Of a stretch of 64,000 nucleotides of DNA, positions 1-64,000 are shown one piece after another (position 1 is the stretch's first letter; each line of letters opens with the position of its first letter). The translations under genes and the position numbers were made by a program. A model generated the notes under the pieces. It ran no database searches. It was given only the letters and a program-made list of their open reading frames with translations, and was not told the origin of the DNA. The DNA lies in the NCBI GenBank assembly GCA_002400495.2, contig NVQL02000017.1, forward strand, positions 1-64,000, written 5' to 3'. The DNA is from Alphaproteobacteria bacterium. Its GTDB lineage: Bacteria > Pseudomonadota > Alphaproteobacteria > Rhizobiales > OSC116.

Positions 1-160
1 AGCTCACTAAGCGTAATGCGGTAAGGTTGGGTGGTGTGTCTGCGTCCCACCAGCGGCTGAGTGGCTTAGCTAGAGAGCGGAGCGAACGCACGCAGTGCCC
101 AATATAATGCAAGCTTCCAGAGCATTAACTAGCAGCCAACTGTCTTTTACAGCCCATGCT
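1..160. repeat. Mosaic intergenic repeat, copy R1 (type A, cut by window edge)
   Basis: This copy lies between the window edge and the 3' end of the NAD-GDH gene. It carries the type A block (CAGCGGCTGAGTGGCTTAGC followed by an AGAGAGCGGAGCGAACGCA segment), then the junction motif CTTCCAGAGC and a CAGCCAACTG segment. The same blocks recur, often reverse-complemented, near 15.02-15.37, 17.05-17.44 and 55.48-55.65 kb. It is visibly more GC-rich than the neighbouring genes. I see no coding signal in it; short ORFs through it are chance. Confidence 0.85.
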
Positions 161-168
161 ACAATCGC

Positions 169-3100
169 CTACGCCTCAAGAACATCAGAAATATGCGCCG
201 AAGCCACCGCCAATTTAGCCAAACTCATCTCACCCGAGGCTCTCACATTAGTAATCGCAACATTCGCCCGCGCAATTTCATCAGCAAAATTATGCTTCCA
301 CTTATTCAGCGCCTTCTCTTTGTCTTTATCTTGGCTCAATATAGCCACCACAATGCGCCGATGAGTGGTTTGCAACCCATCAATTGTGCGGTTCACCGCC
401 AAACGGTCATAAAGGTCATGCACAGGCATTTTACGCGCGCCTGATACCAACCATTGAATGCCCATAAAGTCACCAACCGAGAAATAAAGCTTAGCCACAT
501 CTTCAAGATTAGCTTTAGATCGTTCCGTCACCCGCACAATGTCAGATGCATTGTCTAAATAACGCGTCGAAGCCATAATCTGCGCAAATTTCTTCGGCAC
601 ACCCGCTTCCACAAGTTCCGCCGTTTGATTTTTCACAAATTCATAACTTTCAGCAGGCAAATGTTCAGAAAATCCATTAATCAACGTCCGAATGCCATCT
701 TTATAACGGCCAACAGTTTTGGCCATATCGGTCTTGCCTTCACTCACATGGCGCAAGAACCAAATGGTTTGGCGGCGCAATAGGTTTTGCACTTTCAAAT
801 AAAGCCGCATCTGCACGTCAGAGGCAATCTTATTATCCAACTTATCAATCTGCGTGTTCAAATCCAACATTTCAAAACTGTCATAAGCCATCGCAAACGC
901 ACTAGCAATCTCATCAGGTTCAGCACCCGATTGATCAGCGATAGACCGCACAAAAGCAGGGCCACCCCGGTTAATCATCAAGTTAGAAAGCCGAGTGGCA
1001 ATAATTTCACGGCGCAATTTATGCCCGTCAATCTCATCCATATAACCTTTATGCATTTTCTCAGGGAAATAACGCAGCAATTCTTTGCTCAAATACTCAT
1101 CATCAATCACATCAGTTTTTAGCAATAATTGATAAAGCGAAATTTTCGCATAAGCCAATAACACCGAAAGCTCCGGCCGCTCAAGCCCCATTTCATTAGC
1201 TTCCCGTGCCGCCATTTCACTAGATGAAGGCAAAAACTCAATTTCACGGTCAAGCTCACCAATTTCTTCAAGCTTCAACATCAATCTTTCGTAAAAGCCC
1301 ATATCTTGCTTATTGCGCAAACTCGCCAGCGTAATCGCCAAAGTCTGCAGATAATTGTTACGCAGCACCAGCGACGCCACTTCATCAGTCATGCTGGCCA
1401 ACAACTTATTACGGCTTTTATAATTCAGCTTGCCATTTTGCACCGCACGGCCGAGCGCAATCTTAATATTCACTTCCATATCCGAGCTATTCACACCCGC
1501 ACTATTGTCAATCGCGTCAGTGTTAATCCGCCCGCCAAGCTTAGCAAATTCAATCCGCGCATTATGGGTAATGCCCAAATTAGCGCCCTCACCCAACACT
1601 TTGGCCTTTAATTCAGCTGCGGTGATACGTATCGCGTCATTAGCACGATCACCCGCATCTGCATCCGTTTCAGTTGTGGCACGAATATATGTCCCAATGC
1701 CACCAAACCATAACAAATCAGTTTCAGCACAAAGCAATGCCCGCATCAATTCATTTGGCGTGGCGCTATCATCAGTGAGCCCCGTCATTTCCCGCATTTC
1801 GTCACTCAATGGAATAGATTTCAATGAACGGCTGAATATACCACCACCCTTAGAGATTAACTTCGCATTATATTCCACCCAAGATGATCTGGGCATGTCA
1901 AACAACCGTTGGCGTTCAGCAAAACTTTTGGCCACATTTGGCTTCGGGTCAATAAATATATCCCTATGGTCAAACGCTGCCACCAGCTCAGTTTGCTCCG
2001 ATAATAACATGCCATTGCCAAATACATCGCCCGACATATCACCAATGCCAATCGCGCGGAATGGCTTGGTCTGAATGTCATGATCAACCTCACGGAAATG
2101 GCGTTTCACCGCCTCCCAACCACCGCGCGCGGTAATGCCCATCACTTTATGGTCATAACCAACACTGCCGCCCGAGGCAAACGCATCGCCCAACCAAAAA
2201 TCACGGTCTTCCGATAGCCCATTGGCAATGTCAGAGAATGTCGCTGTGCCTTTGTCTGCCGCCACCACCAAATAAGGATCGTCTTTATCAAGCCGCACCA
2301 CATCTTCGGGCGGTACAATCGTTTCACCATCCAAATTATCCGTAATATCAAGCAGTGAACCAACAAATAGCTTATAACATTCAATACCTTCAGCTATAAA
2401 TTCTTCGCGTGTCCCGCCTACAGGCAAATGTTTCGGCACAAACCCGCCTTTACTACCCATGGGCACAATCACCGCATTTTTCACTTGCTGAGCTTTCACC
2501 AAGCCCAACACTTCAGTGCGGAAATCCTCCAAACGGTCAGACCATCGCAATCCCCCGCGGGCAATCTCACTACCCCGCAAATGCACACCTTCCACCCGTG
2601 GTGAGTAAACAAATATTTCCGCAAACGGTTTCGGGTCAGGCAAACTATCCACCTGCATCGAACGAATTTTAAGCGAAATAGTCGGCATTTCGCGGCCATC
2701 AGCCCCCGTTTGGTAAAAATTAGTCCGTATCGTGGCTTTCATCACATTGAGTATTGCCCGAATGATGCGGTCTTCATCAAGGCTCGTTACCTCTTCAAGC
2801 GCCGCAATAATGCCATCAGCAATTTTGTCCTGAGTTTTTAAATTTTTCTTCTTGTCGTCCAAATTAAACTTCAAATGGAATAATTCAACAAAACTAGCGG
2901 TAATCTCGCCATGTTTGCGCAATGTATCCCATATATAACGTTGGCTGAACGAAAGCCCAGTTTGCTTTAAATAGCGGCCATAAGTGCGCAACATAGCCAC
3001 GTCACGCCAATTCAATGCGTCACTCAAAATCAGCTTGTTAAATCCATCATCTTCCGCCCGCTTTTGCCAAATCGCCAAAAACGCCTCTTGCAACAATTTA

Positions 3101-5004
3101 CCCTTAAGATCGATGTCAATATCACTGCCATCACGGCTTTCTAACGAAATGTCGTGAATCCAAATGTCATGATCATCACCATTGGTGCGCGTCACGCAAT
3201 AAGACCGCTCATTAATCGCCCGAAAACCCATATTTTCAATAATCGGCATGCGGTCAGACAACGCAATCGGCTCACCATAATGGTAAAGTTTCAACGAAAC
3301 CTCATCATTATTCACCGCATTACGCTCGACCAATTTTGCATCAATATCACCCTTTTTACGCAATTTATGCATCACCGCGATGTCTTCAATCGCAATTTGT
3401 GTGCTAAAATTCTCACGATAAGCCGCATCAAAACCATCACCATATTGGCGCAATAGCTCGCGCGCAATCAAGCCAAGGCTGTTATTGGCCAGATCGTCAA
3501 AAAACTTATCTTTCCAAGTGCGGATAATTTCATGCACTTCCGCTTCAACTTCCGCAACCTCATAACCTGGCAACGGGCTTTCATTACGTCCAATGATAAA
3601 ATGCACCCGCGCCATCATGCCTTCAGGAAACGACGGATAAGCCGCCGACACACGGCCATCAAACCTTTCCATCAAATATTCGCCAATATTCTCCCGCACT
3701 TCGGATGTATAATGGTCGCGTATCACATAAACCAAAATCGAAACAAACCGATCAAATTTATCAGGTCTGATAAATATGCGCGTCACCGGCCGCTCATCCA
3801 AACGCTGGATGGCTGTCGCAAATTCCAACAATAAATCCGCTTCAATTTGGAACAATTCATCACGCGGGTAGCTTTCAAGCACATTGGCCAAAGCTTTGCC
3901 ATTATGGCTGCCCGCCTTATGGCCAGAACTTTGAATCACATGTTCAAGCTTGCGCCGCAACAAAGGTATGCGCATCGGGTTAGATGTATAAGCGCCCGAT
4001 GTAAACAAGCCAACCACCTTAAGCTCGCCCGATATATTGCCGTCTTTATCATAGAGTTTCAGACCAATATAATCCATATAGATGCGCCGATGCACCACTG
4101 ATTTTATATTGGCTTTGGCCACAAATATCGGCTCTGGCCGCATGATAAAATCTAAAATTTCAGGCGTTATTGTTAGGTTTTTATCAGCACGTTTCAGCAC
4201 TTCAACCTTTAAATCCCGCAACACACCTAAGCTGGTATCCGCCACCTGCGTAAAATTACCCTCAACACCTTTTTTTCCAAAACGATATTCCCGCAAACCC
4301 AAAAGTGTAAAATTATCATCCAATAACCAACGCAAAAAATCCATAGATTCTTCAAGTTCAGCACTCGGCACATTAGGCGGGTTTTGGGTATATATATCAA
4401 GCACGCTTTGAATACGCGCCCCCATCGGCTTCCAATCTTGCACTGCAAAACGCACATTTTGCAGCGTATTTTCTAAACCAGCAGTCAGTTGTTTTTGCTC
4501 ATCTTCGCTCAATTTATCAACCACAATATGAATATGGCTTTCACGCACCACACCGCTCATATCGCCGCTATATTCATCATCACCCACCACTTTTAGTAGT
4601 TTGGCTTTGGCATCGCGTTTCACAAAAACCAGCGGATGCAACACAAAATGGGGGTTAAACCCATTTTCATTAAATTCATTCAAAATTGAATCAAACAAAA
4701 ATGGCGTATCATCATTGATAATATGCACATAAGAGCGCGCATTTTGGTTGTCATGCATATCAGAACTGATTGATATTTTATGCTGACCAAATTTACGACT
4801 CTGAGCAATTTCCCAACATTCCGATAATTGTTCACACAGATAATCCACGCCAATCACTGTGTAATCTTCACCATTACCGCGTTTTAAAAACGCTGCCAAA
4901 AAAGTCTCTAAACCATTCTCGGGGTTCCGGTGAGAACTATCTGCTGACAATATGTCAATAACCAGATCGATCATTTCGCTTTTTTGCCGAGTTTCGTCGC
5001 CCAT
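169..5004 (-). CDS. NAD-specific glutamate dehydrogenase, large (about 180 kDa) class
   Basis: This enzyme oxidatively deaminates glutamate to 2-oxoglutarate and ammonia with NAD+, and feeds amino-acid carbon into the TCA cycle. The predicted 1611 residues match the usual length of the large bacterial NAD-GDH family (Caulobacter GdhZ type), with a long N-terminal regulatory region and the catalytic core in the second half. Core motifs include PMGSKGGF near residue 848 (substrate lysine region), LGEGANLGITHNARIEFA near 1145 and GVNSSDMEVNIKIAL near 1171. I chose the ATG at 5004 because a GGAGG lies 6 bases upstream; the longer frame would need a TTG at 5034 and places this Shine-Dalgarno inside the gene. 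It is a single gene whose 3' end runs into repeat R1. It lies beside the liv transporter on the opposite strand, which fits a role in amino-acid use. Confidence 0.96.
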   Translation of the reverse strand: MGDETRQKSEMIDLVIDILSADSSHRNPENGLETFLAAFLKRGNGEDYTVIGVDYLCEQLSECWEIAQSRKFGQHKISISSDMHDNQNARSYVHIINDDTPFLFDSILNEFNENGFNPHFVLHPLVFVKRDAKAKLLKVVGDDEYSGDMSGVVRESHIHIVVDKLSEDEQKQLTAGLENTLQNVRFAVQDWKPMGARIQSVLDIYTQNPPNVPSAELEESMDFLRWLLDDNFTLLGLREYRFGKKGVEGNFTQVADTSLGVLRDLKVEVLKRADKNLTITPEILDFIMRPEPIFVAKANIKSVVHRRIYMDYIGLKLYDKDGNISGELKVVGLFTSGAYTSNPMRIPLLRRKLEHVIQSSGHKAGSHNGKALANVLESYPRDELFQIEADLLLEFATAIQRLDERPVTRIFIRPDKFDRFVSILVYVIRDHYTSEVRENIGEYLMERFDGRVSAAYPSFPEGMMARVHFIIGRNESPLPGYEVAEVEAEVHEIIRTWKDKFFDDLANNSLGLIARELLRQYGDGFDAAYRENFSTQIAIEDIAVMHKLRKKGDIDAKLVERNAVNNDEVSLKLYHYGEPIALSDRMPIIENMGFRAINERSYCVTRTNGDDHDIWIHDISLESRDGSDIDIDLKGKLLQEAFLAIWQKRAEDDGFNKLILSDALNWRDVAMLRTYGRYLKQTGLSFSQRYIWDTLRKHGEITASFVELFHLKFNLDDKKKNLKTQDKIADGIIAALEEVTSLDEDRIIRAILNVMKATIRTNFYQTGADGREMPTISLKIRSMQVDSLPDPKPFAEIFVYSPRVEGVHLRGSEIARGGLRWSDRLEDFRTEVLGLVKAQQVKNAVIVPMGSKGGFVPKHLPVGGTREEFIAEGIECYKLFVGSLLDITDNLDGETIVPPEDVVRLDKDDPYLVVAADKGTATFSDIANGLSEDRDFWLGDAFASGGSVGYDHKVMGITARGGWEAVKRHFREVDHDIQTKPFRAIGIGDMSGDVFGNGMLLSEQTELVAAFDHRDIFIDPKPNVAKSFAERQRLFDMPRSSWVEYNAKLISKGGGIFSRSLKSIPLSDEMREMTGLTDDSATPNELMRALLCAETDLLWFGGIGTYIRATTETDADAGDRANDAIRITAAELKAKVLGEGANLGITHNARIEFAKLGGRINTDAIDNSAGVNSSDMEVNIKIALGRAVQNGKLNYKSRNKLLASMTDEVASLVLRNNYLQTLAITLASLRNKQDMGFYERLMLKLEEIGELDREIEFLPSSSEMAAREANEMGLERPELSVLLAYAKISLYQLLLKTDVIDDEYLSKELLRYFPEKMHKGYMDEIDGHKLRREIIATRLSNLMINRGGPAFVRSIADQSGAEPDEIASAFAMAYDSFEMLDLNTQIDKLDNKIASDVQMRLYLKVQNLLRRQTIWFLRHVSEGKTDMAKTVGRYKDGIRTLINGFSEHLPAESYEFVKNQTAELVEAGVPKKFAQIMASTRYLDNASDIVRVTERSKANLEDVAKLYFSVGDFMGIQWLVSGARKMPVHDLYDRLAVNRTIDGLQTTHRRIVVAILSQDKDKEKALNKWKHNFADEIARANVAITNVRASGEMSLAKLAVASAHISDVLEA

Positions 5005-5432
5005 ATTCATCCTCCAAAACAGATCAGTCCCCAAGACCTATCAATTTTCGTAAATAATTATATTCACCGTCACCCAGTAACGTATAATAATTGGTTAACT
5101 ATAATTCATTTCCCACAAATAAAACCCTATCACTTAAAATCAATTGCTTAGCCAACAACTATTAACCCTAAATCTTATAGATGAATTTTATAAATGCAAG
5201 CCTAGCCTAGGCATTTACTGTGGCGCAAACCCTACTTATGTCTCATTACAAAACATTCGAATTATGAATGAATTAGCGAATTAAATTCTGCATTTTAGGT
5301 TAATTTAAGCAGATACCACTGTATCTCAAGTATTTCTCCACAGCAATACCGCCCATCTCTTTACTTCTTTTCTTTAAGCATAATAAATGCTTAACTATAT
5401 AAATTGCGATCTACAATGGTTTAGGGAGAACT
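5005..5432. promoter_or_regulatory. Divergent promoter region, NAD-GDH / livH
   Basis: This 428-bp AT-rich gap separates two divergent transcription units, so it should hold both promoters. I see no ORF in it. A short inverted repeat, AAGCAT-N5-ATGCTT at 5376-5392, sits about 40 bp before livH and could be an operator. A clear ribosome binding site (AGGGAGAA, 5422-5429) precedes livH. No -35/-10 pair can be assigned with confidence. Confidence 0.5.
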
Positions 5433-6338
5433 ATGGCATATTTTCTGCAGCAGCTGATTAATGGCGTCACATTAGGGGCTGTTTATGGCCTCATCGCCAT
5501 CGGCTATACAATGGTTTACGGCATCATTGGTATGATTAACTTCGCTCATGGCGAGATTTATATGATCGGCGCTTTCATCGCGGTCATCGGCTTCACGCTC
5601 TTTTCAGGCCTGCCTTTGGTTTCCGCCATCTTGTTGGTTTTGGCCCTGTCAATGATCTTCACCGCCATTTACGGTTGGACAATCGAACGCACAGCTTACC
5701 GCCCGCTGCGCAATTCATTCCGCTTGGCCCCGCTAATTTCAGCCATTGGCATGAGCATCTTTCTACAAAATTATGTGCAATTATTACAAGGCGCACGGGT
5801 ACGCCCCATCCCGCCAATGATTAAAGGCAGCTTTAAATTCTTCCAAGACAGCGATTTCGTCGTCAACCTCACCTATCTACAACTCATCATCATCGTCTCA
5901 ACCATCGCCTTGATGACCGTCTTCACCCTCATCATCAACAAAACCGCCATCGGCCGACAGCAACGCGCTTGCGAGCAAGATAAAACCATGGCCGCATTGC
6001 TCGGCGTTAATGTCGATCACACCATTTCGATGACATTCATCATGGGCGCAATGTTAGCCGCCTTTGCTGGCGTTATGGTCACACTCTATTATGGCGTGGT
6101 GCATTTCTTCATCGGCTTCTTAGCGGGGATGAAAGCATTTACTGCCGCGGTTCTCGGCGGCATTGGCTCCATACCAGGCGCCATGCTCGGCGGCCTACTC
6201 ATCGGCCTGATCGAAGCTTTCTGGTCAGCCTATTTCACCATTGAATATAAAGATGTCGCCACTTTCGTCATCTTGGTATTGGTACTTATCTTCCGCCCTT
6301 CAGGTCTGCTTGGCCGTCCCGAAATCGAGAAGGTATAA
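5433..6338 (+). CDS. livH: Branched-chain amino acid ABC transporter permease LivH
   Basis: Inner-membrane permease subunit of the high-affinity leucine/isoleucine/valine importer. At 301 residues it is normal for LivH and very hydrophobic, with about eight predicted membrane spans. Family features include the N-terminal LINGVTLGAVYGLIAIGYTM segment followed by GMINFAHGEIYMIGA, and the C-terminal AVLGGIGSIPGAMLGGLLIG loop that contacts the ATPases. The ATG is preceded by AGGGAG at proper spacing. It is the first gene of a tight operon with livM, livG, livF and a small membrane protein; livM begins 3 bp after its stop. Confidence 0.96.
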   Translation: MAYFLQQLINGVTLGAVYGLIAIGYTMVYGIIGMINFAHGEIYMIGAFIAVIGFTLFSGLPLVSAILLVLALSMIFTAIYGWTIERTAYRPLRNSFRLAPLISAIGMSIFLQNYVQLLQGARVRPIPPMIKGSFKFFQDSDFVVNLTYLQLIIIVSTIALMTVFTLIINKTAIGRQQRACEQDKTMAALLGVNVDHTISMTFIMGAMLAAFAGVMVTLYYGVVHFFIGFLAGMKAFTAAVLGGIGSIPGAMLGGLLIGLIEAFWSAYFTIEYKDVATFVILVLVLIFRPSGLLGRPEIEKV

Positions 6339-6341
6339 TCC

Positions 6342-7913
6342 ATGTCAGATACAGTTTCAAACACCACTTCTGGCCTGCCGCCAAAACCCGAATTCGACAT
6401 CGCAAAAATCGCCCGTGAACTGGTCATCACCTTCGCCATCGGCGTCGGCATTATGATCCCTATGGTTCTATTGCGCACCGTAGATGTCCGCGGCAAACTG
6501 GTCATCGAGCAACATTGGCAAGAAATGTTCTTCGCGCTTATCCTGCTCGTTGTTGGCCGTTTCGGCCTCATCTTGCTTGCCAAGCAAAAACCAGCTTTCG
6601 CCCTCATTGTTGGCGTCATCATGGGAATTGCAGGTTGGACAATAACCTTCCCAACCGAAGTATTAGAAGTCTTCATGCTGGCCGCTGGCATCATATTGGT
6701 CATCCGCGCTTTGCTCGGCCTATGGCGGCAAGCCAAAGGCGTCACCCTAAATGACATAGAAAATGGCAAAAAACGCCGTGAAGAACTGCTTAAAAACAGC
6801 ACCGGCTATATTTCAATCTTCGTCGTCGCATTGGCCATTTTCCTACCTTTCTTGTCAGATATTTTAAGCACAATTCTACCGTCATTCTTAGGTGGCGATA
6901 GCTCATTCATTGCTGGTCTTTCAACCCGTTATGTCATCGATGTTTCAACCCTCATCCTCACCTATGTCTTGCTGGCATGGGGCTTAAACATTGTAGTTGG
7001 CTACGCAGGTTTACTCGATCTCGGCTTTGTGGCCTTCTACGCTGTGGGCTCATACTCATTCGCCATCCTAGCCCGCGAATTTGACATCGGCTTCTGGACA
7101 GCCCTGCCACTCGCAGGCTTTTTTGCCATGATGTCAGGCCTCATTCTAGGCTTCCCCGTCCTCAAACTACGCGGCGATTATTTCGCCATTGTGACCCTAG
7201 GCTTCGGCGAGATTGTCCGTATTTTACTACTCAACCTTTACGATCTAACTGGCGGTCCAGATGGCATTAACGGCATCCCCCGCCCAGGTTTTGGCAATGT
7301 AGTTTTCTTCAAACGCATCAAAGAAGAAGGCACCCAAACCTTCACCGATTTTTTCAGCAACACGTTTTGGCAGATCGATTACAGCTCCACCCACCGCATT
7401 ATATTCTTATATTATATCGTACTGGTGCTATGCCTACTCGTCGCCATTTTCACCATGCGCATTCGCAAACAGCCACTCGGCCGCGCGTGGGAAGCCTTGC
7501 GTGAAAACGAAGTTGCGGCCGAATCTTTAGGCATCAACCGCACCAACATCAAATTAGCCGCTTTTGCCATTTCAGCCACATGGGGCGGTTTTGCAGGGGC
7601 ATTCTTCGCCTCCCGCCAAGGCTTTATTTCACCCGAAAGCTACACCTTCATCGAAAGCGCCATCATATTGGCCATTGTGGTGATGGGCGGCATGGGCAAC
7701 CTGATGGGCATTGCTTTGGCCGCCATCATCCTCATCGGCCTGCCCGAATTGTTCCGCGAGTTAGATGAATACCGCATGGCCGCCTTTGGCTTTGGCTTGG
7801 TGCTCATCATGATCTGGCGACCGACAGGCTTGATATCCTTCCGCGATCCAACAGTGTTGCTCTTTGGCAAAAAGAACAAAAAGCAGCAAGTGGAGGAGAT
7901 CGCTCATGACTGA
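6342..7913 (+). CDS. livM: Branched-chain amino acid ABC transporter permease LivM
   Basis: Second membrane subunit of the branched-chain amino-acid importer. At 523 residues it is longer than E. coli LivM because about 190 residues containing several extra hydrophobic segments precede the conserved core. The core begins near residue 205 with ILTYVLLAWGLNIVVGYAGL, followed by LRGDYFAIVTLGFGEIVRI and the ATPase-coupling stretch GRAWEALRENEVAAESLGIN. Long N-terminal extensions of this kind are, as far as I know, common in alphaproteobacterial LivM. The gene starts 3 bp after livH and its end overlaps livG by 8 bp, so the two are translationally coupled. Confidence 0.95.
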   Translation: MSDTVSNTTSGLPPKPEFDIAKIARELVITFAIGVGIMIPMVLLRTVDVRGKLVIEQHWQEMFFALILLVVGRFGLILLAKQKPAFALIVGVIMGIAGWTITFPTEVLEVFMLAAGIILVIRALLGLWRQAKGVTLNDIENGKKRREELLKNSTGYISIFVVALAIFLPFLSDILSTILPSFLGGDSSFIAGLSTRYVIDVSTLILTYVLLAWGLNIVVGYAGLLDLGFVAFYAVGSYSFAILAREFDIGFWTALPLAGFFAMMSGLILGFPVLKLRGDYFAIVTLGFGEIVRILLLNLYDLTGGPDGINGIPRPGFGNVVFFKRIKEEGTQTFTDFFSNTFWQIDYSSTHRIIFLYYIVLVLCLLVAIFTMRIRKQPLGRAWEALRENEVAAESLGINRTNIKLAAFAISATWGGFAGAFFASRQGFISPESYTFIESAIILAIVVMGGMGNLMGIALAAIILIGLPELFRELDEYRMAAFGFGLVLIMIWRPTGLISFRDPTVLLFGKKNKKQQVEEIAHD

Positions 7914-8721
7914 ACAAAATCCAAACCTACTGCTTAAAGCCGAACATATCACCCAACGTTTTGGCGGCTTACTCGCCATCGACAATGTATCCTTCGAGGC
8001 CGAACGCGGCGAGATTACCGCCATCATCGGCCCCAATGGCGCAGGCAAAACCACCATGTTTAACTGCCTCACAGGCTTTTATTCACCCACATCTGGCCGC
8101 GCCACCATCTATCATAAAGATGGCAGCTCACATCAGCTAGAGCAGATGGAAGCCTATATCGCAGCCAGCAAAGCCAAAATCGCCCGCACCTTCCAAAACA
8201 TCCGCCTGTTTGAAAAAATGACTGTGCTAGAAAACCTGCTCGTCGCACAAAATAACAAATTGCAAAAAGCCAGTTTTTACTCAGTCTCAGCAATTCTCGG
8301 CCTACCAAGCTATCAAAAAGCCCATAATCAAGCCATCGAACTAGCCAAATATTATCTCGACAAAGCTGGGCTTTATGAACATGCCGATTGGAATGCTGGC
8401 AACTTGCCCTATGGCGAACAACGCAAGCTAGAAATTGCCCGCGCCATGTGCACCGAGCCAGATCTGTTATGTTTGGATGAACCCGCAGCGGGTCTTAACC
8501 CCAAAGAAAGCGGCGATCTTAACAGCCTGCTTATTTTGCTAAAAGAAGAATGCAATGTCGGCATTTTGCTCATCGAACATGATATGAATGTGGTGATGAA
8601 AATCTCCGATCATGTAATTGTGCTAGATTACGGCCGTAAAATCGCCGATGGCTTACCCGCAGATGTGCAAAAAGATCCCAATGTGATCGCTGCCTATCTA
8701 GGTGTGGAGGAAGATGAATAA
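7906..8721 (+). CDS. livG: Branched-chain amino acid ABC transporter ATPase LivG
   Basis: Cytoplasmic ATPase that powers the importer together with LivF. The 271-residue product has Walker A GPNGAGKTT at residues 42-50, a Q-loop in FQNIRLF, an LPYGEQRKLEIARAM signature and Walker B LLCLDEPAAGLNP. The extra loop before the signature is typical of LivG rather than LivF. I prefer the ATG at 7906 because it follows GGAGGAG (7892-7898) at good spacing; an upstream ATG at 7864 in the same frame lies inside livM and lacks such a site. It overlaps livM by 8 bp and livF by 1 bp. Confidence 0.95.
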   Translation: MTEQNPNLLLKAEHITQRFGGLLAIDNVSFEAERGEITAIIGPNGAGKTTMFNCLTGFYSPTSGRATIYHKDGSSHQLEQMEAYIAASKAKIARTFQNIRLFEKMTVLENLLVAQNNKLQKASFYSVSAILGLPSYQKAHNQAIELAKYYLDKAGLYEHADWNAGNLPYGEQRKLEIARAMCTEPDLLCLDEPAAGLNPKESGDLNSLLILLKEECNVGILLIEHDMNVVMKISDHVIVLDYGRKIADGLPADVQKDPNVIAAYLGVEEDE

Positions 8722-9431
8722 TGTTAGAATTTAAAGACGTACAAACATTTTACGGCTCCATCCAAGCGTTAAAAGGCATCAGCCTAACGGTTGAAAAAGG
8801 CGAGATTGTCACCCTCATCGGTGCCAATGGCGCGGGCAAAACCACATTATTGATGACCCTAAGCGGCATCACCCCCGCCTCAGTCGGCACAATCACTTAT
8901 AAAGGTGAAGACATCACCAAAATGCGCACCGATATGATCGTTCGCAAAGGCATCGCCCATTCGCCCGAAGGCCGCCGTATTTTCAGCAAAATGACCGTGT
9001 TCGAAAACCTACAAATGGGCGCCATGACCAATGACCCATCTAAATTCGATGACAATCTAAAATATGTTTACGAATTATTCCCGCGTCTGAAAGAACGCGA
9101 ATGGCAAAATGGCGGCACACTATCTGGCGGCGAGCAACAAATGCTAGCCATGGGCCGCGCGCTCATGAGCAATCCCGAATTTTTATTGCTCGATGAACCC
9201 TCGTTAGGCCTCGCTCCCTTAGTGATTAAAGACATTTTCCGCGCCATCAAACAAATCAACGAAGAACACGGCACCACGGTTTTGTTGGTCGAACAAAATG
9301 CCAATCACGCGCTCAAACTAGCGCATCGCGCCTATGTTTTAGTCACAGGTAACATTGTTTTAAGCGGCACGGGTCAGGAATTACTCACCAACCCCGAAGT
9401 GCAAGCGGCCTATTTGGAAGGTGGTCACTAA
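8721..9431 (+). CDS. livF: Branched-chain amino acid ABC transporter ATPase LivF
   Basis: Second ATPase of the Liv importer. The 236 residues carry Walker A GANGAGKTT at 34-42, signature LSGGEQQMLAMGRAL, Walker B FLLLDEPSLGLAP and the switch histidine region that follows. The length is normal for LivF. Its ATG overlaps the livG stop (TAATG), which implies translational coupling. A small membrane-protein gene follows 1 bp after its stop. Confidence 0.95.
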   Translation: MLEFKDVQTFYGSIQALKGISLTVEKGEIVTLIGANGAGKTTLLMTLSGITPASVGTITYKGEDITKMRTDMIVRKGIAHSPEGRRIFSKMTVFENLQMGAMTNDPSKFDDNLKYVYELFPRLKEREWQNGGTLSGGEQQMLAMGRALMSNPEFLLLDEPSLGLAPLVIKDIFRAIKQINEEHGTTVLLVEQNANHALKLAHRAYVLVTGNIVLSGTGQELLTNPEVQAAYLEGGH

Positions 9432-9432
9432 T

Positions 9433-9795
9433 ATGGATAGAATTTTCAGCATGGATAAAACCGCCATCATGGGCGAAGAACCCGTCACCTTCATCGTCAT
9501 CACCCTTTTAATGATGTTATGTGCTTATTTAAGCGGGCAGACTATGGCCAAAAACTGGCGCAAAATGGGCAAGGTCATCTTCTTCGCCATCATCGTTGTC
9601 GTCGGCCATCGTTTCTTGCTCACCACACTCAGAAACGCCGAATTTTTTAATATTTATGGCGTGGCCATGTCGACCATTGTCATGTTCACTGTGGCAATTC
9701 TGACATATCTTCGTGATAAAGCTGACAAAATGGTCAATCAATATCCATGGGAGCTAGAGAAGAAAGGCCTGTTTGGTTGGGTAAAAATCAAGTAA
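9433..9795 (+). CDS. Small membrane protein of the liv operon (DUF6867-like)
   Basis: Product of 120 residues with three hydrophobic segments (roughly 20-37, 49-68 and 76-94) and a charged C-terminal tail ending GLFGWVKIK. The function is unknown. From memory it resembles the alphaproteobacterial DUF6867 family, which is found beside liv transporter genes; I could not test this. I chose the ATG at 9433, just after the livF stop; a GTG at 9421 is also in frame. Its position as last gene of livHMGF argues for a part in assembling or regulating the permease, but that is inference from context. Confidence 0.8.
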   Translation: MDRIFSMDKTAIMGEEPVTFIVITLLMMLCAYLSGQTMAKNWRKMGKVIFFAIIVVVGHRFLLTTLRNAEFFNIYGVAMSTIVMFTVAILTYLRDKADKMVNQYPWELEKKGLFGWVKIK

Positions 9796-9897
9796 TAAAT
9801 GGTAAAACGCTTTTTTGCCAAGTTTAATTCTGAATATTGGTAAAATTAACTACAATCTATATCACTTCAGATAAAGATTGAAAATGAGTTCAAAACG

Positions 9898-9979
9898 CTT
9901 ATTCTTGGCGCATCTTGCGTCTTTAGAATAAGACATTTGATGGGGAGACTGTCAAACCACAAACAAAACAGTGGTTTGA
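9898..9979 (+). promoter_or_regulatory. livK leader with two inverted repeats
   Basis: The 206-bp gap before livK contains two clear inverted repeats. One is CTTATTCT (9898-9905) with AGAATAAG (9925-9932). The other is TCAAACCAC (9952-9960) with GTGGTTTGA (9971-9979), a perfect 9-bp stem with a 10-nt loop ending 22 bp before the livK start. They could be operators or mRNA hairpins that control or stabilise the livK message. No T-run follows either, so they are not standard terminators. Confidence 0.5.
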
Positions 9980-10001
9980 TCTAAACAATAAGGGAAAAAT
10001 A

Positions 10002-11102
10002 ATGAAAAATACTATGAAAACTCTAGCCGCTGTTTCAGCTTTCGCGCTGATGACAACTGGCGCTGTAGCCGACATTAAAATCGGTTCAGCTGGTCCTTTC
10101 TCGGGTCAATATGCATCATTCGGTGAGCAGCTTTCAAAAGGTGCAGAAGCCGCTGTTGCAGACATCAACGCCGCTGGCGGTGTGTTGGGTGAACAACTCG
10201 TACTTAGCTTCGGCGATGACCGTTGTGATCCAAAAGAAGCTGTTAGTGTTGCTAACAAATTCGTTAACGATGGTATTGTATTTGTAGCAGGCCATTTCTG
10301 CTCAAGTTCATCAATTCCAGCATCAAAAATCTATGATGAAGAAGAAATCATCATGATCACACCGGCTTCAACAAACCCGAAACTAACTGATGATCGCTCT
10401 GATTTTGTGTTCCGTGTTTGTGGTCGTGACGATCAACAAGGTGATGTAGCTGGCCAATATTTGGTTGACAATTATGACGGCAAAAAAATCGCCATCGCAC
10501 ATGATAAACAAGGCTATTCTAAAGGCCTTGCCGATCTAACCAAAGCAGCTTTCGAAAAAGCTGGTGGTACAGTGTCTCTTTATGAAACTGTAAACCCAGG
10601 CGAAAGCGATTACACAGCGTTCGTAACTAAGCTTAAAGCTGAAGGCATTGATGTGCTTTATTATGGTGGTTACCATACAGAACTAGGCCTAATTATGCGC
10701 CAAATGGCTGACCAAGGTGTCGACATTGATGTTGTATCAGGCGATGCACTTAACACGGCTGAATTCTGGTCAATCACTGGTGATGCAGGCGAAGGCTTAC
10801 GCTTTACATTTGCTCCAGATCCACGTGCAAACCCAGCTTCACAAGACCTAGTGGCTAAATTCAACGCTGCTGGTTATGATCCTGAAGGCTATACACTTTA
10901 TTCATATGCTGCCATCCAAATCTGGGCTGCGGCTGTTGAAAAAGCTGGCTCTACAGATGCCGATAAAGTTTCTGTAGCCCTTCATGATGGTACAGATTAT
11001 GCATCTGTTATCGGTAACCTTTCATTCGATGAAAAAGGCGATCGTACATCAGCTGACTATACATGGTACACATGGACCAAAGGTGATTATGTACAAGACT
11101 AA
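10002..11102 (+). CDS. livK: Branched-chain amino acid ABC transporter substrate-binding protein LivK
   Basis: Periplasmic receptor that delivers branched-chain amino acids to LivHM. The 366-residue precursor has a signal peptide with cleavage expected after the ...TTGAVA of residues 18-23, and the mature protein begins DIKIGSAGPFSGQYASFG, the classic start of the Leu/Ile/Val-binding fold. Two cysteines (in DRCDP and HFCSS) are placed as in LivJ/LivK, where they form a disulphide. Its codon use is less C-rich than livHMGF, consistent with high expression. It is separated from livHMGF by its own leader and ends in a strong terminator, so it is probably transcribed separately as well. Confidence 0.95.
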   Translation: MKNTMKTLAAVSAFALMTTGAVADIKIGSAGPFSGQYASFGEQLSKGAEAAVADINAAGGVLGEQLVLSFGDDRCDPKEAVSVANKFVNDGIVFVAGHFCSSSSIPASKIYDEEEIIMITPASTNPKLTDDRSDFVFRVCGRDDQQGDVAGQYLVDNYDGKKIAIAHDKQGYSKGLADLTKAAFEKAGGTVSLYETVNPGESDYTAFVTKLKAEGIDVLYYGGYHTELGLIMRQMADQGVDIDVVSGDALNTAEFWSITGDAGEGLRFTFAPDPRANPASQDLVAKFNAAGYDPEGYTLYSYAAIQIWAAAVEKAGSTDADKVSVALHDGTDYASVIGNLSFDEKGDRTSADYTWYTWTKGDYVQD

Positions 11103-11120
11103 TTAAAACAGTACGTTAAT

Positions 11121-11153
11121 AAAAGGGATGGCTTTCGCTATCCCTTTTTTTAT
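11121..11153 (+). terminator. Rho-independent terminator of livK
   Basis: AAAAGGGAT (11121-11129) pairs with ATCCCTTTT, extended inward by a G-T pair and GC/GC around a TTTC loop, and followed by a run of T. It lies 18 bp after the livK stop. Confidence 0.92.
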
Positions 11154-11216
11154 TTAATTTTTATGCTATACTAAAGTCTACAATGAATCAGACCACCCAA
11201 ATAAAAATAAGTGAAA

Positions 11217-11633
11217 ATGAAAAATTTAGAACTGATACAATTTGCTTTCAACCATTTAAACTCAAAAGAAATGCACGCCATTTCTGAGAGTTTTTCGCCC
11301 AATTTCAGTTTTTCCACACCTCGTTTTAAGTCACTTAATTTCGAACAATATTGCGAATATATTGATTTTGTTTCGTCAATTTTAGAAGCCAATGTCAAAC
11401 AGGTTTCATTTAGTGATCGTGGTGTTTTCACCATTAAAGTGAGCTTCAACATAGTCGACAACTCATCAAAATATCAAAAAAACCTCGAAGCCATTGGCAA
11501 AGTCATCATTCAAGATAATCTCATTCAAAGCCTCAACATTACTTATAAAGCCAATCAATTAGATTTAAAAATCATCATGAAAATAGCAGCTTCTATTGTC
11601 AACCACTTCAAAAACCTTGGCCTAAACAACTAA
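11217..11633 (+). CDS. Hypothetical SnoaL/NTF2-like protein
   Basis: Product of about 138 residues without membrane segments or signal peptide. The pattern, an N-terminal helix pair (LELIQFAFNHLNSKEMHAIS) followed by FSFSTPRF and alternating beta-like strands, resembles SnoaL/NTF2-fold proteins, but no catalytic motif is visible and no function is assigned. The start is uncertain: GTG at 11211 and ATG at 11217 are in frame, and neither has a good Shine-Dalgarno site. It abuts the convergent small membrane-protein gene with no gap. Confidence 0.65.
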   Translation: MKNLELIQFAFNHLNSKEMHAISESFSPNFSFSTPRFKSLNFEQYCEYIDFVSSILEANVKQVSFSDRGVFTIKVSFNIVDNSSKYQKNLEAIGKVIIQDNLIQSLNITYKANQLDLKIIMKIAASIVNHFKNLGLNN

Positions 11634-11852
11634 TCAAGCGGTAAAATACATACGTAACAGTTTTACAATTAATAAAATTGGCAACGCCGCATGCATTAAT
11701 AAATCAAATATATCAATCGCTTCTATTAATGTGCCATGAAACAACATGCGTAATTTTTCAAATAAATGCGGCTCAGGAAAAAACGGCGCCAGCCCCAAAA
11801 GCAAAGCCCCAATTGCCAATTGCATTACAGGTATTTTATCAATCAAATTCAT
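11634..11852 (-). CDS. Small conserved inner-membrane protein (EPHL motif)
   Basis: A 72-residue protein with two hydrophobic segments (about 9-25 and 51-69) separated by PEPHLFEKLRML and a short amphipathic stretch. Small proteins with this layout and a PEPHL.EKL motif are widespread in bacteria and are sometimes labelled 'RND transporter' without experimental support. No function can be assigned from the sequence. It reads away from the PAS/chemoreceptor genes and ends against the convergent SnoaL-like gene. Confidence 0.75.
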   Translation of the reverse strand: MNLIDKIPVMQLAIGALLLGLAPFFPEPHLFEKLRMLFHGTLIEAIDIFDLLMHAALPILLIVKLLRMYFTA

Positions 11853-11992
11853 ATTAGCGATTACTTATATAAATAATAACTAATATTTCATTTCATCAAA
11901 CATTTCAAACATATTATTTTAAGGTAAATAGTTCTACAACAAAAAAATTTGTCGTTACCCCAGGGCAATTTAAACACTTTGTTAACCAAGTT

Positions 11993-12006
11993 AACCAATA
12001 TTGGTT
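11993..12006. promoter_or_regulatory. Perfect palindrome upstream of the PAS gene
   Basis: AACCAATATTGGTT is a perfect 14-bp palindrome, directly preceded by a second GTTAACCAA unit at 11981-11989. It lies about 75 bp before the PAS gene start, where an operator or activator site would be expected. The binding protein is unknown. Confidence 0.4.
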
Positions 12007-12079
12007 GTAGTCTAATTTGCAAATTTGGAAGGAGGGGATACCAAATCGCATTGTCTTTAAAACCTGAAAGCTGCGTATT

Positions 12080-12631
12080 ATGGGAAAACAAGTTACCTTA
12101 ACTGGGGTTGAGCAATTTTTTGACGACGATGATATCATTGTCAGCAAAACCAATTTAAAAGGCCACCTCACCTACACCAACAAAATATTTTTAGACATAT
12201 CTGGCTATCACGAAAATGAAGTGATCGGCAAACCACATAATGTCATTCGCCACCCCGATATGCCGCGCAGTGTTTTCAAAACTCTATGGGATACCGTTCA
12301 AAAAGGTGACGAAGTTTTTGCCTATGTTGTCAATCGTTGTAAAAATGGCGATCATTACTGGGTCTACGCTCATGTCACCCCAAGCCGAAATAATGATGGC
12401 CAAATTGTCGGTTATCATTCAAACCGCCGCGTGCCCGATCGCAAAATCCTCACCGACAACATCATCCCGCTTTATCAGCAATTAAAAACCGAGGAAGATC
12501 AACATACAAGCGCCAAAGATGGCCTTAAAGCGGGCACGCAAATGCTGCAAAACATACTCACCGAAGCCAATGTCGCCTATGATGAATTTATCGCAACCAT
12601 CGGCCAAGGCCTTCGCCGCGGTTACCGTTAG
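12080..12631 (+). CDS. PAS domain protein (Aer-like sensor module)
   Basis: A stand-alone sensor of 183 residues. A PAS domain spans roughly 15-120: [20 protein letters not shown], then [31 protein letters not shown] and GYHSNRR. The RHPDMPR and NGDHYWV segments match the aerotaxis-type PAS family that binds FAD in Aer. The remaining 60 residues look helical. In most relatives this PAS is fused to a chemoreceptor signalling domain; here the reading frame stops at 12631 and a receptor gene begins 50 bp later in another frame. The two probably work together, but that is inference. Confidence 0.88.
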
Positions 12632-12681
12632 CATCCAAATCCAATTTTCTCCATTCGATTCCCCATCAGGACACACTACAC

Positions 12682-13839
12682 ATGCTAAATCAAAAAAAAT
12701 CAGCCATTTCCCGCGCCACCCAAGTTTGCATCGCCGTTGCCAATGGTGATTTCGAGGCCAGAATTCTAGACATTACCGAAAAAGGCCAACTCGGCGAGCT
12801 AATGCATTCCATCAATCTATTGGTCGATAGAACCGATGCTTATCTACGCGAATCTAAAGCCTGTATGGAATATGTGGCCCGCAATCAACATTTTCGCCTG
12901 ATTGCCGAAAAAGGCATGGTGGGTGCGTTTCAAAGCGCCGCGCAAAGCATCAATACCGCCACTTATAAAGCCCAACAACGCCACGATAGCTTCTGCGAAA
13001 TGTCAGACTCCCTAGACACCAAACTCGAAGACATCGTCACCAACGTGTCTTCAACAATTAGCGCCCTACAAACTTCATCTAAAGAGGTTTCCACCGCATC
13101 TAAAAGTGCCCAAGAGCAAGCCTTACGCGTTGCATCAGGCGCCGAAGAGGCTTCATCTAATATGCAAAATGTCGCGGCAGCAGCTGAAGAACTCACCTCT
13201 TCAATCGGCGAGATTAACCGCCAAGTGGTCACATCAGCCGGTGTCGCAAAACAATCTGTCGAAAAATCACAAGAAATCTCAAAAGACATTAAAGAGCTTG
13301 CCGAAGCTTCCAAACAAATTGGCGATGTTGTCTCACTCATTTCAGACATCACTGCCCAAACCAACCTGTTGGCTCTTAACGCCACCATCGAAGCCGCTCG
13401 CGCGGGCGAAGCTGGCCGCGGCTTTGCGGTTGTAGCCCAAGAGGTCAAAACCCTAGCCGCCCAAACCGCCAATGCCACCGTGCAAATCACCGAACAAATC
13501 ACTACGCTACAAGATTCCACAGGCCGCGCCGTAATAGCCAACGAAGAAATCAGCAAAACCGTTGCAAAAATCAGCGAGGTATCCATTTCCATTGCTGCCG
13601 CAGTTGAAGAACAAAGCACCGCCACACAAGAAATCGCCAATAATGTCGAAGAAGCTGCATTAGGCACGGTCGAAATAAGTCAAGGCATCACATCTGTCAA
13701 CGAGGCCACCCAAGTCACCGAATCAACCGCCTCCGAAGTGCTGCAAGTGTCCGAAATGCTGGTCGAGCAAGAAAACAACTTGGTGCATTTAAGACAAGAA
13801 GTGAGTGATTTTATTGTCGAAGTAAAACGCGTTGGTTAA
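12682..13839 (+). CDS. Soluble methyl-accepting chemotaxis protein, signalling domain
   Basis: A 385-residue receptor without any transmembrane segment. Residues 1-100 resemble a HAMP-type linker ([26 protein letters not shown]). Residues 100-385 form the long antiparallel coiled coil, with the conserved tip [22 protein letters not shown] followed by [15 protein letters not shown] that binds CheA/CheW. Alanine/glutamate-rich methylation-type helices flank the tip. The C-terminus (EVKRVG) has no CheR-docking pentapeptide. With the PAS gene just upstream it may form a two-protein cytoplasmic energy or redox receptor. No che genes are in the window. Confidence 0.9.
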
Positions 13840-13860
13840 AGGCATATTGGCAAGCAGAAA

Positions 13861-14055
13861 CTAGCTCAGCTCGCGCGCTTCTTCAATCAACATAATCGGA
13901 ATGCCATCACGTATCGGATATGCGAGCTTAGCTTTCTCACTAATCAATTCTTGCGCCGTGGCATCATAAGTCAGAACCTCTTTGGTCAAAGGACAAACCA
14001 ATATCTCAAGCAATTTAGGATTAATCGAAGGCAATTTAGTTTTTGATTCTGGCAT
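13861..14055 (-). CDS. Trm112-like (UPF0434/YcaR) protein
   Basis: A 64-residue protein with the Trm112 fold signature: [17 protein letters not shown] near the N-terminus and [11 protein letters not shown] near the end. In other organisms Trm112 proteins activate methyltransferases; the short bacterial members are uncharacterised. It lacks the second cysteine pair of zinc-binding members, as is common in bacteria. It follows the LON-domain gene by 14 bp on the same strand, a pairing usual in alphaproteobacteria. Confidence 0.9.
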
Positions 14056-14069
14056 AATACAATCTTAAT

Positions 14070-14756
14070 TTATTGAATAAGGTCGAAATTTCTAGGCTGA
14101 TCATTAAGTGTCATTTTTGCCAAAACAATCAGCAATTCAGCACGGTCAGCCGCAGTCTGCGCTTCAAGCAATGCTTGCTTTTCAGCAATCTGAAACGGGC
14201 TGGTCATGCTAATCGCGTTGACCAGCATTTCATTCGGCGTATTGGCAAGGTCATTCCAGTCAATGTCCAAATCCATTTGGTGCAACATATCTTTAATCGA
14301 GTCGATCAGCAATTGGCGGTCAATAAGTTTTTGCCGCTCATCACTTGGCTTGGCAAAATCATCAGAATAATCACTATAATCAATTTTCGCCCGCCGAAAA
14401 CCATCATCTTTTATACTATCAGGCGCCGCGTCATCAACAATTTCTTCAATCAATTTAAACCGGCACAATCCCAGCAAAGTAATGTGATATTGGCCTTTCG
14501 ATGCCTCTTGAAACGAAGTGATGCGTCCCACACAACCAATTTTATGCAATTTTTCATCACTGGTTTCTTCAATCGGTTGAATCATCGCAATCAAACGATC
14601 CCCCGCCAACGCAGCATCCACCATAGCAATGTATTTTTTTTCAAAAATATTCAGCGGCAACTGGGTCTGCGGCAACAACATCACCTCAGGCAAAGGGAAT
14701 AATTTAACCTTTGTCGGTAGTTGGCTAATATTTTTCTGTTTTTTAAACATTCTCAT
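14070..14756 (-). CDS. LON substrate-binding domain protein
   Basis: A 228-residue (or 226 if translation starts at the second ATG) cytoplasmic protein corresponding to the N-terminal substrate-binding domain of Lon protease, with no ATPase or Ser-Lys peptidase part. Typical features are LPTKVKLFPLPEVMLLPQ, PLNIFEKKYIAMVD and GCVGRITSFQE. Such stand-alone proteins are often misnamed 'peptidase S16'; the visible sequence has no protease domain. It probably forms an operon with the Trm112-like gene. Confidence 0.9.
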   Translation of the reverse strand: MRMFKKQKNISQLPTKVKLFPLPEVMLLPQTQLPLNIFEKKYIAMVDAALAGDRLIAMIQPIEETSDEKLHKIGCVGRITSFQEASKGQYHITLLGLCRFKLIEEIVDDAAPDSIKDDGFRRAKIDYSDYSDDFAKPSDERQKLIDRQLLIDSIKDMLHQMDLDIDWNDLANTPNEMLVNAISMTSPFQIAEKQALLEAQTAADRAELLIVLAKMTLNDQPRNFDLIQ

Positions 14757-14895
14757 CCCACTACATTAGGCTGATTCATCCATTTTGGGAAGTTATAAAC
14801 AAATATCATAATAGTGTGAATAAATTGCGGAAAAACTGCATTATGGCTATTGCTTTATTCTGCAATTGAACTATAAACCACATCACGAATGAAGC

Positions 14896-14970
14896 GCGGG
14901 CGTAGCTCAGGGGTAGAGCATAACCTTGCCAAGGTTAGGGTCGTGAGTTCGAATCTCATCGCCCGCTCCA
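14896..14970 (+). tRNA. tRNA-Gly (anticodon GCC)
   Basis: The cloverleaf is complete: acceptor GCGGGCG (14896-14902) pairs with CGCCCGC (14960-14966), the anticodon stem TAACC/GGTTA encloses the loop TTGCCAA with anticodon GCC, and the T-loop contains GTTCGAATC. CCA is encoded. A terminator follows 12 bp later. The repeat-flanked cassette begins next to this tRNA. Confidence 0.97.
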
Positions 14971-14982
14971 TTCGCATAAACA

Positions 14983-15006
14983 AACCACCTTCTGGGTGGT
15001 TTTTTT
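14983..15006 (+). terminator. Rho-independent terminator after tRNA-Gly
   Basis: AACCACC (14983-14989) pairs with GGTGGTT (14995-15001) around a 5-nt loop and is followed by a T-run. Confidence 0.9.
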
Positions 15007-15020
15007 ATGCCTTTTTTTTG

Positions 15021-15370
15021 CCTGGCACTGCGTGCGTTCGCTCCGCTCTCTAGCTTAAGCCACTCAGCCGCTGGTCGGATGTGAGTTCACCACCCAAAGC
15101 CAGCTCATTAAGCTAAGTTAGCTCGAGTTTGGCGAAACACCGCATTTCGGTGCTATACGGCAAACTCAGAATTTATAGCCTTATGCTTATCGTGGGGAAA
15201 AAGGTCCGAAGCCTTTGGCTGAGGCAAGCGCGACCGCGCGTCGCCGTTAGGCGTAGCAAGAGAGCGGAGCGAACGCACGCTAGTGCTTATAGCCTACCGA
15301 TAGGTAGGCGAAAAAAGAGAGGCAAAGCCGAACGAAAAAATGCAAACTTCCAGAGCCTCAGCAGCACAGC
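15021..15370. repeat. Mosaic intergenic repeat, copy R2 (type A + hairpin + type C)
   Basis: This copy fills the convergent gap between tRNA-Gly and the SRPBCC gene. In order it holds the type A block reverse-complemented relative to R1 (15025-15073), an imperfect hairpin at 15125-15167 (GAGTTTG...CAAACTC with a CACCG/CGGTG apex), a type C block (GCGACCGCGCGTCGCCGTTA at about 15230-15250, then AGAGAGCGGAGCGAACGCA), and the junction CTTCCAGAGC (15348-15357). The same order, inverted, forms R3 beyond the cassette. Confidence 0.85.
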
Positions 15371-15377
15371 TAACTTT

Positions 15378-15860
15378 CTAATCCTCAACCAAAAACAGCC
15401 CAGTAAGCGTACCAAAAGCAATATTCCAACCGCCGCCAAACCCGCTGCGATCTTGCACGCTCTGAATCGAAGAATGACACAGCACAACATCTGTCCCTCT
15501 ACCATTGGCCAAAAACACCACTTCAACCCGTGATGCAGGCGACAACTCCTTTACACCATCAACAAATGTAACAGACGGCGACCACGAAAAAACCAATTTG
15601 CGATCAGTTTCAATCTCAAGATATTCCCCTTCAAACCCAACCGCCTTTTCTGCATCACTAGATTTTAAAAACCGCCAAGCCCCACCAATACGCAAATCAA
15701 CCTCAGCGGAATGCAATGAATTTGCTTTACGCCCAAACCATTTTTTTATAATTTCAGGCGTGGTCCAAGCTTCATACATTTGCGCAGGTGTCACCGCAAA
15801 ATATCCTTCAACCCGAATCACATCATCATCATCTGGTTGCGTTTTCACAAATTCCAACAT
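15378..15860 (-). CDS. SRPBCC (AHSA1/START-like) domain protein
   Basis: A 160-residue single-domain protein of the AHSA1-type SRPBCC fold, which forms a hydrophobic ligand cavity. Family features are VTPAQMYEAWTTPEIIKKWF near the N-terminus, DLRIGGAWRF in the middle and a C-terminal long helix (GFGGGWNIAFGTLTGLF). The ligand and reaction are unknown. The ATG at 15860 overlaps the ArsR stop (TGATG); an upstream in-frame TTG is less likely. Coupling to an ArsR repressor is a very common arrangement for this family. Confidence 0.9.
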   Translation of the reverse strand: MLEFVKTQPDDDDVIRVEGYFAVTPAQMYEAWTTPEIIKKWFGRKANSLHSAEVDLRIGGAWRFLKSSDAEKAVGFEGEYLEIETDRKLVFSWSPSVTFVDGVKELSPASRVEVVFLANGRGTDVVLCHSSIQSVQDRSGFGGGWNIAFGTLTGLFLVED

Positions 15861-16195
15861 CAATCCGTCTCCTCATTTTGGTTTTGAATCCCAGCAAAAT
15901 AATCACCCAGATTTTCAAAGCTACCCATCCACATGTCTCTATATTCATCCAACCATTGCACAGCTTCTTTCATCGCAACAGGGTTAAGGCTGCAATGGCG
16001 GGTGCGTCCCCGCTTTTCCATAGTTGCCAAACCCGCATCAGTCAAAACACGAACATGCTTTGAAACCGCCGATTGCGTCATATCAAATGGCTCTGCCAAT
16101 TCTGATAAGCTCATCTCCCCTCCCCTAAGCTGCGCAAGGATAGAGCGACGAGTGCTGTCACTTAAAGCCGAAAATGTAACGTCAAGATTATTCAT
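15860..16195 (-). CDS. ArsR/SmtB-family transcriptional repressor
   Basis: A 111-residue winged-helix regulator. The family pattern is clear: FSALSDSTRRSILAQLRGGE, then SLSELAEPFDMTQSAVSKHV as recognition helix-turn-helix, and the wing around MEKRGRTRHC. I see no paired cysteine metal site of the ELCVCDL kind, so this is more likely one of the non-metal ArsR group that controls a neighbouring SRPBCC gene. It is translationally coupled to that gene and divergent from the YCII gene, so it probably controls both directions. Confidence 0.93.
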   Translation of the reverse strand: MNNLDVTFSALSDSTRRSILAQLRGGEMSLSELAEPFDMTQSAVSKHVRVLTDAGLATMEKRGRTRHCSLNPVAMKEAVQWLDEYRDMWMGSFENLGDYFAGIQNQNEETD

Positions 16196-16312
16196 ATATT
16201 CTCCAATAGTCTACTAGTTGGTTGACTAAACCATTTTATCTCTATAGTATACCGTTTGGTAGAGTAATCAACCTTACTCTTCAACCAATTAGATTTATCA
16301 AGGAAAACAATC
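16196..16312. promoter_or_regulatory. Divergent promoter/operator region of the ArsR cassette
   Basis: This 117-bp gap between arsR and the YCII gene holds overlapping short inverted repeats: TAGTC (16207-16211) with GACTA (16224-16228), and GGTT-GACTA-AACC at 16220-16232. They lie immediately upstream of the arsR start and are good candidates for the repressor's own operator. An AAGGAA ribosome binding site precedes the YCII ATG. Confidence 0.5.
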
Positions 16313-16627
16313 ATGACTAACTATATACTGGCATTCCACGGTGGCAACCAACCAAGCACACCCGAAGAAGGCAAAGCCATTATGGCCAAATGGGAAGTTT
16401 GGATGACCAAACTAGGCGACGCAATCGTCAGCCCAGGCTCACCACTCGGCCAATCCAGCACAGTGCTAGCATCAGGAAATGTCGAAGCCAATGGCGGCTC
16501 TAACCCCCTGTCTGGCTTCACCATCATTCAAGCCACCAACCTACAAGCCGCACTAAAATTAACCAATGACTGCCCCATTCTAGAAAGCCAAGGCACAATC
16601 GAAGTCGCCGAAATGGTCTCAATGTAA
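16313..16627 (+). CDS. YCII-related domain protein
   Basis: A 104-residue protein of the YCII fold (ferredoxin-like dimer). It begins MTNYILAFHGG, with a central WEVWMTKLGDAIVSPGSPLG and a conserved C-terminal LTNDCPILESQGTIEVAEM. Members are often encoded beside ArsR and SRPBCC genes and some act as small dehydrochlorinases or peroxidases, but the substrate here is unknown. It is divergent from arsR and followed 29 bp later by the MAPEG gene. Confidence 0.88.
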   Translation: MTNYILAFHGGNQPSTPEEGKAIMAKWEVWMTKLGDAIVSPGSPLGQSSTVLASGNVEANGGSNPLSGFTIIQATNLQAALKLTNDCPILESQGTIEVAEMVSM

Positions 16628-16656
16628 CCAAACTTACCTTTACGAAAGTAAATCAC

Positions 16657-17043
16657 ATGACATTCACAGTCACCCCTATATTCATTGCCCTATTCGCGCT
16701 TATGAATTTAGTGCTCATATTCCCCATCGGCCCCTACCGAGCCAAAATCAGCATCCCCTTTTGGGGCGGCGAAGACAAATTGGACCGCATGGTACGCGGC
16801 CACGGCAATTTCATCGAGGTCGTCCCCCTAACCCTCATCACCATGGCCACCGCCGAGCTACTCGGCGCAAATTCAACACTCATCCTAGCCTGCGGCGTCG
16901 CCCTAACATTATCCAGACTGCTACACTACATCACCCTACAATCAAACCCAACAGGCAACGGCCGCCTCATCGGTACCCTAATATCCATGATCACCACACT
17001 AGCGTTAGCAGGCGCAATCCTGTTCCAACTCTACCTCGCATAA
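16657..17043 (+). CDS. MAPEG-family membrane protein
   Basis: A 128-residue integral membrane protein with four predicted spans. MAPEG features are LMNLVLIFPIGPYRAKISIP, the RMVRGHGNFIEVVPLTL segment (glutathione-site-like arginine/asparagine/glutamate cluster in helix 2) and SRLLHYI. Characterised members are membrane glutathione transferases or peroxidases. It is the last gene of the ArsR cassette and runs into repeat R3. Confidence 0.9.
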   Translation: MTFTVTPIFIALFALMNLVLIFPIGPYRAKISIPFWGGEDKLDRMVRGHGNFIEVVPLTLITMATAELLGANSTLILACGVALTLSRLLHYITLQSNPTGNGRLIGTLISMITTLALAGAILFQLYLA

Positions 17044-17045
17044 AA

Positions 17046-17440
17046 ACACCACCTTCCAGAGTATTAGCAGAAGCGCGACCCTATATAGGTTGCAAAAAAC
17101 AGTTGGCTGGTCGTTGATGCTCTGGAAGCCTCATTTTTTCGTTCGGCTGCGCCTCGCTTTTATCGTTCGCGTTGCTCTCTATTAGCACTAGCGTGCGTTC
17201 GCTCCACTCTCTTGCCACGCCTAACGGCGACGCGCAGTCGCGCTTGCCTTACCCTACGGGTTCGGACCCTTTTTCCATGAAAAGCACAATGAGTAAACTA
17301 TTTAGCACCTATACTCGGAGCTTCACCAACCTCTAGCTCACTAAGCGTAATGTAGTTGATTGGGGTGCCGAACTCGCCTCCGACCAGCGGCTGAGTGGCT
17401 TAGCTAGAGAGCGGAGCGAACGCACGCAGTGCTAAAATAT
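17046..17440. repeat. Mosaic intergenic repeat, copy R3 (inverted relative to R2)
   Basis: This copy fills the convergent gap between the MAPEG gene and ubiH. It opens with a foldback whose ends are CTTCCAGAG (about 17050) and CTCTGGAAG (17120-17128), enclosing TGCAAAAAACAGTTGGCTGG. Then comes type C in reverse (GCGACGCGCAGTCGCGCTTG region) and the type A block (CAGCGGCTGAGTGGCTTAGC, 17388-17407). The block order is the mirror image of R2, so R2 and R3 bracket the ArsR cassette as long inverted repeats. Confidence 0.85.
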
Positions 17441-17451
17441 AAACCTTTTTG

Positions 17452-18720
17452 TTAAAACGGCCAACGGCCCTTTAACAAAAATGGTAACTCACCAGATTTT
17501 GCCGCCGCTTCATCATTAAAAAACTTCTTCACAGGCCTCAACCCGTCAACAATCTTCAAACCCAAATCCCGAATAAACCGCACAGGCGCCACGTCATTAC
17601 TAAACAACCGATTAATCACCTCAGCAAATGCCGCATGGCTCAACACATCAAACCGCCGCCATTGCTGATATTTATTCAACACCGTATAACTCGCAAAATC
17701 CAAGCCCAAATTACGCGCTTCCACCATCACTTCAGCCAAAACCGCAATATCGCGCAAGCCCATATTCAGCCCCTGCCCCGCAATCGGGTGAATGCCATGC
17801 GCCGCATCGCCAATCAACACAACGCGGTCAGCTATATATTCATGCGCAATCTGCAAACCCAGCGGATAACTAAACCGCTCACCACATAAACCAACCTCAC
17901 CCAAATGCAAACCAAACCGTTTGACCATTTCAGCATTAAATTCATCTTCACCCGCGCTCATCAAACCAGCCGCCACATCAGGCTCCTCAGCCCAAACCAA
18001 GCTCGATCTATGCACCCCATCAACACCATCAGATCCCAAAACATCAGGTAACGGCAAACTAGCAAACGGCCCAGATGGATAAAAATGCTCATAAGCCGCA
18101 CCTTCATGGCTCTTTTCATGCGCCACAGGGCACACAATGGCAGTTTGCCCATATCCCCATCCAAATGTCTTTATACCCAGCTGCTGCCGCACCAAAGAGC
18201 CTCTACCGTCCGCAGCAATCATCATACTGCCCTGCAAAACCTCGCCATCATCCAACCGCACCGACACGCCATGCGCATCACGCTCAAAATCCTGCAATTT
18301 CACGCCAACTTTAAATTCTATATTAGATTCATTCTGCGCAGCATCCCACATTGCGCCAAGCAAATGCCCACTTTCAACCACTTGCGCCACCGCCACTTTG
18401 TCATCAGAATTTTCTTCATTAAATTCAAGCAGCGCATCTTGCAAAATATCCCCGACATGTCCGTCTAAAATATGCACACTCTGCATCGGGTGATATTTAC
18501 CCTCAAGCCGTGGCCAAATGCCCAGCAAGTCAAGCATACGGCGCGGCGCTTCAGATATCGCCAATGCACGTCCATCGCCTTTGTCTGAAACTTTTGCGGT
18601 TATTTTCACCGGTGAGATTACCGCCAATGTAAAACCCAATTTCGCCAAAGCCACCGCCATGGTTAACCCTGCATGGCCACCACCAACAATAATCGCATCA
18701 TATTTTTTTGCTTTGCTCAT
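17452..18720 (-). CDS. UbiH/UbiF/VisC/COQ6-family FAD hydroxylase
   Basis: A 422-residue flavin monooxygenase of the ubiquinone-biosynthesis group, expected to hydroxylate the aromatic ring of a polyprenyl intermediate with O2 and NAD(P)H. The N-terminal Rossmann motif is IIVGGGHAGLTMAVALAKLG, the middle has MMIAADGRGSLVRQQLGI (the D-G motif), and the C-terminal FAD motif is VVLIGDAAHGIHPIAGQGLN. I chose the ATG at 18720, preceded by AAGG at 7-nt spacing; the frame extends upstream 27 codons without a better site. Which ring position it acts on cannot be told from sequence alone. It is divergent from tesB. Confidence 0.92.
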   Translation of the reverse strand: MSKAKKYDAIIVGGGHAGLTMAVALAKLGFTLAVISPVKITAKVSDKGDGRALAISEAPRRMLDLLGIWPRLEGKYHPMQSVHILDGHVGDILQDALLEFNEENSDDKVAVAQVVESGHLLGAMWDAAQNESNIEFKVGVKLQDFERDAHGVSVRLDDGEVLQGSMMIAADGRGSLVRQQLGIKTFGWGYGQTAIVCPVAHEKSHEGAAYEHFYPSGPFASLPLPDVLGSDGVDGVHRSSLVWAEEPDVAAGLMSAGEDEFNAEMVKRFGLHLGEVGLCGERFSYPLGLQIAHEYIADRVVLIGDAAHGIHPIAGQGLNMGLRDIAVLAEVMVEARNLGLDFASYTVLNKYQQWRRFDVLSHAAFAEVINRLFSNDVAPVRFIRDLGLKIVDGLRPVKKFFNDEAAAKSGELPFLLKGRWPF

Positions 18721-18840
18721 CTCAAGGCCTTCATTTGGTTTTGTCCCAACCTCTAAATCAACCTTATCAATGACGCTTTTTTTGCTTGTTGTCAAAAGCA
18801 ATTGGCTTAATATGAATCAAAAATCAAATATAGGTGACAT

Positions 18841-19719
18841 GTGAACGCGGCTTTAGACACTCTAATCAATACCACTTTAAATCTCGAAAAAATCGAGCAA
18901 CTCATATTCCGCGGCGTCAGCCCCAAAAATGGCTGGCAGCGAGTTTTTGGCGGCCAAGTTATTGGCCAAGCTTTAGTCGCCGCCCGCCACACAGTCAAAG
19001 CTATGGATTTTGATAATGACCGCCTCACCCACTCCCTACACGGCTATTTCCTACGTGGCGGCGATCCAACTGTGCCCATTGTTTATGAAGTTGACCCCGT
19101 GCGTGATGGCAAAAGCTTTTCAACCCGTCGCGTGGTCGCCATTCAACATGGCCACGCTATTTTCTCGATGATCGCCTCATTCCAAAAATCAGAAAACGGC
19201 CTAGAACATCAAATCGATATGCCCGATGTCCCCTTGCCCAAGGATTTACCCAGCGAGTCAGAGCTTAAAAGCCAACATATGGATAAATTACCCAAGGCCA
19301 TGCAACAATATTGGAGCCGCGAGCGGCCAATCGAAATGCGCCCCGTCGAATCTCGCTATACGCTCGATAACGCCTCCAAACAACCCAGTCAAAATGTCTG
19401 GTTCCGCGCCTCATCAAAATTGCCAGACGATGTAGACATCCATCATGCAGTGCTGGCCTTCGCTTCCGATTTTTCATTATTGGACACTTCGCTCATCCCC
19501 CATGGCACATCTATTTTCGATCCCAAGATGCAAGTCGCCAGCCTCGATCACGCCATCTGGTTCCACCGCCCCTTCAAAGCCGATGAATGGCTACTTTATA
19601 GCCAAGACAGCCCAAGCAGCAGCGGCGCGCGCGGCTTTAACCGCGGCTCAATATTCAACCTACAAGGCCAACTCATCGCCTCCACCGCCCAAGAAGGCCT
19701 CATTCGCGACCACAGCTGA
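18841..19719 (+). CDS. tesB: Acyl-CoA thioesterase II
   Basis: Hydrolyses medium- to long-chain acyl-CoA to free fatty acid and CoA in the cytoplasm. The 292 residues contain two hot-dog domains, with GGQVIGQALVAARHTV and YFLRGGDPTVPIVYEVDPVR in the first and LDHAIWFHRPFKADEWLLY plus GARGFNRGSIFNLQGQLIAS in the second, as in E. coli TesB. Translation starts at GTG 18841, with AGGTGA just upstream. It is divergent from the UbiH-type gene and ends 27 bp from a convergent gene. Confidence 0.94.
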   Translation: MNAALDTLINTTLNLEKIEQLIFRGVSPKNGWQRVFGGQVIGQALVAARHTVKAMDFDNDRLTHSLHGYFLRGGDPTVPIVYEVDPVRDGKSFSTRRVVAIQHGHAIFSMIASFQKSENGLEHQIDMPDVPLPKDLPSESELKSQHMDKLPKAMQQYWSRERPIEMRPVESRYTLDNASKQPSQNVWFRASSKLPDDVDIHHAVLAFASDFSLLDTSLIPHGTSIFDPKMQVASLDHAIWFHRPFKADEWLLYSQDSPSSSGARGFNRGSIFNLQGQLIASTAQEGLIRDHS

Positions 19720-19746
19720 TAGAGTCTAAATTAAACTTAGGCGAGC

Positions 19747-20175
19747 CTAATTGCCAACTGCAGATAGGCTGGTTGCCAAACGTTGCGCAATGTTATATTG
19801 AATTTTTTTACCAATTTCAGGGAATTCTTCGATCAAACGTATAAAATCTTCACGGCCAAAATGATAAGTGGTGATCATCTCCAAACCCGAAATGTCATAA
19901 TCAAATTGCTTCGGCATAAATAATGCCAATTCATTCATCAACATGCCGCGCCGCGCCACAACATCAGGCCTATGACTATCTTTATAATGCAAGATTGCCC
20001 GCCCAGCGCTCAGCAAAATTGTGCCTTCGCTCTGGCTATAAGCCTCATATATAGGTTGATTAGATTTGTGTTCGTGACGTTTGCCAATGAAAGCCAAAAT
20101 ACGCAATTCATCATAATCTAGATTAGAGAAAACCGGCAAAGCCGATAACAACTTATTTACAATACTAATACTCAT
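19747..20175 (-). CDS. Cyclic nucleotide-binding (Crp-like) domain protein
   Basis: A 142-residue protein consisting of one cNMP-binding beta-roll: LLSALPVFSNLDYDELRILAF at the start, SEGTILLSAGRAILHYK and RRGMLMNELALFMP further on. The PGE-(x)n-RxA phosphate-binding cassette of true cAMP receptors is not intact (MLMNELALF in its place), so ligand binding is doubtful. There is no DNA-binding domain. It follows the OmpR-type regulator by 31 bp on the same strand and may act in that signalling pathway. Confidence 0.82.
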   Translation of the reverse strand: MSISIVNKLLSALPVFSNLDYDELRILAFIGKRHEHKSNQPIYEAYSQSEGTILLSAGRAILHYKDSHRPDVVARRGMLMNELALFMPKQFDYDISGLEMITTYHFGREDFIRLIEEFPEIGKKIQYNIAQRLATSLSAVGN

Positions 20176-20206
20176 TTACTCAACTTACCTGGTATGCCTA
20201 CATCAT

Positions 20207-20893
20207 TCATTTGCTTATTTTATAACCCTTGCTATCGGTTATAATAATTTTAATGCCGCTCTCTTTAGGTTCGATTTTTTGACGCAAGCGGTAAATATGG
20301 GTTTCTAACGTATGTGTAGTGATGCCCGAATTATAACCCCAAACCTCGCATAATAGTTCATCACGGCCAATTGATGTACCATCAGCCTTATAAAGATATT
20401 TTAAAATCGCGGTTTCTTTTTCAGTCAATCTTATCTCATCACCATTGCCATCAGTCAAACGTTTAATTGAAGGCTTAAATACATATGGCCCTAAATTAAA
20501 CACCGCATCTTCGCTTTGCTCAAATTGCCTAAATTGCGCCCGCATACGCGCCAATAACTCACCCACTCTAAATGGTTTCAATACATAGTCATTCGCGCCA
20601 CTATCCAAACCCAAAATAATATCCGCTTCACTATCTTGCGCCGTCAGCATAATAATCGGGCCTTTATAACCATTACGCCTAATTAATTTCACTGCCTCTC
20701 GACCATCCATGTCAGGCAGGCCAACATCCATTAAAATCAGATCAACATGCTCAGCATCAGTCATTTTCACCGCTTCAAATGCCCGCGCACAGGATTTAAG
20801 TTCAAACTCATTATATAAGCTCAATTGCTCGACCAATTCTTCGCGTAAAAAGTCATCATCTTCTACAATTAGAATTTTCTTATCATCGCTCAT
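20207..20893 (-). CDS. OmpR/PhoB-family response regulator, orphan
   Basis: A 228-residue two-domain regulator. The receiver domain (residues 5-118) has the acidic pocket VEDDD, the phospho-acceptor aspartate in DLILMDVGLPDMDG, the threonine in IMLTAQDS and the lysine in DYVLKPF. The C-terminal winged helix (about 130-228) has LTEKETAILKYLY and THTLETHIYRLRQKIEP. No histidine kinase gene is adjacent; its only neighbour on the strand is the cNMP-domain gene. The targets are unknown. Confidence 0.93.
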   Translation of the reverse strand: MSDDKKILIVEDDDFLREELVEQLSLYNEFELKSCARAFEAVKMTDAEHVDLILMDVGLPDMDGREAVKLIRRNGYKGPIIMLTAQDSEADIILGLDSGANDYVLKPFRVGELLARMRAQFRQFEQSEDAVFNLGPYVFKPSIKRLTDGNGDEIRLTEKETAILKYLYKADGTSIGRDELLCEVWGYNSGITTHTLETHIYRLRQKIEPKESGIKIIITDSKGYKISK

Positions 20894-21063
20894 AATATGC
20901 CTTTTTTATTGTTTGAACTTATCTAAACACTAAACCATCATTCCGCCAATAACTATCTCTCACATTAATGTGACTGCCTATTGAGCAATTTGTCCTAATT
21001 TCGTCAATATTCACAATAAGCTCATTCACAATAGCTTCAAAGTAAAAGCAAAATTTGCACTCA

Positions 21064-21711
21064 TTAATCTCGAGAGCCAAAAATGGCGCTGCCAACTCGA
21101 ATATGAGTAGCCCCTAAGCGAATAGCCGTCTTAAAATCCGCACTCATCCCCATGCTCAAACCCTTTAACCCCAAAGCCTTGGCATGTTTGTGCAACAAAG
21201 CAAAATATGGCCCACTATCATGCGCAGCAGGCGGAATGCACATCAACCCAATAATATTTAATTTTTTCTCATCCACGCAATAGCGGTAAAAATCAGCCAA
21301 TTCAGCCAATGCGATGCCAGCCTTTTGTGGTTCATCACCTATATTCACCTGAATGAATAATTCTAACAGCTTATCCTGTTTCAATTGCTCGGCCGCAATA
21401 TAGTCGGCAATCTTCTTACGATCCACCGTATGAATCACATCAAATAAAGCCACTGCCTCAGCCGTTTTATTGCTTTGCAGCGGGCCAATTAAATGCAATT
21501 TCACATCATTATAAACAGCCTGTAGCTCAGGCCATTTCGCCGCAGCTTCTTGCACCCTATTTTCACCAAATATCCGCGCACCCAGCTCTAAAACAGGCTC
21601 AATATCATCAGCCGCAAAAGTTTTGCTAACCACCACCAAATTCACGTCAGCGCCATTTCGGCCTTCTTTTTTAACTGTAAACTCTATTTCACTAACTATA
21701 TCTTGATACAT
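21064..21711 (-). CDS. YggS/PROSC-family pyridoxal-phosphate-binding protein
   Basis: A 215-residue single-domain (alpha/beta barrel) protein that binds and buffers pyridoxal 5'-phosphate. The PLP lysine lies in LVVVSKTF, and family motifs FGENRVQEAAAKWPEL, LHLIGPLQSNK, FIQVNIGDEPQKAG and LSMGMSADFKTAIRLGATHIRVG are all present. The length is normal. It stands alone, and the porin gene upstream on the same strand has its own terminator. Confidence 0.94.
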   Translation of the reverse strand: MYQDIVSEIEFTVKKEGRNGADVNLVVVSKTFAADDIEPVLELGARIFGENRVQEAAAKWPELQAVYNDVKLHLIGPLQSNKTAEAVALFDVIHTVDRKKIADYIAAEQLKQDKLLELFIQVNIGDEPQKAGIALAELADFYRYCVDEKKLNIIGLMCIPPAAHDSGPYFALLHKHAKALGLKGLSMGMSADFKTAIRLGATHIRVGSAIFGSRD

Positions 21712-21843
21712 AGCTAAGCCTCACTTTTTGCCAACTTATGCCACCCACATATAAACAGCAAGTTCATAATTTGTCGCCAACACCTAAATACTGAATTTCA
21801 TCACATTCACCTTAGCTATATATAACCAAATCAAAAGCTAAGC

Positions 21844-21876
21844 AAAAAAAAAGGCGGATCCAAAAGGATCCGCCTT
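21844..21876 (-). terminator. Rho-independent terminator of the porin gene
   Basis: An 11-bp perfect stem, AAGGCGGATCC / GGATCCGCCTT, with an AAAA loop, flanked by a run of A on the plus strand that reads as T on the minus strand. It lies 25 bp past the porin stop codon. Confidence 0.95.
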
Positions 21877-21900
21877 AATATAGTCGTTAATTTCTAAAGA

Positions 21901-23064
21901 TTAGAAAGAAACTTTAAGACCAGCAGCAGCACCGAAGATTTCGGTTGTGCCGTTATAACCAATGCCTGCACCGATTGTAACATTGCTGTTTAGAGCATAG
22001 TCAACACCAGCAGAAGTAGTGAATGTAGTGTCTGTACCAGCAGCAGAGTTACCGCTTGTTAGAACAGTTGCACCAGCAGTCATTTCTGTAGTGAATTCAT
22101 ATGTTGCGCCAGCAGCAGCAGTCCATGCATCAGGTGTAGCACCAGTTGCATTTAGGCTTAATTCGCCGTTTACAATAACGTTTAGGCCAGCATTGTTATA
22201 CTGAACATAACCTTGAACTGAACCAGTATCAGCAGATGTTGCAAGATCACTATAGTTTGCACCAAGTGTAAATGCACCAGTTGAGTACTTAGCACCAACA
22301 TTATATGCATTCAATGTATCGTCAGCAAGATCAGCAGTGAAATCACCAGCAATAGTAAAGCCAGCAACTTCAGTAGAAGCGCCAACAGTTACAGCACCAA
22401 GGTCAAGACCAGCAGCACGTGTAGCAATATAACGAGCGCCAACTTTAACAGATGCATCACCAGCAGCAAATGAGCCAGCAATAGCTGCATCAATGTTACC
22501 AAGACCGTCAACACCAGCACCTAATTGGAAACCACCAAATTCAGGAGATGTGTATGTTACTGAAAAATCAGCAGCAGTTGAAGCACTAGCTGAAGGTGCG
22601 AAATCAGTGTACAAAGAAAGATCAGCAGAAGCAAAAGTCAAGCCTTTGTCGCCGTCTTCAAGATCATCACCAATGTCGATGTATGAAACACCAGGTGCTT
22701 CAATATCATGCTCGTCTTCGCCACCAATAACGCCAGCTTTAAATTCGCCAACAGCAGATTTGTAACCAACAAGAACTTCAGTGTCGTCGCCATTGTCAAA
22801 AACAATTTTAACATAAACGTCAGAACCATTGTCTGTAGTTTTAGCAGCTTTAATAGTACCTTCAAAATCACCACCAATACCAGTTTCAGTATCAGGTGCA
22901 ACAACAGCAGTGCCGTTATAGTAACCAAAGATAGTTGCAGAACCAGTTGCAGTCACTGTAAAACCAGCAACCATTGGCGCCATTGGAGCAGCAGGAATAT
23001 CACCAGCTACTGCAGCGCCAGACATTGCTACAAGAGCAGATGTCGCAAGAAGAATTTTTTTCAT
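21901..23064 (-). CDS. Alphaproteobacterial porin
   Basis: A 387-residue outer-membrane protein. A signal peptide of about 20 residues (MKKILLATSALVAMSGAAVA) is followed by alternating hydrophobic/polar strands rich in Gly, Ala, Thr and Asp, and the chain ends KVSF with the C-terminal phenylalanine required for beta-barrel insertion. The acidic composition suggests a 16-strand general porin as in Rhodobacter. Codon use is strongly biased to a few T- and A-ending codons (GCT, GTA, ACA), unlike its neighbours, which indicates very high expression. It has a strong terminator and a long upstream region. Confidence 0.9.
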   Translation of the reverse strand: MKKILLATSALVAMSGAAVAGDIPAAPMAPMVAGFTVTATGSATIFGYYNGTAVVAPDTETGIGGDFEGTIKAAKTTDNGSDVYVKIVFDNGDDTEVLVGYKSAVGEFKAGVIGGEDEHDIEAPGVSYIDIGDDLEDGDKGLTFASADLSLYTDFAPSASASTAADFSVTYTSPEFGGFQLGAGVDGLGNIDAAIAGSFAAGDASVKVGARYIATRAAGLDLGAVTVGASTEVAGFTIAGDFTADLADDTLNAYNVGAKYSTGAFTLGANYSDLATSADTGSVQGYVQYNNAGLNVIVNGELSLNATGATPDAWTAAAGATYEFTTEMTAGATVLTSGNSAAGTDTTFTTSAGVDYALNSNVTIGAGIGYNGTTEIFGAAAGLKVSF

Positions 23065-23620
23065 AATTTTATCTCTCAGCTAAATAAGCAGAATGCTTAT
23101 CTTTAAATCATCGTTTTTCAAAACGGCTCGTCACAAGCCTCAAGTCCGAAAATTTCATTTTCATATCTGATAAGAATATACAAATGAAATTCCATCTAGA
23201 TACGAACCAAAACCCGTTTTTCACGCGTTTTCAAAAATCGATACCTATTTGTCGCTAATTTTATTCAACATTGCAACCAATCTCGACACAATTTTTTAGC
23301 TTTCTGCTCATCTGTGACAAAATTACACCAGTTTCCGACCATATATGATTAACATATTATTAAATAAAGGTTTTATTTACCATTTAATGACCGTTTTCCC
23401 ATAGTTTCCAGAACAGATTTGCAAAATGATTAACAAAAATTCATCCGTTTAATTAACCAACCATCGCCAATCAAAACCAACCAACTAACCTACATTTCGC
23501 GATTAATTTATGCAAAACACATAAACCAAGTTGCACCAATAGCCTTAAATGTCTATGAAGAAATCAACTAAAAATTACTGCATTAAAAGCAGTATATATA
23601 TATATATAAGGTGACGAAAC
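23065..23620. promoter_or_regulatory. Long divergent promoter region, porin / leuS
   Basis: This 556-bp, very AT-rich, non-coding gap holds the promoters of the porin (minus strand) and leuS (plus strand). Just before leuS is an uninterrupted (TA)8 tract at 23593-23608, immediately followed by the ribosome binding site. A TTAA-N7-TTAA match lies at 23349-23363 but could be chance at this base composition. It contains no mosaic repeat. Confidence 0.5.
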
Positions 23621-26242
23621 ATGAGCGATATTAGATATAACGCGCCCGAAAAAGAGAAGCATTGGCAAAAAATCTGGGCCGAAAAAAAGCTATTTAACGC
23701 CACCAATGACTATAGCAAACCCAAATATTATGTCCTCGAAATGTTTCCATATCCTTCTGGAAATCTGCATATGGGCCATGTGCGCAATTACACAATGGGT
23801 GATGTCATCGCCCGTTATAAACGCGCCAAAGGCTTTAATGTCTTGCATCCAATGGGTTGGGATGCATTTGGTATGCCAGCCGAAAACGCCGCCCAGCAAC
23901 ATAATGTCCACCCCGGTGAATGGACATATCAAAACATTGCCAACATGCGCACCCAATTACAATCCATGGGTTTTTCACTCGATTGGGATCGCGAATTCGC
24001 CACCTGTGATGTTGAATATTATGGCAAACAACAAGAATTATTCCTAGAATTTCTAGCCGCAGGCTTAGTCGACCGCAAAAAATCTCGCGTCAATTGGGAC
24101 CCTGTCGACAACACAGTCCTCGCCAACGAGCAAGTCATCGATGGCAAAGGCTGGCGCTCAGGTGCCGAGGTCGAACAACGCGATTTAACCCAATGGTTCT
24201 TCAAAATTACCGATTATGCCGATGAATTAATCACCGCACTCGATGATTTACCGGGCTGGCCAGACAAGGTCAAGCTCATGCAATCCAACTGGATCGGCCG
24301 CTCCGAAGGCATGGAAGTTAATTTCGAGTTAAACGACACACCAACCGAATTCCCCAGCCTCAAAGTCTACACCACCCGCCCCGATACTTTGTTTGGCGCA
24401 AGCTTTATGGCCATCAGCGCAGGCCACCCACTCGCGGCCGCACTCGCCAAAGACAACCCAAAAGTGCAAAAATTTATCAATGAATGCAACGCCATCGGCA
24501 CCACCGAAGAGGCTATCGAAACCGCCGAGAAAAAGGGTTATGACACAGGCATCACCGCCACCAACCCACTCAACCCCCGCCAAAAATTACCCGTCTACAT
24601 CGCCAATTTCGTCCTCATGGGCTATGGCACTGGCGCCGTTTTCGGCTGCCCCGCACATGACCAACGCGATATGGATTTCGCCCGCAAATACAACCTCCCC
24701 GTCACCGTGGTAATGGCCAATGATAACCTCGATATCAATACCTTCAACGCCCAAAGCCTAGACGCCGATACAGAAGATGGCTTGCTCATCAACTCAGGCT
24801 TTATGGATGGCATGAACAAACAACAAGCCCTTGAAGCCGTTGCCAAAAAACTAGAAAATCAACAACTAAACGGCCACCCACAAGGCACCCGCAAAACCAA
24901 CTATCGCCTCCGCGATTGGGGCATTTCACGCCAACGCTATTGGGGTTGCCCCATCCCAGTAGTCCATTGCGATCAATGCGGCACAGTGCCCGTAAACAAA
25001 GCCGATCTACCAGTTGAATTACCTCATGACGTCACATTCGACAAGCCGGGAAACCCACTAGATCACCACCCAACATGGAAACATGTCGCCTGCCCAAAAT
25101 GCGGCAAAGACTCGACACGTGAAACAGATACGTTCGATACTTTCATCGACTCAAGCTGGTATTATGCCCGCTTCGCCGATAGCAAATCAGAAAAAGCCGT
25201 CAACCGCGAAGCGGCCGATTATTGGCTCGGCGTCGATCAATATATTGGCGGCATCGAGCATGCCATCCTGCATTTGCTCTATTCACGCTTTTTCAACCGC
25301 GCCATGAAAAAATGCGGCTATACCAGCATTGATGAACCATTCACCAATCTATTCACCCAAGGCATGATCACCCACGAAACTTATAAAGACCAAGATGGCG
25401 CATGGCTCAACCCAGAATTTGTCCTCTTCGATTCAGACGGCGAAACCCGCCAAGCCAAACATTTTGAAACCAATCAGCCCGTCACCATCGGCTCAGTCGA
25501 AAAAATGTCCAAGTCAAAAAAGAATGTTGTCGACCCAACCGACTTCGTCACCAATTTCGGCGCAGATACCGCAAGATGGTTTACAATTTCCGACAGCCCA
25601 CCCGAACGCGATTTCCTCTGGACAGATGCCGGTGTCGACGGCTCATATAAATTCACCCAACGCATTTGGCGCTTGGTTTGCGAAAATTCCAATGGCGATG
25701 TCTTAGACTTAGAAAATGCACCAAAAAATTTGGACGCTCAGGCCACCTCACTACGGGTAATCACCCACAAGTCGATTAAAAACGTCTCTCAGGCGATCGA
25801 AAATCTACATTTCAACGTCGCAATCGCCCAAATTTACATGCTAACCAACGCTATATCTAGCTTTGCGAGCAAGGCAGATAAAAAAGACGCCGTCGCACAA
25901 TTTGTATTATTCGAGGCCTTAACCCGCCTCGTTCAACTTTTTGGCCCCATCATGCCACATTTGGCCGAAGAATGCTGGCAACAACTCGGCTACAAAAATT
26001 TAGCCGCACAAGAGCTATGGCCAGATTTCGAACACGCTTTAACCGTCGATGACACGGTCAGCATCGCCGTACAAATCAACGGCAAAAAACGCGACATCCT
26101 CACCATTGCCAAAGACGCAACAAAAGACGAAATCGAAAAAGCCGCCTTTGCCCTAGAAGGCGTCATCAGAAACATCGAAGGCAAAACCATCGTCAAAAAA
26201 ATCATCGTCCCGGGTCGTATTGTCAACATCGTGGTAAAATAA
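23621..26242 (+). CDS. leuS: Leucyl-tRNA synthetase
   Basis: Charges tRNA-Leu with leucine. At 873 residues it is of normal bacterial length. The HIGH motif is HMGH at residues 50-53 and the KMSKS loop lies near residue 629. The CP1 editing domain is present between them, with [20 protein letters not shown] and the [15 protein letters not shown] segment, and a zinc-type CDQCG...CPKCG pair lies near residues 450-490. Its stop overlaps the holA start by 1 bp (TAATG). In most alphaproteobacteria an lptE gene lies between leuS and holA; none is present here. Confidence 0.98.
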
Positions 26243-27264
26243 TGGAAATAAAAGCTGTACAAATAAACAATTTTTTGCAGTCCCCACCCGCTGGCCTGCG
26301 CGTCATTTTAGTCTATGGCCCAGATCGCGGCATGGTCGCCGAACGCACCCGCGCCTTGGTCAAACATTATGCAGGCTCTCTAGATGACGCCTTCAACATT
26401 TCCCGCATGAACGGCTCAGACATCACGTCCGACAACAGCCCCCTATTCGATGAATATTTCTCCATCCCCATGTTCGGCGGCAACAAAACCCTGTGGTTGT
26501 TCGACGATGGCACCCAAATCCACAAACAAATCAACGCACTATTAGCCGAGCCAAAAGACGGCAACACCCTCATCATAGAAGGCCGCGACCTCAAAAAAAG
26601 CTCAGCCCTTGTCAAAGCCTGCATAAAAAGCAAAATCGCCGCCTCCCTCCCCTGCTATCAAGACAACCTGCGCGATGTCGGCCAATTAATCCGCGACATG
26701 CTAGCCGAACACAATTTAAAAATCTCAGCCAACAACCTACAATATCTACAATCACTGCTCGGCAACGACCGCGCCCTAACCCGCAGCGAAATCAATAAGT
26801 TAATCACCTATTGCCTCAAACAACAAGAAATAACAGAAGCCGACATCACAGAATGCCTAACCGGCGATGCCGCCAAATTCTCATTCGATAAATTGCTAGA
26901 CGCCATCTGCAACGGCCAAGCCAAAGCGGCAGATCACGAGCTAACCCATTTCCTCTCATCAGGCGATCACCCAGTCATGCTATTCGCCATAATCCGCAAT
27001 CATTTCAACATGCTACACGCAGCATCTTTCGGCCTAACCCAAGGCAAATCCCCAGACAACATCATCCAATCCATGCGCCCCCCCGTCTTTTTCAACCGCA
27101 AGTCAGCCATCTCCTCCCAAATCCGCAAATGGTCACTCCAAAAAACCGACCTAGCCCAAACCCTAATCGCCGAAGCCGATATAAACAGCCGCATGACCGC
27201 CCCCCTATCAAAAGACATCCTAAACCGCCTAGTTACAAGGCTCAGTCTAATGGCCAACCGCTAG
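26242..27264 (+). CDS. holA: DNA polymerase III delta subunit
   Basis: Clamp-loader subunit that opens the beta sliding clamp. The 340 residues have the delta-family layout: an AAA+-like N-terminal domain (RVILVYGPDRGMVAERTRALV, then TLWLFDDGTQ) and the C-terminal collar domain (SSGDHPVMLFAIIRNHFNML). As in other delta subunits, the Walker motif is degenerate. It overlaps leuS by 1 bp. Its 3' end runs into repeat R4. Confidence 0.93.
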   Translation: MEIKAVQINNFLQSPPAGLRVILVYGPDRGMVAERTRALVKHYAGSLDDAFNISRMNGSDITSDNSPLFDEYFSIPMFGGNKTLWLFDDGTQIHKQINALLAEPKDGNTLIIEGRDLKKSSALVKACIKSKIAASLPCYQDNLRDVGQLIRDMLAEHNLKISANNLQYLQSLLGNDRALTRSEINKLITYCLKQQEITEADITECLTGDAAKFSFDKLLDAICNGQAKAADHELTHFLSSGDHPVMLFAIIRNHFNMLHAASFGLTQGKSPDNIIQSMRPPVFFNRKSAISSQIRKWSLQKTDLAQTLIAEADINSRMTAPLSKDILNRLVTRLSLMANR

Positions 27265-27274
27265 TTAGACCTCC

Positions 27275-27540
27275 GAGCCAACTATCCAAACAGCAAATTC
27301 AGAATTTTCATCTACCCCTCGTTTCCAAGCAAAGGTCATTTCAGTGAGCGCGACAGCGACCGTTCGAAGCCGCTGCAGACGAACGCGCGGCAGGCAAGCG
27401 TAGTACGCGTAGCGTATGGAGCGCACGCAAGTGTCAACAGAGAGGCTTAAGCCGAACGTAAAAATGAAGTACCCGAGTATCAACGGTACAGCTAACTTTC
27501 TTATGTCTTACACAGTTCCACCGAGACCGTACCTTACAAA
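27275..27540. repeat. Mosaic intergenic repeat, copy R4 (type B)
   Basis: Type B block between holA and the DMT permease gene. It contains CGTTTCCAAG, TCAGTGAGCGCGACAGCG, GTTCGAAGCCGCTGCAGACG, GGCTTAAGCCGAACG, GAAGTACCCGAGTA and AGCTAACTTTCTTATGTC in that order. A 62-bp stretch (27329-27390) matches, inverted with a single mismatch, 28592-28653 in R5. This is the only copy lying in a tandem rather than convergent gap. Confidence 0.87.
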
Positions 27541-27580
27541 CCCCTCACCCGTTATATTATTCCCAAAAAGGAATAAACCA

Positions 27581-28480
27581 ATGCCACCCACAAAACCAAA
27601 CCTAATCACCGAATTCACATTACTAGCCCTATTAGCCCTACTCTGGGGCTCATCCTACACTTTCATAAAAATCGCCGTAGCCGAAATCCCACCCTTCACC
27701 CTCATCGCAACCCGCGTCACCATAGCCGCAGCCTTACTCCTACTCATCATACATTGGCGCAACGAAAAACTCCCACGTGACCGAAAAACCTGGAAAATGC
27801 TATTCATCCAAGCCATTTTCAACTCCATCGGCGCATGGACAATCCTCGTATGGTGCCAACAATATATAGATAGCGGCCTAGCCAGCGGCCTAAATTCAAC
27901 CTCACCAATATTCGTATTTTTCATCACCTTATTCGTCACACGCCACGAACAAATCAACAGCCTAAAGCTCCTAGGTTCCTGCATCGGCGTACTCGGCGTC
28001 ATCCTCATCGTCGGCGTCGAATCCCTAAACGGCCTAGCCTCACAATTCCTAGGCCAAATGGCCGCGTTAATAGGCGCTTTTCTATACGCCTGCGGTGCAA
28101 TTTACGGCAAAAAATTCATTCACTTAAGCGGCACAATCACCGCCACTGGCACCATGTTATGGGCAACAATTTGCCTCGTGCCACTAAGCTTAATCATCGA
28201 CAAACCATGGACACTCAATCCAAGCCTAAACGCCATTTTCACAACCCTCGTCCTATCCACATTATGCACAGGCGGCGCTCTCATAATCTATTTCAGATTG
28301 ATCAAAACATTAGGCTCCATGGGCGTCGCCAGCCAAGCATACCTGCGCGCAGGCATAGGCATTATACTGGGCGTCATATTCTTAGGCGAAAAAATCACCT
28401 TATTAATGGGCTGCGGATTATTCGCCGTCATCATCGGCGTCATATTCATCAATATGCCGAGCAAAAAGCCAGCTAAGTGA
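27581..28480 (+). CDS. DMT-superfamily permease (EamA family)
   Basis: A 299-residue inner-membrane transporter with ten predicted spans in two EamA repeats: LLALLWGSSYTFIKIAVAEI begins the first and AFLYACGAIYGKKFI the second. The substrate is unknown; relatives export amino acids, nucleosides or drugs. I start it at ATG 27581, which has AAGGA upstream; the frame stays open back to 27416, but that part is repeat R4 sequence. The gene is bracketed by inverted copies R4 and R5 and interrupts the usual holA//parB neighbourhood, so it may be an acquired cassette. Confidence 0.9.
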   Translation: MPPTKPNLITEFTLLALLALLWGSSYTFIKIAVAEIPPFTLIATRVTIAAALLLLIIHWRNEKLPRDRKTWKMLFIQAIFNSIGAWTILVWCQQYIDSGLASGLNSTSPIFVFFITLFVTRHEQINSLKLLGSCIGVLGVILIVGVESLNGLASQFLGQMAALIGAFLYACGAIYGKKFIHLSGTITATGTMLWATICLVPLSLIIDKPWTLNPSLNAIFTTLVLSTLCTGGALIIYFRLIKTLGSMGVASQAYLRAGIGIILGVIFLGEKITLLMGCGLFAVIIGVIFINMPSKKPAK

Positions 28481-28690
28481 AGACAGTTAGCACTCCTGCC
28501 GATACTCGGGTACTTCATTTATACGTTCGGCTTAAGCCTCTCTGTTGACACTTGCGTGCGCTCCATACGCTTCGCGTATTGCGCTTGCCCACCGCGCGTT
28601 CGTCTGCAGCGGCTTCGAACGGCCGCTGTCGCGCTCACTGAAATGACCTTTGCGTGAAAACGAGGGCAGACCAAAACTCTGAACTTGCTG
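28481..28690. repeat. Mosaic intergenic repeat, copy R5 (type B, inverted relative to R4)
   Basis: It fills the convergent gap between the DMT permease and the epimerase gene. It is the reverse complement of R4 block for block (GATACTCGGGTACTTCATTT, GTTCGGCTTAAGCC, CGTCTGCAGCGGCTTCGAAC, CGCTGTCGCGCTCACTG), ending near AAACTCTGAAC. Confidence 0.87.
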
Positions 28691-28696
28691 ATAATT

Positions 28697-29722
28697 CTAA
28701 CCGCCTGCCAATAATTTCGCCTCTTGCTCCGCCGTCAACCCACATTCAAGCGCCACATCTCTCCGTGTTCTGTCCCATTCAAGCACAGACTTCAACGTAT
28801 CCTCAAGCGGCCGACATTTCAACCCAGCCGCCGAAGCACGACTTGTATCCACTTCCATAAAATACTTAAATTCAGGCACAGCAGGCGCCATTAATGGCAA
28901 ATCAGTCCACGGCACAACACCCGCATCCAAAATAACCTCCTCAGCAATCCAATTAACCTCAGCATCAGATGCCGAAACCTCAATCAACCTATCCAAAATA
29001 TAAGAAAATTCAATCGGTTGACTGGTCACATTCCAAATCCCAGAAAACTCATTTTCCACACACCGCAACGCAAAATCAGCCACATCACGCACATCAATAA
29101 CCTGCACAGAACGACTCTTCGGCGCAGGCGCAATCACTAGCTTACGCTCATCATGCGCCTCATCAATACGCCGCACCCACCACGTCAGCCTGTCCGTATA
29201 ATCTCCTGCCCCGACCAACAAACCAACCCGCAATGACGTAGCTCGATCACCCAGCCGTTCAGCTGCCGCAATTTCACAAGCCCGTTTCAACCGCCCATAT
29301 GCAGCACCGTATGCAGGCGCTCTAGCGCGGTCTTTCCGCGCAATTTTACGAGCAGCAACAAAATCTTCCTCTGTTGCATTCGGTACATCAATATCTTCAG
29401 TTATATCAGGCCGCGAAAATGTATCATAAGCCGATATCGACGATATCAAAACATAACGCTTAATCCCATCACCCAGCACATCCAATAAATTATTGACCAT
29501 ATCTGGCGTATAAGCGCAAGAATCAAAAACCCAATCAAATTCTTGGTCTTTAAGTACGGACAAATCATCATGCCGATCAGCGCACAATACCTTCACGCCA
29601 TCAACACCTTTTCGCTGGCTTTGTCCACGCGATAATATCACCGTCTCATGACCCGCATCGGCAATGGCATCCGCCATCGCACCACCCAAAAACCCAGTTC
29701 CACCAACAATTAAACATTTCAT
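28697..29722 (-). CDS. NAD-dependent epimerase/dehydratase-like protein (atypical SDR)
   Basis: A 341-residue Rossmann-fold protein of the extended or atypical short-chain dehydrogenase group. The nucleotide-binding motif is VGGTGFLGGAMADAIADAGH at the N-terminus, followed by TVILSRGQ, and YGRLK supplies a YxxxK-type pair. The C-terminal half (IWNVTSQPIEFSYILDRLI) fits the NAD-epimerase family that includes CSP41-like proteins. The substrate is unknown. The ATG at 29722 is preceded by GGGGGGA at good spacing, and five codons further upstream are less likely. It follows the HEAT-like gene on the same strand and ends against repeat R5. Confidence 0.85.
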   Translation of the reverse strand: MKCLIVGGTGFLGGAMADAIADAGHETVILSRGQSQRKGVDGVKVLCADRHDDLSVLKDQEFDWVFDSCAYTPDMVNNLLDVLGDGIKRYVLISSISAYDTFSRPDITEDIDVPNATEEDFVAARKIARKDRARAPAYGAAYGRLKRACEIAAAERLGDRATSLRVGLLVGAGDYTDRLTWWVRRIDEAHDERKLVIAPAPKSRSVQVIDVRDVADFALRCVENEFSGIWNVTSQPIEFSYILDRLIEVSASDAEVNWIAEEVILDAGVVPWTDLPLMAPAVPEFKYFMEVDTSRASAAGLKCRPLEDTLKSVLEWDRTRRDVALECGLTAEQEAKLLAGG

Positions 29723-29766
29723 TCCGAATCCCCCCATAAATCACCTGTTAAAAATTTAGCGCTGCT

Positions 29767-30468
29767 TCAACTCTGCGAAAACTTCAGCAATCTTAAACTT
29801 CTATCAATCTCATGCTTGATAATATTATTATTTTCAACCCGTTTCAATTTCAGTAAAAATGCTTTGGCTTCTGAGCAACCACTTAACGCCCGAATGCACT
29901 TCCATTTTATCAATTCACTATCGTCATGGCGATCAAAGCACTCAATTATCAGGTCAAAACATGCTGGCATCGGTTCATAAAAATTAATGAATCCAATCGA
30001 ATCTACGGCCTCACTCACCACATCCACTTTGCCGTTACGAACAATGTCAAATAATTCTGGCAAAGCCACCCAACCAACCCGTATCAAACATCGGGCGGCA
30101 ATATCCCGTGGCAGCGGATAACTATCTTTTCTAAATGGCTTATCTGCTACAAATTTATGTTGATTATTGCCTATTCTTCCCAACAAACCAACCAATAGAA
30201 AAACTGATTTTTCATCATAACTCACCAATGCGTTGCAAATTTCCAATTTACAATAAAGCTTGCGCTCACAACACAAAGCCACGCCAAGCGGGTTTATAAA
30301 AGCCACATCCTGCTTGCGTGCAATTAACCGAGCCGCAAGGCTACGATCAGTCGGTTTCTGACTAGTTAGTAATGGAAATAATTGTTTAGAATCAATGTCT
30401 AAATGCTGGTTTTCTATACCTTCAGCCAAGAAACCTCGGTTACTAAGCTGTTGATCACCAGTTTTCAT
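29767..30468 (-). CDS. HEAT-repeat-like hypothetical protein downstream of parB
   Basis: A 233-residue cytoplasmic protein made of repeated helical pairs (LFPLLTSQKPTDRSLAARLI, PRDIAARCLIRVGWVALPEL, ELIKWKCIRALSGCSEAKAF), which looks like degenerate HEAT or armadillo repeats. No enzyme motif is visible. It begins 5 bp after the parB stop and is almost certainly co-transcribed with parAB. I do not recognise it as a standard part of alphaproteobacterial par loci, and its role is unknown. Confidence 0.7.
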   Translation of the reverse strand: MKTGDQQLSNRGFLAEGIENQHLDIDSKQLFPLLTSQKPTDRSLAARLIARKQDVAFINPLGVALCCERKLYCKLEICNALVSYDEKSVFLLVGLLGRIGNNQHKFVADKPFRKDSYPLPRDIAARCLIRVGWVALPELFDIVRNGKVDVVSEAVDSIGFINFYEPMPACFDLIIECFDRHDDSELIKWKCIRALSGCSEAKAFLLKLKRVENNNIIKHEIDRSLRLLKFSQS

Positions 30469-30473
30469 ATCAA

Positions 30474-31370
30474 CTAAGCGCCAATTTTTTTACAAATATC
30501 TTCAAATTGATCAAGACTGCCAAAGGTAATTTTAAGCGAACCTTTGCCACTATCATTATAGTCAACAGTCACAATTGCGCCCACAGCTACCGATAATTTA
30601 TGTTCTAAAGCAACGGTTTGTGCCGATTTCACTTTAACCACTTTTTCTTCGGTCGCTTTTTTGGCCGAGGATTTTTTCTCACCGCGGCCTTCTTGTTCGC
30701 GAACAAGCTCTTCAATGCCACGCACCGATATATCTTCATCAACAATGCGGTTTGCCAAAGCCACCGCATTTTTACGACCCAATAAAGCCCGCGCATGCCC
30801 CGCCGAAATCTTACCCATTTCGACCATTTCTTTAATCGCAACAGGCAATTTTAACAAACGTAAGATGTTAGTGACATAAGAGCGGCTTTTACCAAGCACT
30901 TTAGCCACATCATCTTGCGTATATTCAAATTGCTCAATCAACTGCCCCAAACCCACAGCCTCTTCAATCGCCGATAAGTTTTCACGTTGCACATTCTCAA
31001 TAATCGCAACTTCAAGCGCTTCTTTGTCATTCAAATCAACAATTATAGTCGGGATAGATTGCTTACCCGCCTGTTTAGACGCCCGCCACCTTCGTTCACC
31101 CGCTACAATTTCGTAAATATGCTCACGATCGCCAACCACCCGTATCAAAATCGGCTGCAAAACACCTTTTTCTTTAATGCTATTGGCCAAATCTGCAAGC
31201 TCTTCTTGGCTAAAATGCTTACGAGGATTATATCTATTGGCGCCAATCTGCCCCAGATTCAGAGTCTTCTGTTCATTGGCATCAGTTTCATGGTCAAGAA
31301 ATGTTTGGTTATCGCCCAACAATGCATCTAAACCACGGCCTAACCGACGATTACTATTATTTTTTGCCAT
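30474..31370 (-). CDS. parB: Chromosome partitioning protein ParB
   Basis: CTP-dependent DNA clamp that loads at parS sites and positions the origin region. The 298 residues show the N-terminal basic patch (NNSNRRLGRGLDALLG), the CTP-binding box GERRWRA, ENVQRENLSAIEEAVG, the helix-turn-helix YTQDDVAKVLGKSRSYVTNI and a short C-terminal dimerisation domain after a Lys/Glu-rich linker. It is 9 bp downstream of parA. Three parS-like sites lie 1.1 to 4.5 kb away. Confidence 0.97.
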   Translation of the reverse strand: MAKNNSNRRLGRGLDALLGDNQTFLDHETDANEQKTLNLGQIGANRYNPRKHFSQEELADLANSIKEKGVLQPILIRVVGDREHIYEIVAGERRWRASKQAGKQSIPTIIVDLNDKEALEVAIIENVQRENLSAIEEAVGLGQLIEQFEYTQDDVAKVLGKSRSYVTNILRLLKLPVAIKEMVEMGKISAGHARALLGRKNAVALANRIVDEDISVRGIEELVREQEGRGEKKSSAKKATEEKVVKVKSAQTVALEHKLSVAVGAIVTVDYNDSGKGSLKITFGSLDQFEDICKKIGA

Positions 31371-31379
31371 ATCTATACC

Positions 31380-32207
31380 TTAAGCCGCTGATTTCATTTT
31401 CTTTTCACGTTTTAACAATTCCGATGCCAATGCCACATATGCCCGGCTGCCAGGGCAATTTAAATCATATAACAAAACTGGCTTACCATGCGAAGGCGCT
31501 TCTGAAACCCGTACATTACGCGGGATAACGGTTTTAAACACCCGATCTCCCATAAAATCACGCACATTCTCTTCCACTTGCTGGCTTAAATTGTTGCGCA
31601 TGTCAGCCATGGTCAGCACAATTCCCTGAATGTCCAACCGCGGGTTCAGACTTGCGCGTACTTTTTCGACCGTCAACAGCAATTGGCTTAGACCTTCAAG
31701 CGCAAAAAATTCACATTGCAGTGGCACAATCAAAGCTTGCGCCGCCGACATGGCGTTAATGGTCAGCAAATTCAAACTTGGTGGGCAATCAATTAAAATA
31801 TAACTAAACTGAACAGTCTTGCCTTGATTAGCCAATTCATTTTGCGCCCAAATCGCATCACGCAATTTAAAATTACGGTTAGGTATCGCCGCCAATTCAA
31901 GTTCCGCACCCAATAAATCCATCGAGGCAGGCGCCACAAACAGCCGCGGCACTGCAGTTTTAACCAAACATTCGCTTAACGCAGCATCGCCCATTAAAAC
32001 ATCATAAGTGGTTTTTACACGTTGCTCTTTATCAATGCCCAAACCCGTGCTGGCATTGCCTTGTGGGTCGATATCCAAAACCAAAACGGTCTCACCAATC
32101 GCCGCTAAAGCCGTGGCTAAATTAATGGCTGTTGTGGTTTTACCAACGCCGCCTTTTTGGTTGGCGACGGTTAATATTCTTGGTGTTTTTTGAGCTTGAT
32201 TCCGCAT
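31380..32207 (-). CDS. parA: Chromosome partitioning ATPase ParA
   Basis: Walker-type ATPase that forms nucleoid-bound dimers and drives movement of ParB-parS complexes. The 275 residues contain the deviant Walker A KGGVGKTTTAIN, the VLDIDPQGNAS motif and LIDCPPSLNLLT (Walker B). The length is usual for chromosomal ParA. It lies between rsmG (46 bp upstream) and parB (9 bp downstream) in a leftward operon. Confidence 0.97.
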   Translation of the reverse strand: MRNQAQKTPRILTVANQKGGVGKTTTAINLATALAAIGETVLVLDIDPQGNASTGLGIDKEQRVKTTYDVLMGDAALSECLVKTAVPRLFVAPASMDLLGAELELAAIPNRNFKLRDAIWAQNELANQGKTVQFSYILIDCPPSLNLLTINAMSAAQALIVPLQCEFFALEGLSQLLLTVEKVRASLNPRLDIQGIVLTMADMRNNLSQQVEENVRDFMGDRVFKTVIPRNVRVSEAPSHGKPVLLYDLNCPGSRAYVALASELLKREKKMKSAA

Positions 32208-32253
32208 TTGTGCCTCAAATTAATTATGCCCGCACACATTTTACTAAATCGGG

Positions 32254-32982
32254 CTATGAAATGGCCGAAAAATCACTAATCTTAATAATTTTACCCAATT
32301 CATGCGTCTGACTATCTGTCAATTCATAATCAATATGCCAACATTTAGTGGCTTCGGTCAATTCTTTATCTATATCTTGTCCTTTTAAGAAAAATATTGT
32401 GGATAGATTACCCATATTTTTCCCCGCAAACAAAGCTTCACTAAGCCCAAGCAACTTATTCAAATTTGCCAAGGCACGGGCAGTTATATAGTCAAATCGA
32501 TGGGCTCTATTTAGCCCATATGTTTCACGTGAAGCATTATGGTTAACGTCAGATGATTCGGAGTCCAATTTATCACAAAGCGCCTCTATGCGCGAATTTT
32601 CGACCTTAACGCCTAAGCTGAGTCGTCTAGATACGTCCCGCAGGAACGCACATTTCTTTTGCACAGACTCAACACAAGTAACCGTCAAATTACCAGCATT
32701 CGAATCAGCATGCTTATCCAGTATAGCAATCACCAAAGCAGGAAACCCCCCGCCCGAACCCAAATCAACCAAAGATTTTGGCGAGCTACGATCCAACATA
32801 TTAAACAATTGCGCACTATCAATAATATGCCGCATCCAAATTTCAGTAACCGTTGAAGATGCAATCAAATTAATGCTTTTTTGCCACTTTAATAGCAATT
32901 GCTCATATTCATCTAATGCCGCCACTTGGCGCTCATTCAAACCCAATTGTTTAATGTGTATTTTCGCTTGTTTGTTTATCAT
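32254..32982 (-). CDS. rsmG: 16S rRNA (guanine-N7) methyltransferase RsmG (GidB)
   Basis: Methylates N7 of the 16S rRNA guanine equivalent to G527 using SAM. The 242-residue protein has [19 protein letters not shown] as SAM motif I and [18 protein letters not shown] further on, both typical of RsmG. It overlaps the mnmG 3' end by 4 bp. A parS-like sequence lies inside its coding region at 32521-32536. Confidence 0.95.
32521..32536. other. parS-like site inside rsmG
   Basis: TGTTTCACGTGAAGCA matches the 16-bp parS consensus TGTTTCACGTGAAACA at 15 of 16 positions. It lies within the rsmG coding region, about 1.2 kb from parB and 7 kb from the probable origin. Confidence 0.85.
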
Positions 32983-34898
32983 GCCGATATTTTCCTAAAA
33001 TTACTTTTCTTCACATGGTTTAATAAAATCATCACCGCCGCAGGCGTAATCCCATCCATGCGCAATGCTTGCCCCAAAGTAGCTGGGCGCAAAGCGTTCA
33101 ATTTATTCTTCACTTCGTTAGACAAACCACCGATTGAATCATAGTCAATTAGGCTAGGCAATGCCATATTCTCATCCTTACGAAACGCATTAATATCAGC
33201 CTGTTGCCGTGCAGTATAACGATCATAAAGCGCTTCAATTTCAGCTTGTTTTTTCGTTAAGCTATCGAATCGATCCAGCTGTGGCCATATGTCTAGCAGT
33301 GTCGACATATCAATATTCGGATAGGATAACAATTCAAACCCGCTGCGCCGCACCCCATCTTGATTAATCTTCAGCCCAGCTTTGGCATATTCAGATGGTG
33401 ATTTTTGTTGTGCTTTTAAGAAATCTAACAGCTCGTTTAACTTACCCATTTTCTTATCAAAACTCGCCGCACGTTTATCAGATAAAATACCCAGTTTTTT
33501 CGCAATCGGCGTCAATCTCTGATCAGCATTATCCGCCCGCATTAACAACCGATATTCAGCCCGTGAGGTAAACATCCGATAAGGCTCATTCACCCCCTTA
33601 GTCACCAAATCATCAATCAACACACCAACATAAGCATCAGCCCTGTCCAAAATAAGCGGCTCATCACCCTTAGCTTTAAGCGCAGCATTTAACCCCGCCA
33701 TCATGCCCAAAGCCCCCGCCTCCTCATAACCAGTTGTGCCATTAATTTGCCCCGCACAATAAAGCCCCGTCACCCGTTTACACTCCAAAGTTGGTAATAA
33801 TTCCCGCGGGTCAATATAATCATATTCAACCGCATAACCAGGTTGAGTGATTTTAACAGCCTCCAAACCGGGTATCGTCACCAAAAACTCTTCCTGCACC
33901 TTTACAGGCAAACTAGTCGAAATTCCGTTCGGATATATTGTCTGCTCGTTCAAACCCTCAGGCTCTAAGAAAATCTGGTGCTCATCACGATCAGCAAATC
34001 GATGAATTTTATCCTCAATCGACGGGCAATAACGCGGCCCCGCGCTCTCAATCTGGCCATTAAAAATCGCCGATAATTCAATATTTTTTTCTATTACCCG
34101 CTTGGTTTCAACCGTAGTTGTCGTGATATAACAAGACACTTGCTCCGCATAAGTCGCCCCATCACTTAGCTCATCAAAAGTCAGAAATGACATATAGGTC
34201 TTTTCGTCATCACCCTTTTGCTCAGTCAATATATCCCAGTTAATTGTGTCTTTATCCAACCGCGCAGGCGTACCCGTTTTAAGCCGCCCCATATCCAAAC
34301 CCATCGCATATAATTGCTCAGATAGTTTTATAGCAGGCGCATCCCCAACCCGGCCCGCTGGCCGCTTCTCGTCACCAATATAAATAATACCATTCAAAAA
34401 AGTGCCCGTAGTCAATACAATATGCGGCGCCAAAATCTGATCACCATTGTCTAAAATCAGACCTTTGATAATTTTCTGTGGCGCATTTTCATCTTCAAAA
34501 ATAAACGCATCCGCGCCCGCTTCAACCACCCGTAAATTATCAATCGCAGAAATTTCTCGTTGCATTTCATCACGATATAATTGCCGATCGGCCTGCACCC
34601 GCGGCCCTTGAACCGCTGGTCCCTTACGCAAATTCAACATCCGATATTGGATTGCCGCCTTATCAGCCACCCGCGCCATCAAGCCATCCATCGCATCAAT
34701 CTCACGCATTAAATGACCTTTTCCCAAACCACCAAAAGCTGGGTTACATGACATTTCGCCAATTTTATTAATTTTATGCGTGACCAAAATCGTATCGACA
34801 CCCATACGCGCCGAAGCCGAAGCCGCTTCACAACCCGCATGGCCACCGCCAATGATTATCACCTGCGCTCGCAAATTTTGAAATTCGTTTTTTTGCAT
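32979..34898 (-). CDS. mnmG: tRNA uridine 5-carboxymethylaminomethyl modification enzyme MnmG (GidA)
   Basis: FAD- and folate-dependent enzyme that, with MnmE, modifies wobble U34 of several tRNAs. The 639 residues carry the FAD motif [19 protein letters not shown] near residue 15, the catalytic [13 protein letters not shown], and the family stretches [29 protein letters not shown] and [17 protein letters not shown]. It lies between mnmE and rsmG. Two parS-like sites sit in the short gap before its start. Confidence 0.97.
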
Positions 34899-34912
34899 TT
34901 GCTAATACCTAA

Positions 34913-34928
34913 TGATTCACGTGAAACA
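34913..34928. other. parS-like site 1, mnmG-mnmE gap
   Basis: TGATTCACGTGAAACA matches the parS consensus at 15 of 16 positions, with a single A-for-T change at position 3. It lies 15 bp upstream of the mnmG start. Confidence 0.88.
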
Positions 34929-34937
34929 TGTTACCAA

Positions 34938-34953
34938 TGATTCACGTGAAACA
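34938..34953. other. parS-like site 2, mnmG-mnmE gap
   Basis: This is an identical second copy of TGATTCACGTGAAACA, 25 bp from the first. Tandem parS copies at such short spacing would load ParB cooperatively. The identical off-consensus base suggests duplication. Confidence 0.88.
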
Positions 34954-35011
34954 ATTTAAAAAAGTTGACTAGTCATAATGAAAATATGTGCAGACATCAA
35001 GTTGATTCAAC

Positions 35012-36352
35012 TCATTTTCCAATACAGAAGCCCGAAAATATTTCGCCCAATATTTCTTCGACATCAACATGACCAGTAATTTTACCCACTTCGTTAATCG
35101 CACGGCGTAAATATTCGGCAGCAATCTCTTCGGGTAAATTTCGATTTTCAAGAAACAAAATTAAATTCTCATGGGCTTCATTCAATAAAATCCGATGCCG
35201 TTCACGGGTCACAATGTCATTTTCAACTTGGTCAAAATAAGCATTCAGATATTCAGATATTTGCTCCAACACAGAATCTACATTTTTTCCATGCTTAACC
35301 GAAATCTCAATATCAGACTGTAAATCCGTTTTAATCAACACATCAGATTTATTACGGATCAGAATCGAGTCATGAAGATCAAGACCGTTAAGCGCTTCAA
35401 AACTATTTTCATCTACATATAATGCCAGCACCAAATCAGCTTGCTCAATTAATTCTTGTGCCCGCCGCACCCCTTCAGCTTCGACTAAATTATCAGTTTC
35501 GCGCAACCCTGCACTGTCCAAAAGATTGACCATATAGCCATCAATGTCTAACCGCGCCCGAATAATATCACGGGTCGTGCCCGCCTCATCACTCACAATG
35601 GCCACATCAGATTGCACCAATAAATTCATCAGGCTCGACTTACCAACATTTGGCGCGCCAATAATCGCCACATTAAACCCATCATTCAGTTTAGCGCTGC
35701 GGCCAAAATTAGACAATTGCACGGCGATATAATCCCTCACCTCAGCAATTTGCACAAAAATCTTATCCATTAAATCATCAGGTATATCTTCTTCAGAAAA
35801 ATCTATCGTCGCCTCAAGCAACGCAATCGCGCCCAATAATTCAGACCGTATCTTACCAAAAGCCTGCGCCGCACTGCCGCCCAATTGTCGCAAAGCTTGG
35901 CGTTTTTGTGCCAAAGTTTCACTATCTAAAATAGCCGCAATGGCCTCCACTCGAGTTAGATCTAACTTATCATTTTGAAACGCTCGGCGCGAAAATTCGC
36001 CCGCTTCGGCCATACGGCATAAACCCGTTTCGGCCAAAATTTTAAACAAATGCTCAAGCACTGCCTTACTACCATGGGTGTGAAATTCCACCACATGCTC
36101 GCCCGTAAAACTATAAGGTGCGGGGAAATATAACAGCAAACAGGAGTCAACATCTTCACCTGTTTTAGGGTCAATCAACAGTGCCAATTTAGCTTGCCTT
36201 GGCACAAGATTATCTTGACCAATCATCGACATAATTTGCGGCACATCAAAACCTGATAAACGCACCACAGCCACACCAGCTTTGCCCGCGCCAGATGACA
36301 AGGCATAAATATTATTTTGCACTAAGCCAGTTTGTTTCATAGCCGAATCCAA
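35012..36352 (-). CDS. mnmE: tRNA modification GTPase MnmE (TrmE)
   Basis: Partner of MnmG in wobble-uridine modification. The 446 residues comprise the N-terminal folate-binding domain (IYALSSGAGKAGVAVVRLSG, HGSKAVLEHLF), helical regions, the inserted G domain (GAPNVGKSSLMNLL near residue 230, then AGTTRD and LLDSAGLRET), and the C-terminal FCIGK with the catalytic cysteine. The length is normal. It is 40 bp downstream of rho. Confidence 0.97.
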   Translation of the reverse strand: MDSAMKQTGLVQNNIYALSSGAGKAGVAVVRLSGFDVPQIMSMIGQDNLVPRQAKLALLIDPKTGEDVDSCLLLYFPAPYSFTGEHVVEFHTHGSKAVLEHLFKILAETGLCRMAEAGEFSRRAFQNDKLDLTRVEAIAAILDSETLAQKRQALRQLGGSAAQAFGKIRSELLGAIALLEATIDFSEEDIPDDLMDKIFVQIAEVRDYIAVQLSNFGRSAKLNDGFNVAIIGAPNVGKSSLMNLLVQSDVAIVSDEAGTTRDIIRARLDIDGYMVNLLDSAGLRETDNLVEAEGVRRAQELIEQADLVLALYVDENSFEALNGLDLHDSILIRNKSDVLIKTDLQSDIEISVKHGKNVDSVLEQISEYLNAYFDQVENDIVTRERHRILLNEAHENLILFLENRNLPEEIAAEYLRRAINEVGKITGHVDVEEILGEIFSGFCIGK

Positions 36353-36392
36353 TCAACATCAAGTTGCTTTGTTTCAGTAGTGAATCGAAAAT

Positions 36393-37691
36393 CTATGTAT
36401 TCATGCTGTCGAAAAACTCGTCATTATCTTTGGTTTTTTCGAGCTTATCAATCAAGAATTCAATCGCGTCAATTGTATTCATTGGATTAAGAATACGCCG
36501 CAATACAAATGATTTTTTCAAATTATCTTCACTGGTAAGCAGTTCTTCTTTACGCGTGCTAGATTTCTTAATGTCGATGGCAGGGTAAGTACGTTTCTCA
36601 GAAATTTTACGATCCAGCACAATTTCACTATTGCCCGTACCTTTAAATTCTTCAAAAATAACTTCATCCATACGGCTACCCGTATCGATCAATGCCGTCG
36701 CAATAATGGTTAAACTGCCGCCATGTTCAATATTTCTGGCCGCACCAAAAAACCGTTTTGGCCGTTGCAACGCATTGGCATCCACACCACCTGTAAGCAC
36801 TTTACCTGATGAGGGAACAACCGTATTATAAGCTCTGCCCAACCGCGTGATACTATCCAATAATATCACCACATCACGTCCATGCTCAACCAAACGTTTG
36901 GCTTTTTCAATCACCATTTCGGCCACTTGCACATGGCGCGAAGCAGGCTCATCAAATGTCGAACTAATCACTTCGCCTTTGACCGAACGTTTCATATCGG
37001 TCACTTCTTCTGGCCGCTCATCAATCAACAAAACGATCAGAAAACATTCAGGATGATTACTGGTAATGCTGTGCGCAATATTTTGCAACATCATGGTTTT
37101 ACCCGTAAATGGCGGCGCCACAATCAGACCACGTTGGCCTTTACCCATTGGCGATACAATGTCGATTACCCGCGCACTAATGTCATTTTTCTTAGGTTTT
37201 TCACCGACCGCATATTTAATTTCCATATTGAAACGTTCTTCTGGATAGAGCGGAGTCAAATTATCAAAATGGGTTTTTTGCTGGGCTTTTTCAGGCGATT
37301 CAAAATTAATACTGATGACTTTAAGCAAACCAAAATAACGTTCGCCCTCACCTGGAGCCTGAATTTCACCTTCAACAGTGTCACCGGTTTTAAACCCAAA
37401 TTTACGCACTTGGGTTGGGCTAACATAAATATCATCTGGCCCTGGCAAATAGTTAGCATCTGGTGAGCGCAAAAACCCAAACCCATCTTGCAACACTTCA
37501 ACCACACCTTCGCCAATAATGACTGTGCCATTTTCAGCCATAGATTTTAAAATCGCAAACATCAATTCTTGTTTACGCATGGCACTGGCTGATTCAATAT
37601 CAAATTCAGTTGAAATTTCGATCAATTCTGTTGGTGATTTTTGCTTCAAATCATGAAGTTTAATAACATCAGTAGTTTGAGTTTCACTCAT
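36393..37691 (-). CDS. rho: Transcription termination factor Rho
   Basis: Hexameric RNA helicase that ends transcription. The 432 residues contain the N-terminal RNA-binding cold-shock-like domain ([23 protein letters not shown]), the ATPase domain with Walker [10 protein letters not shown] and arginine-finger region, and the Q- and R-loops. The P-loop reads APPFTGKT. In the Rho proteins I know, the residue before T/A is basic (K181 in E. coli, R in many alphaproteobacteria), so phenylalanine here is unusual; I re-read the codon as TTT. The gene belongs to the leftward hemE-hemJ-rho-mnmE block. Confidence 0.96.
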
Positions 37692-37842
37692 AACGATATA
37701 GCCTTAATAGAGCCCATTCATGGCATAGATAATGAATAAGCGGGAATTTTGGAGGTATATTTTCAGCTCGGACGGCGAAAATATGAAGATAGGACTTACA
37801 TAAATAATTGATTTTGAACTTCAAGTAAACCAAAAAACACGT

Positions 37843-38292
37843 TTAAAACGGCCGCACAATCACCATGACCACAATGATAATCATTAAAACAGTAGGTATC
37901 TCATTGATTAAACGATAGAATTTATGTGGTTTAATACCCTCACCGATGATGAATTTTTTACGCTCTCTGCCTAAATATATATGACAAACGCTCATAAAAA
38001 TAACGCATAAGAATTTAATATGAAACCAAATATCAACTTTAAAATCAATCACATTAGGAATAGACACCAATAAAAAACCACAGATCCAAGTCAACAGCAT
38101 GGCAGGATTCATAATCAATTTTATCAATTTACGTTCCATTGGCTCAAGCAATGCCCGAATGTCCGCATTGTCCATATTCATCGCATGATTTACAAATAAC
38201 CGCGGCAAATAGAGCAATCCCGCCATCCAGCTAATCACCGCAATCACATGAATGGCTTTGATAATTTCATAATAATCTGCAATAAAATCCAT
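37843..38292 (-). CDS. hemJ: Protoporphyrinogen IX oxidase HemJ
   Basis: Oxidises protoporphyrinogen IX to protoporphyrin IX in haem synthesis. It is an integral membrane protein of 149 residues with four spans. The conserved histidine and the start of the family pattern lie in IKAIHVIAVISWMAGLLYLPRLFV, with RKLIKLIMNPAMLLTW and a final NEIPTVLMI segment. It lies 18 bp downstream of hemE, the preceding haem-pathway enzyme in this block. Confidence 0.93.
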   Translation of the reverse strand: MDFIADYYEIIKAIHVIAVISWMAGLLYLPRLFVNHAMNMDNADIRALLEPMERKLIKLIMNPAMLLTWICGFLLVSIPNVIDFKVDIWFHIKFLCVIFMSVCHIYLGRERKKFIIGEGIKPHKFYRLINEIPTVLMIIIVVMVIVRPF

Positions 38293-38310
38293 TTTTTACC
38301 TCAACGCCGC

Positions 38311-39342
38311 TCAGCGACTTCTAATTTGATTGATCACTTGATGCACATGTTGTTGCGGCGTTTCAGGAATGATGCCATGGCCGAGATTAAAAATAAACCG
38401 CCTGCCTTGCATCACATCACAAATATGATCAACTCGTTTATTAAGCCGCTCACCGCCTGCAACTAACAATAATGGGTCAAGATTGCCTTGCAAGGTGATA
38501 TCAGCATGTATAGCGTCTCTAATCCACTCTAAATCGACACTGGTATCAAATGCCAAACCATCAATATCAACATTTTTTGCATAATAGGGATATTTTTCAC
38601 CTGCCCCACGCGGAAAGGCAATAATCTTAACCGCATCCATACCAGCAGCCTTAAGTTTAGCTTTTAACTTTTTTACTAGATTATGAGTCGGCTCTACAAC
38701 CAGACGATCAAATTCATCATCCGCTAAATTGCTTGCCCAGCTATCAAATATCATAAGCACCTGCGCGCCATTTTTAGCCTGCATAAATAGATAATCTGCT
38801 AACACATCACTCAGTAAAACCAATAACTGATTCATTAATTCTGGATGATTGTAGGAGAACAACCTGCCTATTTTTTGGTCCACACTACCCACACCACCGA
38901 GCATATAGGTGAGTAATGTCCAAGGAGCGCCACAAAAACCAATAAGGTCTTTATCTTTTGGCAAAGCTTTACGAATAGATGCCACCGCTTGATAGACCTT
39001 ATCTATTTCTTGATGGAAATTTTCTACATTAAGTGCATCAATATCGCTTTGATTGGTTAAAGGCACTAATTTAGGCCCCTCACCTTTGACAAAACTCACT
39101 TGCATACCCAAAGCATCTGGAACCACAAGAATGTCTGAAAATAGAATGGCTGCATCAAAATCGAATTTGTCTATCGGTTGCATGGTGACAATGGTGGCAA
39201 ATTCTGGATTGTAACAAAGGTCTAAAAAGCTACCCGCATGTTCGCGGACTTTTAGATATTCTGGAAGGTAACGACCCGCTTGGCGCATGAACCAAATAGA
39301 AGGGATAGAAGGAGGGTTTGAAGAGAAAGCATTTAAGATCAT
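38311..39342 (-). CDS. hemE: Uroporphyrinogen decarboxylase
   Basis: Converts uroporphyrinogen III to coproporphyrinogen III. The 343 residues open with the signature IWFMRQAGRYLPEYLKVRE and contain ILFSDILVVPDALGM and GFCGAPWTLLTYM, all characteristic. I start at ATG 39342 because the conserved region begins soon after; a frame extending to 39393 adds a Thr-rich stretch without support. In Caulobacter and its relatives the origin of replication is next to hemE, and the gap upstream of this gene shows origin features. Confidence 0.94.
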   Translation of the reverse strand: MILNAFSSNPPSIPSIWFMRQAGRYLPEYLKVREHAGSFLDLCYNPEFATIVTMQPIDKFDFDAAILFSDILVVPDALGMQVSFVKGEGPKLVPLTNQSDIDALNVENFHQEIDKVYQAVASIRKALPKDKDLIGFCGAPWTLLTYMLGGVGSVDQKIGRLFSYNHPELMNQLLVLLSDVLADYLFMQAKNGAQVLMIFDSWASNLADDEFDRLVVEPTHNLVKKLKAKLKAAGMDAVKIIAFPRGAGEKYPYYAKNVDIDGLAFDTSVDLEWIRDAIHADITLQGNLDPLLLVAGGERLNKRVDHICDVMQGRRFIFNLGHGIIPETPQQHVHQVINQIRSR

Positions 39343-39788
39343 AATATAATATATAAAGGTTGTTGTTGTTGTTGGTCGGTGATTAATGGGCACAATTTGT
39401 TATCAATGATTCTTTCACAAGAAATACACAAATAGCAATTTGTATAAAGAGGGAAGAAAATTAACAGTTCTTTTGGTTTGACTCCGTACGATATTAACTT
39501 TTTGTTAACTTCTGACGCTCAAAAGTTAACAAAACCTTAATAAAAGGTTAACAAGCTATTTTTTGAAATTTTTACAAAAACCCAATTAACCATGTTGATA
39601 AGGCCTGTAAAAAAACTTATAATTTTATTAAATCTTATCCACTCTAATTAACAGTCAAATTATCCAATATTATACAAATGTGGAAAAGATTGCGCAAGTT
39701 AGGCTGACCTTGGATAAGTGAAAATCTTATCCTTTTTCATCCACATGCTTAGGGTTTTTATAAACAGCCAACCAAATGATAGACGCAT
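39343..39788. other. Putative chromosomal origin of replication (oriC)
   Basis: AT-rich, non-coding, and between divergent hemE and maf. DnaA-box-like 9-mers: TTATCCACT (39635-39643), TTTTCCACA on the minus strand (39679-39687) and TCATCCACA (39737-39745), plus weaker TTATCC copies near 39711 and 39727. Three CtrA-type boxes, TTAA-N7-TTAA, lie at 39494-39509, 39526-39540 and 39537-39552, the last two sharing a half-site. Two GANTC methylation sites lie at 39408 and 39480. Genes point away on both sides, parS sites are within 7 kb, and strand composition changes here. The hemE-linked position matches Caulobacter. DnaA binding and initiation are inferred. Confidence 0.8.
39494..39552. promoter_or_regulatory. 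Cluster of three CtrA-type boxes in the origin region
   Basis: TTAACTTTTTGTTAAC at 39494-39509 is a full TTAA-N7-TTAAC match. TTAACAAAACCTTAA at 39526-39540 and TTAATAAAAGGTTAAC at 39537-39552 overlap by a half-site. Clustering of three full-spacing boxes in 59 bp at an origin is what CtrA control of replication looks like in Caulobacter. No ctrA gene lies in the window. Confidence 0.65.
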
Positions 39789-40430
39789 ATGATAGACAAT
39801 CAAAAACTTAATCTCATATTAGCTTCAGGCAGTCGAAGCCGCAAAAGCCTGCTTAACGGCGCTGGCATTGCTTTTACTGCTCATCCTGCCGATATAGATG
39901 AGAGCATCATCAAAACCCAAAACACCAAATTGGGCATAAACCCCGCCCAAACCGCGCAAGATTTAGCAGATGCCAAAGCCCTATATGTCGGCCACATCAT
40001 TTCGCAGGAGAAGCCATCGGCACTGGTACTGGGTTCTGACCAGATCTGCCATTTAAACGGCCAGATTTTAGACAAACCAGGCAGCAAAGCCAATTTATCT
40101 GCACATTTGCAGCAATTAACCGGCAAAACCCACACTCTAACTTCGGCTCTAAGCATTGTCCAAAATGGCAAAATTATTTTCAGGCATAAAGATGCCGCAC
40201 ATTTAACCATGTATGATTTAAATGAAGCCGAAATTGCAGATTATATAAAGCGGGCAGGGGATGATGTGATCCATGCGGCGGGCGGTTATCATTTAGAAGC
40301 CATAGGCGTGCAGTTATTCAAACAGATTGAAGGCAGTTATTTCACCATTTTGGGCTTGCCGCTTCTGCCTTTGATTGAATTCTTGCGTGATCATGGCTAT
40401 AAAAACAATAAACAACGGGGCGAATTTTAA
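39789..40430 (+). CDS. maf: Maf-family nucleotide pyrophosphatase
   Basis: Hydrolyses non-canonical or modified nucleoside triphosphates as a house-cleaning enzyme. The 213-residue protein starts LILASGSRSRKSLL (the S-R-K substrate loop) and continues with DIDES, LGSDQICHLNG and AAGGYHLEAIGVQLFKQIEGSYFTILGLPL, all family landmarks. It is the first gene rightward of the origin, and aroE follows with no gap. Confidence 0.93.
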   Translation: MIDNQKLNLILASGSRSRKSLLNGAGIAFTAHPADIDESIIKTQNTKLGINPAQTAQDLADAKALYVGHIISQEKPSALVLGSDQICHLNGQILDKPGSKANLSAHLQQLTGKTHTLTSALSIVQNGKIIFRHKDAAHLTMYDLNEAEIADYIKRAGDDVIHAAGGYHLEAIGVQLFKQIEGSYFTILGLPLLPLIEFLRDHGYKNNKQRGEF

Positions 40431-41261
40431 ATGCAACAAACCAAAAACCTATACGTGATTGGCTGGCCGATTAAACATTCCAGATCACCGCTTATCCATA
40501 ATTATTGGATAAAAAAACATGGTTTAGACGCTGTATACGCGCAAAAGCAGGTCGCGCCTGATGATTTATCCAAATTTATTCACATGTTGAAATCAGATGA
40601 ATGTTTGGGCTTTAACATCACCATTCCGCACAAACAGGCGGTATTTGCCGCAGTGCCGCGCCGTGATGTTTTGGCCAATAAACTCGGTGCGTGCAACACC
40701 ATATCATGGCGAGATAATGAATTATATGCAGATAATACAGATGGTTACGGGTTTTATAGAAACCTGCTTGATTATAGTGATTGGCGTCAAACAGACCAGC
40801 CAATCATCATATATGGGGCAGGGGGCGCCGCACGGGCAATTCTGCAAGCCATGCATGATGCAGGTGCACAACATATATACATTTTTAACCGTACCATACC
40901 AAGGGCGCAAAAATTACTTGCAGATTTGAACATAGAAGCTAATATTTTAACAAATTCAGATGAATTGAATGATTGTTTAGCTTACGCGGGCTTACTCATT
41001 AACACCACCAGCTTGGGCATGAATGGTGAAAATGACGTTGACATCAATTTATCTCTAATGCCCAAAACCGCCATCGTGGCGGATATTGTTTACACGCCGC
41101 TTCAAACTGGCCTGTTAAAACAAGCTGATGATTTAGGCTTGGTGACAGTTGATGGTTTGGGCATGTTATTGCATCAGGCAGCCAAAGCGTTTGAAATTTG
41201 GTTTGGCATTCTGCCTGAAGTGGATGACGAGTTGAGGGATTTGGTGTTGTCAGATTTATAA
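40431..41261 (+). CDS. aroE: Shikimate dehydrogenase
   Basis: Reduces 3-dehydroshikimate to shikimate with NADPH. The 276 residues have the shikimate-binding GWPIKHSRSPLIHNYW, the catalytic lysine in FNITIPHKQ, the aspartate in ADNTDGYGF, the NADPH motif GAGGAARAIL and the C-terminal GLGMLLHQAAKAFEIWFG. It abuts maf and precedes coaE in the maf-aroE-coaE-dnaQ group typical of alphaproteobacterial origin regions. Confidence 0.96.
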   Translation: MQQTKNLYVIGWPIKHSRSPLIHNYWIKKHGLDAVYAQKQVAPDDLSKFIHMLKSDECLGFNITIPHKQAVFAAVPRRDVLANKLGACNTISWRDNELYADNTDGYGFYRNLLDYSDWRQTDQPIIIYGAGGAARAILQAMHDAGAQHIYIFNRTIPRAQKLLADLNIEANILTNSDELNDCLAYAGLLINTTSLGMNGENDVDINLSLMPKTAIVADIVYTPLQTGLLKQADDLGLVTVDGLGMLLHQAAKAFEIWFGILPEVDDELRDLVLSDL

Positions 41262-41296
41262 ATACTGGCAATGCTGATAAATAAGAAAGAAATAAA

Positions 41297-41896
41297 ATGT
41301 TAAAAATTGGTTTGACGGGGTCTATTGGCATGGGGAAATCGACCACATCTGATATGTTCAAACAACAAGGTGTGCCGATATTTGATGCCGATGCTATGGT
41401 TCATACGCTCTACCAAAAGGGCTATCAAGGCTATGAAATGGTCGCTAGCATTTGCCCAGACGCAACTAAGGGTGATGCGGTTGATCGGCAGATATTATCG
41501 GCCTTTGTGCAAGAAAACCCCCACGCTTTAACCGCCATAGAAAAGCAATTGCACCCGTTGATTAGAAATATAGAAAAAGAATTTTTTGCCCAGAGCCTAA
41601 AAAATGGCGCTAAATATATTATTTTTGACATTCCACTGCTTTATGAAATGAAATCGAATACTGATATGGACAAGGTGATTGTCATCACCACCACGCCAGA
41701 AATTCAGCGCGAACGGGTGATGCAAAGAGCCGGCATGACTGATAAAAAGTTTAAATTTTTGCTGTCAAAACAAATTCCTGATGTTGAAAAACGCACACGC
41801 GCCGATTATATTGTCGACACCAGTGATGGCTTAGACGCAGCGCAATTACAAGTGAATGAAATTATTAAAATTTTGGATCAACTTTCAGTAAAATAA
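41297..41896 (+). CDS. coaE: Dephospho-CoA kinase
   Basis: Last step of coenzyme A synthesis, phosphorylating dephospho-CoA. The 199-residue P-loop kinase has GLTGSIGMGKSTTSDMF at the N-terminus, VPIFDADAMVHTLY and FDIPLLYEM, with an RxxxR lid near RVMQRAGMTDKKF. The length is normal. It lies 35 bp after aroE and 18 bp before dnaQ. Confidence 0.96.
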   Translation: MLKIGLTGSIGMGKSTTSDMFKQQGVPIFDADAMVHTLYQKGYQGYEMVASICPDATKGDAVDRQILSAFVQENPHALTAIEKQLHPLIRNIEKEFFAQSLKNGAKYIIFDIPLLYEMKSNTDMDKVIVITTTPEIQRERVMQRAGMTDKKFKFLLSKQIPDVEKRTRADYIVDTSDGLDAAQLQVNEIIKILDQLSVK

Positions 41897-41914
41897 CCAC
41901 AGAATTAGAGAAAA

Positions 41915-42637
41915 ATGGCTATAGACATTCCGCAACGCTCCATTGTCTTGGACACTGAAACCACGGGTTTTAAAACCTCCGAAGGCCATAGATTGGTTGA
42001 AATTGGCTGTTTAGAGCTACACAATCTCATCCCCACAGGCAAGGAATTTCATGTTTACACCAACCCCGAGCGTGACATGCCTGATGGGGCGTTTAAAGTG
42101 CATGGCTTAAGCATTGAATTCCTATCGGATAAGCCATTATTTAAGCAGGTTGCCGATGATTTCTTAGCCTTTTGTGGCGATGATGTTTTGGTCATTCACA
42201 ATGCACCATTTGACATGGGATTTTTGAATTTTGAGCTACAAAAAGCTGGCAAACCAAAGCTAAAACAAACCACTGCCAATGGCGGGGTCATCGACACTTT
42301 GACCGTGGCGCGTAAACGCTACCCCACTGGCCCCAATAGTCTGGATGCCTTATGCCGCCGTTTTGGCATAGATAACAGCAACCGAACCTTGCATGGTGCG
42401 TTGCTGGATAGTGAATTACTGGCCGAAGTTTATATGGAATTAATGGGCGGAAGGCAAATCAACTTAATGGGTGATGAAACAGGCGCAGCAGGTGGCAGCA
42501 ATGATGCTTATCGCGCGGTGAAGCAGATGGTGCGACCAACCAAGCTAAAATCATTATTAACCGCAGATGAAGTGGCGGCGCATAAGAAATTTATTGAAGA
42601 TGAAATTGGTGCTGATGCTTTATGGAACCAAAGTTAA
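41915..42637 (+). CDS. dnaQ: DNA polymerase III epsilon subunit (proofreading exonuclease)
   Basis: 3'-5' exonuclease that proofreads for the replicative polymerase. The 240 residues show Exo I (LDTETTG), Exo II (HNAPFDMGFL) and Exo III-epsilon (HGALLDSELLAEVY) with the catalytic acidic residues and histidine, followed by a flexible C-terminal tail that binds the alpha subunit. It ends 48 bp from the convergent secB gene. Confidence 0.95.
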   Translation: MAIDIPQRSIVLDTETTGFKTSEGHRLVEIGCLELHNLIPTGKEFHVYTNPERDMPDGAFKVHGLSIEFLSDKPLFKQVADDFLAFCGDDVLVIHNAPFDMGFLNFELQKAGKPKLKQTTANGGVIDTLTVARKRYPTGPNSLDALCRRFGIDNSNRTLHGALLDSELLAEVYMELMGGRQINLMGDETGAAGGSNDAYRAVKQMVRPTKLKSLLTADEVAAHKKFIEDEIGADALWNQS

Positions 42638-42640
42638 GCA

Positions 42641-42665
42641 CAAAAATGCCGCTTAAAAGCGGCAT
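42641..42665 (-). terminator. Terminator of secB
   Basis: ATGCCGCTT (42646-42654) pairs with AAGCGGCAT (42657-42665), with the innermost bases forming the loop. On the minus strand the stem is followed by TTTTTG, so it serves secB. It lies 3 bp past the dnaQ stop codon and may stop dnaQ transcription as well. Confidence 0.85.
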
Positions 42666-42685
42666 CATCAGATTATATTTAAAAC

Positions 42686-43255
42686 CTATTGTTTGGTTTC
42701 TTTAGCCGCTTTTGCCGCTTCAGCAGCTTTACTTTGCTCGACATTTGCCACAATGCTATCACGATAAAGTTGAGTGAAATCAACAGGGTCAATCATTAGT
42801 GGTGGGAAACCACCATCACGAATGGCATCTGAAATAATGCGTCGTGCAAATGGGAATAAAATGCGCGGGCATTCAATCATCACCATTGGATGCACTGTAT
42901 CGGGCGGGCAATTGTGCAATTTAAACACGCCACCAAAATAAAGCTCAGCGGCAAAAACCACTTTTTCGCCATCTTTGGCAGAGGCTTCTAATTGCAACAC
43001 AACTTCAAAATGATCATCAGCCATTGGTGTGGCTTCAACATTGACCACAATGTTAATCTTGCTGTTTTGGCTCACATCGCCACTCAATGACATAGGTGCA
43101 TTTGGGTTTTCAAAAGAGAAATCTTTAGTATATTGCACCATCACTTGGATATTGGGAGCGGCTGGTGCTTCATTTGTATTGGAGGCGTTTGCATTGGAGG
43201 CATTTCCACTGGAGGCGTTTCCATTGGCAGCAGCGCCATTATTTTCTTCAGCCAT
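42686..43255 (-). CDS. secB: Protein-export chaperone SecB
   Basis: Tetrameric chaperone that keeps preproteins unfolded for SecA. The SecB core begins near residue 34 (NIQVMVQYTKDFSFENPNAP) and includes GGVFKLHNCPP and CPRILFPFARRIISDAIRDGGFPPLMIDPVDF. The protein is 189 residues because of a low-complexity N-terminus of about 30 residues rich in Asn, Ala and Ser, encoded partly by three 15-bp tandem repeats, and a short Ala/Lys tail. An AGGAAA site precedes the ATG. Confidence 0.95.
   Translation of the reverse strand: MAEENNGAAANGNASSGNASNANASNTNEAPAAPNIQVMVQYTKDFSFENPNAPMSLSGDVSQNSKINIVVNVEATPMADDHFEVVLQLEASAKDGEKVVFAAELYFGGVFKLHNCPPDTVHPMVMIECPRILFPFARRIISDAIRDGGFPPLMIDPVDFTQLYRDSIVANVEQSKAAEAAKAAKETKQ
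43178..43222 (-). repeat. secB: Three 15-bp tandem repeats in secB
   Basis: Three adjacent 15-bp units (on the plus strand, 43178-43192, 43193-43207 and 43208-43222), each close to ATTGGAGGCGTTTGC, encode degenerate G/A-N-A-S-N/S pentapeptides near the SecB N-terminus. Because the unit is a multiple of three, copy changes keep the frame. Confidence 0.85.
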
Positions 43256-43368
43256 AATCTTTTCCTGTTCAATCTATCTATAAAAGTCGCGTTAAGTTAA
43301 GATATATATAGTCAAACAGCAAGCCAATTCTTCGGCTATATGGTTAACGGCATCAGGCCTTTGCGGCT

Positions 43369-43866
43369 TTATTTGTCTATTTGTTTGGGGTCATCTTCTA
43401 CCACTTGAAACTCACCTTCAATTTCATCCTCATCACTATAATCTGCGGCCTGATGGCTGCTATAGCTGGTAGAGTGAAATTCAAAACCCGAGCTGGTTTT
43501 ACCATAACGAGATTGCTTAAACTGACGGCCGATAAAATAAGCCGCCGCCAAGCGCACTTGCGGGATGAATAAGCTAAAGCCAATAAAATCGGTAAAAAAC
43601 CCAGGGGTAAGTAGCAGCAGACCCGCCACCACTATGAACGCGCCATGAATTAGATTCTGCACTGGCATTTGGCCTTGCGCCATTTCGGCTTGCACCTTCA
43701 TCACAATATTAAGCCCTTGTTGGCGCAATAAATAGGTGCCAATCATTGCGGTGATGATGACCACCGCCAACGTCGGCAACAGGCCAATGGCGCTGCCAAC
43801 TTGAATAAACAGTCCGATTTCAATCACCGGAACGGCGATGAATATGAATAATAATAAAAGACCCAT
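43369..43866 (-). CDS. fxsA: FxsA-family membrane protein
   Basis: A 165-residue inner-membrane protein with three or four spans at the N-terminal two thirds (LLLLFIFIAVPVIEIGLFIQ, LAVVIITAMIGTYLLRQQG, GLLLLTPGFFTDFIGFSLF) and an acidic, soluble C-terminus. In E. coli the protein (YjeG) relieves F-plasmid exclusion of phage T7; its cellular role is unknown. GGAGAG precedes the ATG. It sits between secB and timA, as in many alphaproteobacteria. Confidence 0.9.
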   Translation of the reverse strand: MGLLLLFIFIAVPVIEIGLFIQVGSAIGLLPTLAVVIITAMIGTYLLRQQGLNIVMKVQAEMAQGQMPVQNLIHGAFIVVAGLLLLTPGFFTDFIGFSLFIPQVRLAAAYFIGRQFKQSRYGKTSSGFEFHSTSYSSHQAADYSDEDEIEGEFQVVEDDPKQIDK

Positions 43867-44053
43867 TGGTCACTCTCCATGCTTTCGTCACATTGCTTAT
43901 ATAAAAATCATCAGAATATTTGATAATATTTTATATAATGACTATATGTATATCAATTGATCAAAAAACAAGATAGGTTTCTTGTAAAAATTTGATCTAC
44001 TTGGCCTAATTTGGGTTAATTTAGATTTATGAGTATATTTAAGGATAAAGAAT

Positions 44054-44779
44054 ATGGGTAGTTTGCTTAACATTTTGGTACCAATTTTGGCGGTTTTTTT
44101 GGTTTATAAATTATTCACCACATTGGGTAAAAATGGTGATGACAGCCAAGATATGAATGCCCAAAATGACCGCAGAAACCGTGTTGAGAATGACGATGAT
44201 GATGGCGGCAATGTAATAAAATTACCCACTGCCGCCAAAACCCAAGCGGGCAATGCAGCCCGCCCCGATCCAGTCGAAATTTTGGCCAATGCGATAGACA
44301 CCGAAAGTTTTGCTTCTGCTGATGACAAAGCCAAAGCCGGTTTAAAAACCATCATTATGGCGCATCCTTCATTTGATTATCGCGAATTTATGAACGGCGC
44401 CGAAGTTGCTTATGAAATGATCACTTTAGGTTTTGCCCAAAATGACCGCGACATTTTAAAACGCTTGCTCACCCCTGCGGTTTATGAAAGCTTTAATAGT
44501 GTGATCACCGCGCGTGAAGCCGCTGGTCACCGCGTGCATAGCCGTTTTGTTGGCTATGAGCGGGTGCAGATGAAAGATGCAGTTTTGGATTTAGACATTG
44601 TCCGTTTGACGGTGCATTTTGTCGGCAAATTGGTTTCGACCACCTATGATGCAAATGACAAAATTATCGATGGCAATGAAAAACATATCTACAATACCAA
44701 TGACATCTGGACGTTTGAAAGCGATATGACCAATGAAAAAACCTCATGGCAATTAGCCGCCACCGCGAAAGGCGAATGA
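44054..44779 (+). CDS. TimA / Tim44-like domain protein
   Basis: A 241-residue protein with one N-terminal transmembrane segment (LLNILVPILAVFLVYKLF), an acidic linker and a C-terminal Tim44-like domain (MAHPSFDYREFMNGAEVAYEMI, then RVHSRFVGYERVQMKDAVL and NDIWTFESDM). Caulobacter TimA and mitochondrial Tim44 share this domain; the bacterial proteins are linked to membrane protein translocation or assembly, but the activity is not settled. It is the first gene of a rightward group; in many relatives mltA follows, but here the Smr gene does. Confidence 0.9.
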   Translation: MGSLLNILVPILAVFLVYKLFTTLGKNGDDSQDMNAQNDRRNRVENDDDDGGNVIKLPTAAKTQAGNAARPDPVEILANAIDTESFASADDKAKAGLKTIIMAHPSFDYREFMNGAEVAYEMITLGFAQNDRDILKRLLTPAVYESFNSVITAREAAGHRVHSRFVGYERVQMKDAVLDLDIVRLTVHFVGKLVSTTYDANDKIIDGNEKHIYNTNDIWTFESDMTNEKTSWQLAATAKGE

Positions 44780-44800
44780 TCGAGGTTTAAGGTTGATGTC

Positions 44801-45517
44801 ATGGCAAAAAAGGGTTCAAAATCACGTAAATTAACCGCACAAGAGCAATCTTTGTGGCAAAAAGTGACCAAAGATGTGATTGGCAACCCCAAGCAAAAGC
44901 TCTTAAATGAGCATATGCCTGACATTTTGCCAGATATAAGCTTGCCAAAACCCAAAACACGAAAAAATTTAAAATCCACCGCCGCATCAATCAAACCGCC
45001 AAAAGCAGAGTCTTTAGACTCTGGTTATTTACTAAAATTAATGAAAAGATTTGATCAAGCTGGGCAACATTCCACCGTTAGATCTAACCATTCGACTGGC
45101 TATCAAACCAATAATGACTGGCACGAAAAGCCGCAAAATATACCGTTAGACCGCAATATACGCCAAAAATTACAACGCGGCGGTGCTGACATTGAAGCAC
45201 GGCTCGACCTGCATGGTTTCAACCGCAACAACGCCCAAACCAAGCTAATGAGCTTCTTGCGCTCATCATGGCAGCAAGGATTAAAAACAGTGATTGTGGT
45301 GACCGGCAAGGGCGATGGCTCAATTGCCAGACACAGCCTGCACAGTGCTGATTTTTTCCAAATGCCAGAGCAACGCGCGGTATTACGGGCATCAATTGGC
45401 GATTGGCTCAACAGCGCCGAAGCCGCTCCCTTTGTGATCGGCTGGCAACCTGCGCACCCCAAACATGGCGGTGGCGGCGCTGTCTATGTGCGCATCCGCA
45501 GCAAAAGGCGGCATTGA
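44801..45517 (+). CDS. Smr-domain protein
   Basis: A 238-residue protein with a basic, probably disordered first half and a C-terminal Smr domain (about 135-238). The domain has ARLDLHGFNRNNAQTKLMSF (the LDLHG motif), VIVVTGKGDGSIARHSLH (a variant of the TGxG motif) and AHPKHGGGGAVYVRIR. Smr domains bind or nick nucleic acids. It lies 21 bp after timA and 2 bp before the XRE-type gene. Confidence 0.92.
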   Translation: MAKKGSKSRKLTAQEQSLWQKVTKDVIGNPKQKLLNEHMPDILPDISLPKPKTRKNLKSTAASIKPPKAESLDSGYLLKLMKRFDQAGQHSTVRSNHSTGYQTNNDWHEKPQNIPLDRNIRQKLQRGGADIEARLDLHGFNRNNAQTKLMSFLRSSWQQGLKTVIVVTGKGDGSIARHSLHSADFFQMPEQRAVLRASIGDWLNSAEAAPFVIGWQPAHPKHGGGGAVYVRIRSKRRH

Positions 45518-45519
45518 TT

Positions 45520-45885
45520 ATGACCCCATTTGGATTGAAATTACGTGAATTGCGCAACCTAAAAAGCGTCACACAAAAAAAAATGGCGCAAGACTTAAAC
45601 ATTTCAGCAGCCTATTTATCGGCATTAGAACACGGCAAACGCGGTGTTCCCTCATGGCAAATGCTACAACGCATCATCCATTATTTCAACATTATATGGG
45701 ATGAAGCCGAGGAACTGGTTGAAATCGCCGGCCATTCACGCACAAAAACCACAATAAATACAATAGGCCTAAGCCCCAAAGCCAACATCCTAGCCAACCG
45801 TTTCGCCGCAGAAATAAACAGGCTTGATGAGCAAGGCCTAGACAAGGTTTTGGCCGTGCTAGATGGCAATGCGGCCACAGAATAA
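45520..45885 (+). CDS. XRE-family helix-turn-helix regulator
   Basis: A 121-residue protein with an N-terminal helix-turn-helix (LRELRNLKSVTQKKMAQDLN, ISAAYLSALEHGKRGVPSW) and a helical C-terminus. I start at ATG 45520, just after the Smr stop; an open frame further upstream overlaps the Smr gene and is spurious. Target unknown. The smr-xre-hslU order is usual for Hyphomicrobiales, though here xre and hslU are convergent. Confidence 0.88.
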   Translation: MTPFGLKLRELRNLKSVTQKKMAQDLNISAAYLSALEHGKRGVPSWQMLQRIIHYFNIIWDEAEELVEIAGHSRTKTTINTIGLSPKANILANRFAAEINRLDEQGLDKVLAVLDGNAATE

Positions 45886-45939
45886 ACCACAAATGCAGAA
45901 TTCCCGCCCACTCCCCATTCCCAATACAGCAAACTCAGA

Positions 45940-46110
45940 GCCTCTATCTACCCCTTGTTTCCAAGGCACGTGCCATTCAGTGAGTGCGTTCGCTGCGCTC
46001 TCTTGCCTGCCGCGGGTTCGTCTGCAGCGGCTTCGAACGGCCGAACACGCACTCACTGAAATGAATGGGAGTTGTGGAAACGAGGGCAGACGCAAACTCT
46101 GAACCCTCAG
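45940..46110. repeat. Mosaic intergenic repeat, copy R6 (compact near-palindromic form)
   Basis: It fills the convergent gap between the XRE gene and hslU. CAGTGAGTGCGTTCG (45978-45992) faces CGAACACGCACTCACTG (46042-46058); further out, CTTGTTTCC opposes GGAAACGAG and CTCAGAG opposes CTCTGA. The centre holds the type B core CGTCTGCAGCGGCTTCGAAC. The whole element would fold as one long hairpin of about 160 nt. Confidence 0.85.
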
Positions 46111-46115
46111 TTAAC

Positions 46116-47450
46116 TCACAATATAAACTTGCTTAAATCAGTATTCCGAGCCAAATCACCGATATTGTCTTCGACATATTGGGCGTCAATCGTGAGGCTT
46201 TCGCCGCCTTTGTCGGTGGCGCTAAAGCTGATTTTATCCAGCACCCGCTCCAACACAGTTTGCAAACGTCGCGCGCCGATATTCTCGACATGTTCATTAA
46301 CCGTCACCGCAATATCCGCCAAGGCATCAATGCCATCTTCGGTAAACTCAAGCGTCACATCTTCAGTCTTCATCAAGGCTTTATATTGCTTGATCAGGCT
46401 GGCTTCTGGCTCGGTTAAAATGCGGATAAAATCACCCTTAGTCAATGCTTGTAGCTCGACCCGTATCGGTAGGCGGCCTTGCAATTCGGGCAGTAAATCC
46501 GAAGGCTTAGCAATGTGAAACGCGCCAGATGCGATGAACAGAATGTGGTCGGTATTGACAATGCCATATTTGGTCGAAACCGCAGTGCCTTCAATTAACG
46601 GCAATAGATCACGCTGCACACCTTCGCGGCTCACATCGCCGCCCTTTTGGTCTGATCTAACGCAGATTTTGTCAATTTCGTCCAAAAACACAATGCCGTC
46701 ATTTTCAACTTTATGAATGGCTTCTTGGATGATGGCGTCATTATCCAGCAATTTGTCGCTTTCTTCAGCAATCAAAATTTCATAACTATCTTTAATGCTT
46801 AACTTGCGGGTTTTGGTTTTTTCACCAAACGCTTTGCCGAGCATGTCGCCAATATTCATCATGCCCATCTGGGCGCCTGGCATGCCAGGAACGTCAAATG
46901 TCGGCATGCTATTGCCGCCTGTATCGGCCACTTGAATGTCAATTTCCGTATCATCCATCATGCCATCACGCATTTTTTTGCGGAAACTATCCCGCGTATT
47001 GGGTGAGGCATCTTTGCCAACCAACGCGTCCAATACACGGTCTTCAGCGCGTTGATGAGCCTTGCCTTCAACATATTTACGTTTGTCAGCGCGGATCATC
47101 GCAATACCAGATTCGACCAAATCGCGCACAATTTGCTCAACATCACGGCCAACATAACCCACTTCGGTGAATTTTGTGGCTTCGATTTTAATAAAGGGTG
47201 CATTGGCAAGCTTTGCCAAGCGCCGAGAAATTTCTGTTTTACCAACACCAGTCGGCCCAATCATCAAGATATTTTTGGGCATCACTTCATCACGCAAATC
47301 ATCATCTAGCTGATGACGGCGCCAGCGATTGCGCAGCGCAATGGCCACAGCCCGTTTGGCATCATTTTGACCAATGATATAGCGGTCGAGTTCAGAGACA
47401 ATTTCGCGGGGAGTAAAATTAGTCGCAGGAGAATATTCTAAGTTTTTCAT
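46116..47450 (-). CDS. hslU: ATP-dependent protease ATPase subunit HslU
   Basis: AAA+ unfoldase of the HslUV (ClpYQ) protease. The 444 residues contain Walker [15 protein letters not shown] near residue 58, the pore motif in [10 protein letters not shown], the intermediate I-domain, Walker [11 protein letters not shown], sensor [14 protein letters not shown] and the C-terminal tail ending DLSKFIL that inserts into HslV. It is 51 bp downstream of hslV and ends against repeat R6. Confidence 0.97.
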
Positions 47451-47501
47451 ATTTTTTTCCGATGGGACAATTAGGGACAGGAGGTCGATTAATCCGAAGA
47501 C

Positions 47502-48062
47502 TTAATCGAGACTGTCCAAAATTTCGATGGTAAAATTATTATTGGTATAAACGCAAATGTCAGCCGCAATCTGCATTGATTTTAAACAAATATCTTCGGC
47601 CGATTTATCGCTGTCTATGAGCGCGCGGGCTGCTGCCACGGCATAATTGCCGCCAGAACCAATGGCAATCACGCCATTTTCTGGCTCTAACACATCACCC
47701 GTACCGGTAATCACCAAGCTGACATTTTTATCAGCAACAATCATCATGGCTTCTAATTTGCGCAAATAACGATCGGTTCGCCAATCTTTAGCCATCTCGA
47801 CACAGGCACGCGTAAGTTGGCCTGGATATTGCTCTAAACGCGCCTCTAGCCGCTCAAACAGCGTCATCGCATCAGCTGTGCTACCTGCGAACCCACCAAC
47901 CACTTCGCCGCCTTGCAGCGGGCGTACTTTGCGGGCATTGCCTTTTAATATTGTATCGCCAAGGCTGACTTGGCCATCGCCAATCACCACCACTTTGCCG
48001 CCTTTACGCACGGTTAAAATAGTCGTGCCATAAATCTTACTTTTGTCACTATGGTCAATCAT
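47502..48062 (-). CDS. hslV: ATP-dependent protease peptidase subunit HslV
   Basis: Threonine protease that forms the proteolytic chamber of HslUV. The 186 residues have the catalytic threonine in YGTTILTV (exposed by removal of about 12 residues), [18 protein letters not shown] and the [14 protein letters not shown] motif. The length is normal. It is the first gene of hslVU and is divergent from hisB. Confidence 0.97.
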
Positions 48063-48227
48063 CTACATACTTTCTTAATTATTTACCTCTCAAATATAAA
48101 ACTTATGGCGCAAATTTCAATGATATTTTTTTGAAAAGAGTGAAATGGACTAGTATTTTAGGCCACTAACTGATAGTAAGAGCTATATTAAGATCAAGTC
48201 TTTAACATGAAAAAAATGGAGACGATT

Positions 48228-48818
48228 ATGCGCCAAGCAGAAATTTCCCGCCAAACCAATGAAACCTCGGTTTCTGTTACATTGAACATAGATGGCACTG
48301 GCCAATATGACATCAATACAGGTGTGGGTTTTTTGGATCATATGCTAGAGCAACTCGCCAAACATAGCTTGATTGACTTGACTATCAAAGCCAAGGGCGA
48401 TTTGCACATTGATGACCATCATGTAACCGAAGATGTGGCCATTGTAATCGGCCAAGCTTTGCGCCAAGCCATGGGTGATCTTAAAGGCATTCGGCGTTAT
48501 GCCAGCCATACATTGCCAATGGATGAGGCGCTAAGCCGCGTTTCGATAGATGTATCTGGCCGCCCCTATTTGATTTGGAATGTGAGTTTCAGCCAACCTA
48601 AAGTTGGCGGGTTTGACACCGAATTATTCCGCGAATGGTTTCAAGCGTTTGCCATGAATAGTGGCATTACGCTGCATGTTGAGAATATTTATGGCGAAAA
48701 TAACCATCATATCATTGAGATTTGCTTTAAGGCGTTGGCGCGGGCATTGCGCGAAGCGTTAGAAATTGACCCGCGGCAAAAAGATGTTTTACCGACCACC
48801 AAGGGCAAGTTGGGATAA
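48228..48818 (+). CDS. hisB: Imidazoleglycerol-phosphate dehydratase
   Basis: Sixth step of histidine synthesis. The 196-residue monofunctional enzyme has metal-binding motifs [28 protein letters not shown] and [19 protein letters not shown] choose ATG 48228, which has GGAG 6 bases upstream; an ATG at 48207 would add seven residues. It heads the operon hisB-DUF2628-hisH-hisA-hisF-hisE-coaA. Confidence 0.96.
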
Positions 48819-48821
48819 ATA

Positions 48822-49376
48822 ATGGCGTTTTTTGAAGCCTTACAAAACACCAATAAAGCTCATGCTGGGGATTATTCAAACGGCAATATTGTGCTGGTCA
48901 AAGATGGATTTTGCTGGCCGGCGCTATTTTTCACCCCATTTTGGCTGATTTTTCGCGGCATGTGGTTGATTTTAATACTCTATATTGGTGTCTCGATGGT
49001 ATTTTGGGCGGTGGAAAATGCTGGCTATATATCATCTGACGTGGCATTTTGGGCGCAAATTGGCCTGAGTATTCTATTTGCTTTTGAAGCCAATTTTTTG
49101 CGTAAATGGACTTTACAGCGCGGTGATTATCGACATATTGGCGTGAGCTTAGGCCGCAATTTGCAAGAGGCTGAAGTGAATTTTTTTGCCCAATTTGCAG
49201 GTGAGGCGCCGTTAGCGGTTTTTCCTGTTGAGCCTGCGCCACAAGCGAGCAGCTCGTCTGAAATGGTGACCAACCCAGTAAATGTAACGCAAAAAACCGA
49301 AATACAAAAATCGCATTGGAAAATTGGCGGAAAACGCAAAGCTGACAGTGTGGTTGGCATGTTTAATGACGATTAG
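48822..49376 (+). CDS. DUF2628-family membrane protein
   Basis: A 184-residue protein with two or three membrane segments: FCWPALFFTPFWLIFRGMWL, LILYIGVSMVFWAVE, and VAFWAQIGLSILFAFEANFL. The C-terminal 60 residues are soluble and low-complexity. Function is unknown. It begins 3 bp after hisB, a position this family commonly holds between hisB and hisH in Hyphomicrobiales. Confidence 0.88.
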   Translation: MAFFEALQNTNKAHAGDYSNGNIVLVKDGFCWPALFFTPFWLIFRGMWLILILYIGVSMVFWAVENAGYISSDVAFWAQIGLSILFAFEANFLRKWTLQRGDYRHIGVSLGRNLQEAEVNFFAQFAGEAPLAVFPVEPAPQASSSSEMVTNPVNVTQKTEIQKSHWKIGGKRKADSVVGMFNDD

Positions 49377-49402
49377 AAACTTGTAGAAAAATTGGTAGAA
49401 AA

Positions 49403-50062
49403 ATGAAGACTATTATCATTGATTATGGATCGGGCAATTTACGTTCTGCACATCGGGCATTTGAACGGGCGGCCAAAGACAATAAAATCAACAGCCAAAT
49501 TTTAATATCTGACAAACCTGCAGACATTGCGGCGGCTGACCATATTGTGCTGCCTGGTGTTGGGGCGTTTAAAGATTGTTATGATGGCCTTTCTGCCCGC
49601 AAGGGTGTGATGGATGCGCTGCATGAAGCTGTGCAGGTGCAAAAAAAGCCGTTTTTGGGCATATGTGTTGGCATGCAATTAATGGCCACAGAAGGCATTG
49701 AATATAAAGGCTCGCAAGGCTTGGATTGGATCAAAGGCCAAGTGCGCGCTATTACACCCAATGCCGAACAAGATTTGGGGCTTAAAGTGCCGCATATGGG
49801 TTGGAACCTGTTGGCCGAAAATATCAGAGGCCGCTCTCATAAAATATTAGATGGCATTGAGATGGGTTTGCACGCCTATTTTGTGCATAGCTATCAGTTT
49901 CACACTGACGATGAAAATGAAACAATTTTAACCACCCAATATGGCGAAAAAATCACCGCTATGGTGGCTAAAGACAATATGGTTGGCACGCAATTTCACC
50001 CTGAAAAAAGCCAGAAATTGGGCCTAGATTTCATCGCTAATTTTTTAAATTGGAAACCGTAA
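49403..50062 (+). CDS. hisH: Imidazole glycerol phosphate synthase, glutaminase subunit HisH
   Basis: Class I glutamine amidotransferase that supplies ammonia to HisF. The 219 residues contain the oxyanion region LPGVGAF, the nucleophile cysteine in [12 protein letters not shown] and the catalytic HPE in [13 protein letters not shown]. It is 26 bp after the DUF2628 gene and 1 bp before hisA. Confidence 0.97.
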
Positions 50063-50063
50063 T

Positions 50064-50822
50064 ATGAGTAAATTCACCCTATACCCAGCGATTGATTTAA
50101 AAGACGGCAAATGCGTGCGCCTGATTAAGGGCGAAATGTCGGAGGCGACCATATTTAATGACAGCCCCGCCGACCAAGCCGATCAATTTGCCGAAATGGG
50201 CTTTGATTATTTACATCTGGTTGATTTAAATGGCGCTTTTGCGGGCGAGCCTGTTAATGAAAGCGCCGTAGAGCAAATTCTAAAAACTGTGAAAATGCCT
50301 GTGCAGCTAGGTGGCGGCATACGTGATTTGGCAACCATTGAACGCTGGTTGGGTTTGGGCATATCCAGAGTGATTTTAGGCACAGTGGCGGTTAAAAACC
50401 CTGATTTGGTGCTAGAAGCCTGCAAAAAATTCCCCAACCAAGTGGTTGTCGGCTTAGATGCCCGCAATGGTTATATCGCCACCGAAGGCTGGGCAGAACA
50501 GAGCGAATTACATATGTTTGATATGGCTGCACGGTTTGAAGATGCAGGCGTGGCGGCGATTATTTACACTGACATTGCCCGTGATGGTATTTTGACAGGA
50601 GTAAATGTTGAACAGACCAGAGCTTTGGCCGATAAAACTGCAATTCCTGTGATTGCCTCTGGTGGTTTGGCCTCAATTGGCGATGTAAAAACCTTGCTTG
50701 AAGACGAAAACAGCAAAATTTCAGGCGCTATATCTGGCCGCGCTTTATATGACAAACGTCTAGATCCTGTAGAGGCTATAAGCATCATTTCAGCTGCGAA
50801 TCAATTAAGAGGGGCGGGTTAA
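50064..50822 (+). CDS. hisA: Phosphoribosylformimino-5-aminoimidazole carboxamide ribotide isomerase HisA
   Basis: Fourth step of histidine synthesis, an Amadori rearrangement in a TIM barrel. The 252 residues have the catalytic aspartate in [14 protein letters not shown], the LGGGIRD phosphate loop, [16 protein letters not shown], and IYTDIARDG with the second aspartate. It overlaps hisF by 1 bp (TAATG). Confidence 0.97.
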
Positions 50823-51643
50823 TGTCTCAATTTATGCAAGCCACCCAGCAAAACAACAACCTTAAAGCCCGCATCATTCCTTGTTTAGATGTGCGTGATG
50901 GTCGTGTGGTCAAAGGTGTGAATTTTGTCGGCTTAAAAGACGCAGGCGACCCTGTTGAATGCGCTAAAATTTATGACGCGGCAGGGGCGGATGAATTATG
51001 CTTTTTGGACATTACGGCATCGGTAGAAGGCCGTGGTACATTGCTGAACATGGTCTCGCAAACCGCCGAACAATGTTTTATGCCGCTTACAGTTGGCGGT
51101 GGTGTGCGGGCTGTCGAAGATGTGCGGGCATTATTGTTGGCGGGTGCCGATAAAGTTGGCATCAATACATCGGCGGTTAAACGCCCTGAATTGGTTGGCG
51201 AATGCGCCGAAAAATTTGGCAATCAATGCATTGTGGTGGCGATAGATGCCAAGCGCGTGTCTAAAGACGGCGAAGTGCTAAGGTGGGAAATTTTCACCCA
51301 TGGTGGCCGCACCGAAACAGGCATTGATGCGGTGGAATTTGCCATAAAAGTCGCTGATTTGGGCGCGGGCGAAATATTGCTGACCAGTATGGACAGAGAC
51401 GGCACAAAATCGGGCTTTAATTTACCGTTGACCCGTGCGATAGCTGATGCAGTGAGCATTCCAGTGATTGCTTCAGGCGGTGTTGGCAATTTAGACCATC
51501 TGGTTGAAGGTATAACTGAAGGCCATGCCAGTGCGGTATTGGCGGCTTCGATATTTCATTTTGGTGATTATACGGTCGAGCAGGCCAAAAAATATATGGC
51601 GTCTAAGGGCATATCTATGCGCCTAGATGGATATGAAAACTAG
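50822..51643 (+). CDS. hisF: Imidazole glycerol phosphate synthase, cyclase subunit HisF
   Basis: TIM-barrel synthase partner of HisH. The motifs are [40 protein letters not shown] and [16 protein letters not shown]. The 273-residue chain has about 15 extra residues before the usual start, so ATG 50822 could be too early, but no better in-frame start is visible. Confidence 0.97.
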
Positions 51644-51655
51644 GGGAGGAAATAT

Positions 51656-51973
51656 ATGCACATTCTTGATAAGTTGAACGAGGTAATTGGCACGCGTGCT
51701 AATGAATCGGTTGATACATCTTACACTGCCAGTTTGCTGGCCAAGGGCATTGAAAAATGTGCTCAAAAGCTCGGCGAAGAGGCGGTTGAATTGGTGATTG
51801 GCGCGGTGACAAAAAATCGTGATGAGATTGTCGCCGAATCGGCAGATTTACTTTATCATTGGCTCGTATTGCTTAAATCTTGCGGCGTAAAACCCGATGA
51901 GGTCTATGCAAAATTAGCTGAACGTCAAAACATTTCTGGTCTTGAAGAAAAAGCCTCTCGCACGCAAAAGTGA
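51656..51973 (+). CDS. hisE: Phosphoribosyl-ATP pyrophosphatase HisE
   Basis: Second step of histidine synthesis. The 105-residue all-helical enzyme has the metal-binding glutamates in KLGEEAVELVIGAV and ESADLLYHWLVLL. A separate hisI is not in this window. The ATG is preceded by GGGGAGGA. coaA begins 4 bp after the stop. Confidence 0.96.
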   Translation: MHILDKLNEVIGTRANESVDTSYTASLLAKGIEKCAQKLGEEAVELVIGAVTKNRDEIVAESADLLYHWLVLLKSCGVKPDEVYAKLAERQNISGLEEKASRTQK

Positions 51974-51977
51974 CATT

Positions 51978-52943
51978 ATGAAATCATCTGAAAATTATAT
52001 GCCTTTTCATGAATTTAATGCCGAATCTTGGGCGAAATTACGGGCTGACACGCCAATGACTTTGGGTGAAGATGACCTGAAGCGGCTACGTGGTATCAAT
52101 GAAAAGGTGAATATTGAAGAGGTTGAACAGATTTATCTGCCTGTTTCGCGCCTGCTTAACCTATATGTTGGGGCACGAAGACAGCTTTATAAAGCCACAT
52201 CAAAATTTTTAAACAATGGCAACGCCAATGGCACCGAGCAAGAACGCGTTCCATTTATCATCGGCATTGCAGGCAGTGTGGCGGTTGGCAAAAGCACCAC
52301 CGCACGGGTATTGCGCGAACTTTTGGCCGCTTGGGATACAGATTTAAAAGTCGAGCTGCTGAATACGGATGGTTTTCTGCATCCCAATGCCTGGCTCGAA
52401 GCCAAAGGCATGATGGATAAAAAGGGTTTTCCTAAAAGCTATAACCGCGCCTGCTTGCTAGAATTTTTATCGGACATTAAGGCGGGCAAACCCAATGTCC
52501 AAGCCCCGACCTATTCGCATTTAACCTATGACATTGTGCCTGACCAATTTGTAACCTATGACCGGCCTGACATTTTAATTGTTGAGGGCATCAATGTGTT
52601 GCAATCTGGCGCTTTGCCAAGAGGTGGTGAAGCCATACCTTATGTGTCTGACTTTTTTGATTTTTCGATTTTTATTGATGCTGAAGAGGAATTGATTGGC
52701 AAATGGTATATTGATCGGTTTTTAGGTTTTCGAAAAACCGCTTTTGCAGACCCAAATGCCTATTTTCATAAATATGCCGCGTTTGATGATGCCCAAGCGG
52801 TGGAAACAGCGACAATGATTTGGCAAAGCATTAACCGCAAAAACCTACGCGAGAATATACTCCCCACACGCCCTCGCGCTGATCTGATTTTGAAAAAAGG
52901 CAGTGACCATTTTATTGAGCAAATACTTTTGCGGAAAATATAA
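51978..52943 (+). CDS. coaA: Type I pantothenate kinase
   Basis: First, rate-limiting step of coenzyme A synthesis. The 321-residue P-loop protein contains GIAGSVAVGKSTTARVL, LLNTDGFLHPNAWLE, GFPKSYNRACLLEFL, APTYSHLTYDIVPDQF and ILIVEGINVLQ, all as in E. coli CoaA. I start it at ATG 51978, beyond the hisE stop; an earlier in-frame ATG lies inside hisE. It ends the his operon and runs into R7. Confidence 0.96.
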   Translation: MKSSENYMPFHEFNAESWAKLRADTPMTLGEDDLKRLRGINEKVNIEEVEQIYLPVSRLLNLYVGARRQLYKATSKFLNNGNANGTEQERVPFIIGIAGSVAVGKSTTARVLRELLAAWDTDLKVELLNTDGFLHPNAWLEAKGMMDKKGFPKSYNRACLLEFLSDIKAGKPNVQAPTYSHLTYDIVPDQFVTYDRPDILIVEGINVLQSGALPRGGEAIPYVSDFFDFSIFIDAEEELIGKWYIDRFLGFRKTAFADPNAYFHKYAAFDDAQAVETATMIWQSINRKNLRENILPTRPRADLILKKGSDHFIEQILLRKI

Positions 52944-52944
52944 C

Positions 52945-53180
52945 CACAAACTCAGCACTTCCATCCCCCCTCGTTTCCATGCAACGTGCCATCCAGTGAG
53001 CGCGAGTGCAGCCGTTCGAAGCCGCTGCAGACGAACGCGCGGCAGGCAAGAGAGCGCAGCGAACGCACGGACCGAAGGGAATGCCTGTGGTGCAAGTGTC
53101 AACAGAGAGGCTTAAGCCGAACGTAAAAATGAAGTACCCGAGTACAGGCAGTACAGCTAACTTTCTTATGTCTTAGCAAG
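52945..53180. repeat. Mosaic intergenic repeat, copy R7 (left arm of a giant inverted repeat)
   Basis: Type B sequence directly after coaA: CCTCGTTTCCATG, CAGTGAGCGCGAGTGCAG, GTTCGAAGCCGCTGCAGACG, GGCTTAAGCCGAACG, AGTACCCGAGTA and AGCTAACTTTCTTATGTC. It carries a private 32-bp segment (53066-53097) found in inverted form only in R8. Confidence 0.87.
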
Positions 53181-53265
53181 GCCAAATGCAGGTTCAGCGG
53201 TTGAGATTCCAGCACAAACTTTCCCCATCACAACTTTTCAGCCATCACGGGGCAGTATCCCTGCC
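53181..53265. repeat. Centre between R7 and R8, related to part of R10
   Basis: The 85 bp between the inverted arms are not unique. Reverse-complemented, they align with about 58.57-58.68 kb (shared TCTCAACC...GAACC.GCATTT.CC stretches and the CTTCCAGAGC boundary). They are therefore an optional block of the same mosaic family. Confidence 0.65.
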
Positions 53266-53505
53266 GAAGCTCTGGAAGTCTCATTCATACGTTCGCTTAA
53301 GCTCACTGTTGATACTTGCACCACAGGCATTCCCTTCGGTCCGTGAGCTCCATACGCTTCGCGTACTGCGCTAGCTGGCCGCGCGTTCGTCGGCAGCGGC
53401 TTCGAATGGCTGCACTCGCACTCACTGAAATGAATGGGAGTTGTGGAAAAGAGGGGCAGATGGAAATGCCGAGCTTACCGCTCAGCAATCAGCCGCAAAT
53501 GCCGA
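53266..53505. repeat. Mosaic intergenic repeat, copy R8 (right arm of the giant inverted repeat)
   Basis: It begins at GCTCTGGAAG and runs as the reverse complement of R7: TTCATACGTTCGCTTAAGC, the private 32-bp block (53314-53345), CGCGCGTTCGTCGGCAGCGG, CACTCACTGAAATG, and GTGGAAAAGAGGGG. It ends near the 3' end of the PfkB kinase gene. Confidence 0.85.
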
Positions 53506-53513
53506 ATTTGCCG

Positions 53514-54506
53514 TTAAAGCAACCCAGCCTTTTTAGCCACCGATATAATATCCACCGTTGGATGCGGCCCCATATGCTGAATCACTTCACGTGCGGCAAC
53601 ACAGCCTAGCTTGGTGCTATCGGCCAAGCTCATACCATGCTCCAACCCATATAACGCCCCCGAGGCAAAAATATCACCAGCGCCAGTGAGGTCAACAATA
53701 TCAAATACGGGGTCGACAGAGGCATATTCAGTCACATCACCTTGCTGCGCCACAGCGCCATTAGCACCGCGTGTGATAAAGCTCAACACACCAGTTTTGG
53801 CATTTTCTACCAGAGCCGCTTCGAATGTATCGACTTGATAAAGCGCTTTAATTTCATCTTCATTGGCAAATAATATTTCTATCGTGCCGTCATCGATTAA
53901 GCTTTTAAAACTGTCGCGGAAATTATCGACGCAAAATTGATCGGCCAACGACACTGAAATTTTGGTATCTGTGCCTTTGGTCAGTTTTGCAATATGATCA
54001 AATGCGGCTTTTGCGGGCGGTTGATACCATAAGTAACCTTCAAAATAAACAGTTTTGGCCGAGAGAATAAGCTCATCATCAATATGTTCGGGGCCAAGGT
54101 CGGTCGATGCGCCTAAATAAGTATTCATCGTACGCTCGCCATCGGGCGTGACCAAAATGATTGACTGCGAAGTGGGTTTGCCCTCTACATATATCGGTGT
54201 GTAATCAACGCCCGACGCATCCATATCATGATTAAAAATGGTGCCGAATTGATCCTTGGCAATGGTGCCAATATAGCTGGCTTTGCCGCCAAAATAACCA
54301 TAACCAACCGCTGTGTTCGCCGCGCTGCCGCCCGATCTTTCGGTCGCCGCGCCAACTTTGCTGTAAAGTGCGTTAGATTCATCAGCATCAACCAATTTCA
54401 TCGCACTTTTATCGAGCTTTTGCTCAACCAAAAAGTCTTCTTCTACGGTAACCAAAATGTCGATAATGGCATTGCCAACTGTTAATAGATCGTATTTATG
54501 GCTCAT
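53514..54506 (-). CDS. PfkB-family sugar/adenosine kinase
   Basis: A 330-residue ribokinase-fold kinase. The N-terminal signature GGSAANTAVGYGYFGGKASY and the C-terminal DLTGAGDIFASGALYG (with the catalytic aspartate) are both intact, and the anion-hole loop is GAGD. In Hyphomicrobiales this gene is usually annotated as adenosine kinase; the sequence alone does not settle the sugar. It is divergent from the EI24/CysZ-like gene. Confidence 0.9.
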   Translation of the reverse strand: MSHKYDLLTVGNAIIDILVTVEEDFLVEQKLDKSAMKLVDADESNALYSKVGAATERSGGSAANTAVGYGYFGGKASYIGTIAKDQFGTIFNHDMDASGVDYTPIYVEGKPTSQSIILVTPDGERTMNTYLGASTDLGPEHIDDELILSAKTVYFEGYLWYQPPAKAAFDHIAKLTKGTDTKISVSLADQFCVDNFRDSFKSLIDDGTIEILFANEDEIKALYQVDTFEAALVENAKTGVLSFITRGANGAVAQQGDVTEYASVDPVFDIVDLTGAGDIFASGALYGLEHGMSLADSTKLGCVAAREVIQHMGPHPTVDIISVAKKAGLL

Positions 54507-54603
54507 ATTTCCTCGTGTGCTGTCGATATCTATATTCTAGACTTGAATATAGATATATTAGGCTTATGTAAATAATAGATTTAATTTAAGCCACGGATAC
54601 CAG

Positions 54604-55278
54604 ATGATAGACGCCATTTCCACCTCGATTTCTGACCTTTTATCAAAACCTTTTAGAGCGGTGGTGCTAAAATCCATCGGCCTAACGATTTTGCTACTGG
54701 TTGCGGCGCTCATTGCCATGCCCACTTTAGCCGCCAACACTGGGTATAACCCTTTCCCTTATGCCGATGTTATTTTTAGTTGGATGGCAGGCATTGGTAC
54801 ATTTTTGCTGATGGGCTATCTAATTGTGCCAATCACCGCGTTATTTGCTGGTCTATTTTTAGATAACATTGCCGATGTGGTTGAAGAACAGCATTACCCA
54901 CACCGTAAAAAAGGCATTGCCATGCCAACCGCACAAGCTGTGTGGACAGGCATTAAATTTATGCTGATTGTGATTGTCAGCAACCTTTTACTGTTGCCAT
55001 TCGCGCTATTTGGCGGCTTAGGCTTTATATTAATTTACGCATTGAATGGCTACTTGTTAGGCCGTGAATATTTTGAACTGGCAGCCTTGCGCCATCACAC
55101 CATAGCCGATGCCAAATTTTTACGCAGCCAAAACCAAGCCATGGTCTATGGAGCTGGCTTTATTGTAGCCTTTGCCGCCACAATCCCCTACGTGAATATA
55201 TTGGTGCCAGTATTTGCAACTAGCTTGTTGGTGCATATTTATCATCAGGCGGTGACTAAGCAGGAAGCGCTGGGCTAA
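54604..55278 (+). CDS. EI24/CysZ-like membrane protein
   Basis: A 224-residue inner-membrane protein with four to six spans. The pattern ALNGYLLGREYFELAALRHH and the preceding FGGLGFILIYALNGYLL are typical of the EI24-domain family that includes the sulfate permease CysZ. No sulfur genes are nearby, so a sulfate role cannot be claimed. It ends against composite repeat R9. Confidence 0.85.
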   Translation: MIDAISTSISDLLSKPFRAVVLKSIGLTILLLVAALIAMPTLAANTGYNPFPYADVIFSWMAGIGTFLLMGYLIVPITALFAGLFLDNIADVVEEQHYPHRKKGIAMPTAQAVWTGIKFMLIVIVSNLLLLPFALFGGLGFILIYALNGYLLGREYFELAALRHHTIADAKFLRSQNQAMVYGAGFIVAFAATIPYVNILVPVFATSLLVHIYHQAVTKQEALG

Positions 55279-55284
55279 CCAACA

Positions 55285-55700
55285 ATACTGAGTTTCCGTC
55301 TACCCCTCGTTTCCACAACTCCCATTCATTTCAGTGAGCGCGACAGCGGCCGTTCGAAGCCGCTGCAGACGAACGCGCGGTAGGCAAGCGCAGTACGCGA
55401 AGCGTATGGAGCGCCTGCAAGGGCTAACAGAGAGGCTTAAGCCGAACGTATAAATGAAGTACCCGAGTATCAACAGGAGTGCGACCCTGTATAGGCTGCA
55501 AAAAGACAGTTAGCTGGTAGCAAAAGCTCTGGAAGTTTGCATTATGTTTGGCACTGCGTGCGTTCGCTCCGCTCTCTAGCTAAGCCACTCAGCCGCTGAT
55601 GGGACGATCATTCACCACCCAACCTAACCTCATTATGCTGAGTTAGCTAGAATATGCCGAGCTGCCGAATTTCGGTGCGCTCGACATATTCAGAGTTTGC
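55285..55700. repeat. Mosaic intergenic repeat, copy R9 (type B joined to type A)
   Basis: It fills the convergent gap between the EI24-like gene and cbtA. It starts with type B (CCTCGTTTCCAC, TCAGTGAGCGCGACAGCG, GTTCGAAGCCGCTGCAGACG, GGCTTAAGCCGAACG, GAAGTACCCGAGTA), then GTGCGACCC and TGCAAAAAGACAGTTAGCTG, the junction GCTCTGGAAG, type A (GCACTGCGTGCGTTCGCTCC, GCCACTCAGCCGCTG), and a final imperfect hairpin GAATATG...CATATTC (about 55651-55692) with a CCGAATTTCGG apex. It is the best copy for seeing the full block order. Confidence 0.87.
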
Positions 55701-55721
55701 TGTTGGTGTGTTGCTGCCAAT

Positions 55722-56429
55722 TCAGAGTTCAATAAACCGCTTAGCCACATAGCCAGAAAGCATGCCCAGCACCACCCAAAACACAAATAGTGTAATCGCT
55801 GTCATCAAAATAAATTCATTAGATAAATCAGTCAGTGCCGCAACGGCCTCAGGGTGAGTGTTGGCAAACCCGTGATGCTCGGGCAAAGGCGCACCCATAA
55901 TATGCGGTACGGCGATAACGGCCAAGCCGAAAAGCTTGAAGAATTTTGGCATAAACACCAAGCAAGCCAGCCCTGCAGCGGTTAAAATAACCGTCATCAA
56001 CCACCAACCTTGGCGACCTTCTAAATTAGCTGCAACAGTGCCAGGAATTTCGGGCAACAACCCCATTGAGGGAGCAACATAAAAGCTCAAATAACCCGCA
56101 AGTCCGAATAACAACCCACTGAGCAAGCTAGTTTTCTTGGTAAATGCCATCGCGGCAATGACCAACATGGCAAAGCCAATCGCGGTGAGGATAGACGACA
56201 ATATGGTATAAGCAATACGCTCAAAGCCATCTTCTGGCCCCCACGCTTCGGCCGCTTCATCATCATGACTATGGCCATGATCATCAGCCTCAACGCTTGG
56301 GTCTGCGGTTACCTCATAAAACTCGGCAGCCAAAATAATCGGTGTGGTGGTAAAATTTTGCAAAGCGCCCAATAAGGCACCGGCAATCACGCCAACAATC
56401 ATGGCGCTAACAATTATATTTTTAAACAT
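55722..56429 (-). CDS. cbtA: CbtA-family cobalt transporter subunit
   Basis: A 235-residue inner-membrane protein with five to six spans. After the first span is a His-rich cytosolic or periplasmic loop (DDHGHSHDDEAAEAWGPEDG) expected to bind the metal; other family pieces are GLFGLAGYLSFYVAPSMGLLPEIPG and PHIMGAPLPEHHG. CbtA and CbtB together are thought to form a B12-linked cobalt importer, based mainly on comparative genomics. cbtB lies 30 bp upstream on the same strand. Confidence 0.92.
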   Translation of the reverse strand: MFKNIIVSAMIVGVIAGALLGALQNFTTTPIILAAEFYEVTADPSVEADDHGHSHDDEAAEAWGPEDGFERIAYTILSSILTAIGFAMLVIAAMAFTKKTSLLSGLLFGLAGYLSFYVAPSMGLLPEIPGTVAANLEGRQGWWLMTVILTAAGLACLVFMPKFFKLFGLAVIAVPHIMGAPLPEHHGFANTHPEAVAALTDLSNEFILMTAITLFVFWVVLGMLSGYVAKRFIEL

Positions 56430-56459
56430 TTTTTGAATCCTAAAATTTGTTGGGGTGTA

Positions 56460-56633
56460 CTAGTGGCAAGGGAAGGTGGTGGAATGACGCGTATCATGCG
56501 CGGCATTATGCAACACTTCCATCGGCGAAAAGCCAACAAAAAGGAATATCATAGCGCCCAATATAGCAGCGCCTAAAATTTCACCATTTTTTGTAATCGC
56601 GGATGACGATTTTTTAACATTTGTTACTTGCAT
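56460..56633 (-). CDS. cbtB: CbtB-family small cobalt transporter subunit
   Basis: A 57-residue gene read directly from the minus strand; it is easily missed because of its size. The product starts MQVTNVKKSSSAITKNG, has one hydrophobic span (about 19-36) and ends with the family's metal-binding tail HNAAHDTRHSTTFPCH. This histidine/cysteine tail is the hallmark of CbtB. It lies 30 bp before cbtA. Upstream I looked for a cobalamin riboswitch (B12 box) and did not find one. Confidence 0.9.
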   Translation of the reverse strand: MQVTNVKKSSSAITKNGEILGAAILGAMIFLFVGFSPMEVLHNAAHDTRHSTTFPCH

Positions 56634-56786
56634 TTTTCATTCCCGAAAATTAGCGATTAAACATCTGGTATCGGACTTATTATTTACATAAAATACCGTT
56701 GCGGGTGCAGTGTTGGATCTTAGCCAACTTCCCAGTTTTAGCTCATTATTGAACTGATTTTTAAAATAGGCTGATTTGAAATAATG

Positions 56787-57419
56787 TCAAACAACTTTAT
56801 CGGCAGATTTACACAAGTCTTCAATGATGCATTCACCACATAACGGTTTGCGCGCTTTGCACACATATCGACCATGCAAAATAAGCCAATGATGGCTGTG
56901 GCGCTTATATTTGGCGGGTATGGATTTTTCTAATTTTCGCTCGGTTTCGACTACATTTTTAGATGGCGCTAACTTCAAACGGTTAGACAGGCGAAAAATA
57001 TGCGTATCGACCGCAATGGTTGGCTGGCCGAAATACAGGTTAAGCACCACATTGGCAGTTTTGCGCCCGACACCAGCAAGGCTTTCCAAATCTTCGCGAT
57101 TATCTGGCACTTGGCTGTTAAAATGCTCAATTAATCGTTCTGAAAGCGCCAAAACATTTTTGGCTTTGTTGCGATAAAGACCGATTGTGCGCACATGTGC
57201 AGTGATGCCTTCTAAGCCCAATTCTACCATTTTTTCGGGCGTATCGGCGATTTTGAATAAAGCTTTGGTGGCTTTGTTAACCCCAACATCGGTAGCTTGC
57301 GCCGATAAAACCACGGCTACCAATAATGTATAGACATTTATATAATCCAGCTCGCCTTTAGGCTCTGGATCCCGCGCTTCGAAACGGCGGAACATTTCTT
57401 CTATATTTTTTTTCAGCAT
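56787..57419 (-). CDS. nth: Endonuclease III
   Basis: DNA glycosylase and AP lyase that removes oxidised pyrimidines. The 210 residues include the helix-hairpin-helix with the catalytic lysine (LAGVGRKTANVVLNLYFG), the catalytic aspartate in AVDTHIFRLSNRL, and the 4Fe-4S cluster ligands in C-x6-C-x2-C-x5-C spacing at the C-terminus. ATG 57419 gives the standard length; a longer frame to 57473 is unlikely. It is divergent from the HTH-Ogt gene. Confidence 0.95.
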   Translation of the reverse strand: MLKKNIEEMFRRFEARDPEPKGELDYINVYTLLVAVVLSAQATDVGVNKATKALFKIADTPEKMVELGLEGITAHVRTIGLYRNKAKNVLALSERLIEHFNSQVPDNREDLESLAGVGRKTANVVLNLYFGQPTIAVDTHIFRLSNRLKLAPSKNVVETERKLEKSIPAKYKRHSHHWLILHGRYVCKARKPLCGECIIEDLCKSADKVV

Positions 57420-57524
57420 TTTTTTACCACTTGTAGGGAGCTTCAATAGAGAGGCAAAACCAACAAAATGCAAGTCATAACCATTTTCGGGTGTCTATTT
57501 TTTGCTCGCATGTTAATTTGCAGC

Positions 57525-58409
57525 ATGACAAATTTAAGCGACAAACAAAATGCCTTGATGGCACAAAATTCTGAATATGATTTGGTGGTGCAAGTGATTG
57601 AATATCTGTGCCAAAACCAATATGAGCAACCAAAATTGCAAGATGTGGCGGAACATGTCGGCATGACCACCGGCCATGTACAAAAAATATTCACCAAATG
57701 GGCAGGCGTTTCGCCTAAGGATTTTCAGCATTATCTAACCATTCACCACGCCCGCAAAATGCTCGATGGCAGCGAAACCATTTTAAACGCCTCTTACGAT
57801 TTAGGCCTAAGTTCACCCGCGCGCCTGCACGACCTCTTCACCAAAGTTGAGGCAATGCCGCCAGGCATTTATAAAAAAGGCGGCGAGGGTTTAGAGATTA
57901 TTTACGGCTATGCCGCCACGCCTTTTGGCCGCACCATCATTATGATCACACAACTTGAAGGTCAGCTAAAGTCGGGTGTATGCGGCGTTGGTTTCGTAGA
58001 CGAATCGGATAAACTAGCCCTTGATGACATGCAAAAACGCTGGCCAAACGCCCGATATATACATGATGACAATGCGATAGCCACCGACGCCGAAACTATT
58101 TTCGCGCCTGAGAAATGGGCGGCCGATAAACCGATGACCATCATACTCATTGGTTCAGATTTTGATGTGCAGATATGGCGCACACTACTAAAAATCCCCA
58201 TGGGCAAAGCCGTATCATATGGCGACATTGCTCTGCATCTGGGTAAGAAAAAAGGCGCATCACGCGCCGTCGGTAGCGCCGTTGGCCGCAACCCAATTTC
58301 GTTTTTAGTGCCGTGCCACAGAGTGTTACGCGCCAGCGGCGAATTAGGCGGCTACCATTGGGGCATCAGCCGTAAACGCGCGCTTATCGGCTGGGAAAAC
58401 AGATTCTGA
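57525..58409 (+). CDS. AraC-type HTH / methylated-DNA-cysteine methyltransferase (Ada-like, lacking the N-terminal zinc domain)
   Basis: A 294-residue protein. Residues about 15-115 form an AraC-type helix-turn-helix (LQDVAEHVGMTTGHVQKIF), and about 130-294 form an O6-alkylguanine transferase with acceptor cysteine in PCHRV and the VGRNPISF segment. It lacks the N-terminal Cys-rich domain through which E. coli Ada senses methyl phosphotriesters, so any regulation must work differently. The start is uncertain (ATG 57525 or 57558). It is divergent from nth; both are repair genes. Confidence 0.92.
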   Translation: MTNLSDKQNALMAQNSEYDLVVQVIEYLCQNQYEQPKLQDVAEHVGMTTGHVQKIFTKWAGVSPKDFQHYLTIHHARKMLDGSETILNASYDLGLSSPARLHDLFTKVEAMPPGIYKKGGEGLEIIYGYAATPFGRTIIMITQLEGQLKSGVCGVGFVDESDKLALDDMQKRWPNARYIHDDNAIATDAETIFAPEKWAADKPMTIILIGSDFDVQIWRTLLKIPMGKAVSYGDIALHLGKKKGASRAVGSAVGRNPISFLVPCHRVLRASGELGGYHWGISRKRALIGWENRF

Positions 58410-58452
58410 ATTTGCGTTTGGCACCAATATACGGAATGACCGCACATCTCCC

Positions 58453-58480
58453 GCTCTAAAAACTCATGTGTTTTTAGAGC
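58453..58480. terminator. Long hairpin after the HTH-Ogt gene
   Basis: GCTCTAAAAAC (58453-58463) and GTTTTTAGAGC (58470-58480) form a perfect 11-bp stem with a 6-nt loop, 43 bp past the stop codon. There is no T-run after it, so it is only terminator-like; it could protect the 3' end of the transcript or work in both directions. Confidence 0.5.
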
Positions 58481-58544
58481 CAGCCGGACTGGAGGCCGCC
58501 TCTTATGTGGCGCACCCGTGTAGGCCTGAGCGCAGCGAAGAATA

Positions 58545-58875
58545 GCCGCGAACGAAATGGAGCAAACTTCCAGAGCATAGGCAGGAAGCTGCCCTGAATT
58601 TGCCGAGAAGTTTGAACCAGAAAATTTTGCGCAAAAATCTCAACCAATGAACCCGCATTTACCGCTGCAAAAGACATGAGAAAGTTAGCCGTACTGCCTA
58701 CACTCGGGTACTTCATTTATACGCACGCCTTTCGGCATGCTGTTGACACTTGCGTGCGCAGCCCCGCTCTCCGAGCGTGACAGCTAGCTACCGCGCGTTA
58801 GATGGCAGCGGCTTCGAACGGCCGCTGTCGCGCTCACTGTATGGCACGTTATTTAGAAACGAGGGGCAAACGCAA
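58545..58875. repeat. Mosaic intergenic repeat, copy R10 (type B with extra block)
   Basis: It fills the convergent gap between the HTH-Ogt gene and gpmA. The order is CTTCCAGAGC (58568-58577), an extra block of about 100 bp shared with the centre at 53.18-53.27 kb, AGAAAGTTAGCCGTACTGCC, ACTCGGGTACTTCATTTATA, a diverged stretch in which GCCTTTCGGC replaces the usual GGCTTAAGCC region, CAGCGGCTTCGAACGG, CGCTGTCGCGCTCACTG and AAACGAGGGGC. Confidence 0.85.
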
Positions 58876-58878
58876 ACG

Positions 58879-59496
58879 CTAGTCTAGCTTTTTAACGCTA
58901 TTTAAGCTGCCGTCTTCATTCAACACATAAATCATCGGGATGCCTGTGCCGAGGTTGAGGCTGGTAATCTCTTCCTTCGAAATGTTTTCGATCTGCATAA
59001 TCAACGCCCGTAGGGAGTTACCATGTGCCGCAACAATGATGTTTTCGCCAGCTTTGTAACGCGGTAAAATATCGCTGTTAAAATACGGCAAAACACGGTC
59101 AGCAGTGCCTTTAAGGCTTTCGCCACCTGGAGGAGGTGTGTCAAATGAACGGCGCCAAATATGCACTTGCTCATCGCCCCATTTTTTGCGGGCATCATCT
59201 TTATTCAGGCCCGTTAAGTCGCCATAATCGCGTTCATTTAAACGTTGATCTTCAATAGTTTCAAGGTCTTCTTGTCCCAAAACTTCGAGAATGATTTTGA
59301 GAGTTTTTTGCGCGCGCATTAATTTGGAAGTAAATGCCACATCAAATTTAATATTCTCGGCTTTGATTTTAACGCCTGCTGCATTGGCTTCTTCAATGCC
59401 AAGCTCAGTTAAATCAACATCTTTCCACCCTGTGAAAAGATTTTTTAAATTCCAATCGCTTTGTCCGTGGCGGACAAGAACCATTACATTGCTCAT
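58879..59496 (-). CDS. gpmA: 2,3-bisphosphoglycerate-dependent phosphoglycerate mutase
   Basis: Interconverts 3- and 2-phosphoglycerate in glycolysis and gluconeogenesis. The 205 residues open with [20 protein letters not shown] (phospho-histidine in RHG) and contain [31 protein letters not shown] and [12 protein letters not shown] (second catalytic histidine). ATG 59496 follows GGAG at proper spacing. It is 41 bp downstream of dapB, an arrangement common in this order. Confidence 0.96.
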
Positions 59497-59537
59497 ATGA
59501 GTCTCCATTTAATTTAACAGGTTTAAATATTACATAT

Positions 59538-60386
59538 CTAGATATCTTCAATGCCCAATACGTCAAACATCGTAAACAAGCCAGGCCCACGGCTTACCAC
59601 TTTGCTTATATCTTCATCACCGCCCGTTGCGCCCCAAATGGCGGCTTTGAGCGCACCATTGGCAAACATCGAACGGTCATTGGCTTTATGCGTCAATTCA
59701 ATACGCTCATCATGCCCAGCAAAAATAACGCTATGCTCACCAATCACATTACCACCACGCAAGGTTGCAAAACCAATATCACCCACTGGCCGCACGCCCG
59801 TAATACCATCACGGCTACGAATCGATCTTTCCGTAAGGTCAATCTCGCGGCCATCGGCTGCGGCTTGACCAAGCATTAATGCTGTGCCAGATGGCGCGTC
59901 AATTTTGTTGCGGTGATGCATTTCAACCACTTCAATGTCAAAATCCTCGCCCAAAGCAGCGGCGGTTTTTTTAACCATCGCCATCAGCAAATTAATCCCA
60001 AGGCTCATATTGCCAGATTTAATAATGGTCGCATGCACCGCAGCAGCATCAATTTGCGCCTCTTGCTCTTCGGAAAAACCTGTCGAGCCAATCACATGTG
60101 TGATGCGCAATTGCGCCGCCAATTCGGCAAAAAACACTGAAGCCGAAGGGATTGTGAAATCTAATACCACATCTGCATTGGTGAAAAGCTCGAGAGCATC
60201 AATGCTAACCGCAATGTCCAATTTGCCAATACCAGCCAGCTCGCCAATATCCTGACCGATAAATTCGCTGCCTTCAGGCTCGATGCCACCAACCACAACG
60301 CAATTTTCAGCGTCATGCACCACGCGAGTTAAGGTGCGACCCATACGGCCACCTGCGCCCATGATTGCTATTTTAATATTTGCCAT
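59538..60386 (-). CDS. dapB: 4-hydroxy-tetrahydrodipicolinate reductase
   Basis: NAD(P)H-dependent step of lysine and diaminopimelate synthesis. The 282 residues have the nucleotide motif [30 protein letters not shown], catalytic [16 protein letters not shown] and C-terminal [11 protein letters not shown]. The length is normal for the family. It is followed by gpmA. Confidence 0.96.
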
Positions 60387-60419
60387 ATCAACCTCTAATT
60401 TGTTGGATCACTTATAACT

Positions 60420-60953
60420 TTAAAATTTATTGACATCAATTTTTAATTGCATGCAAACGCGTAATTTGGGTGCAAAATGTTGATTGTCTTGTTGCCAGAG
60501 CGCCAGAAATTGTTCGGATAAGCGTTCTTCGGCCATCGAAACATAACCCTTTTTGGTATAATAAGGTTGGTTCCACTCAACATCACGAAATGTGATCAGG
60601 TTGATTGAAGCGATGCGTTTAATCTCGGCCAGCATTTTAATATAGCTGAGCAGGCCATTGCCAACGCCTTGGCTTTGCGCATGTTCAACTACACTTATTT
60701 CTTCGATATACCAGCTATTTGTATATGAGGTGAGGGCGATGAAGCCAACGGGCTTTTGATCAATCTCGGCAATGAAACAAACTTCATTCTGTATTGAATT
60801 TATCAATATTTCAGGGGGCAGTAAATCATCATCGGCCACTGCTTTAATCTCGGTGATATCTGAACTCAAAAATCGTTTTGCTGCGTCTTTTTCGATCGCC
60901 TGACAGGTTTCAACATCTGTTAAAAGCGCGTCTCTAATGATGATGCTTGCCAT
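60420..60953 (-). CDS. GNAT-family N-acetyltransferase
   Basis: A 177-residue acetyltransferase. The acetyl-CoA site is in EEISVVEHAQSQGVGNGLLS (Q-x-x-G-x-G/A pattern), preceded by CFIAEIDQKPVGFIAL. The N-terminal IIIRDALLTDVETCQAIEKD is typical of the fold. The substrate is unknown. It is 33 bp upstream of dapB and 53 bp downstream of the large fusion gene, all on the minus strand. Confidence 0.88.
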   Translation of the reverse strand: MASIIIRDALLTDVETCQAIEKDAAKRFLSSDITEIKAVADDDLLPPEILINSIQNEVCFIAEIDQKPVGFIALTSYTNSWYIEEISVVEHAQSQGVGNGLLSYIKMLAEIKRIASINLITFRDVEWNQPYYTKKGYVSMAEERLSEQFLALWQQDNQHFAPKLRVCMQLKIDVNKF

Positions 60954-61006
60954 GTCTTTTTTCCAACCGTCAGAATTAGGCTTTATATGCCTTAATTTGA
61001 CTTTTT

Positions 61007-63997
61007 TTACCAGTCTAAACTTTCGGCCTGTTTAAATATTTTTTCAATATGCAGCAATAAAAAATCCGCATCATCTCTACTAAAGATCAGTGGCGCGCGT
61101 AATTTTAACACATTATGATGCGGCCCATCAGTGCCGATCAGAATGCGTTTTTGCGCCATGCAGTTGGCGATATAATCAGCACGTTTTTGGCAAGGTGATC
61201 CATCTGCTGTAATCATCTCAACTCCAATGAACAGACCAAGCCCGCGCACATCACCTATGGAGGGATAAGTTTTTTGCATTTTATGTAACGCGTCTAAAAT
61301 ATATGTACCAATGATTTTGGCATTATCTTGCAGTTTTTCATCTTCAATAATCTTAAGCACTTCAAGCCCAATGGTGCAGGATAAAGTCGAGCCGCCAAAG
61401 GTAGAGAAAAATTCCATTCCATTAGCGAATCGATCAGCTATAGCTCTAGAGGTCGCCAAAATACCAATTGGGTGGCCATTGCCTATTGGTTTACCCAACA
61501 GAATCATATCTGGCACAGCGTTCTGCTGCTCAAAACCCCAATAATAATCACCCAAACGGCCTAAGCCCGTTTGCACTTCATCAGCAATGGCGATGCCGCC
61601 CGCTTGGCGGGTCATTTCAAACACAGCTTTCAAATAACCTTGCGGTGGGATGATTTGCCCGCCGACCGACGGAAAACTCTCAGTGATGAAAGCTGCGAGT
61701 TTTTGGCCGTTGGCGGTTAATTCATCAATAATAGCACGCGTATATTTTGCGTATTTTTCTCCCGCCTGCGGGTCTGAATTTTTATACTCACCACGATAGC
61801 CATCAGGGATCGGCACCACATGCACCCAATCCGCCACGCCATTACCGCCTTTGCCGTTAAATTTATATTCGCTCAGCTCGATGGCGGTTAATGTATTGCC
61901 ATGATAACCCGCTTCAGAAACAATGGTATGTTTTGCGCCCGTATATTCACGCGCCATGCGCATTGCCAATTCTGTGGCTTCACTAGCCGAGTTCACAAAA
62001 AATATAGTGTCGATATGCTCTGGCATTTTGGCCAACATCGCCTCGGCATAATCGGATTGGGCTTGATGCATATAACGCGTATTTGTATTGAGCATTTGCA
62101 TTTGCCGCGCCGCGACTTTGGCCAAGCGCGGATGAGCATGGCCAACATGCGGCACATTGTTAAACGCATCCAAATAAGTGCGCCCCCATTCATCATAAAG
62201 CTGGCATTCAAACCCGCGTTGTAACAATAACGGCTGGTCATATGTCAGGCTCAAATTTGCCCCTGACCAAGCCTTGCGGCGATCCAATTCAATGTTACGG
62301 TTACGAATCGAGCCTGTTGCATGGCCGATATCGAGATTAAGCAAGAGTGCAGGATCGGGATATAGGGTTTTCCACACATCTAAATCATCGGGGCTAACCA
62401 CGCCTGGCCAATCAGCCCCATGCCAATCGGTAAGGCCGAGTTGAAAATGCACATGCGGTGGCCATGTGCCATTCTCATCATAATCGCCCAATACGGCAAA
62501 AACCTCACCAGCTTTTATATTTTGCCCGACTTTTAATGCCTTAACTTCTGCCCACGCCAAATGGCCATAAAGCGTGTAAAATTCTTGTCCTGTGTCGGTA
62601 ACGTGTTTAAGCGTCACCAAGCCCCCATAATCAAATGGCGTGTCCTGTATCGAGGCGCTATGCACAATTGCCTCATAGGGCGCTTTTACAGGCGTGCCAG
62701 CGGGCAGAAAAACATCGATGGCAATATGCACACTGCGCCGATCACGCGCCTGATGGCTGGTTTCGCCACTAAAGAACGCTTCACCTGCATAAATAAGTCG
62801 CGGCTCGACATAGCGACCTAAGCTCGGTTTGTTTGGGGCTGCAGCCGAATCGACGATCTGTTGAAATTCAACCATATTAGGCCTTTTGGCGTTTGTTGGC
62901 GCATCTTTGCCCATCACCGAAAAATCAAATATCGGCGCGGCGGATAAATCCATATCAAAAATCGGATGAAATTTATTTCCGCTCATCCACTGGCTGAGTT
63001 TCTTTGAGTCAGCATCAATTTCAAACCCGCAGGCATGCAATAGTTTGGCGGTGACAAATTGATCGCTATATTTTTGGGCATCATCAATCATCCGCCATGC
63101 GGCTTTTTCCGACACGCTGACATAAGCATCATCTGGTCTTTCTTGTTTCATCATGGCGCTATTGACTACAGACACAGCCAGCCGCATCAATGCCAAGCGC
63201 CAAATGAGTTTAATCTCCGCTTCGGTAAGCGGATTGTAGCTGTGATAAGCTTTGATAAAATGAGTTAAATAGGCCAGCGGATTATCAACATCTAACATCA
63301 GATAAGCCGCACAAATGGCAATGTTACAGATTTTTGGCGCGGCAATCATATCGCCAAAATCAATAATGCCAGATAGATTTTGTTGCCCATTTTTATTGTT
63401 TAGCACAAGTATATTATAATCGTTTAAATCGTTATGTATCGCTTGTTTTGGAAACGACTCTAAATTTTGCCTAATTTCACTATAATCATTGATTATATTT
63501 GTAACGCGTGCTTGTTTATCTGTTTCAAGTGATTGAATTGACTCAGCAATCCAACCTGCATTTGATAAATCCCATTTAATATCGCGATTCAATAGGGCTG
63601 ATTGAAAATTCTGCATCGCCAAATCCAATTGCGCAGCTCTTTTGCCAATTTCGCCCACCAGACCAAGTGGTCTTGCGATGCAATCGGTATATAAACGGCC
63701 ATTCAACGCGCTGATCATCCATAAAAAACGACCCTCAGTTTTTATATAATTTTGCCCACCCTGAGTGGGGACAATGTGTGGAATGTAATTAATTTCATTT
63801 CGTAGGTGAATCAAAACATCAATTTGCATTTGCATAAATTCTTCAGCGCAATCAGCCGCCATAACTTTCAGAATATAAGTACGGCCATCAACGGTTTCAA
63901 CCCGAAAATTAAGGTCAAACTCACCAACCAACGGCTCAAGTGTGGCCTGTATATGCCAATTTTCCTGTACACATTTTACGATATTTTTTGTTTTCAT
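61007..63997 (-). CDS. Three-domain fusion: APH-type kinase, M23 peptidase-like domain, class III aminotransferase / phospho-lyase
   Basis: A 996-residue protein with three domains. Residues 1-330 are an aminoglycoside-phosphotransferase-type kinase (catalytic region AIHNDLNDYNILVLN, then IIDFGDM). Residues about 390-530 are an M23 peptidase-like fold with zinc-type motifs HIAID and HVHFQ. Residues about 580-996 are a class III PLP enzyme (YLDAFNNVPHVGHAHPRLAK, IADEVQTGLGRLG, PLP lysine in LLGKPIGNG). Known separate kinase and PLP relatives act on hydroxylysine and ethanolamine phosphate (hydroxylysine kinase, phospho-lyases), so kinase plus phospho-lyase in one chain is plausible. The start may lie beyond the window: no ribosome site is visible before ATG 63997. 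Confidence 0.9.
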   Translation of the reverse strand: MKTKNIVKCVQENWHIQATLEPLVGEFDLNFRVETVDGRTYILKVMAADCAEEFMQMQIDVLIHLRNEINYIPHIVPTQGGQNYIKTEGRFLWMISALNGRLYTDCIARPLGLVGEIGKRAAQLDLAMQNFQSALLNRDIKWDLSNAGWIAESIQSLETDKQARVTNIINDYSEIRQNLESFPKQAIHNDLNDYNILVLNNKNGQQNLSGIIDFGDMIAAPKICNIAICAAYLMLDVDNPLAYLTHFIKAYHSYNPLTEAEIKLIWRLALMRLAVSVVNSAMMKQERPDDAYVSVSEKAAWRMIDDAQKYSDQFVTAKLLHACGFEIDADSKKLSQWMSGNKFHPIFDMDLSAAPIFDFSVMGKDAPTNAKRPNMVEFQQIVDSAAAPNKPSLGRYVEPRLIYAGEAFFSGETSHQARDRRSVHIAIDVFLPAGTPVKAPYEAIVHSASIQDTPFDYGGLVTLKHVTDTGQEFYTLYGHLAWAEVKALKVGQNIKAGEVFAVLGDYDENGTWPPHVHFQLGLTDWHGADWPGVVSPDDLDVWKTLYPDPALLLNLDIGHATGSIRNRNIELDRRKAWSGANLSLTYDQPLLLQRGFECQLYDEWGRTYLDAFNNVPHVGHAHPRLAKVAARQMQMLNTNTRYMHQAQSDYAEAMLAKMPEHIDTIFFVNSASEATELAMRMAREYTGAKHTIVSEAGYHGNTLTAIELSEYKFNGKGGNGVADWVHVVPIPDGYRGEYKNSDPQAGEKYAKYTRAIIDELTANGQKLAAFITESFPSVGGQIIPPQGYLKAVFEMTRQAGGIAIADEVQTGLGRLGDYYWGFEQQNAVPDMILLGKPIGNGHPIGILATSRAIADRFANGMEFFSTFGGSTLSCTIGLEVLKIIEDEKLQDNAKIIGTYILDALHKMQKTYPSIGDVRGLGLFIGVEMITADGSPCQKRADYIANCMAQKRILIGTDGPHHNVLKLRAPLIFSRDDADFLLLHIEKIFKQAESLDW

Positions 63998-64000
63998 CGA

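What the first reader, a model, noticed from the sequence alone, without database searches (positions are those of the whole stretch)
39494..39552. Three CtrA-type boxes packed into the origin
TTAA-N7-TTAA occurs three times within 59 bp, twice as the full TTAA-N7-TTAAC, with two boxes sharing a half-site. In Caulobacter, CtrA binds such boxes in the origin to block initiation; in some Rhizobiales CtrA is thought not to act at the origin. If these bind CtrA, this lineage keeps direct CtrA control of replication.
Basis: partly seen in the sequence, partly recalled or inferred. Interest (0 to 1): 0.7.

Follow-up and report, generated by a model that had tools for sequence, protein, structure and literature searches.

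The report
CtrA-type boxes at a chromosome origin
The replication origin of this uncultured alphaproteobacterium carries three closely packed boxes of the kind bound by the cell-cycle regulator CtrA, two of them conserved across its genus, which suggests that CtrA directly controls DNA replication here as in Caulobacter, unlike what was measured in the related Sinorhizobium meliloti.

Summary
TTAA-N7-TTAA lies at 39494, 39526 and 39537 in the 446-bp hemE-maf gap, which also holds conserved DnaA-box-like sites. Chance is unlikely: 14 of 20,000 shuffles of the gap reach three boxes. Boxes 1 and 3 keep both half-sites and the 7-bp spacing in all six genomes of the genus. Box 2 is found in only three. 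The genome encodes CtrA, with a 55-residue DNA-binding stretch identical to that of Caulobacter vibrioides, and similar boxes lie at typical CtrA targets.
The interpretation gains support, but binding is untested, and the feature is not a local peculiarity. Of 50 other genomes of the order, 17 have one box in the homologous gap; other spacings average 1.6 in total (p about 3e-12). Double boxes recur at origins of three other families. Thirteen related genomes have none; a single loss fits the three-gene tree, although the HemE tree disagrees. This is a new member of a known kind: the CtrA-controlled alphaproteobacterial origin.

The parts
39494..39509 (+). CtrA-type box 1, TTAACTTTTTGTTAAC
   Evidence: Both half-sites and N7 spacing identical in 6/6 genomes of the genus while the spacer varies
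39525..39540 (-). CtrA-type box 2, TTAAGGTTTTGTTAAC on the - strand; shares half-site 39537-39540 with box 3
   Evidence: Present in 3/6 genomes; its other half-site lies in a 12-bp segment absent from G002, G004, G005
39537..39552 (+). CtrA-type box 3, TTAATAAAAGGTTAAC
   Evidence: Both half-sites and N7 spacing in 6/6 genomes
39343..39788 (.). hemE-maf intergenic gap, predicted chromosomal origin, 30% GC
   Evidence: Synteny, DnaA-box-like sites, GC skew
39635..39642 (+). DnaA-box-like TTATCCAC, conserved 6/6
39660..39666 (+). DnaA-box-like TTATCCA, 5/6
39680..39687 (-). DnaA-box-like TTTTCCAC, 6/6
39711..39717 (-). DnaA-box-like TTATCCA, 5/6
39737..39745 (+). DnaA-box-like TCATCCACA; exact in four genomes, ATCCACA core in all six
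39595..39623 (+). sigma70-type promoter-like site TTGATA-N17-TATAAT (11/12) reading through the DnaA-box-like sites towards maf
   Evidence: recognisable in 5/6 genomes, degraded in G004
39648..39651 (.). single TTAA half-site between two DnaA-box-like sites, conserved 6/6
39408..39412 (.). GANTC (CcrM-type) site, kept in 6/6 although the third base changes in G003
38311..39342 (-). hemE, uroporphyrinogen decarboxylase, left flank of the gap
   Evidence: TIGR01464 365 bits, cut-off 303
39789..40430 (+). maf-like nucleotide pyrophosphatase, right flank of the gap
   Evidence: NF002690 193 bits (cut-off 269, so family level only)

Best explanation
These are binding sites for phosphorylated CtrA on the hemE side of the chromosomal origin. 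Shown by sequence: two conserved boxes plus one less conserved box that shares a half-site; five half-sites at 0, 11, 32, 43 and 54 bp, close to one face of the helix; a place next to an AT-rich stretch (82% AT at 39613-39672) and the DnaA-box-like array; and a matching CtrA in the genome. Inferred: CtrA~P dimers fill the boxes together and hinder DnaA-driven opening of the adjacent AT-rich DNA and/or silence the right-facing promoter-like site at 39595-39623, so that replication starts only when CtrA is cleared. Unlike in Caulobacter, no box overlaps a DnaA-box match (the nearest starts 83 bp past box 3), so direct competition at a DnaA box is less likely than an effect on unwinding or transcription.
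For: Box clustering beyond chance. Half-sites of boxes 1 and 3 are identical in six genomes in 16/16 columns against 198/430 in the rest of the gap, Fisher p 6e-6. CtrA equivalog NF045991, 419 bits, cut-off 350; residues 147-201 identical to Caulobacter vibrioides OR37 CtrA. In the own genome TTAAC-N5-GTTAA (the same 7-bp spacing) has 15 sites against 6-8 for each neighbouring spacing, Poisson p 0.004, binomial p 0.013, and N7 boxes lie next to a DUF1465 gene (the RcdA family, prior knowledge), flagellin genes and an ftsE-like gene. In 50 other genomes of the order the homologous gap holds 17 N7 boxes against a mean of 1.63 for 30 other spacings, p 2.5e-12. Tight double boxes lie in front of hemE in three other families. 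Precedents: Caulobacter Cori (PMC4468827) and CtrA ChIP signal next to the Hyphomonas neptunium origin (PMC7200025).
Against: No binding or replication experiment exists for this uncultured lineage. The boxes are about 150-210 bp upstream of hemE and could act on transcription only. 33 of 50 other genomes of the order lack a perfect box and show no clear excess of one-mismatch boxes (20 against a typical 15), so CtrA control at the origin is dispensable. In Caulobacter, weakening all five origin sites only mildly disturbed the cell cycle in laboratory culture (PMC4468827). The ctrA promoter itself holds only imperfect boxes.
Confidence: 0.7

Rival explanations
1. CtrA binds the boxes, but to regulate transcription of hemE or of the right-facing promoter, with no direct role in replication.
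For: Boxes lie upstream of hemE; a conserved promoter-like site TTGATA-N17-TATAAT starts 43 bp to the right of box 3; CtrA is a transcription factor with many promoter targets.
Against: No promoter-like site towards hemE overlaps or adjoins the boxes. In other families single boxes tend to lie mid-gap, 10/17 in the middle third, binomial p 0.04, although a KS test against uniform is not significant (p 0.20). Transcription near an origin may itself control initiation, so the two readings overlap.
Confidence: 0.2
2. The same DNA is read by another protein, for example another OmpR-type regulator or an unknown factor binding the inverted repeat 39492-39542.
For: 24-bp arms, 88% complementary, around the boxes; seven OmpR-type DNA-binding matches in the genome.
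Against: The inverted repeat is not conserved, since its right arm lies partly in the segment missing from G002, G004 and G005; what is conserved is the TTAA-N7-TTAA spacing. CtrA is the regulator known for this motif in the class.
Confidence: 0.06
3. Chance TTAA words in an AT-rich gap.
For: The gap is 70% AT, and whole-window counts are unremarkable.
Against: 14 of 20,000 shuffles, conservation in 6/6 genomes, and the 7-bp excess at homologous gaps across the order, including GC-rich ones.
Confidence: 0.03

Closest known systems
Caulobacter crescentus Cori (hemE origin with five CtrA sites)
   Same: hemE on one flank, DnaA-box-like sites, several TTAA-N7-TTAA boxes, CtrA with a near-identical DNA-binding domain; Caulobacteraceae gaps surveyed here hold 37 N7 boxes in 17 genomes
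   Different: Boxes packed in 59 bp with a shared half-site rather than spread over the origin; none overlaps a DnaA-box match; no strict IHF consensus; the other flank is maf, not COG1806 (ppsR)
Hyphomonas neptunium origin
   Same: CtrA binds next to the origin by ChIP-seq (PMC7200025)
   Different: Experimental there, only sequence here; not the same genus or family
Rickettsia and Wolbachia hemE origins with CtrA boxes
   Same: hemE-flanked AT-rich gap with DnaA and CtrA boxes (PMC1914354)
   Different: Box numbers vary from zero to seven there; the other flanking gene differs
Sinorhizobium meliloti chromosomal origin
   Same: Same order, CtrA present and linked to replication control
   Different: No CtrA motif at the origin and no binding in ChIP (PMC4433202)

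Membership tests
CtrA-box alphaproteobacterial origin | Intergenic gap flanked by hemE | tested here: met
CtrA-box alphaproteobacterial origin | Cluster of DnaA boxes in the gap | tested here: met
   Five DnaA-box-like sites, two conserved 6/6
CtrA-box alphaproteobacterial origin | TTAA-N7-TTAA boxes above chance and conserved | tested here: met
CtrA-box alphaproteobacterial origin | CtrA encoded with matching DNA-binding domain | tested here: met
CtrA-box alphaproteobacterial origin | CtrA binds the boxes and represses initiation | not testable with these tools
   Needs biochemistry or genetics
Caulobacter Cori-specific architecture | CtrA sites overlap or adjoin DnaA boxes | tested here: not met
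   The first DnaA-box match (39635) starts 83 bp past the end of box 3
Caulobacter Cori-specific architecture | IHF site in the origin | tested here: not met
   No strict WATCAANNNNTTR in any of the six gaps; degenerate sites not excluded
Caulobacter Cori-specific architecture | COG1806 (ppsR) as the other flank | tested here: not met
   maf follows directly; 44 of 50 other genomes of the order have ppsR there. Not defining for the wider kind, since Wolbachia and Ehrlichia have another flank (PMC1914354)

The most novel reading that the evidence does not exclude
Direct CtrA control of the origin is an ancestral and still widespread trait of Hyphomicrobiales, usually through one box. It was lost in the ancestor of a 13-genome box-less clade, and probably elsewhere too, and was strengthened in this genus into a cooperative array of two to three boxes that blocks unwinding or origin transcription instead of competing with DnaA for its boxes. 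The S. meliloti model would then not represent the order.
Probability: 0.35. Interest if true: 0.65.

Novelty: new member of a known kind. Interest (0 to 1): 0.45.

Why it matters
Accounts of the alphaproteobacterial cell cycle contrast Caulobacter, where CtrA blocks the origin directly, with Rhizobiales models such as S. meliloti, where it does not. The survey here indicates that origin boxes are present in about a third of sampled genomes of the order, with a clear box-less clade beside them. That gives a ready-made comparative set for asking when a cell-cycle regulator gains or loses direct control of replication while it stays in the genome. No report of such an order-wide survey was found in the paper library searched, which does not hold most subscription journals.

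Tried and rejected
A strict IHF consensus scan found nothing in six genomes. One-mismatch boxes in box-less relatives gave no clear excess. The position of single boxes within the gap is only weakly non-uniform. The backward-read pattern control of the genome search is not a fair control here because AATT and TTAA differ in frequency; neighbouring spacings were used instead. I first thought that only this family had more than one origin box; the wider search showed double boxes at the origin in three more families, so that claim was dropped. The HemE tree alone placed the genus next to box-less G030, suggesting regain; the three-gene tree places it and box-bearing G042 outside the box-less clade (10-row version, support 91), so regain was not preferred, but the conflict and AT-biased composition leave it open. 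The test holding the genus together with G030 did not finish. The Brassinga 2002 paper is not held.

Full report
What is there. The window is part of a genome (G000, 3.96 Mb in 122 contigs) whose nearest named relative is the Hyphomicrobiales MAG NORP94, HemE 98% identical. At 39343-39788, between divergent hemE (start 39342, - strand) and maf (start 39789, + strand), lies a 446-bp, 30% GC gap. It has the marks of an alphaproteobacterial origin: hemE flank, DnaA-box-like sites at 39635, 39660, 39680, 39711 and 39737, an end to the steep leftward GC-skew decline, and parA, parB, rsmG, mnmG, mnmE and rho nearby (names by inspection). TTAA-N7-TTAA occurs three times at 39494-39551, the last two sharing a half-site.

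More than chance. The gap is expected to hold about 0.08 such boxes, and 14 of 20,000 dinucleotide shuffles hold three or more. Across the six genomes of the genus the half-sites of boxes 1 and 3 are invariant (16 of 16 columns) while 198 of the other 430 gap columns are (neighbouring columns are not independent, so the Fisher p of 6e-6 is only a guide). The spacer sequences vary and the 7-bp length does not. Box 2 exists only in G000, G001 and G003, because the other three lack a 12-bp segment carrying its left half-site. That segment resembles the right half of box 3 (a 12-nt direct repeat at 92%, 22 bp apart), so it may be a local duplication; this is inference. The half-sites in G000 lie at 0, 11, 32, 43 and 54 bp; in the genomes without the segment box 3 follows box 1 by 31 instead of 43 bp, about one helical turn less.

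The protein. The genome has seven OmpR-type DNA-binding matches. One, on C56, is CtrA: NF045991 at 419 bits over a cut-off of 350, its receiver domain matching the CtrA chain 4qpj at 2e-65, 81% identical to CtrA of Caulobacter vibrioides OR37, with residues 147-201 of the DNA-binding domain identical. A GcrA-like protein is encoded near the phoB-like gene (by inspection).

The regulon. In the own genome the stricter palindrome TTAAC-Nk-GTTAA occurs 8, 7, 15, 6 and 6 times for k = 3 to 7 (counted from the listing); k = 5 is the CtrA spacing (Poisson p 0.004, binomial p 0.013). About half of these 15 may thus be functional. N7 boxes lie in front of two flagellin genes, an ftsE-like ABC gene, and next to a DUF1465 gene; DUF1465 is the RcdA family, and RcdA, flagellar and division genes are CtrA-linked in Caulobacter (prior knowledge). 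The ctrA upstream region has only imperfect boxes.

The order. I bounded the homologous gap by ppsR or maf in 50 genomes from other families (23.7 kb). N7 boxes number 17, in 17 genomes, one each; the 30 other spacings from 0 to 30 average 1.63 with a maximum of 5. Seventeen Caulobacteraceae genomes hold 37. Genomes without a perfect box show no clear excess of one-mismatch boxes. A search of 397 genomes of the order for two boxes within 30 bp found 134 with at least one; of 30 loci fetched, 6 lie in front of hemE, in families f23, f28 and f45, and others lie before fliF-, flgB- and flhA-like genes, typical CtrA targets (these gene names by inspection). So this genus is not unique in having more than one origin box, only uncommon.

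Retention or regain. In a HemE tree the genus sits with 13 box-less genomes (98), next to G030 (91), which would favour regain. In a tree of LeuS, MnmG and HemE (1,838 columns) the genus and box-bearing G042 lie outside the box-less group, and one change explains the pattern among the rows used; the other outsiders were chosen for having boxes, so that count is not an order-wide estimate. Box-less relatives in which a ctrA was found keep a CtrA 83-89% identical to the window's; none was found in G013, G021 and G053, which are fragmented genomes. Retention is somewhat preferred.

How it probably works. CtrA~P occupies boxes 1 and 3 (and 2) close to one face of the DNA, 83 bp from the first DnaA-box match and beside the most AT-rich part of the gap. 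Between them lies a promoter-like site TTGATA-N17-TATAAT reading through the DnaA-box-like sites, recognisable in five of six genomes. Bound CtrA would hinder opening or origin transcription until it is cleared. Occupancy, repression and mechanism are inferred; Caulobacter's overlap of CtrA sites with DnaA boxes is not what the sequence shows here.

What is known. CtrA at Cori is classical (PMC4468827), with parallels in Rickettsia and Wolbachia (PMC1914354) and ChIP signal next to the Hyphomonas origin (PMC7200025). In S. meliloti the origin lacks motif and binding (PMC4433202). This case is a new member of that known kind, in an order where the best-studied model lacks it.

Noticed in passing
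39355-39375: A (CAA)n run, read on the hemE strand, just upstream of the hemE start codon is conserved in all six genomes of the genus, with no obvious ribosome-binding site; perhaps an unstructured leader.
   Followed up: no
39408-39412: A GANTC (CcrM-type) site is kept in all six genomes even though G003 has GAGTC where the others have GATTC.
   Followed up: partly
39343-39788: The genus has no ppsR (COG1806) between hemE and maf, whereas 44 of 50 other genomes of the order do.
   Followed up: partly
L138 and L141 (G000:C72 and C98); L198 and L207 (C39 and C95): Near-identical pairs of response regulator/sensor kinase genes and of thioesterase-like genes on different contigs, suggesting a second closely related strain in the assembly or a recent duplication.
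   Followed up: no
L205:2052-2155 (G000:C85:128851-128954): Another box cluster: two TTAAC-N5-GTTAA boxes 89 bp apart with a TTAAC-N3-GTTAA between them, in front of a small protein without a Pfam match.
   Followed up: partly
39459-39468 and 39646-39655: AATTAACAGT occurs twice in the gap; the second copy, between two DnaA-box-like sites, has its TTAA conserved in all six genomes.
   Followed up: no
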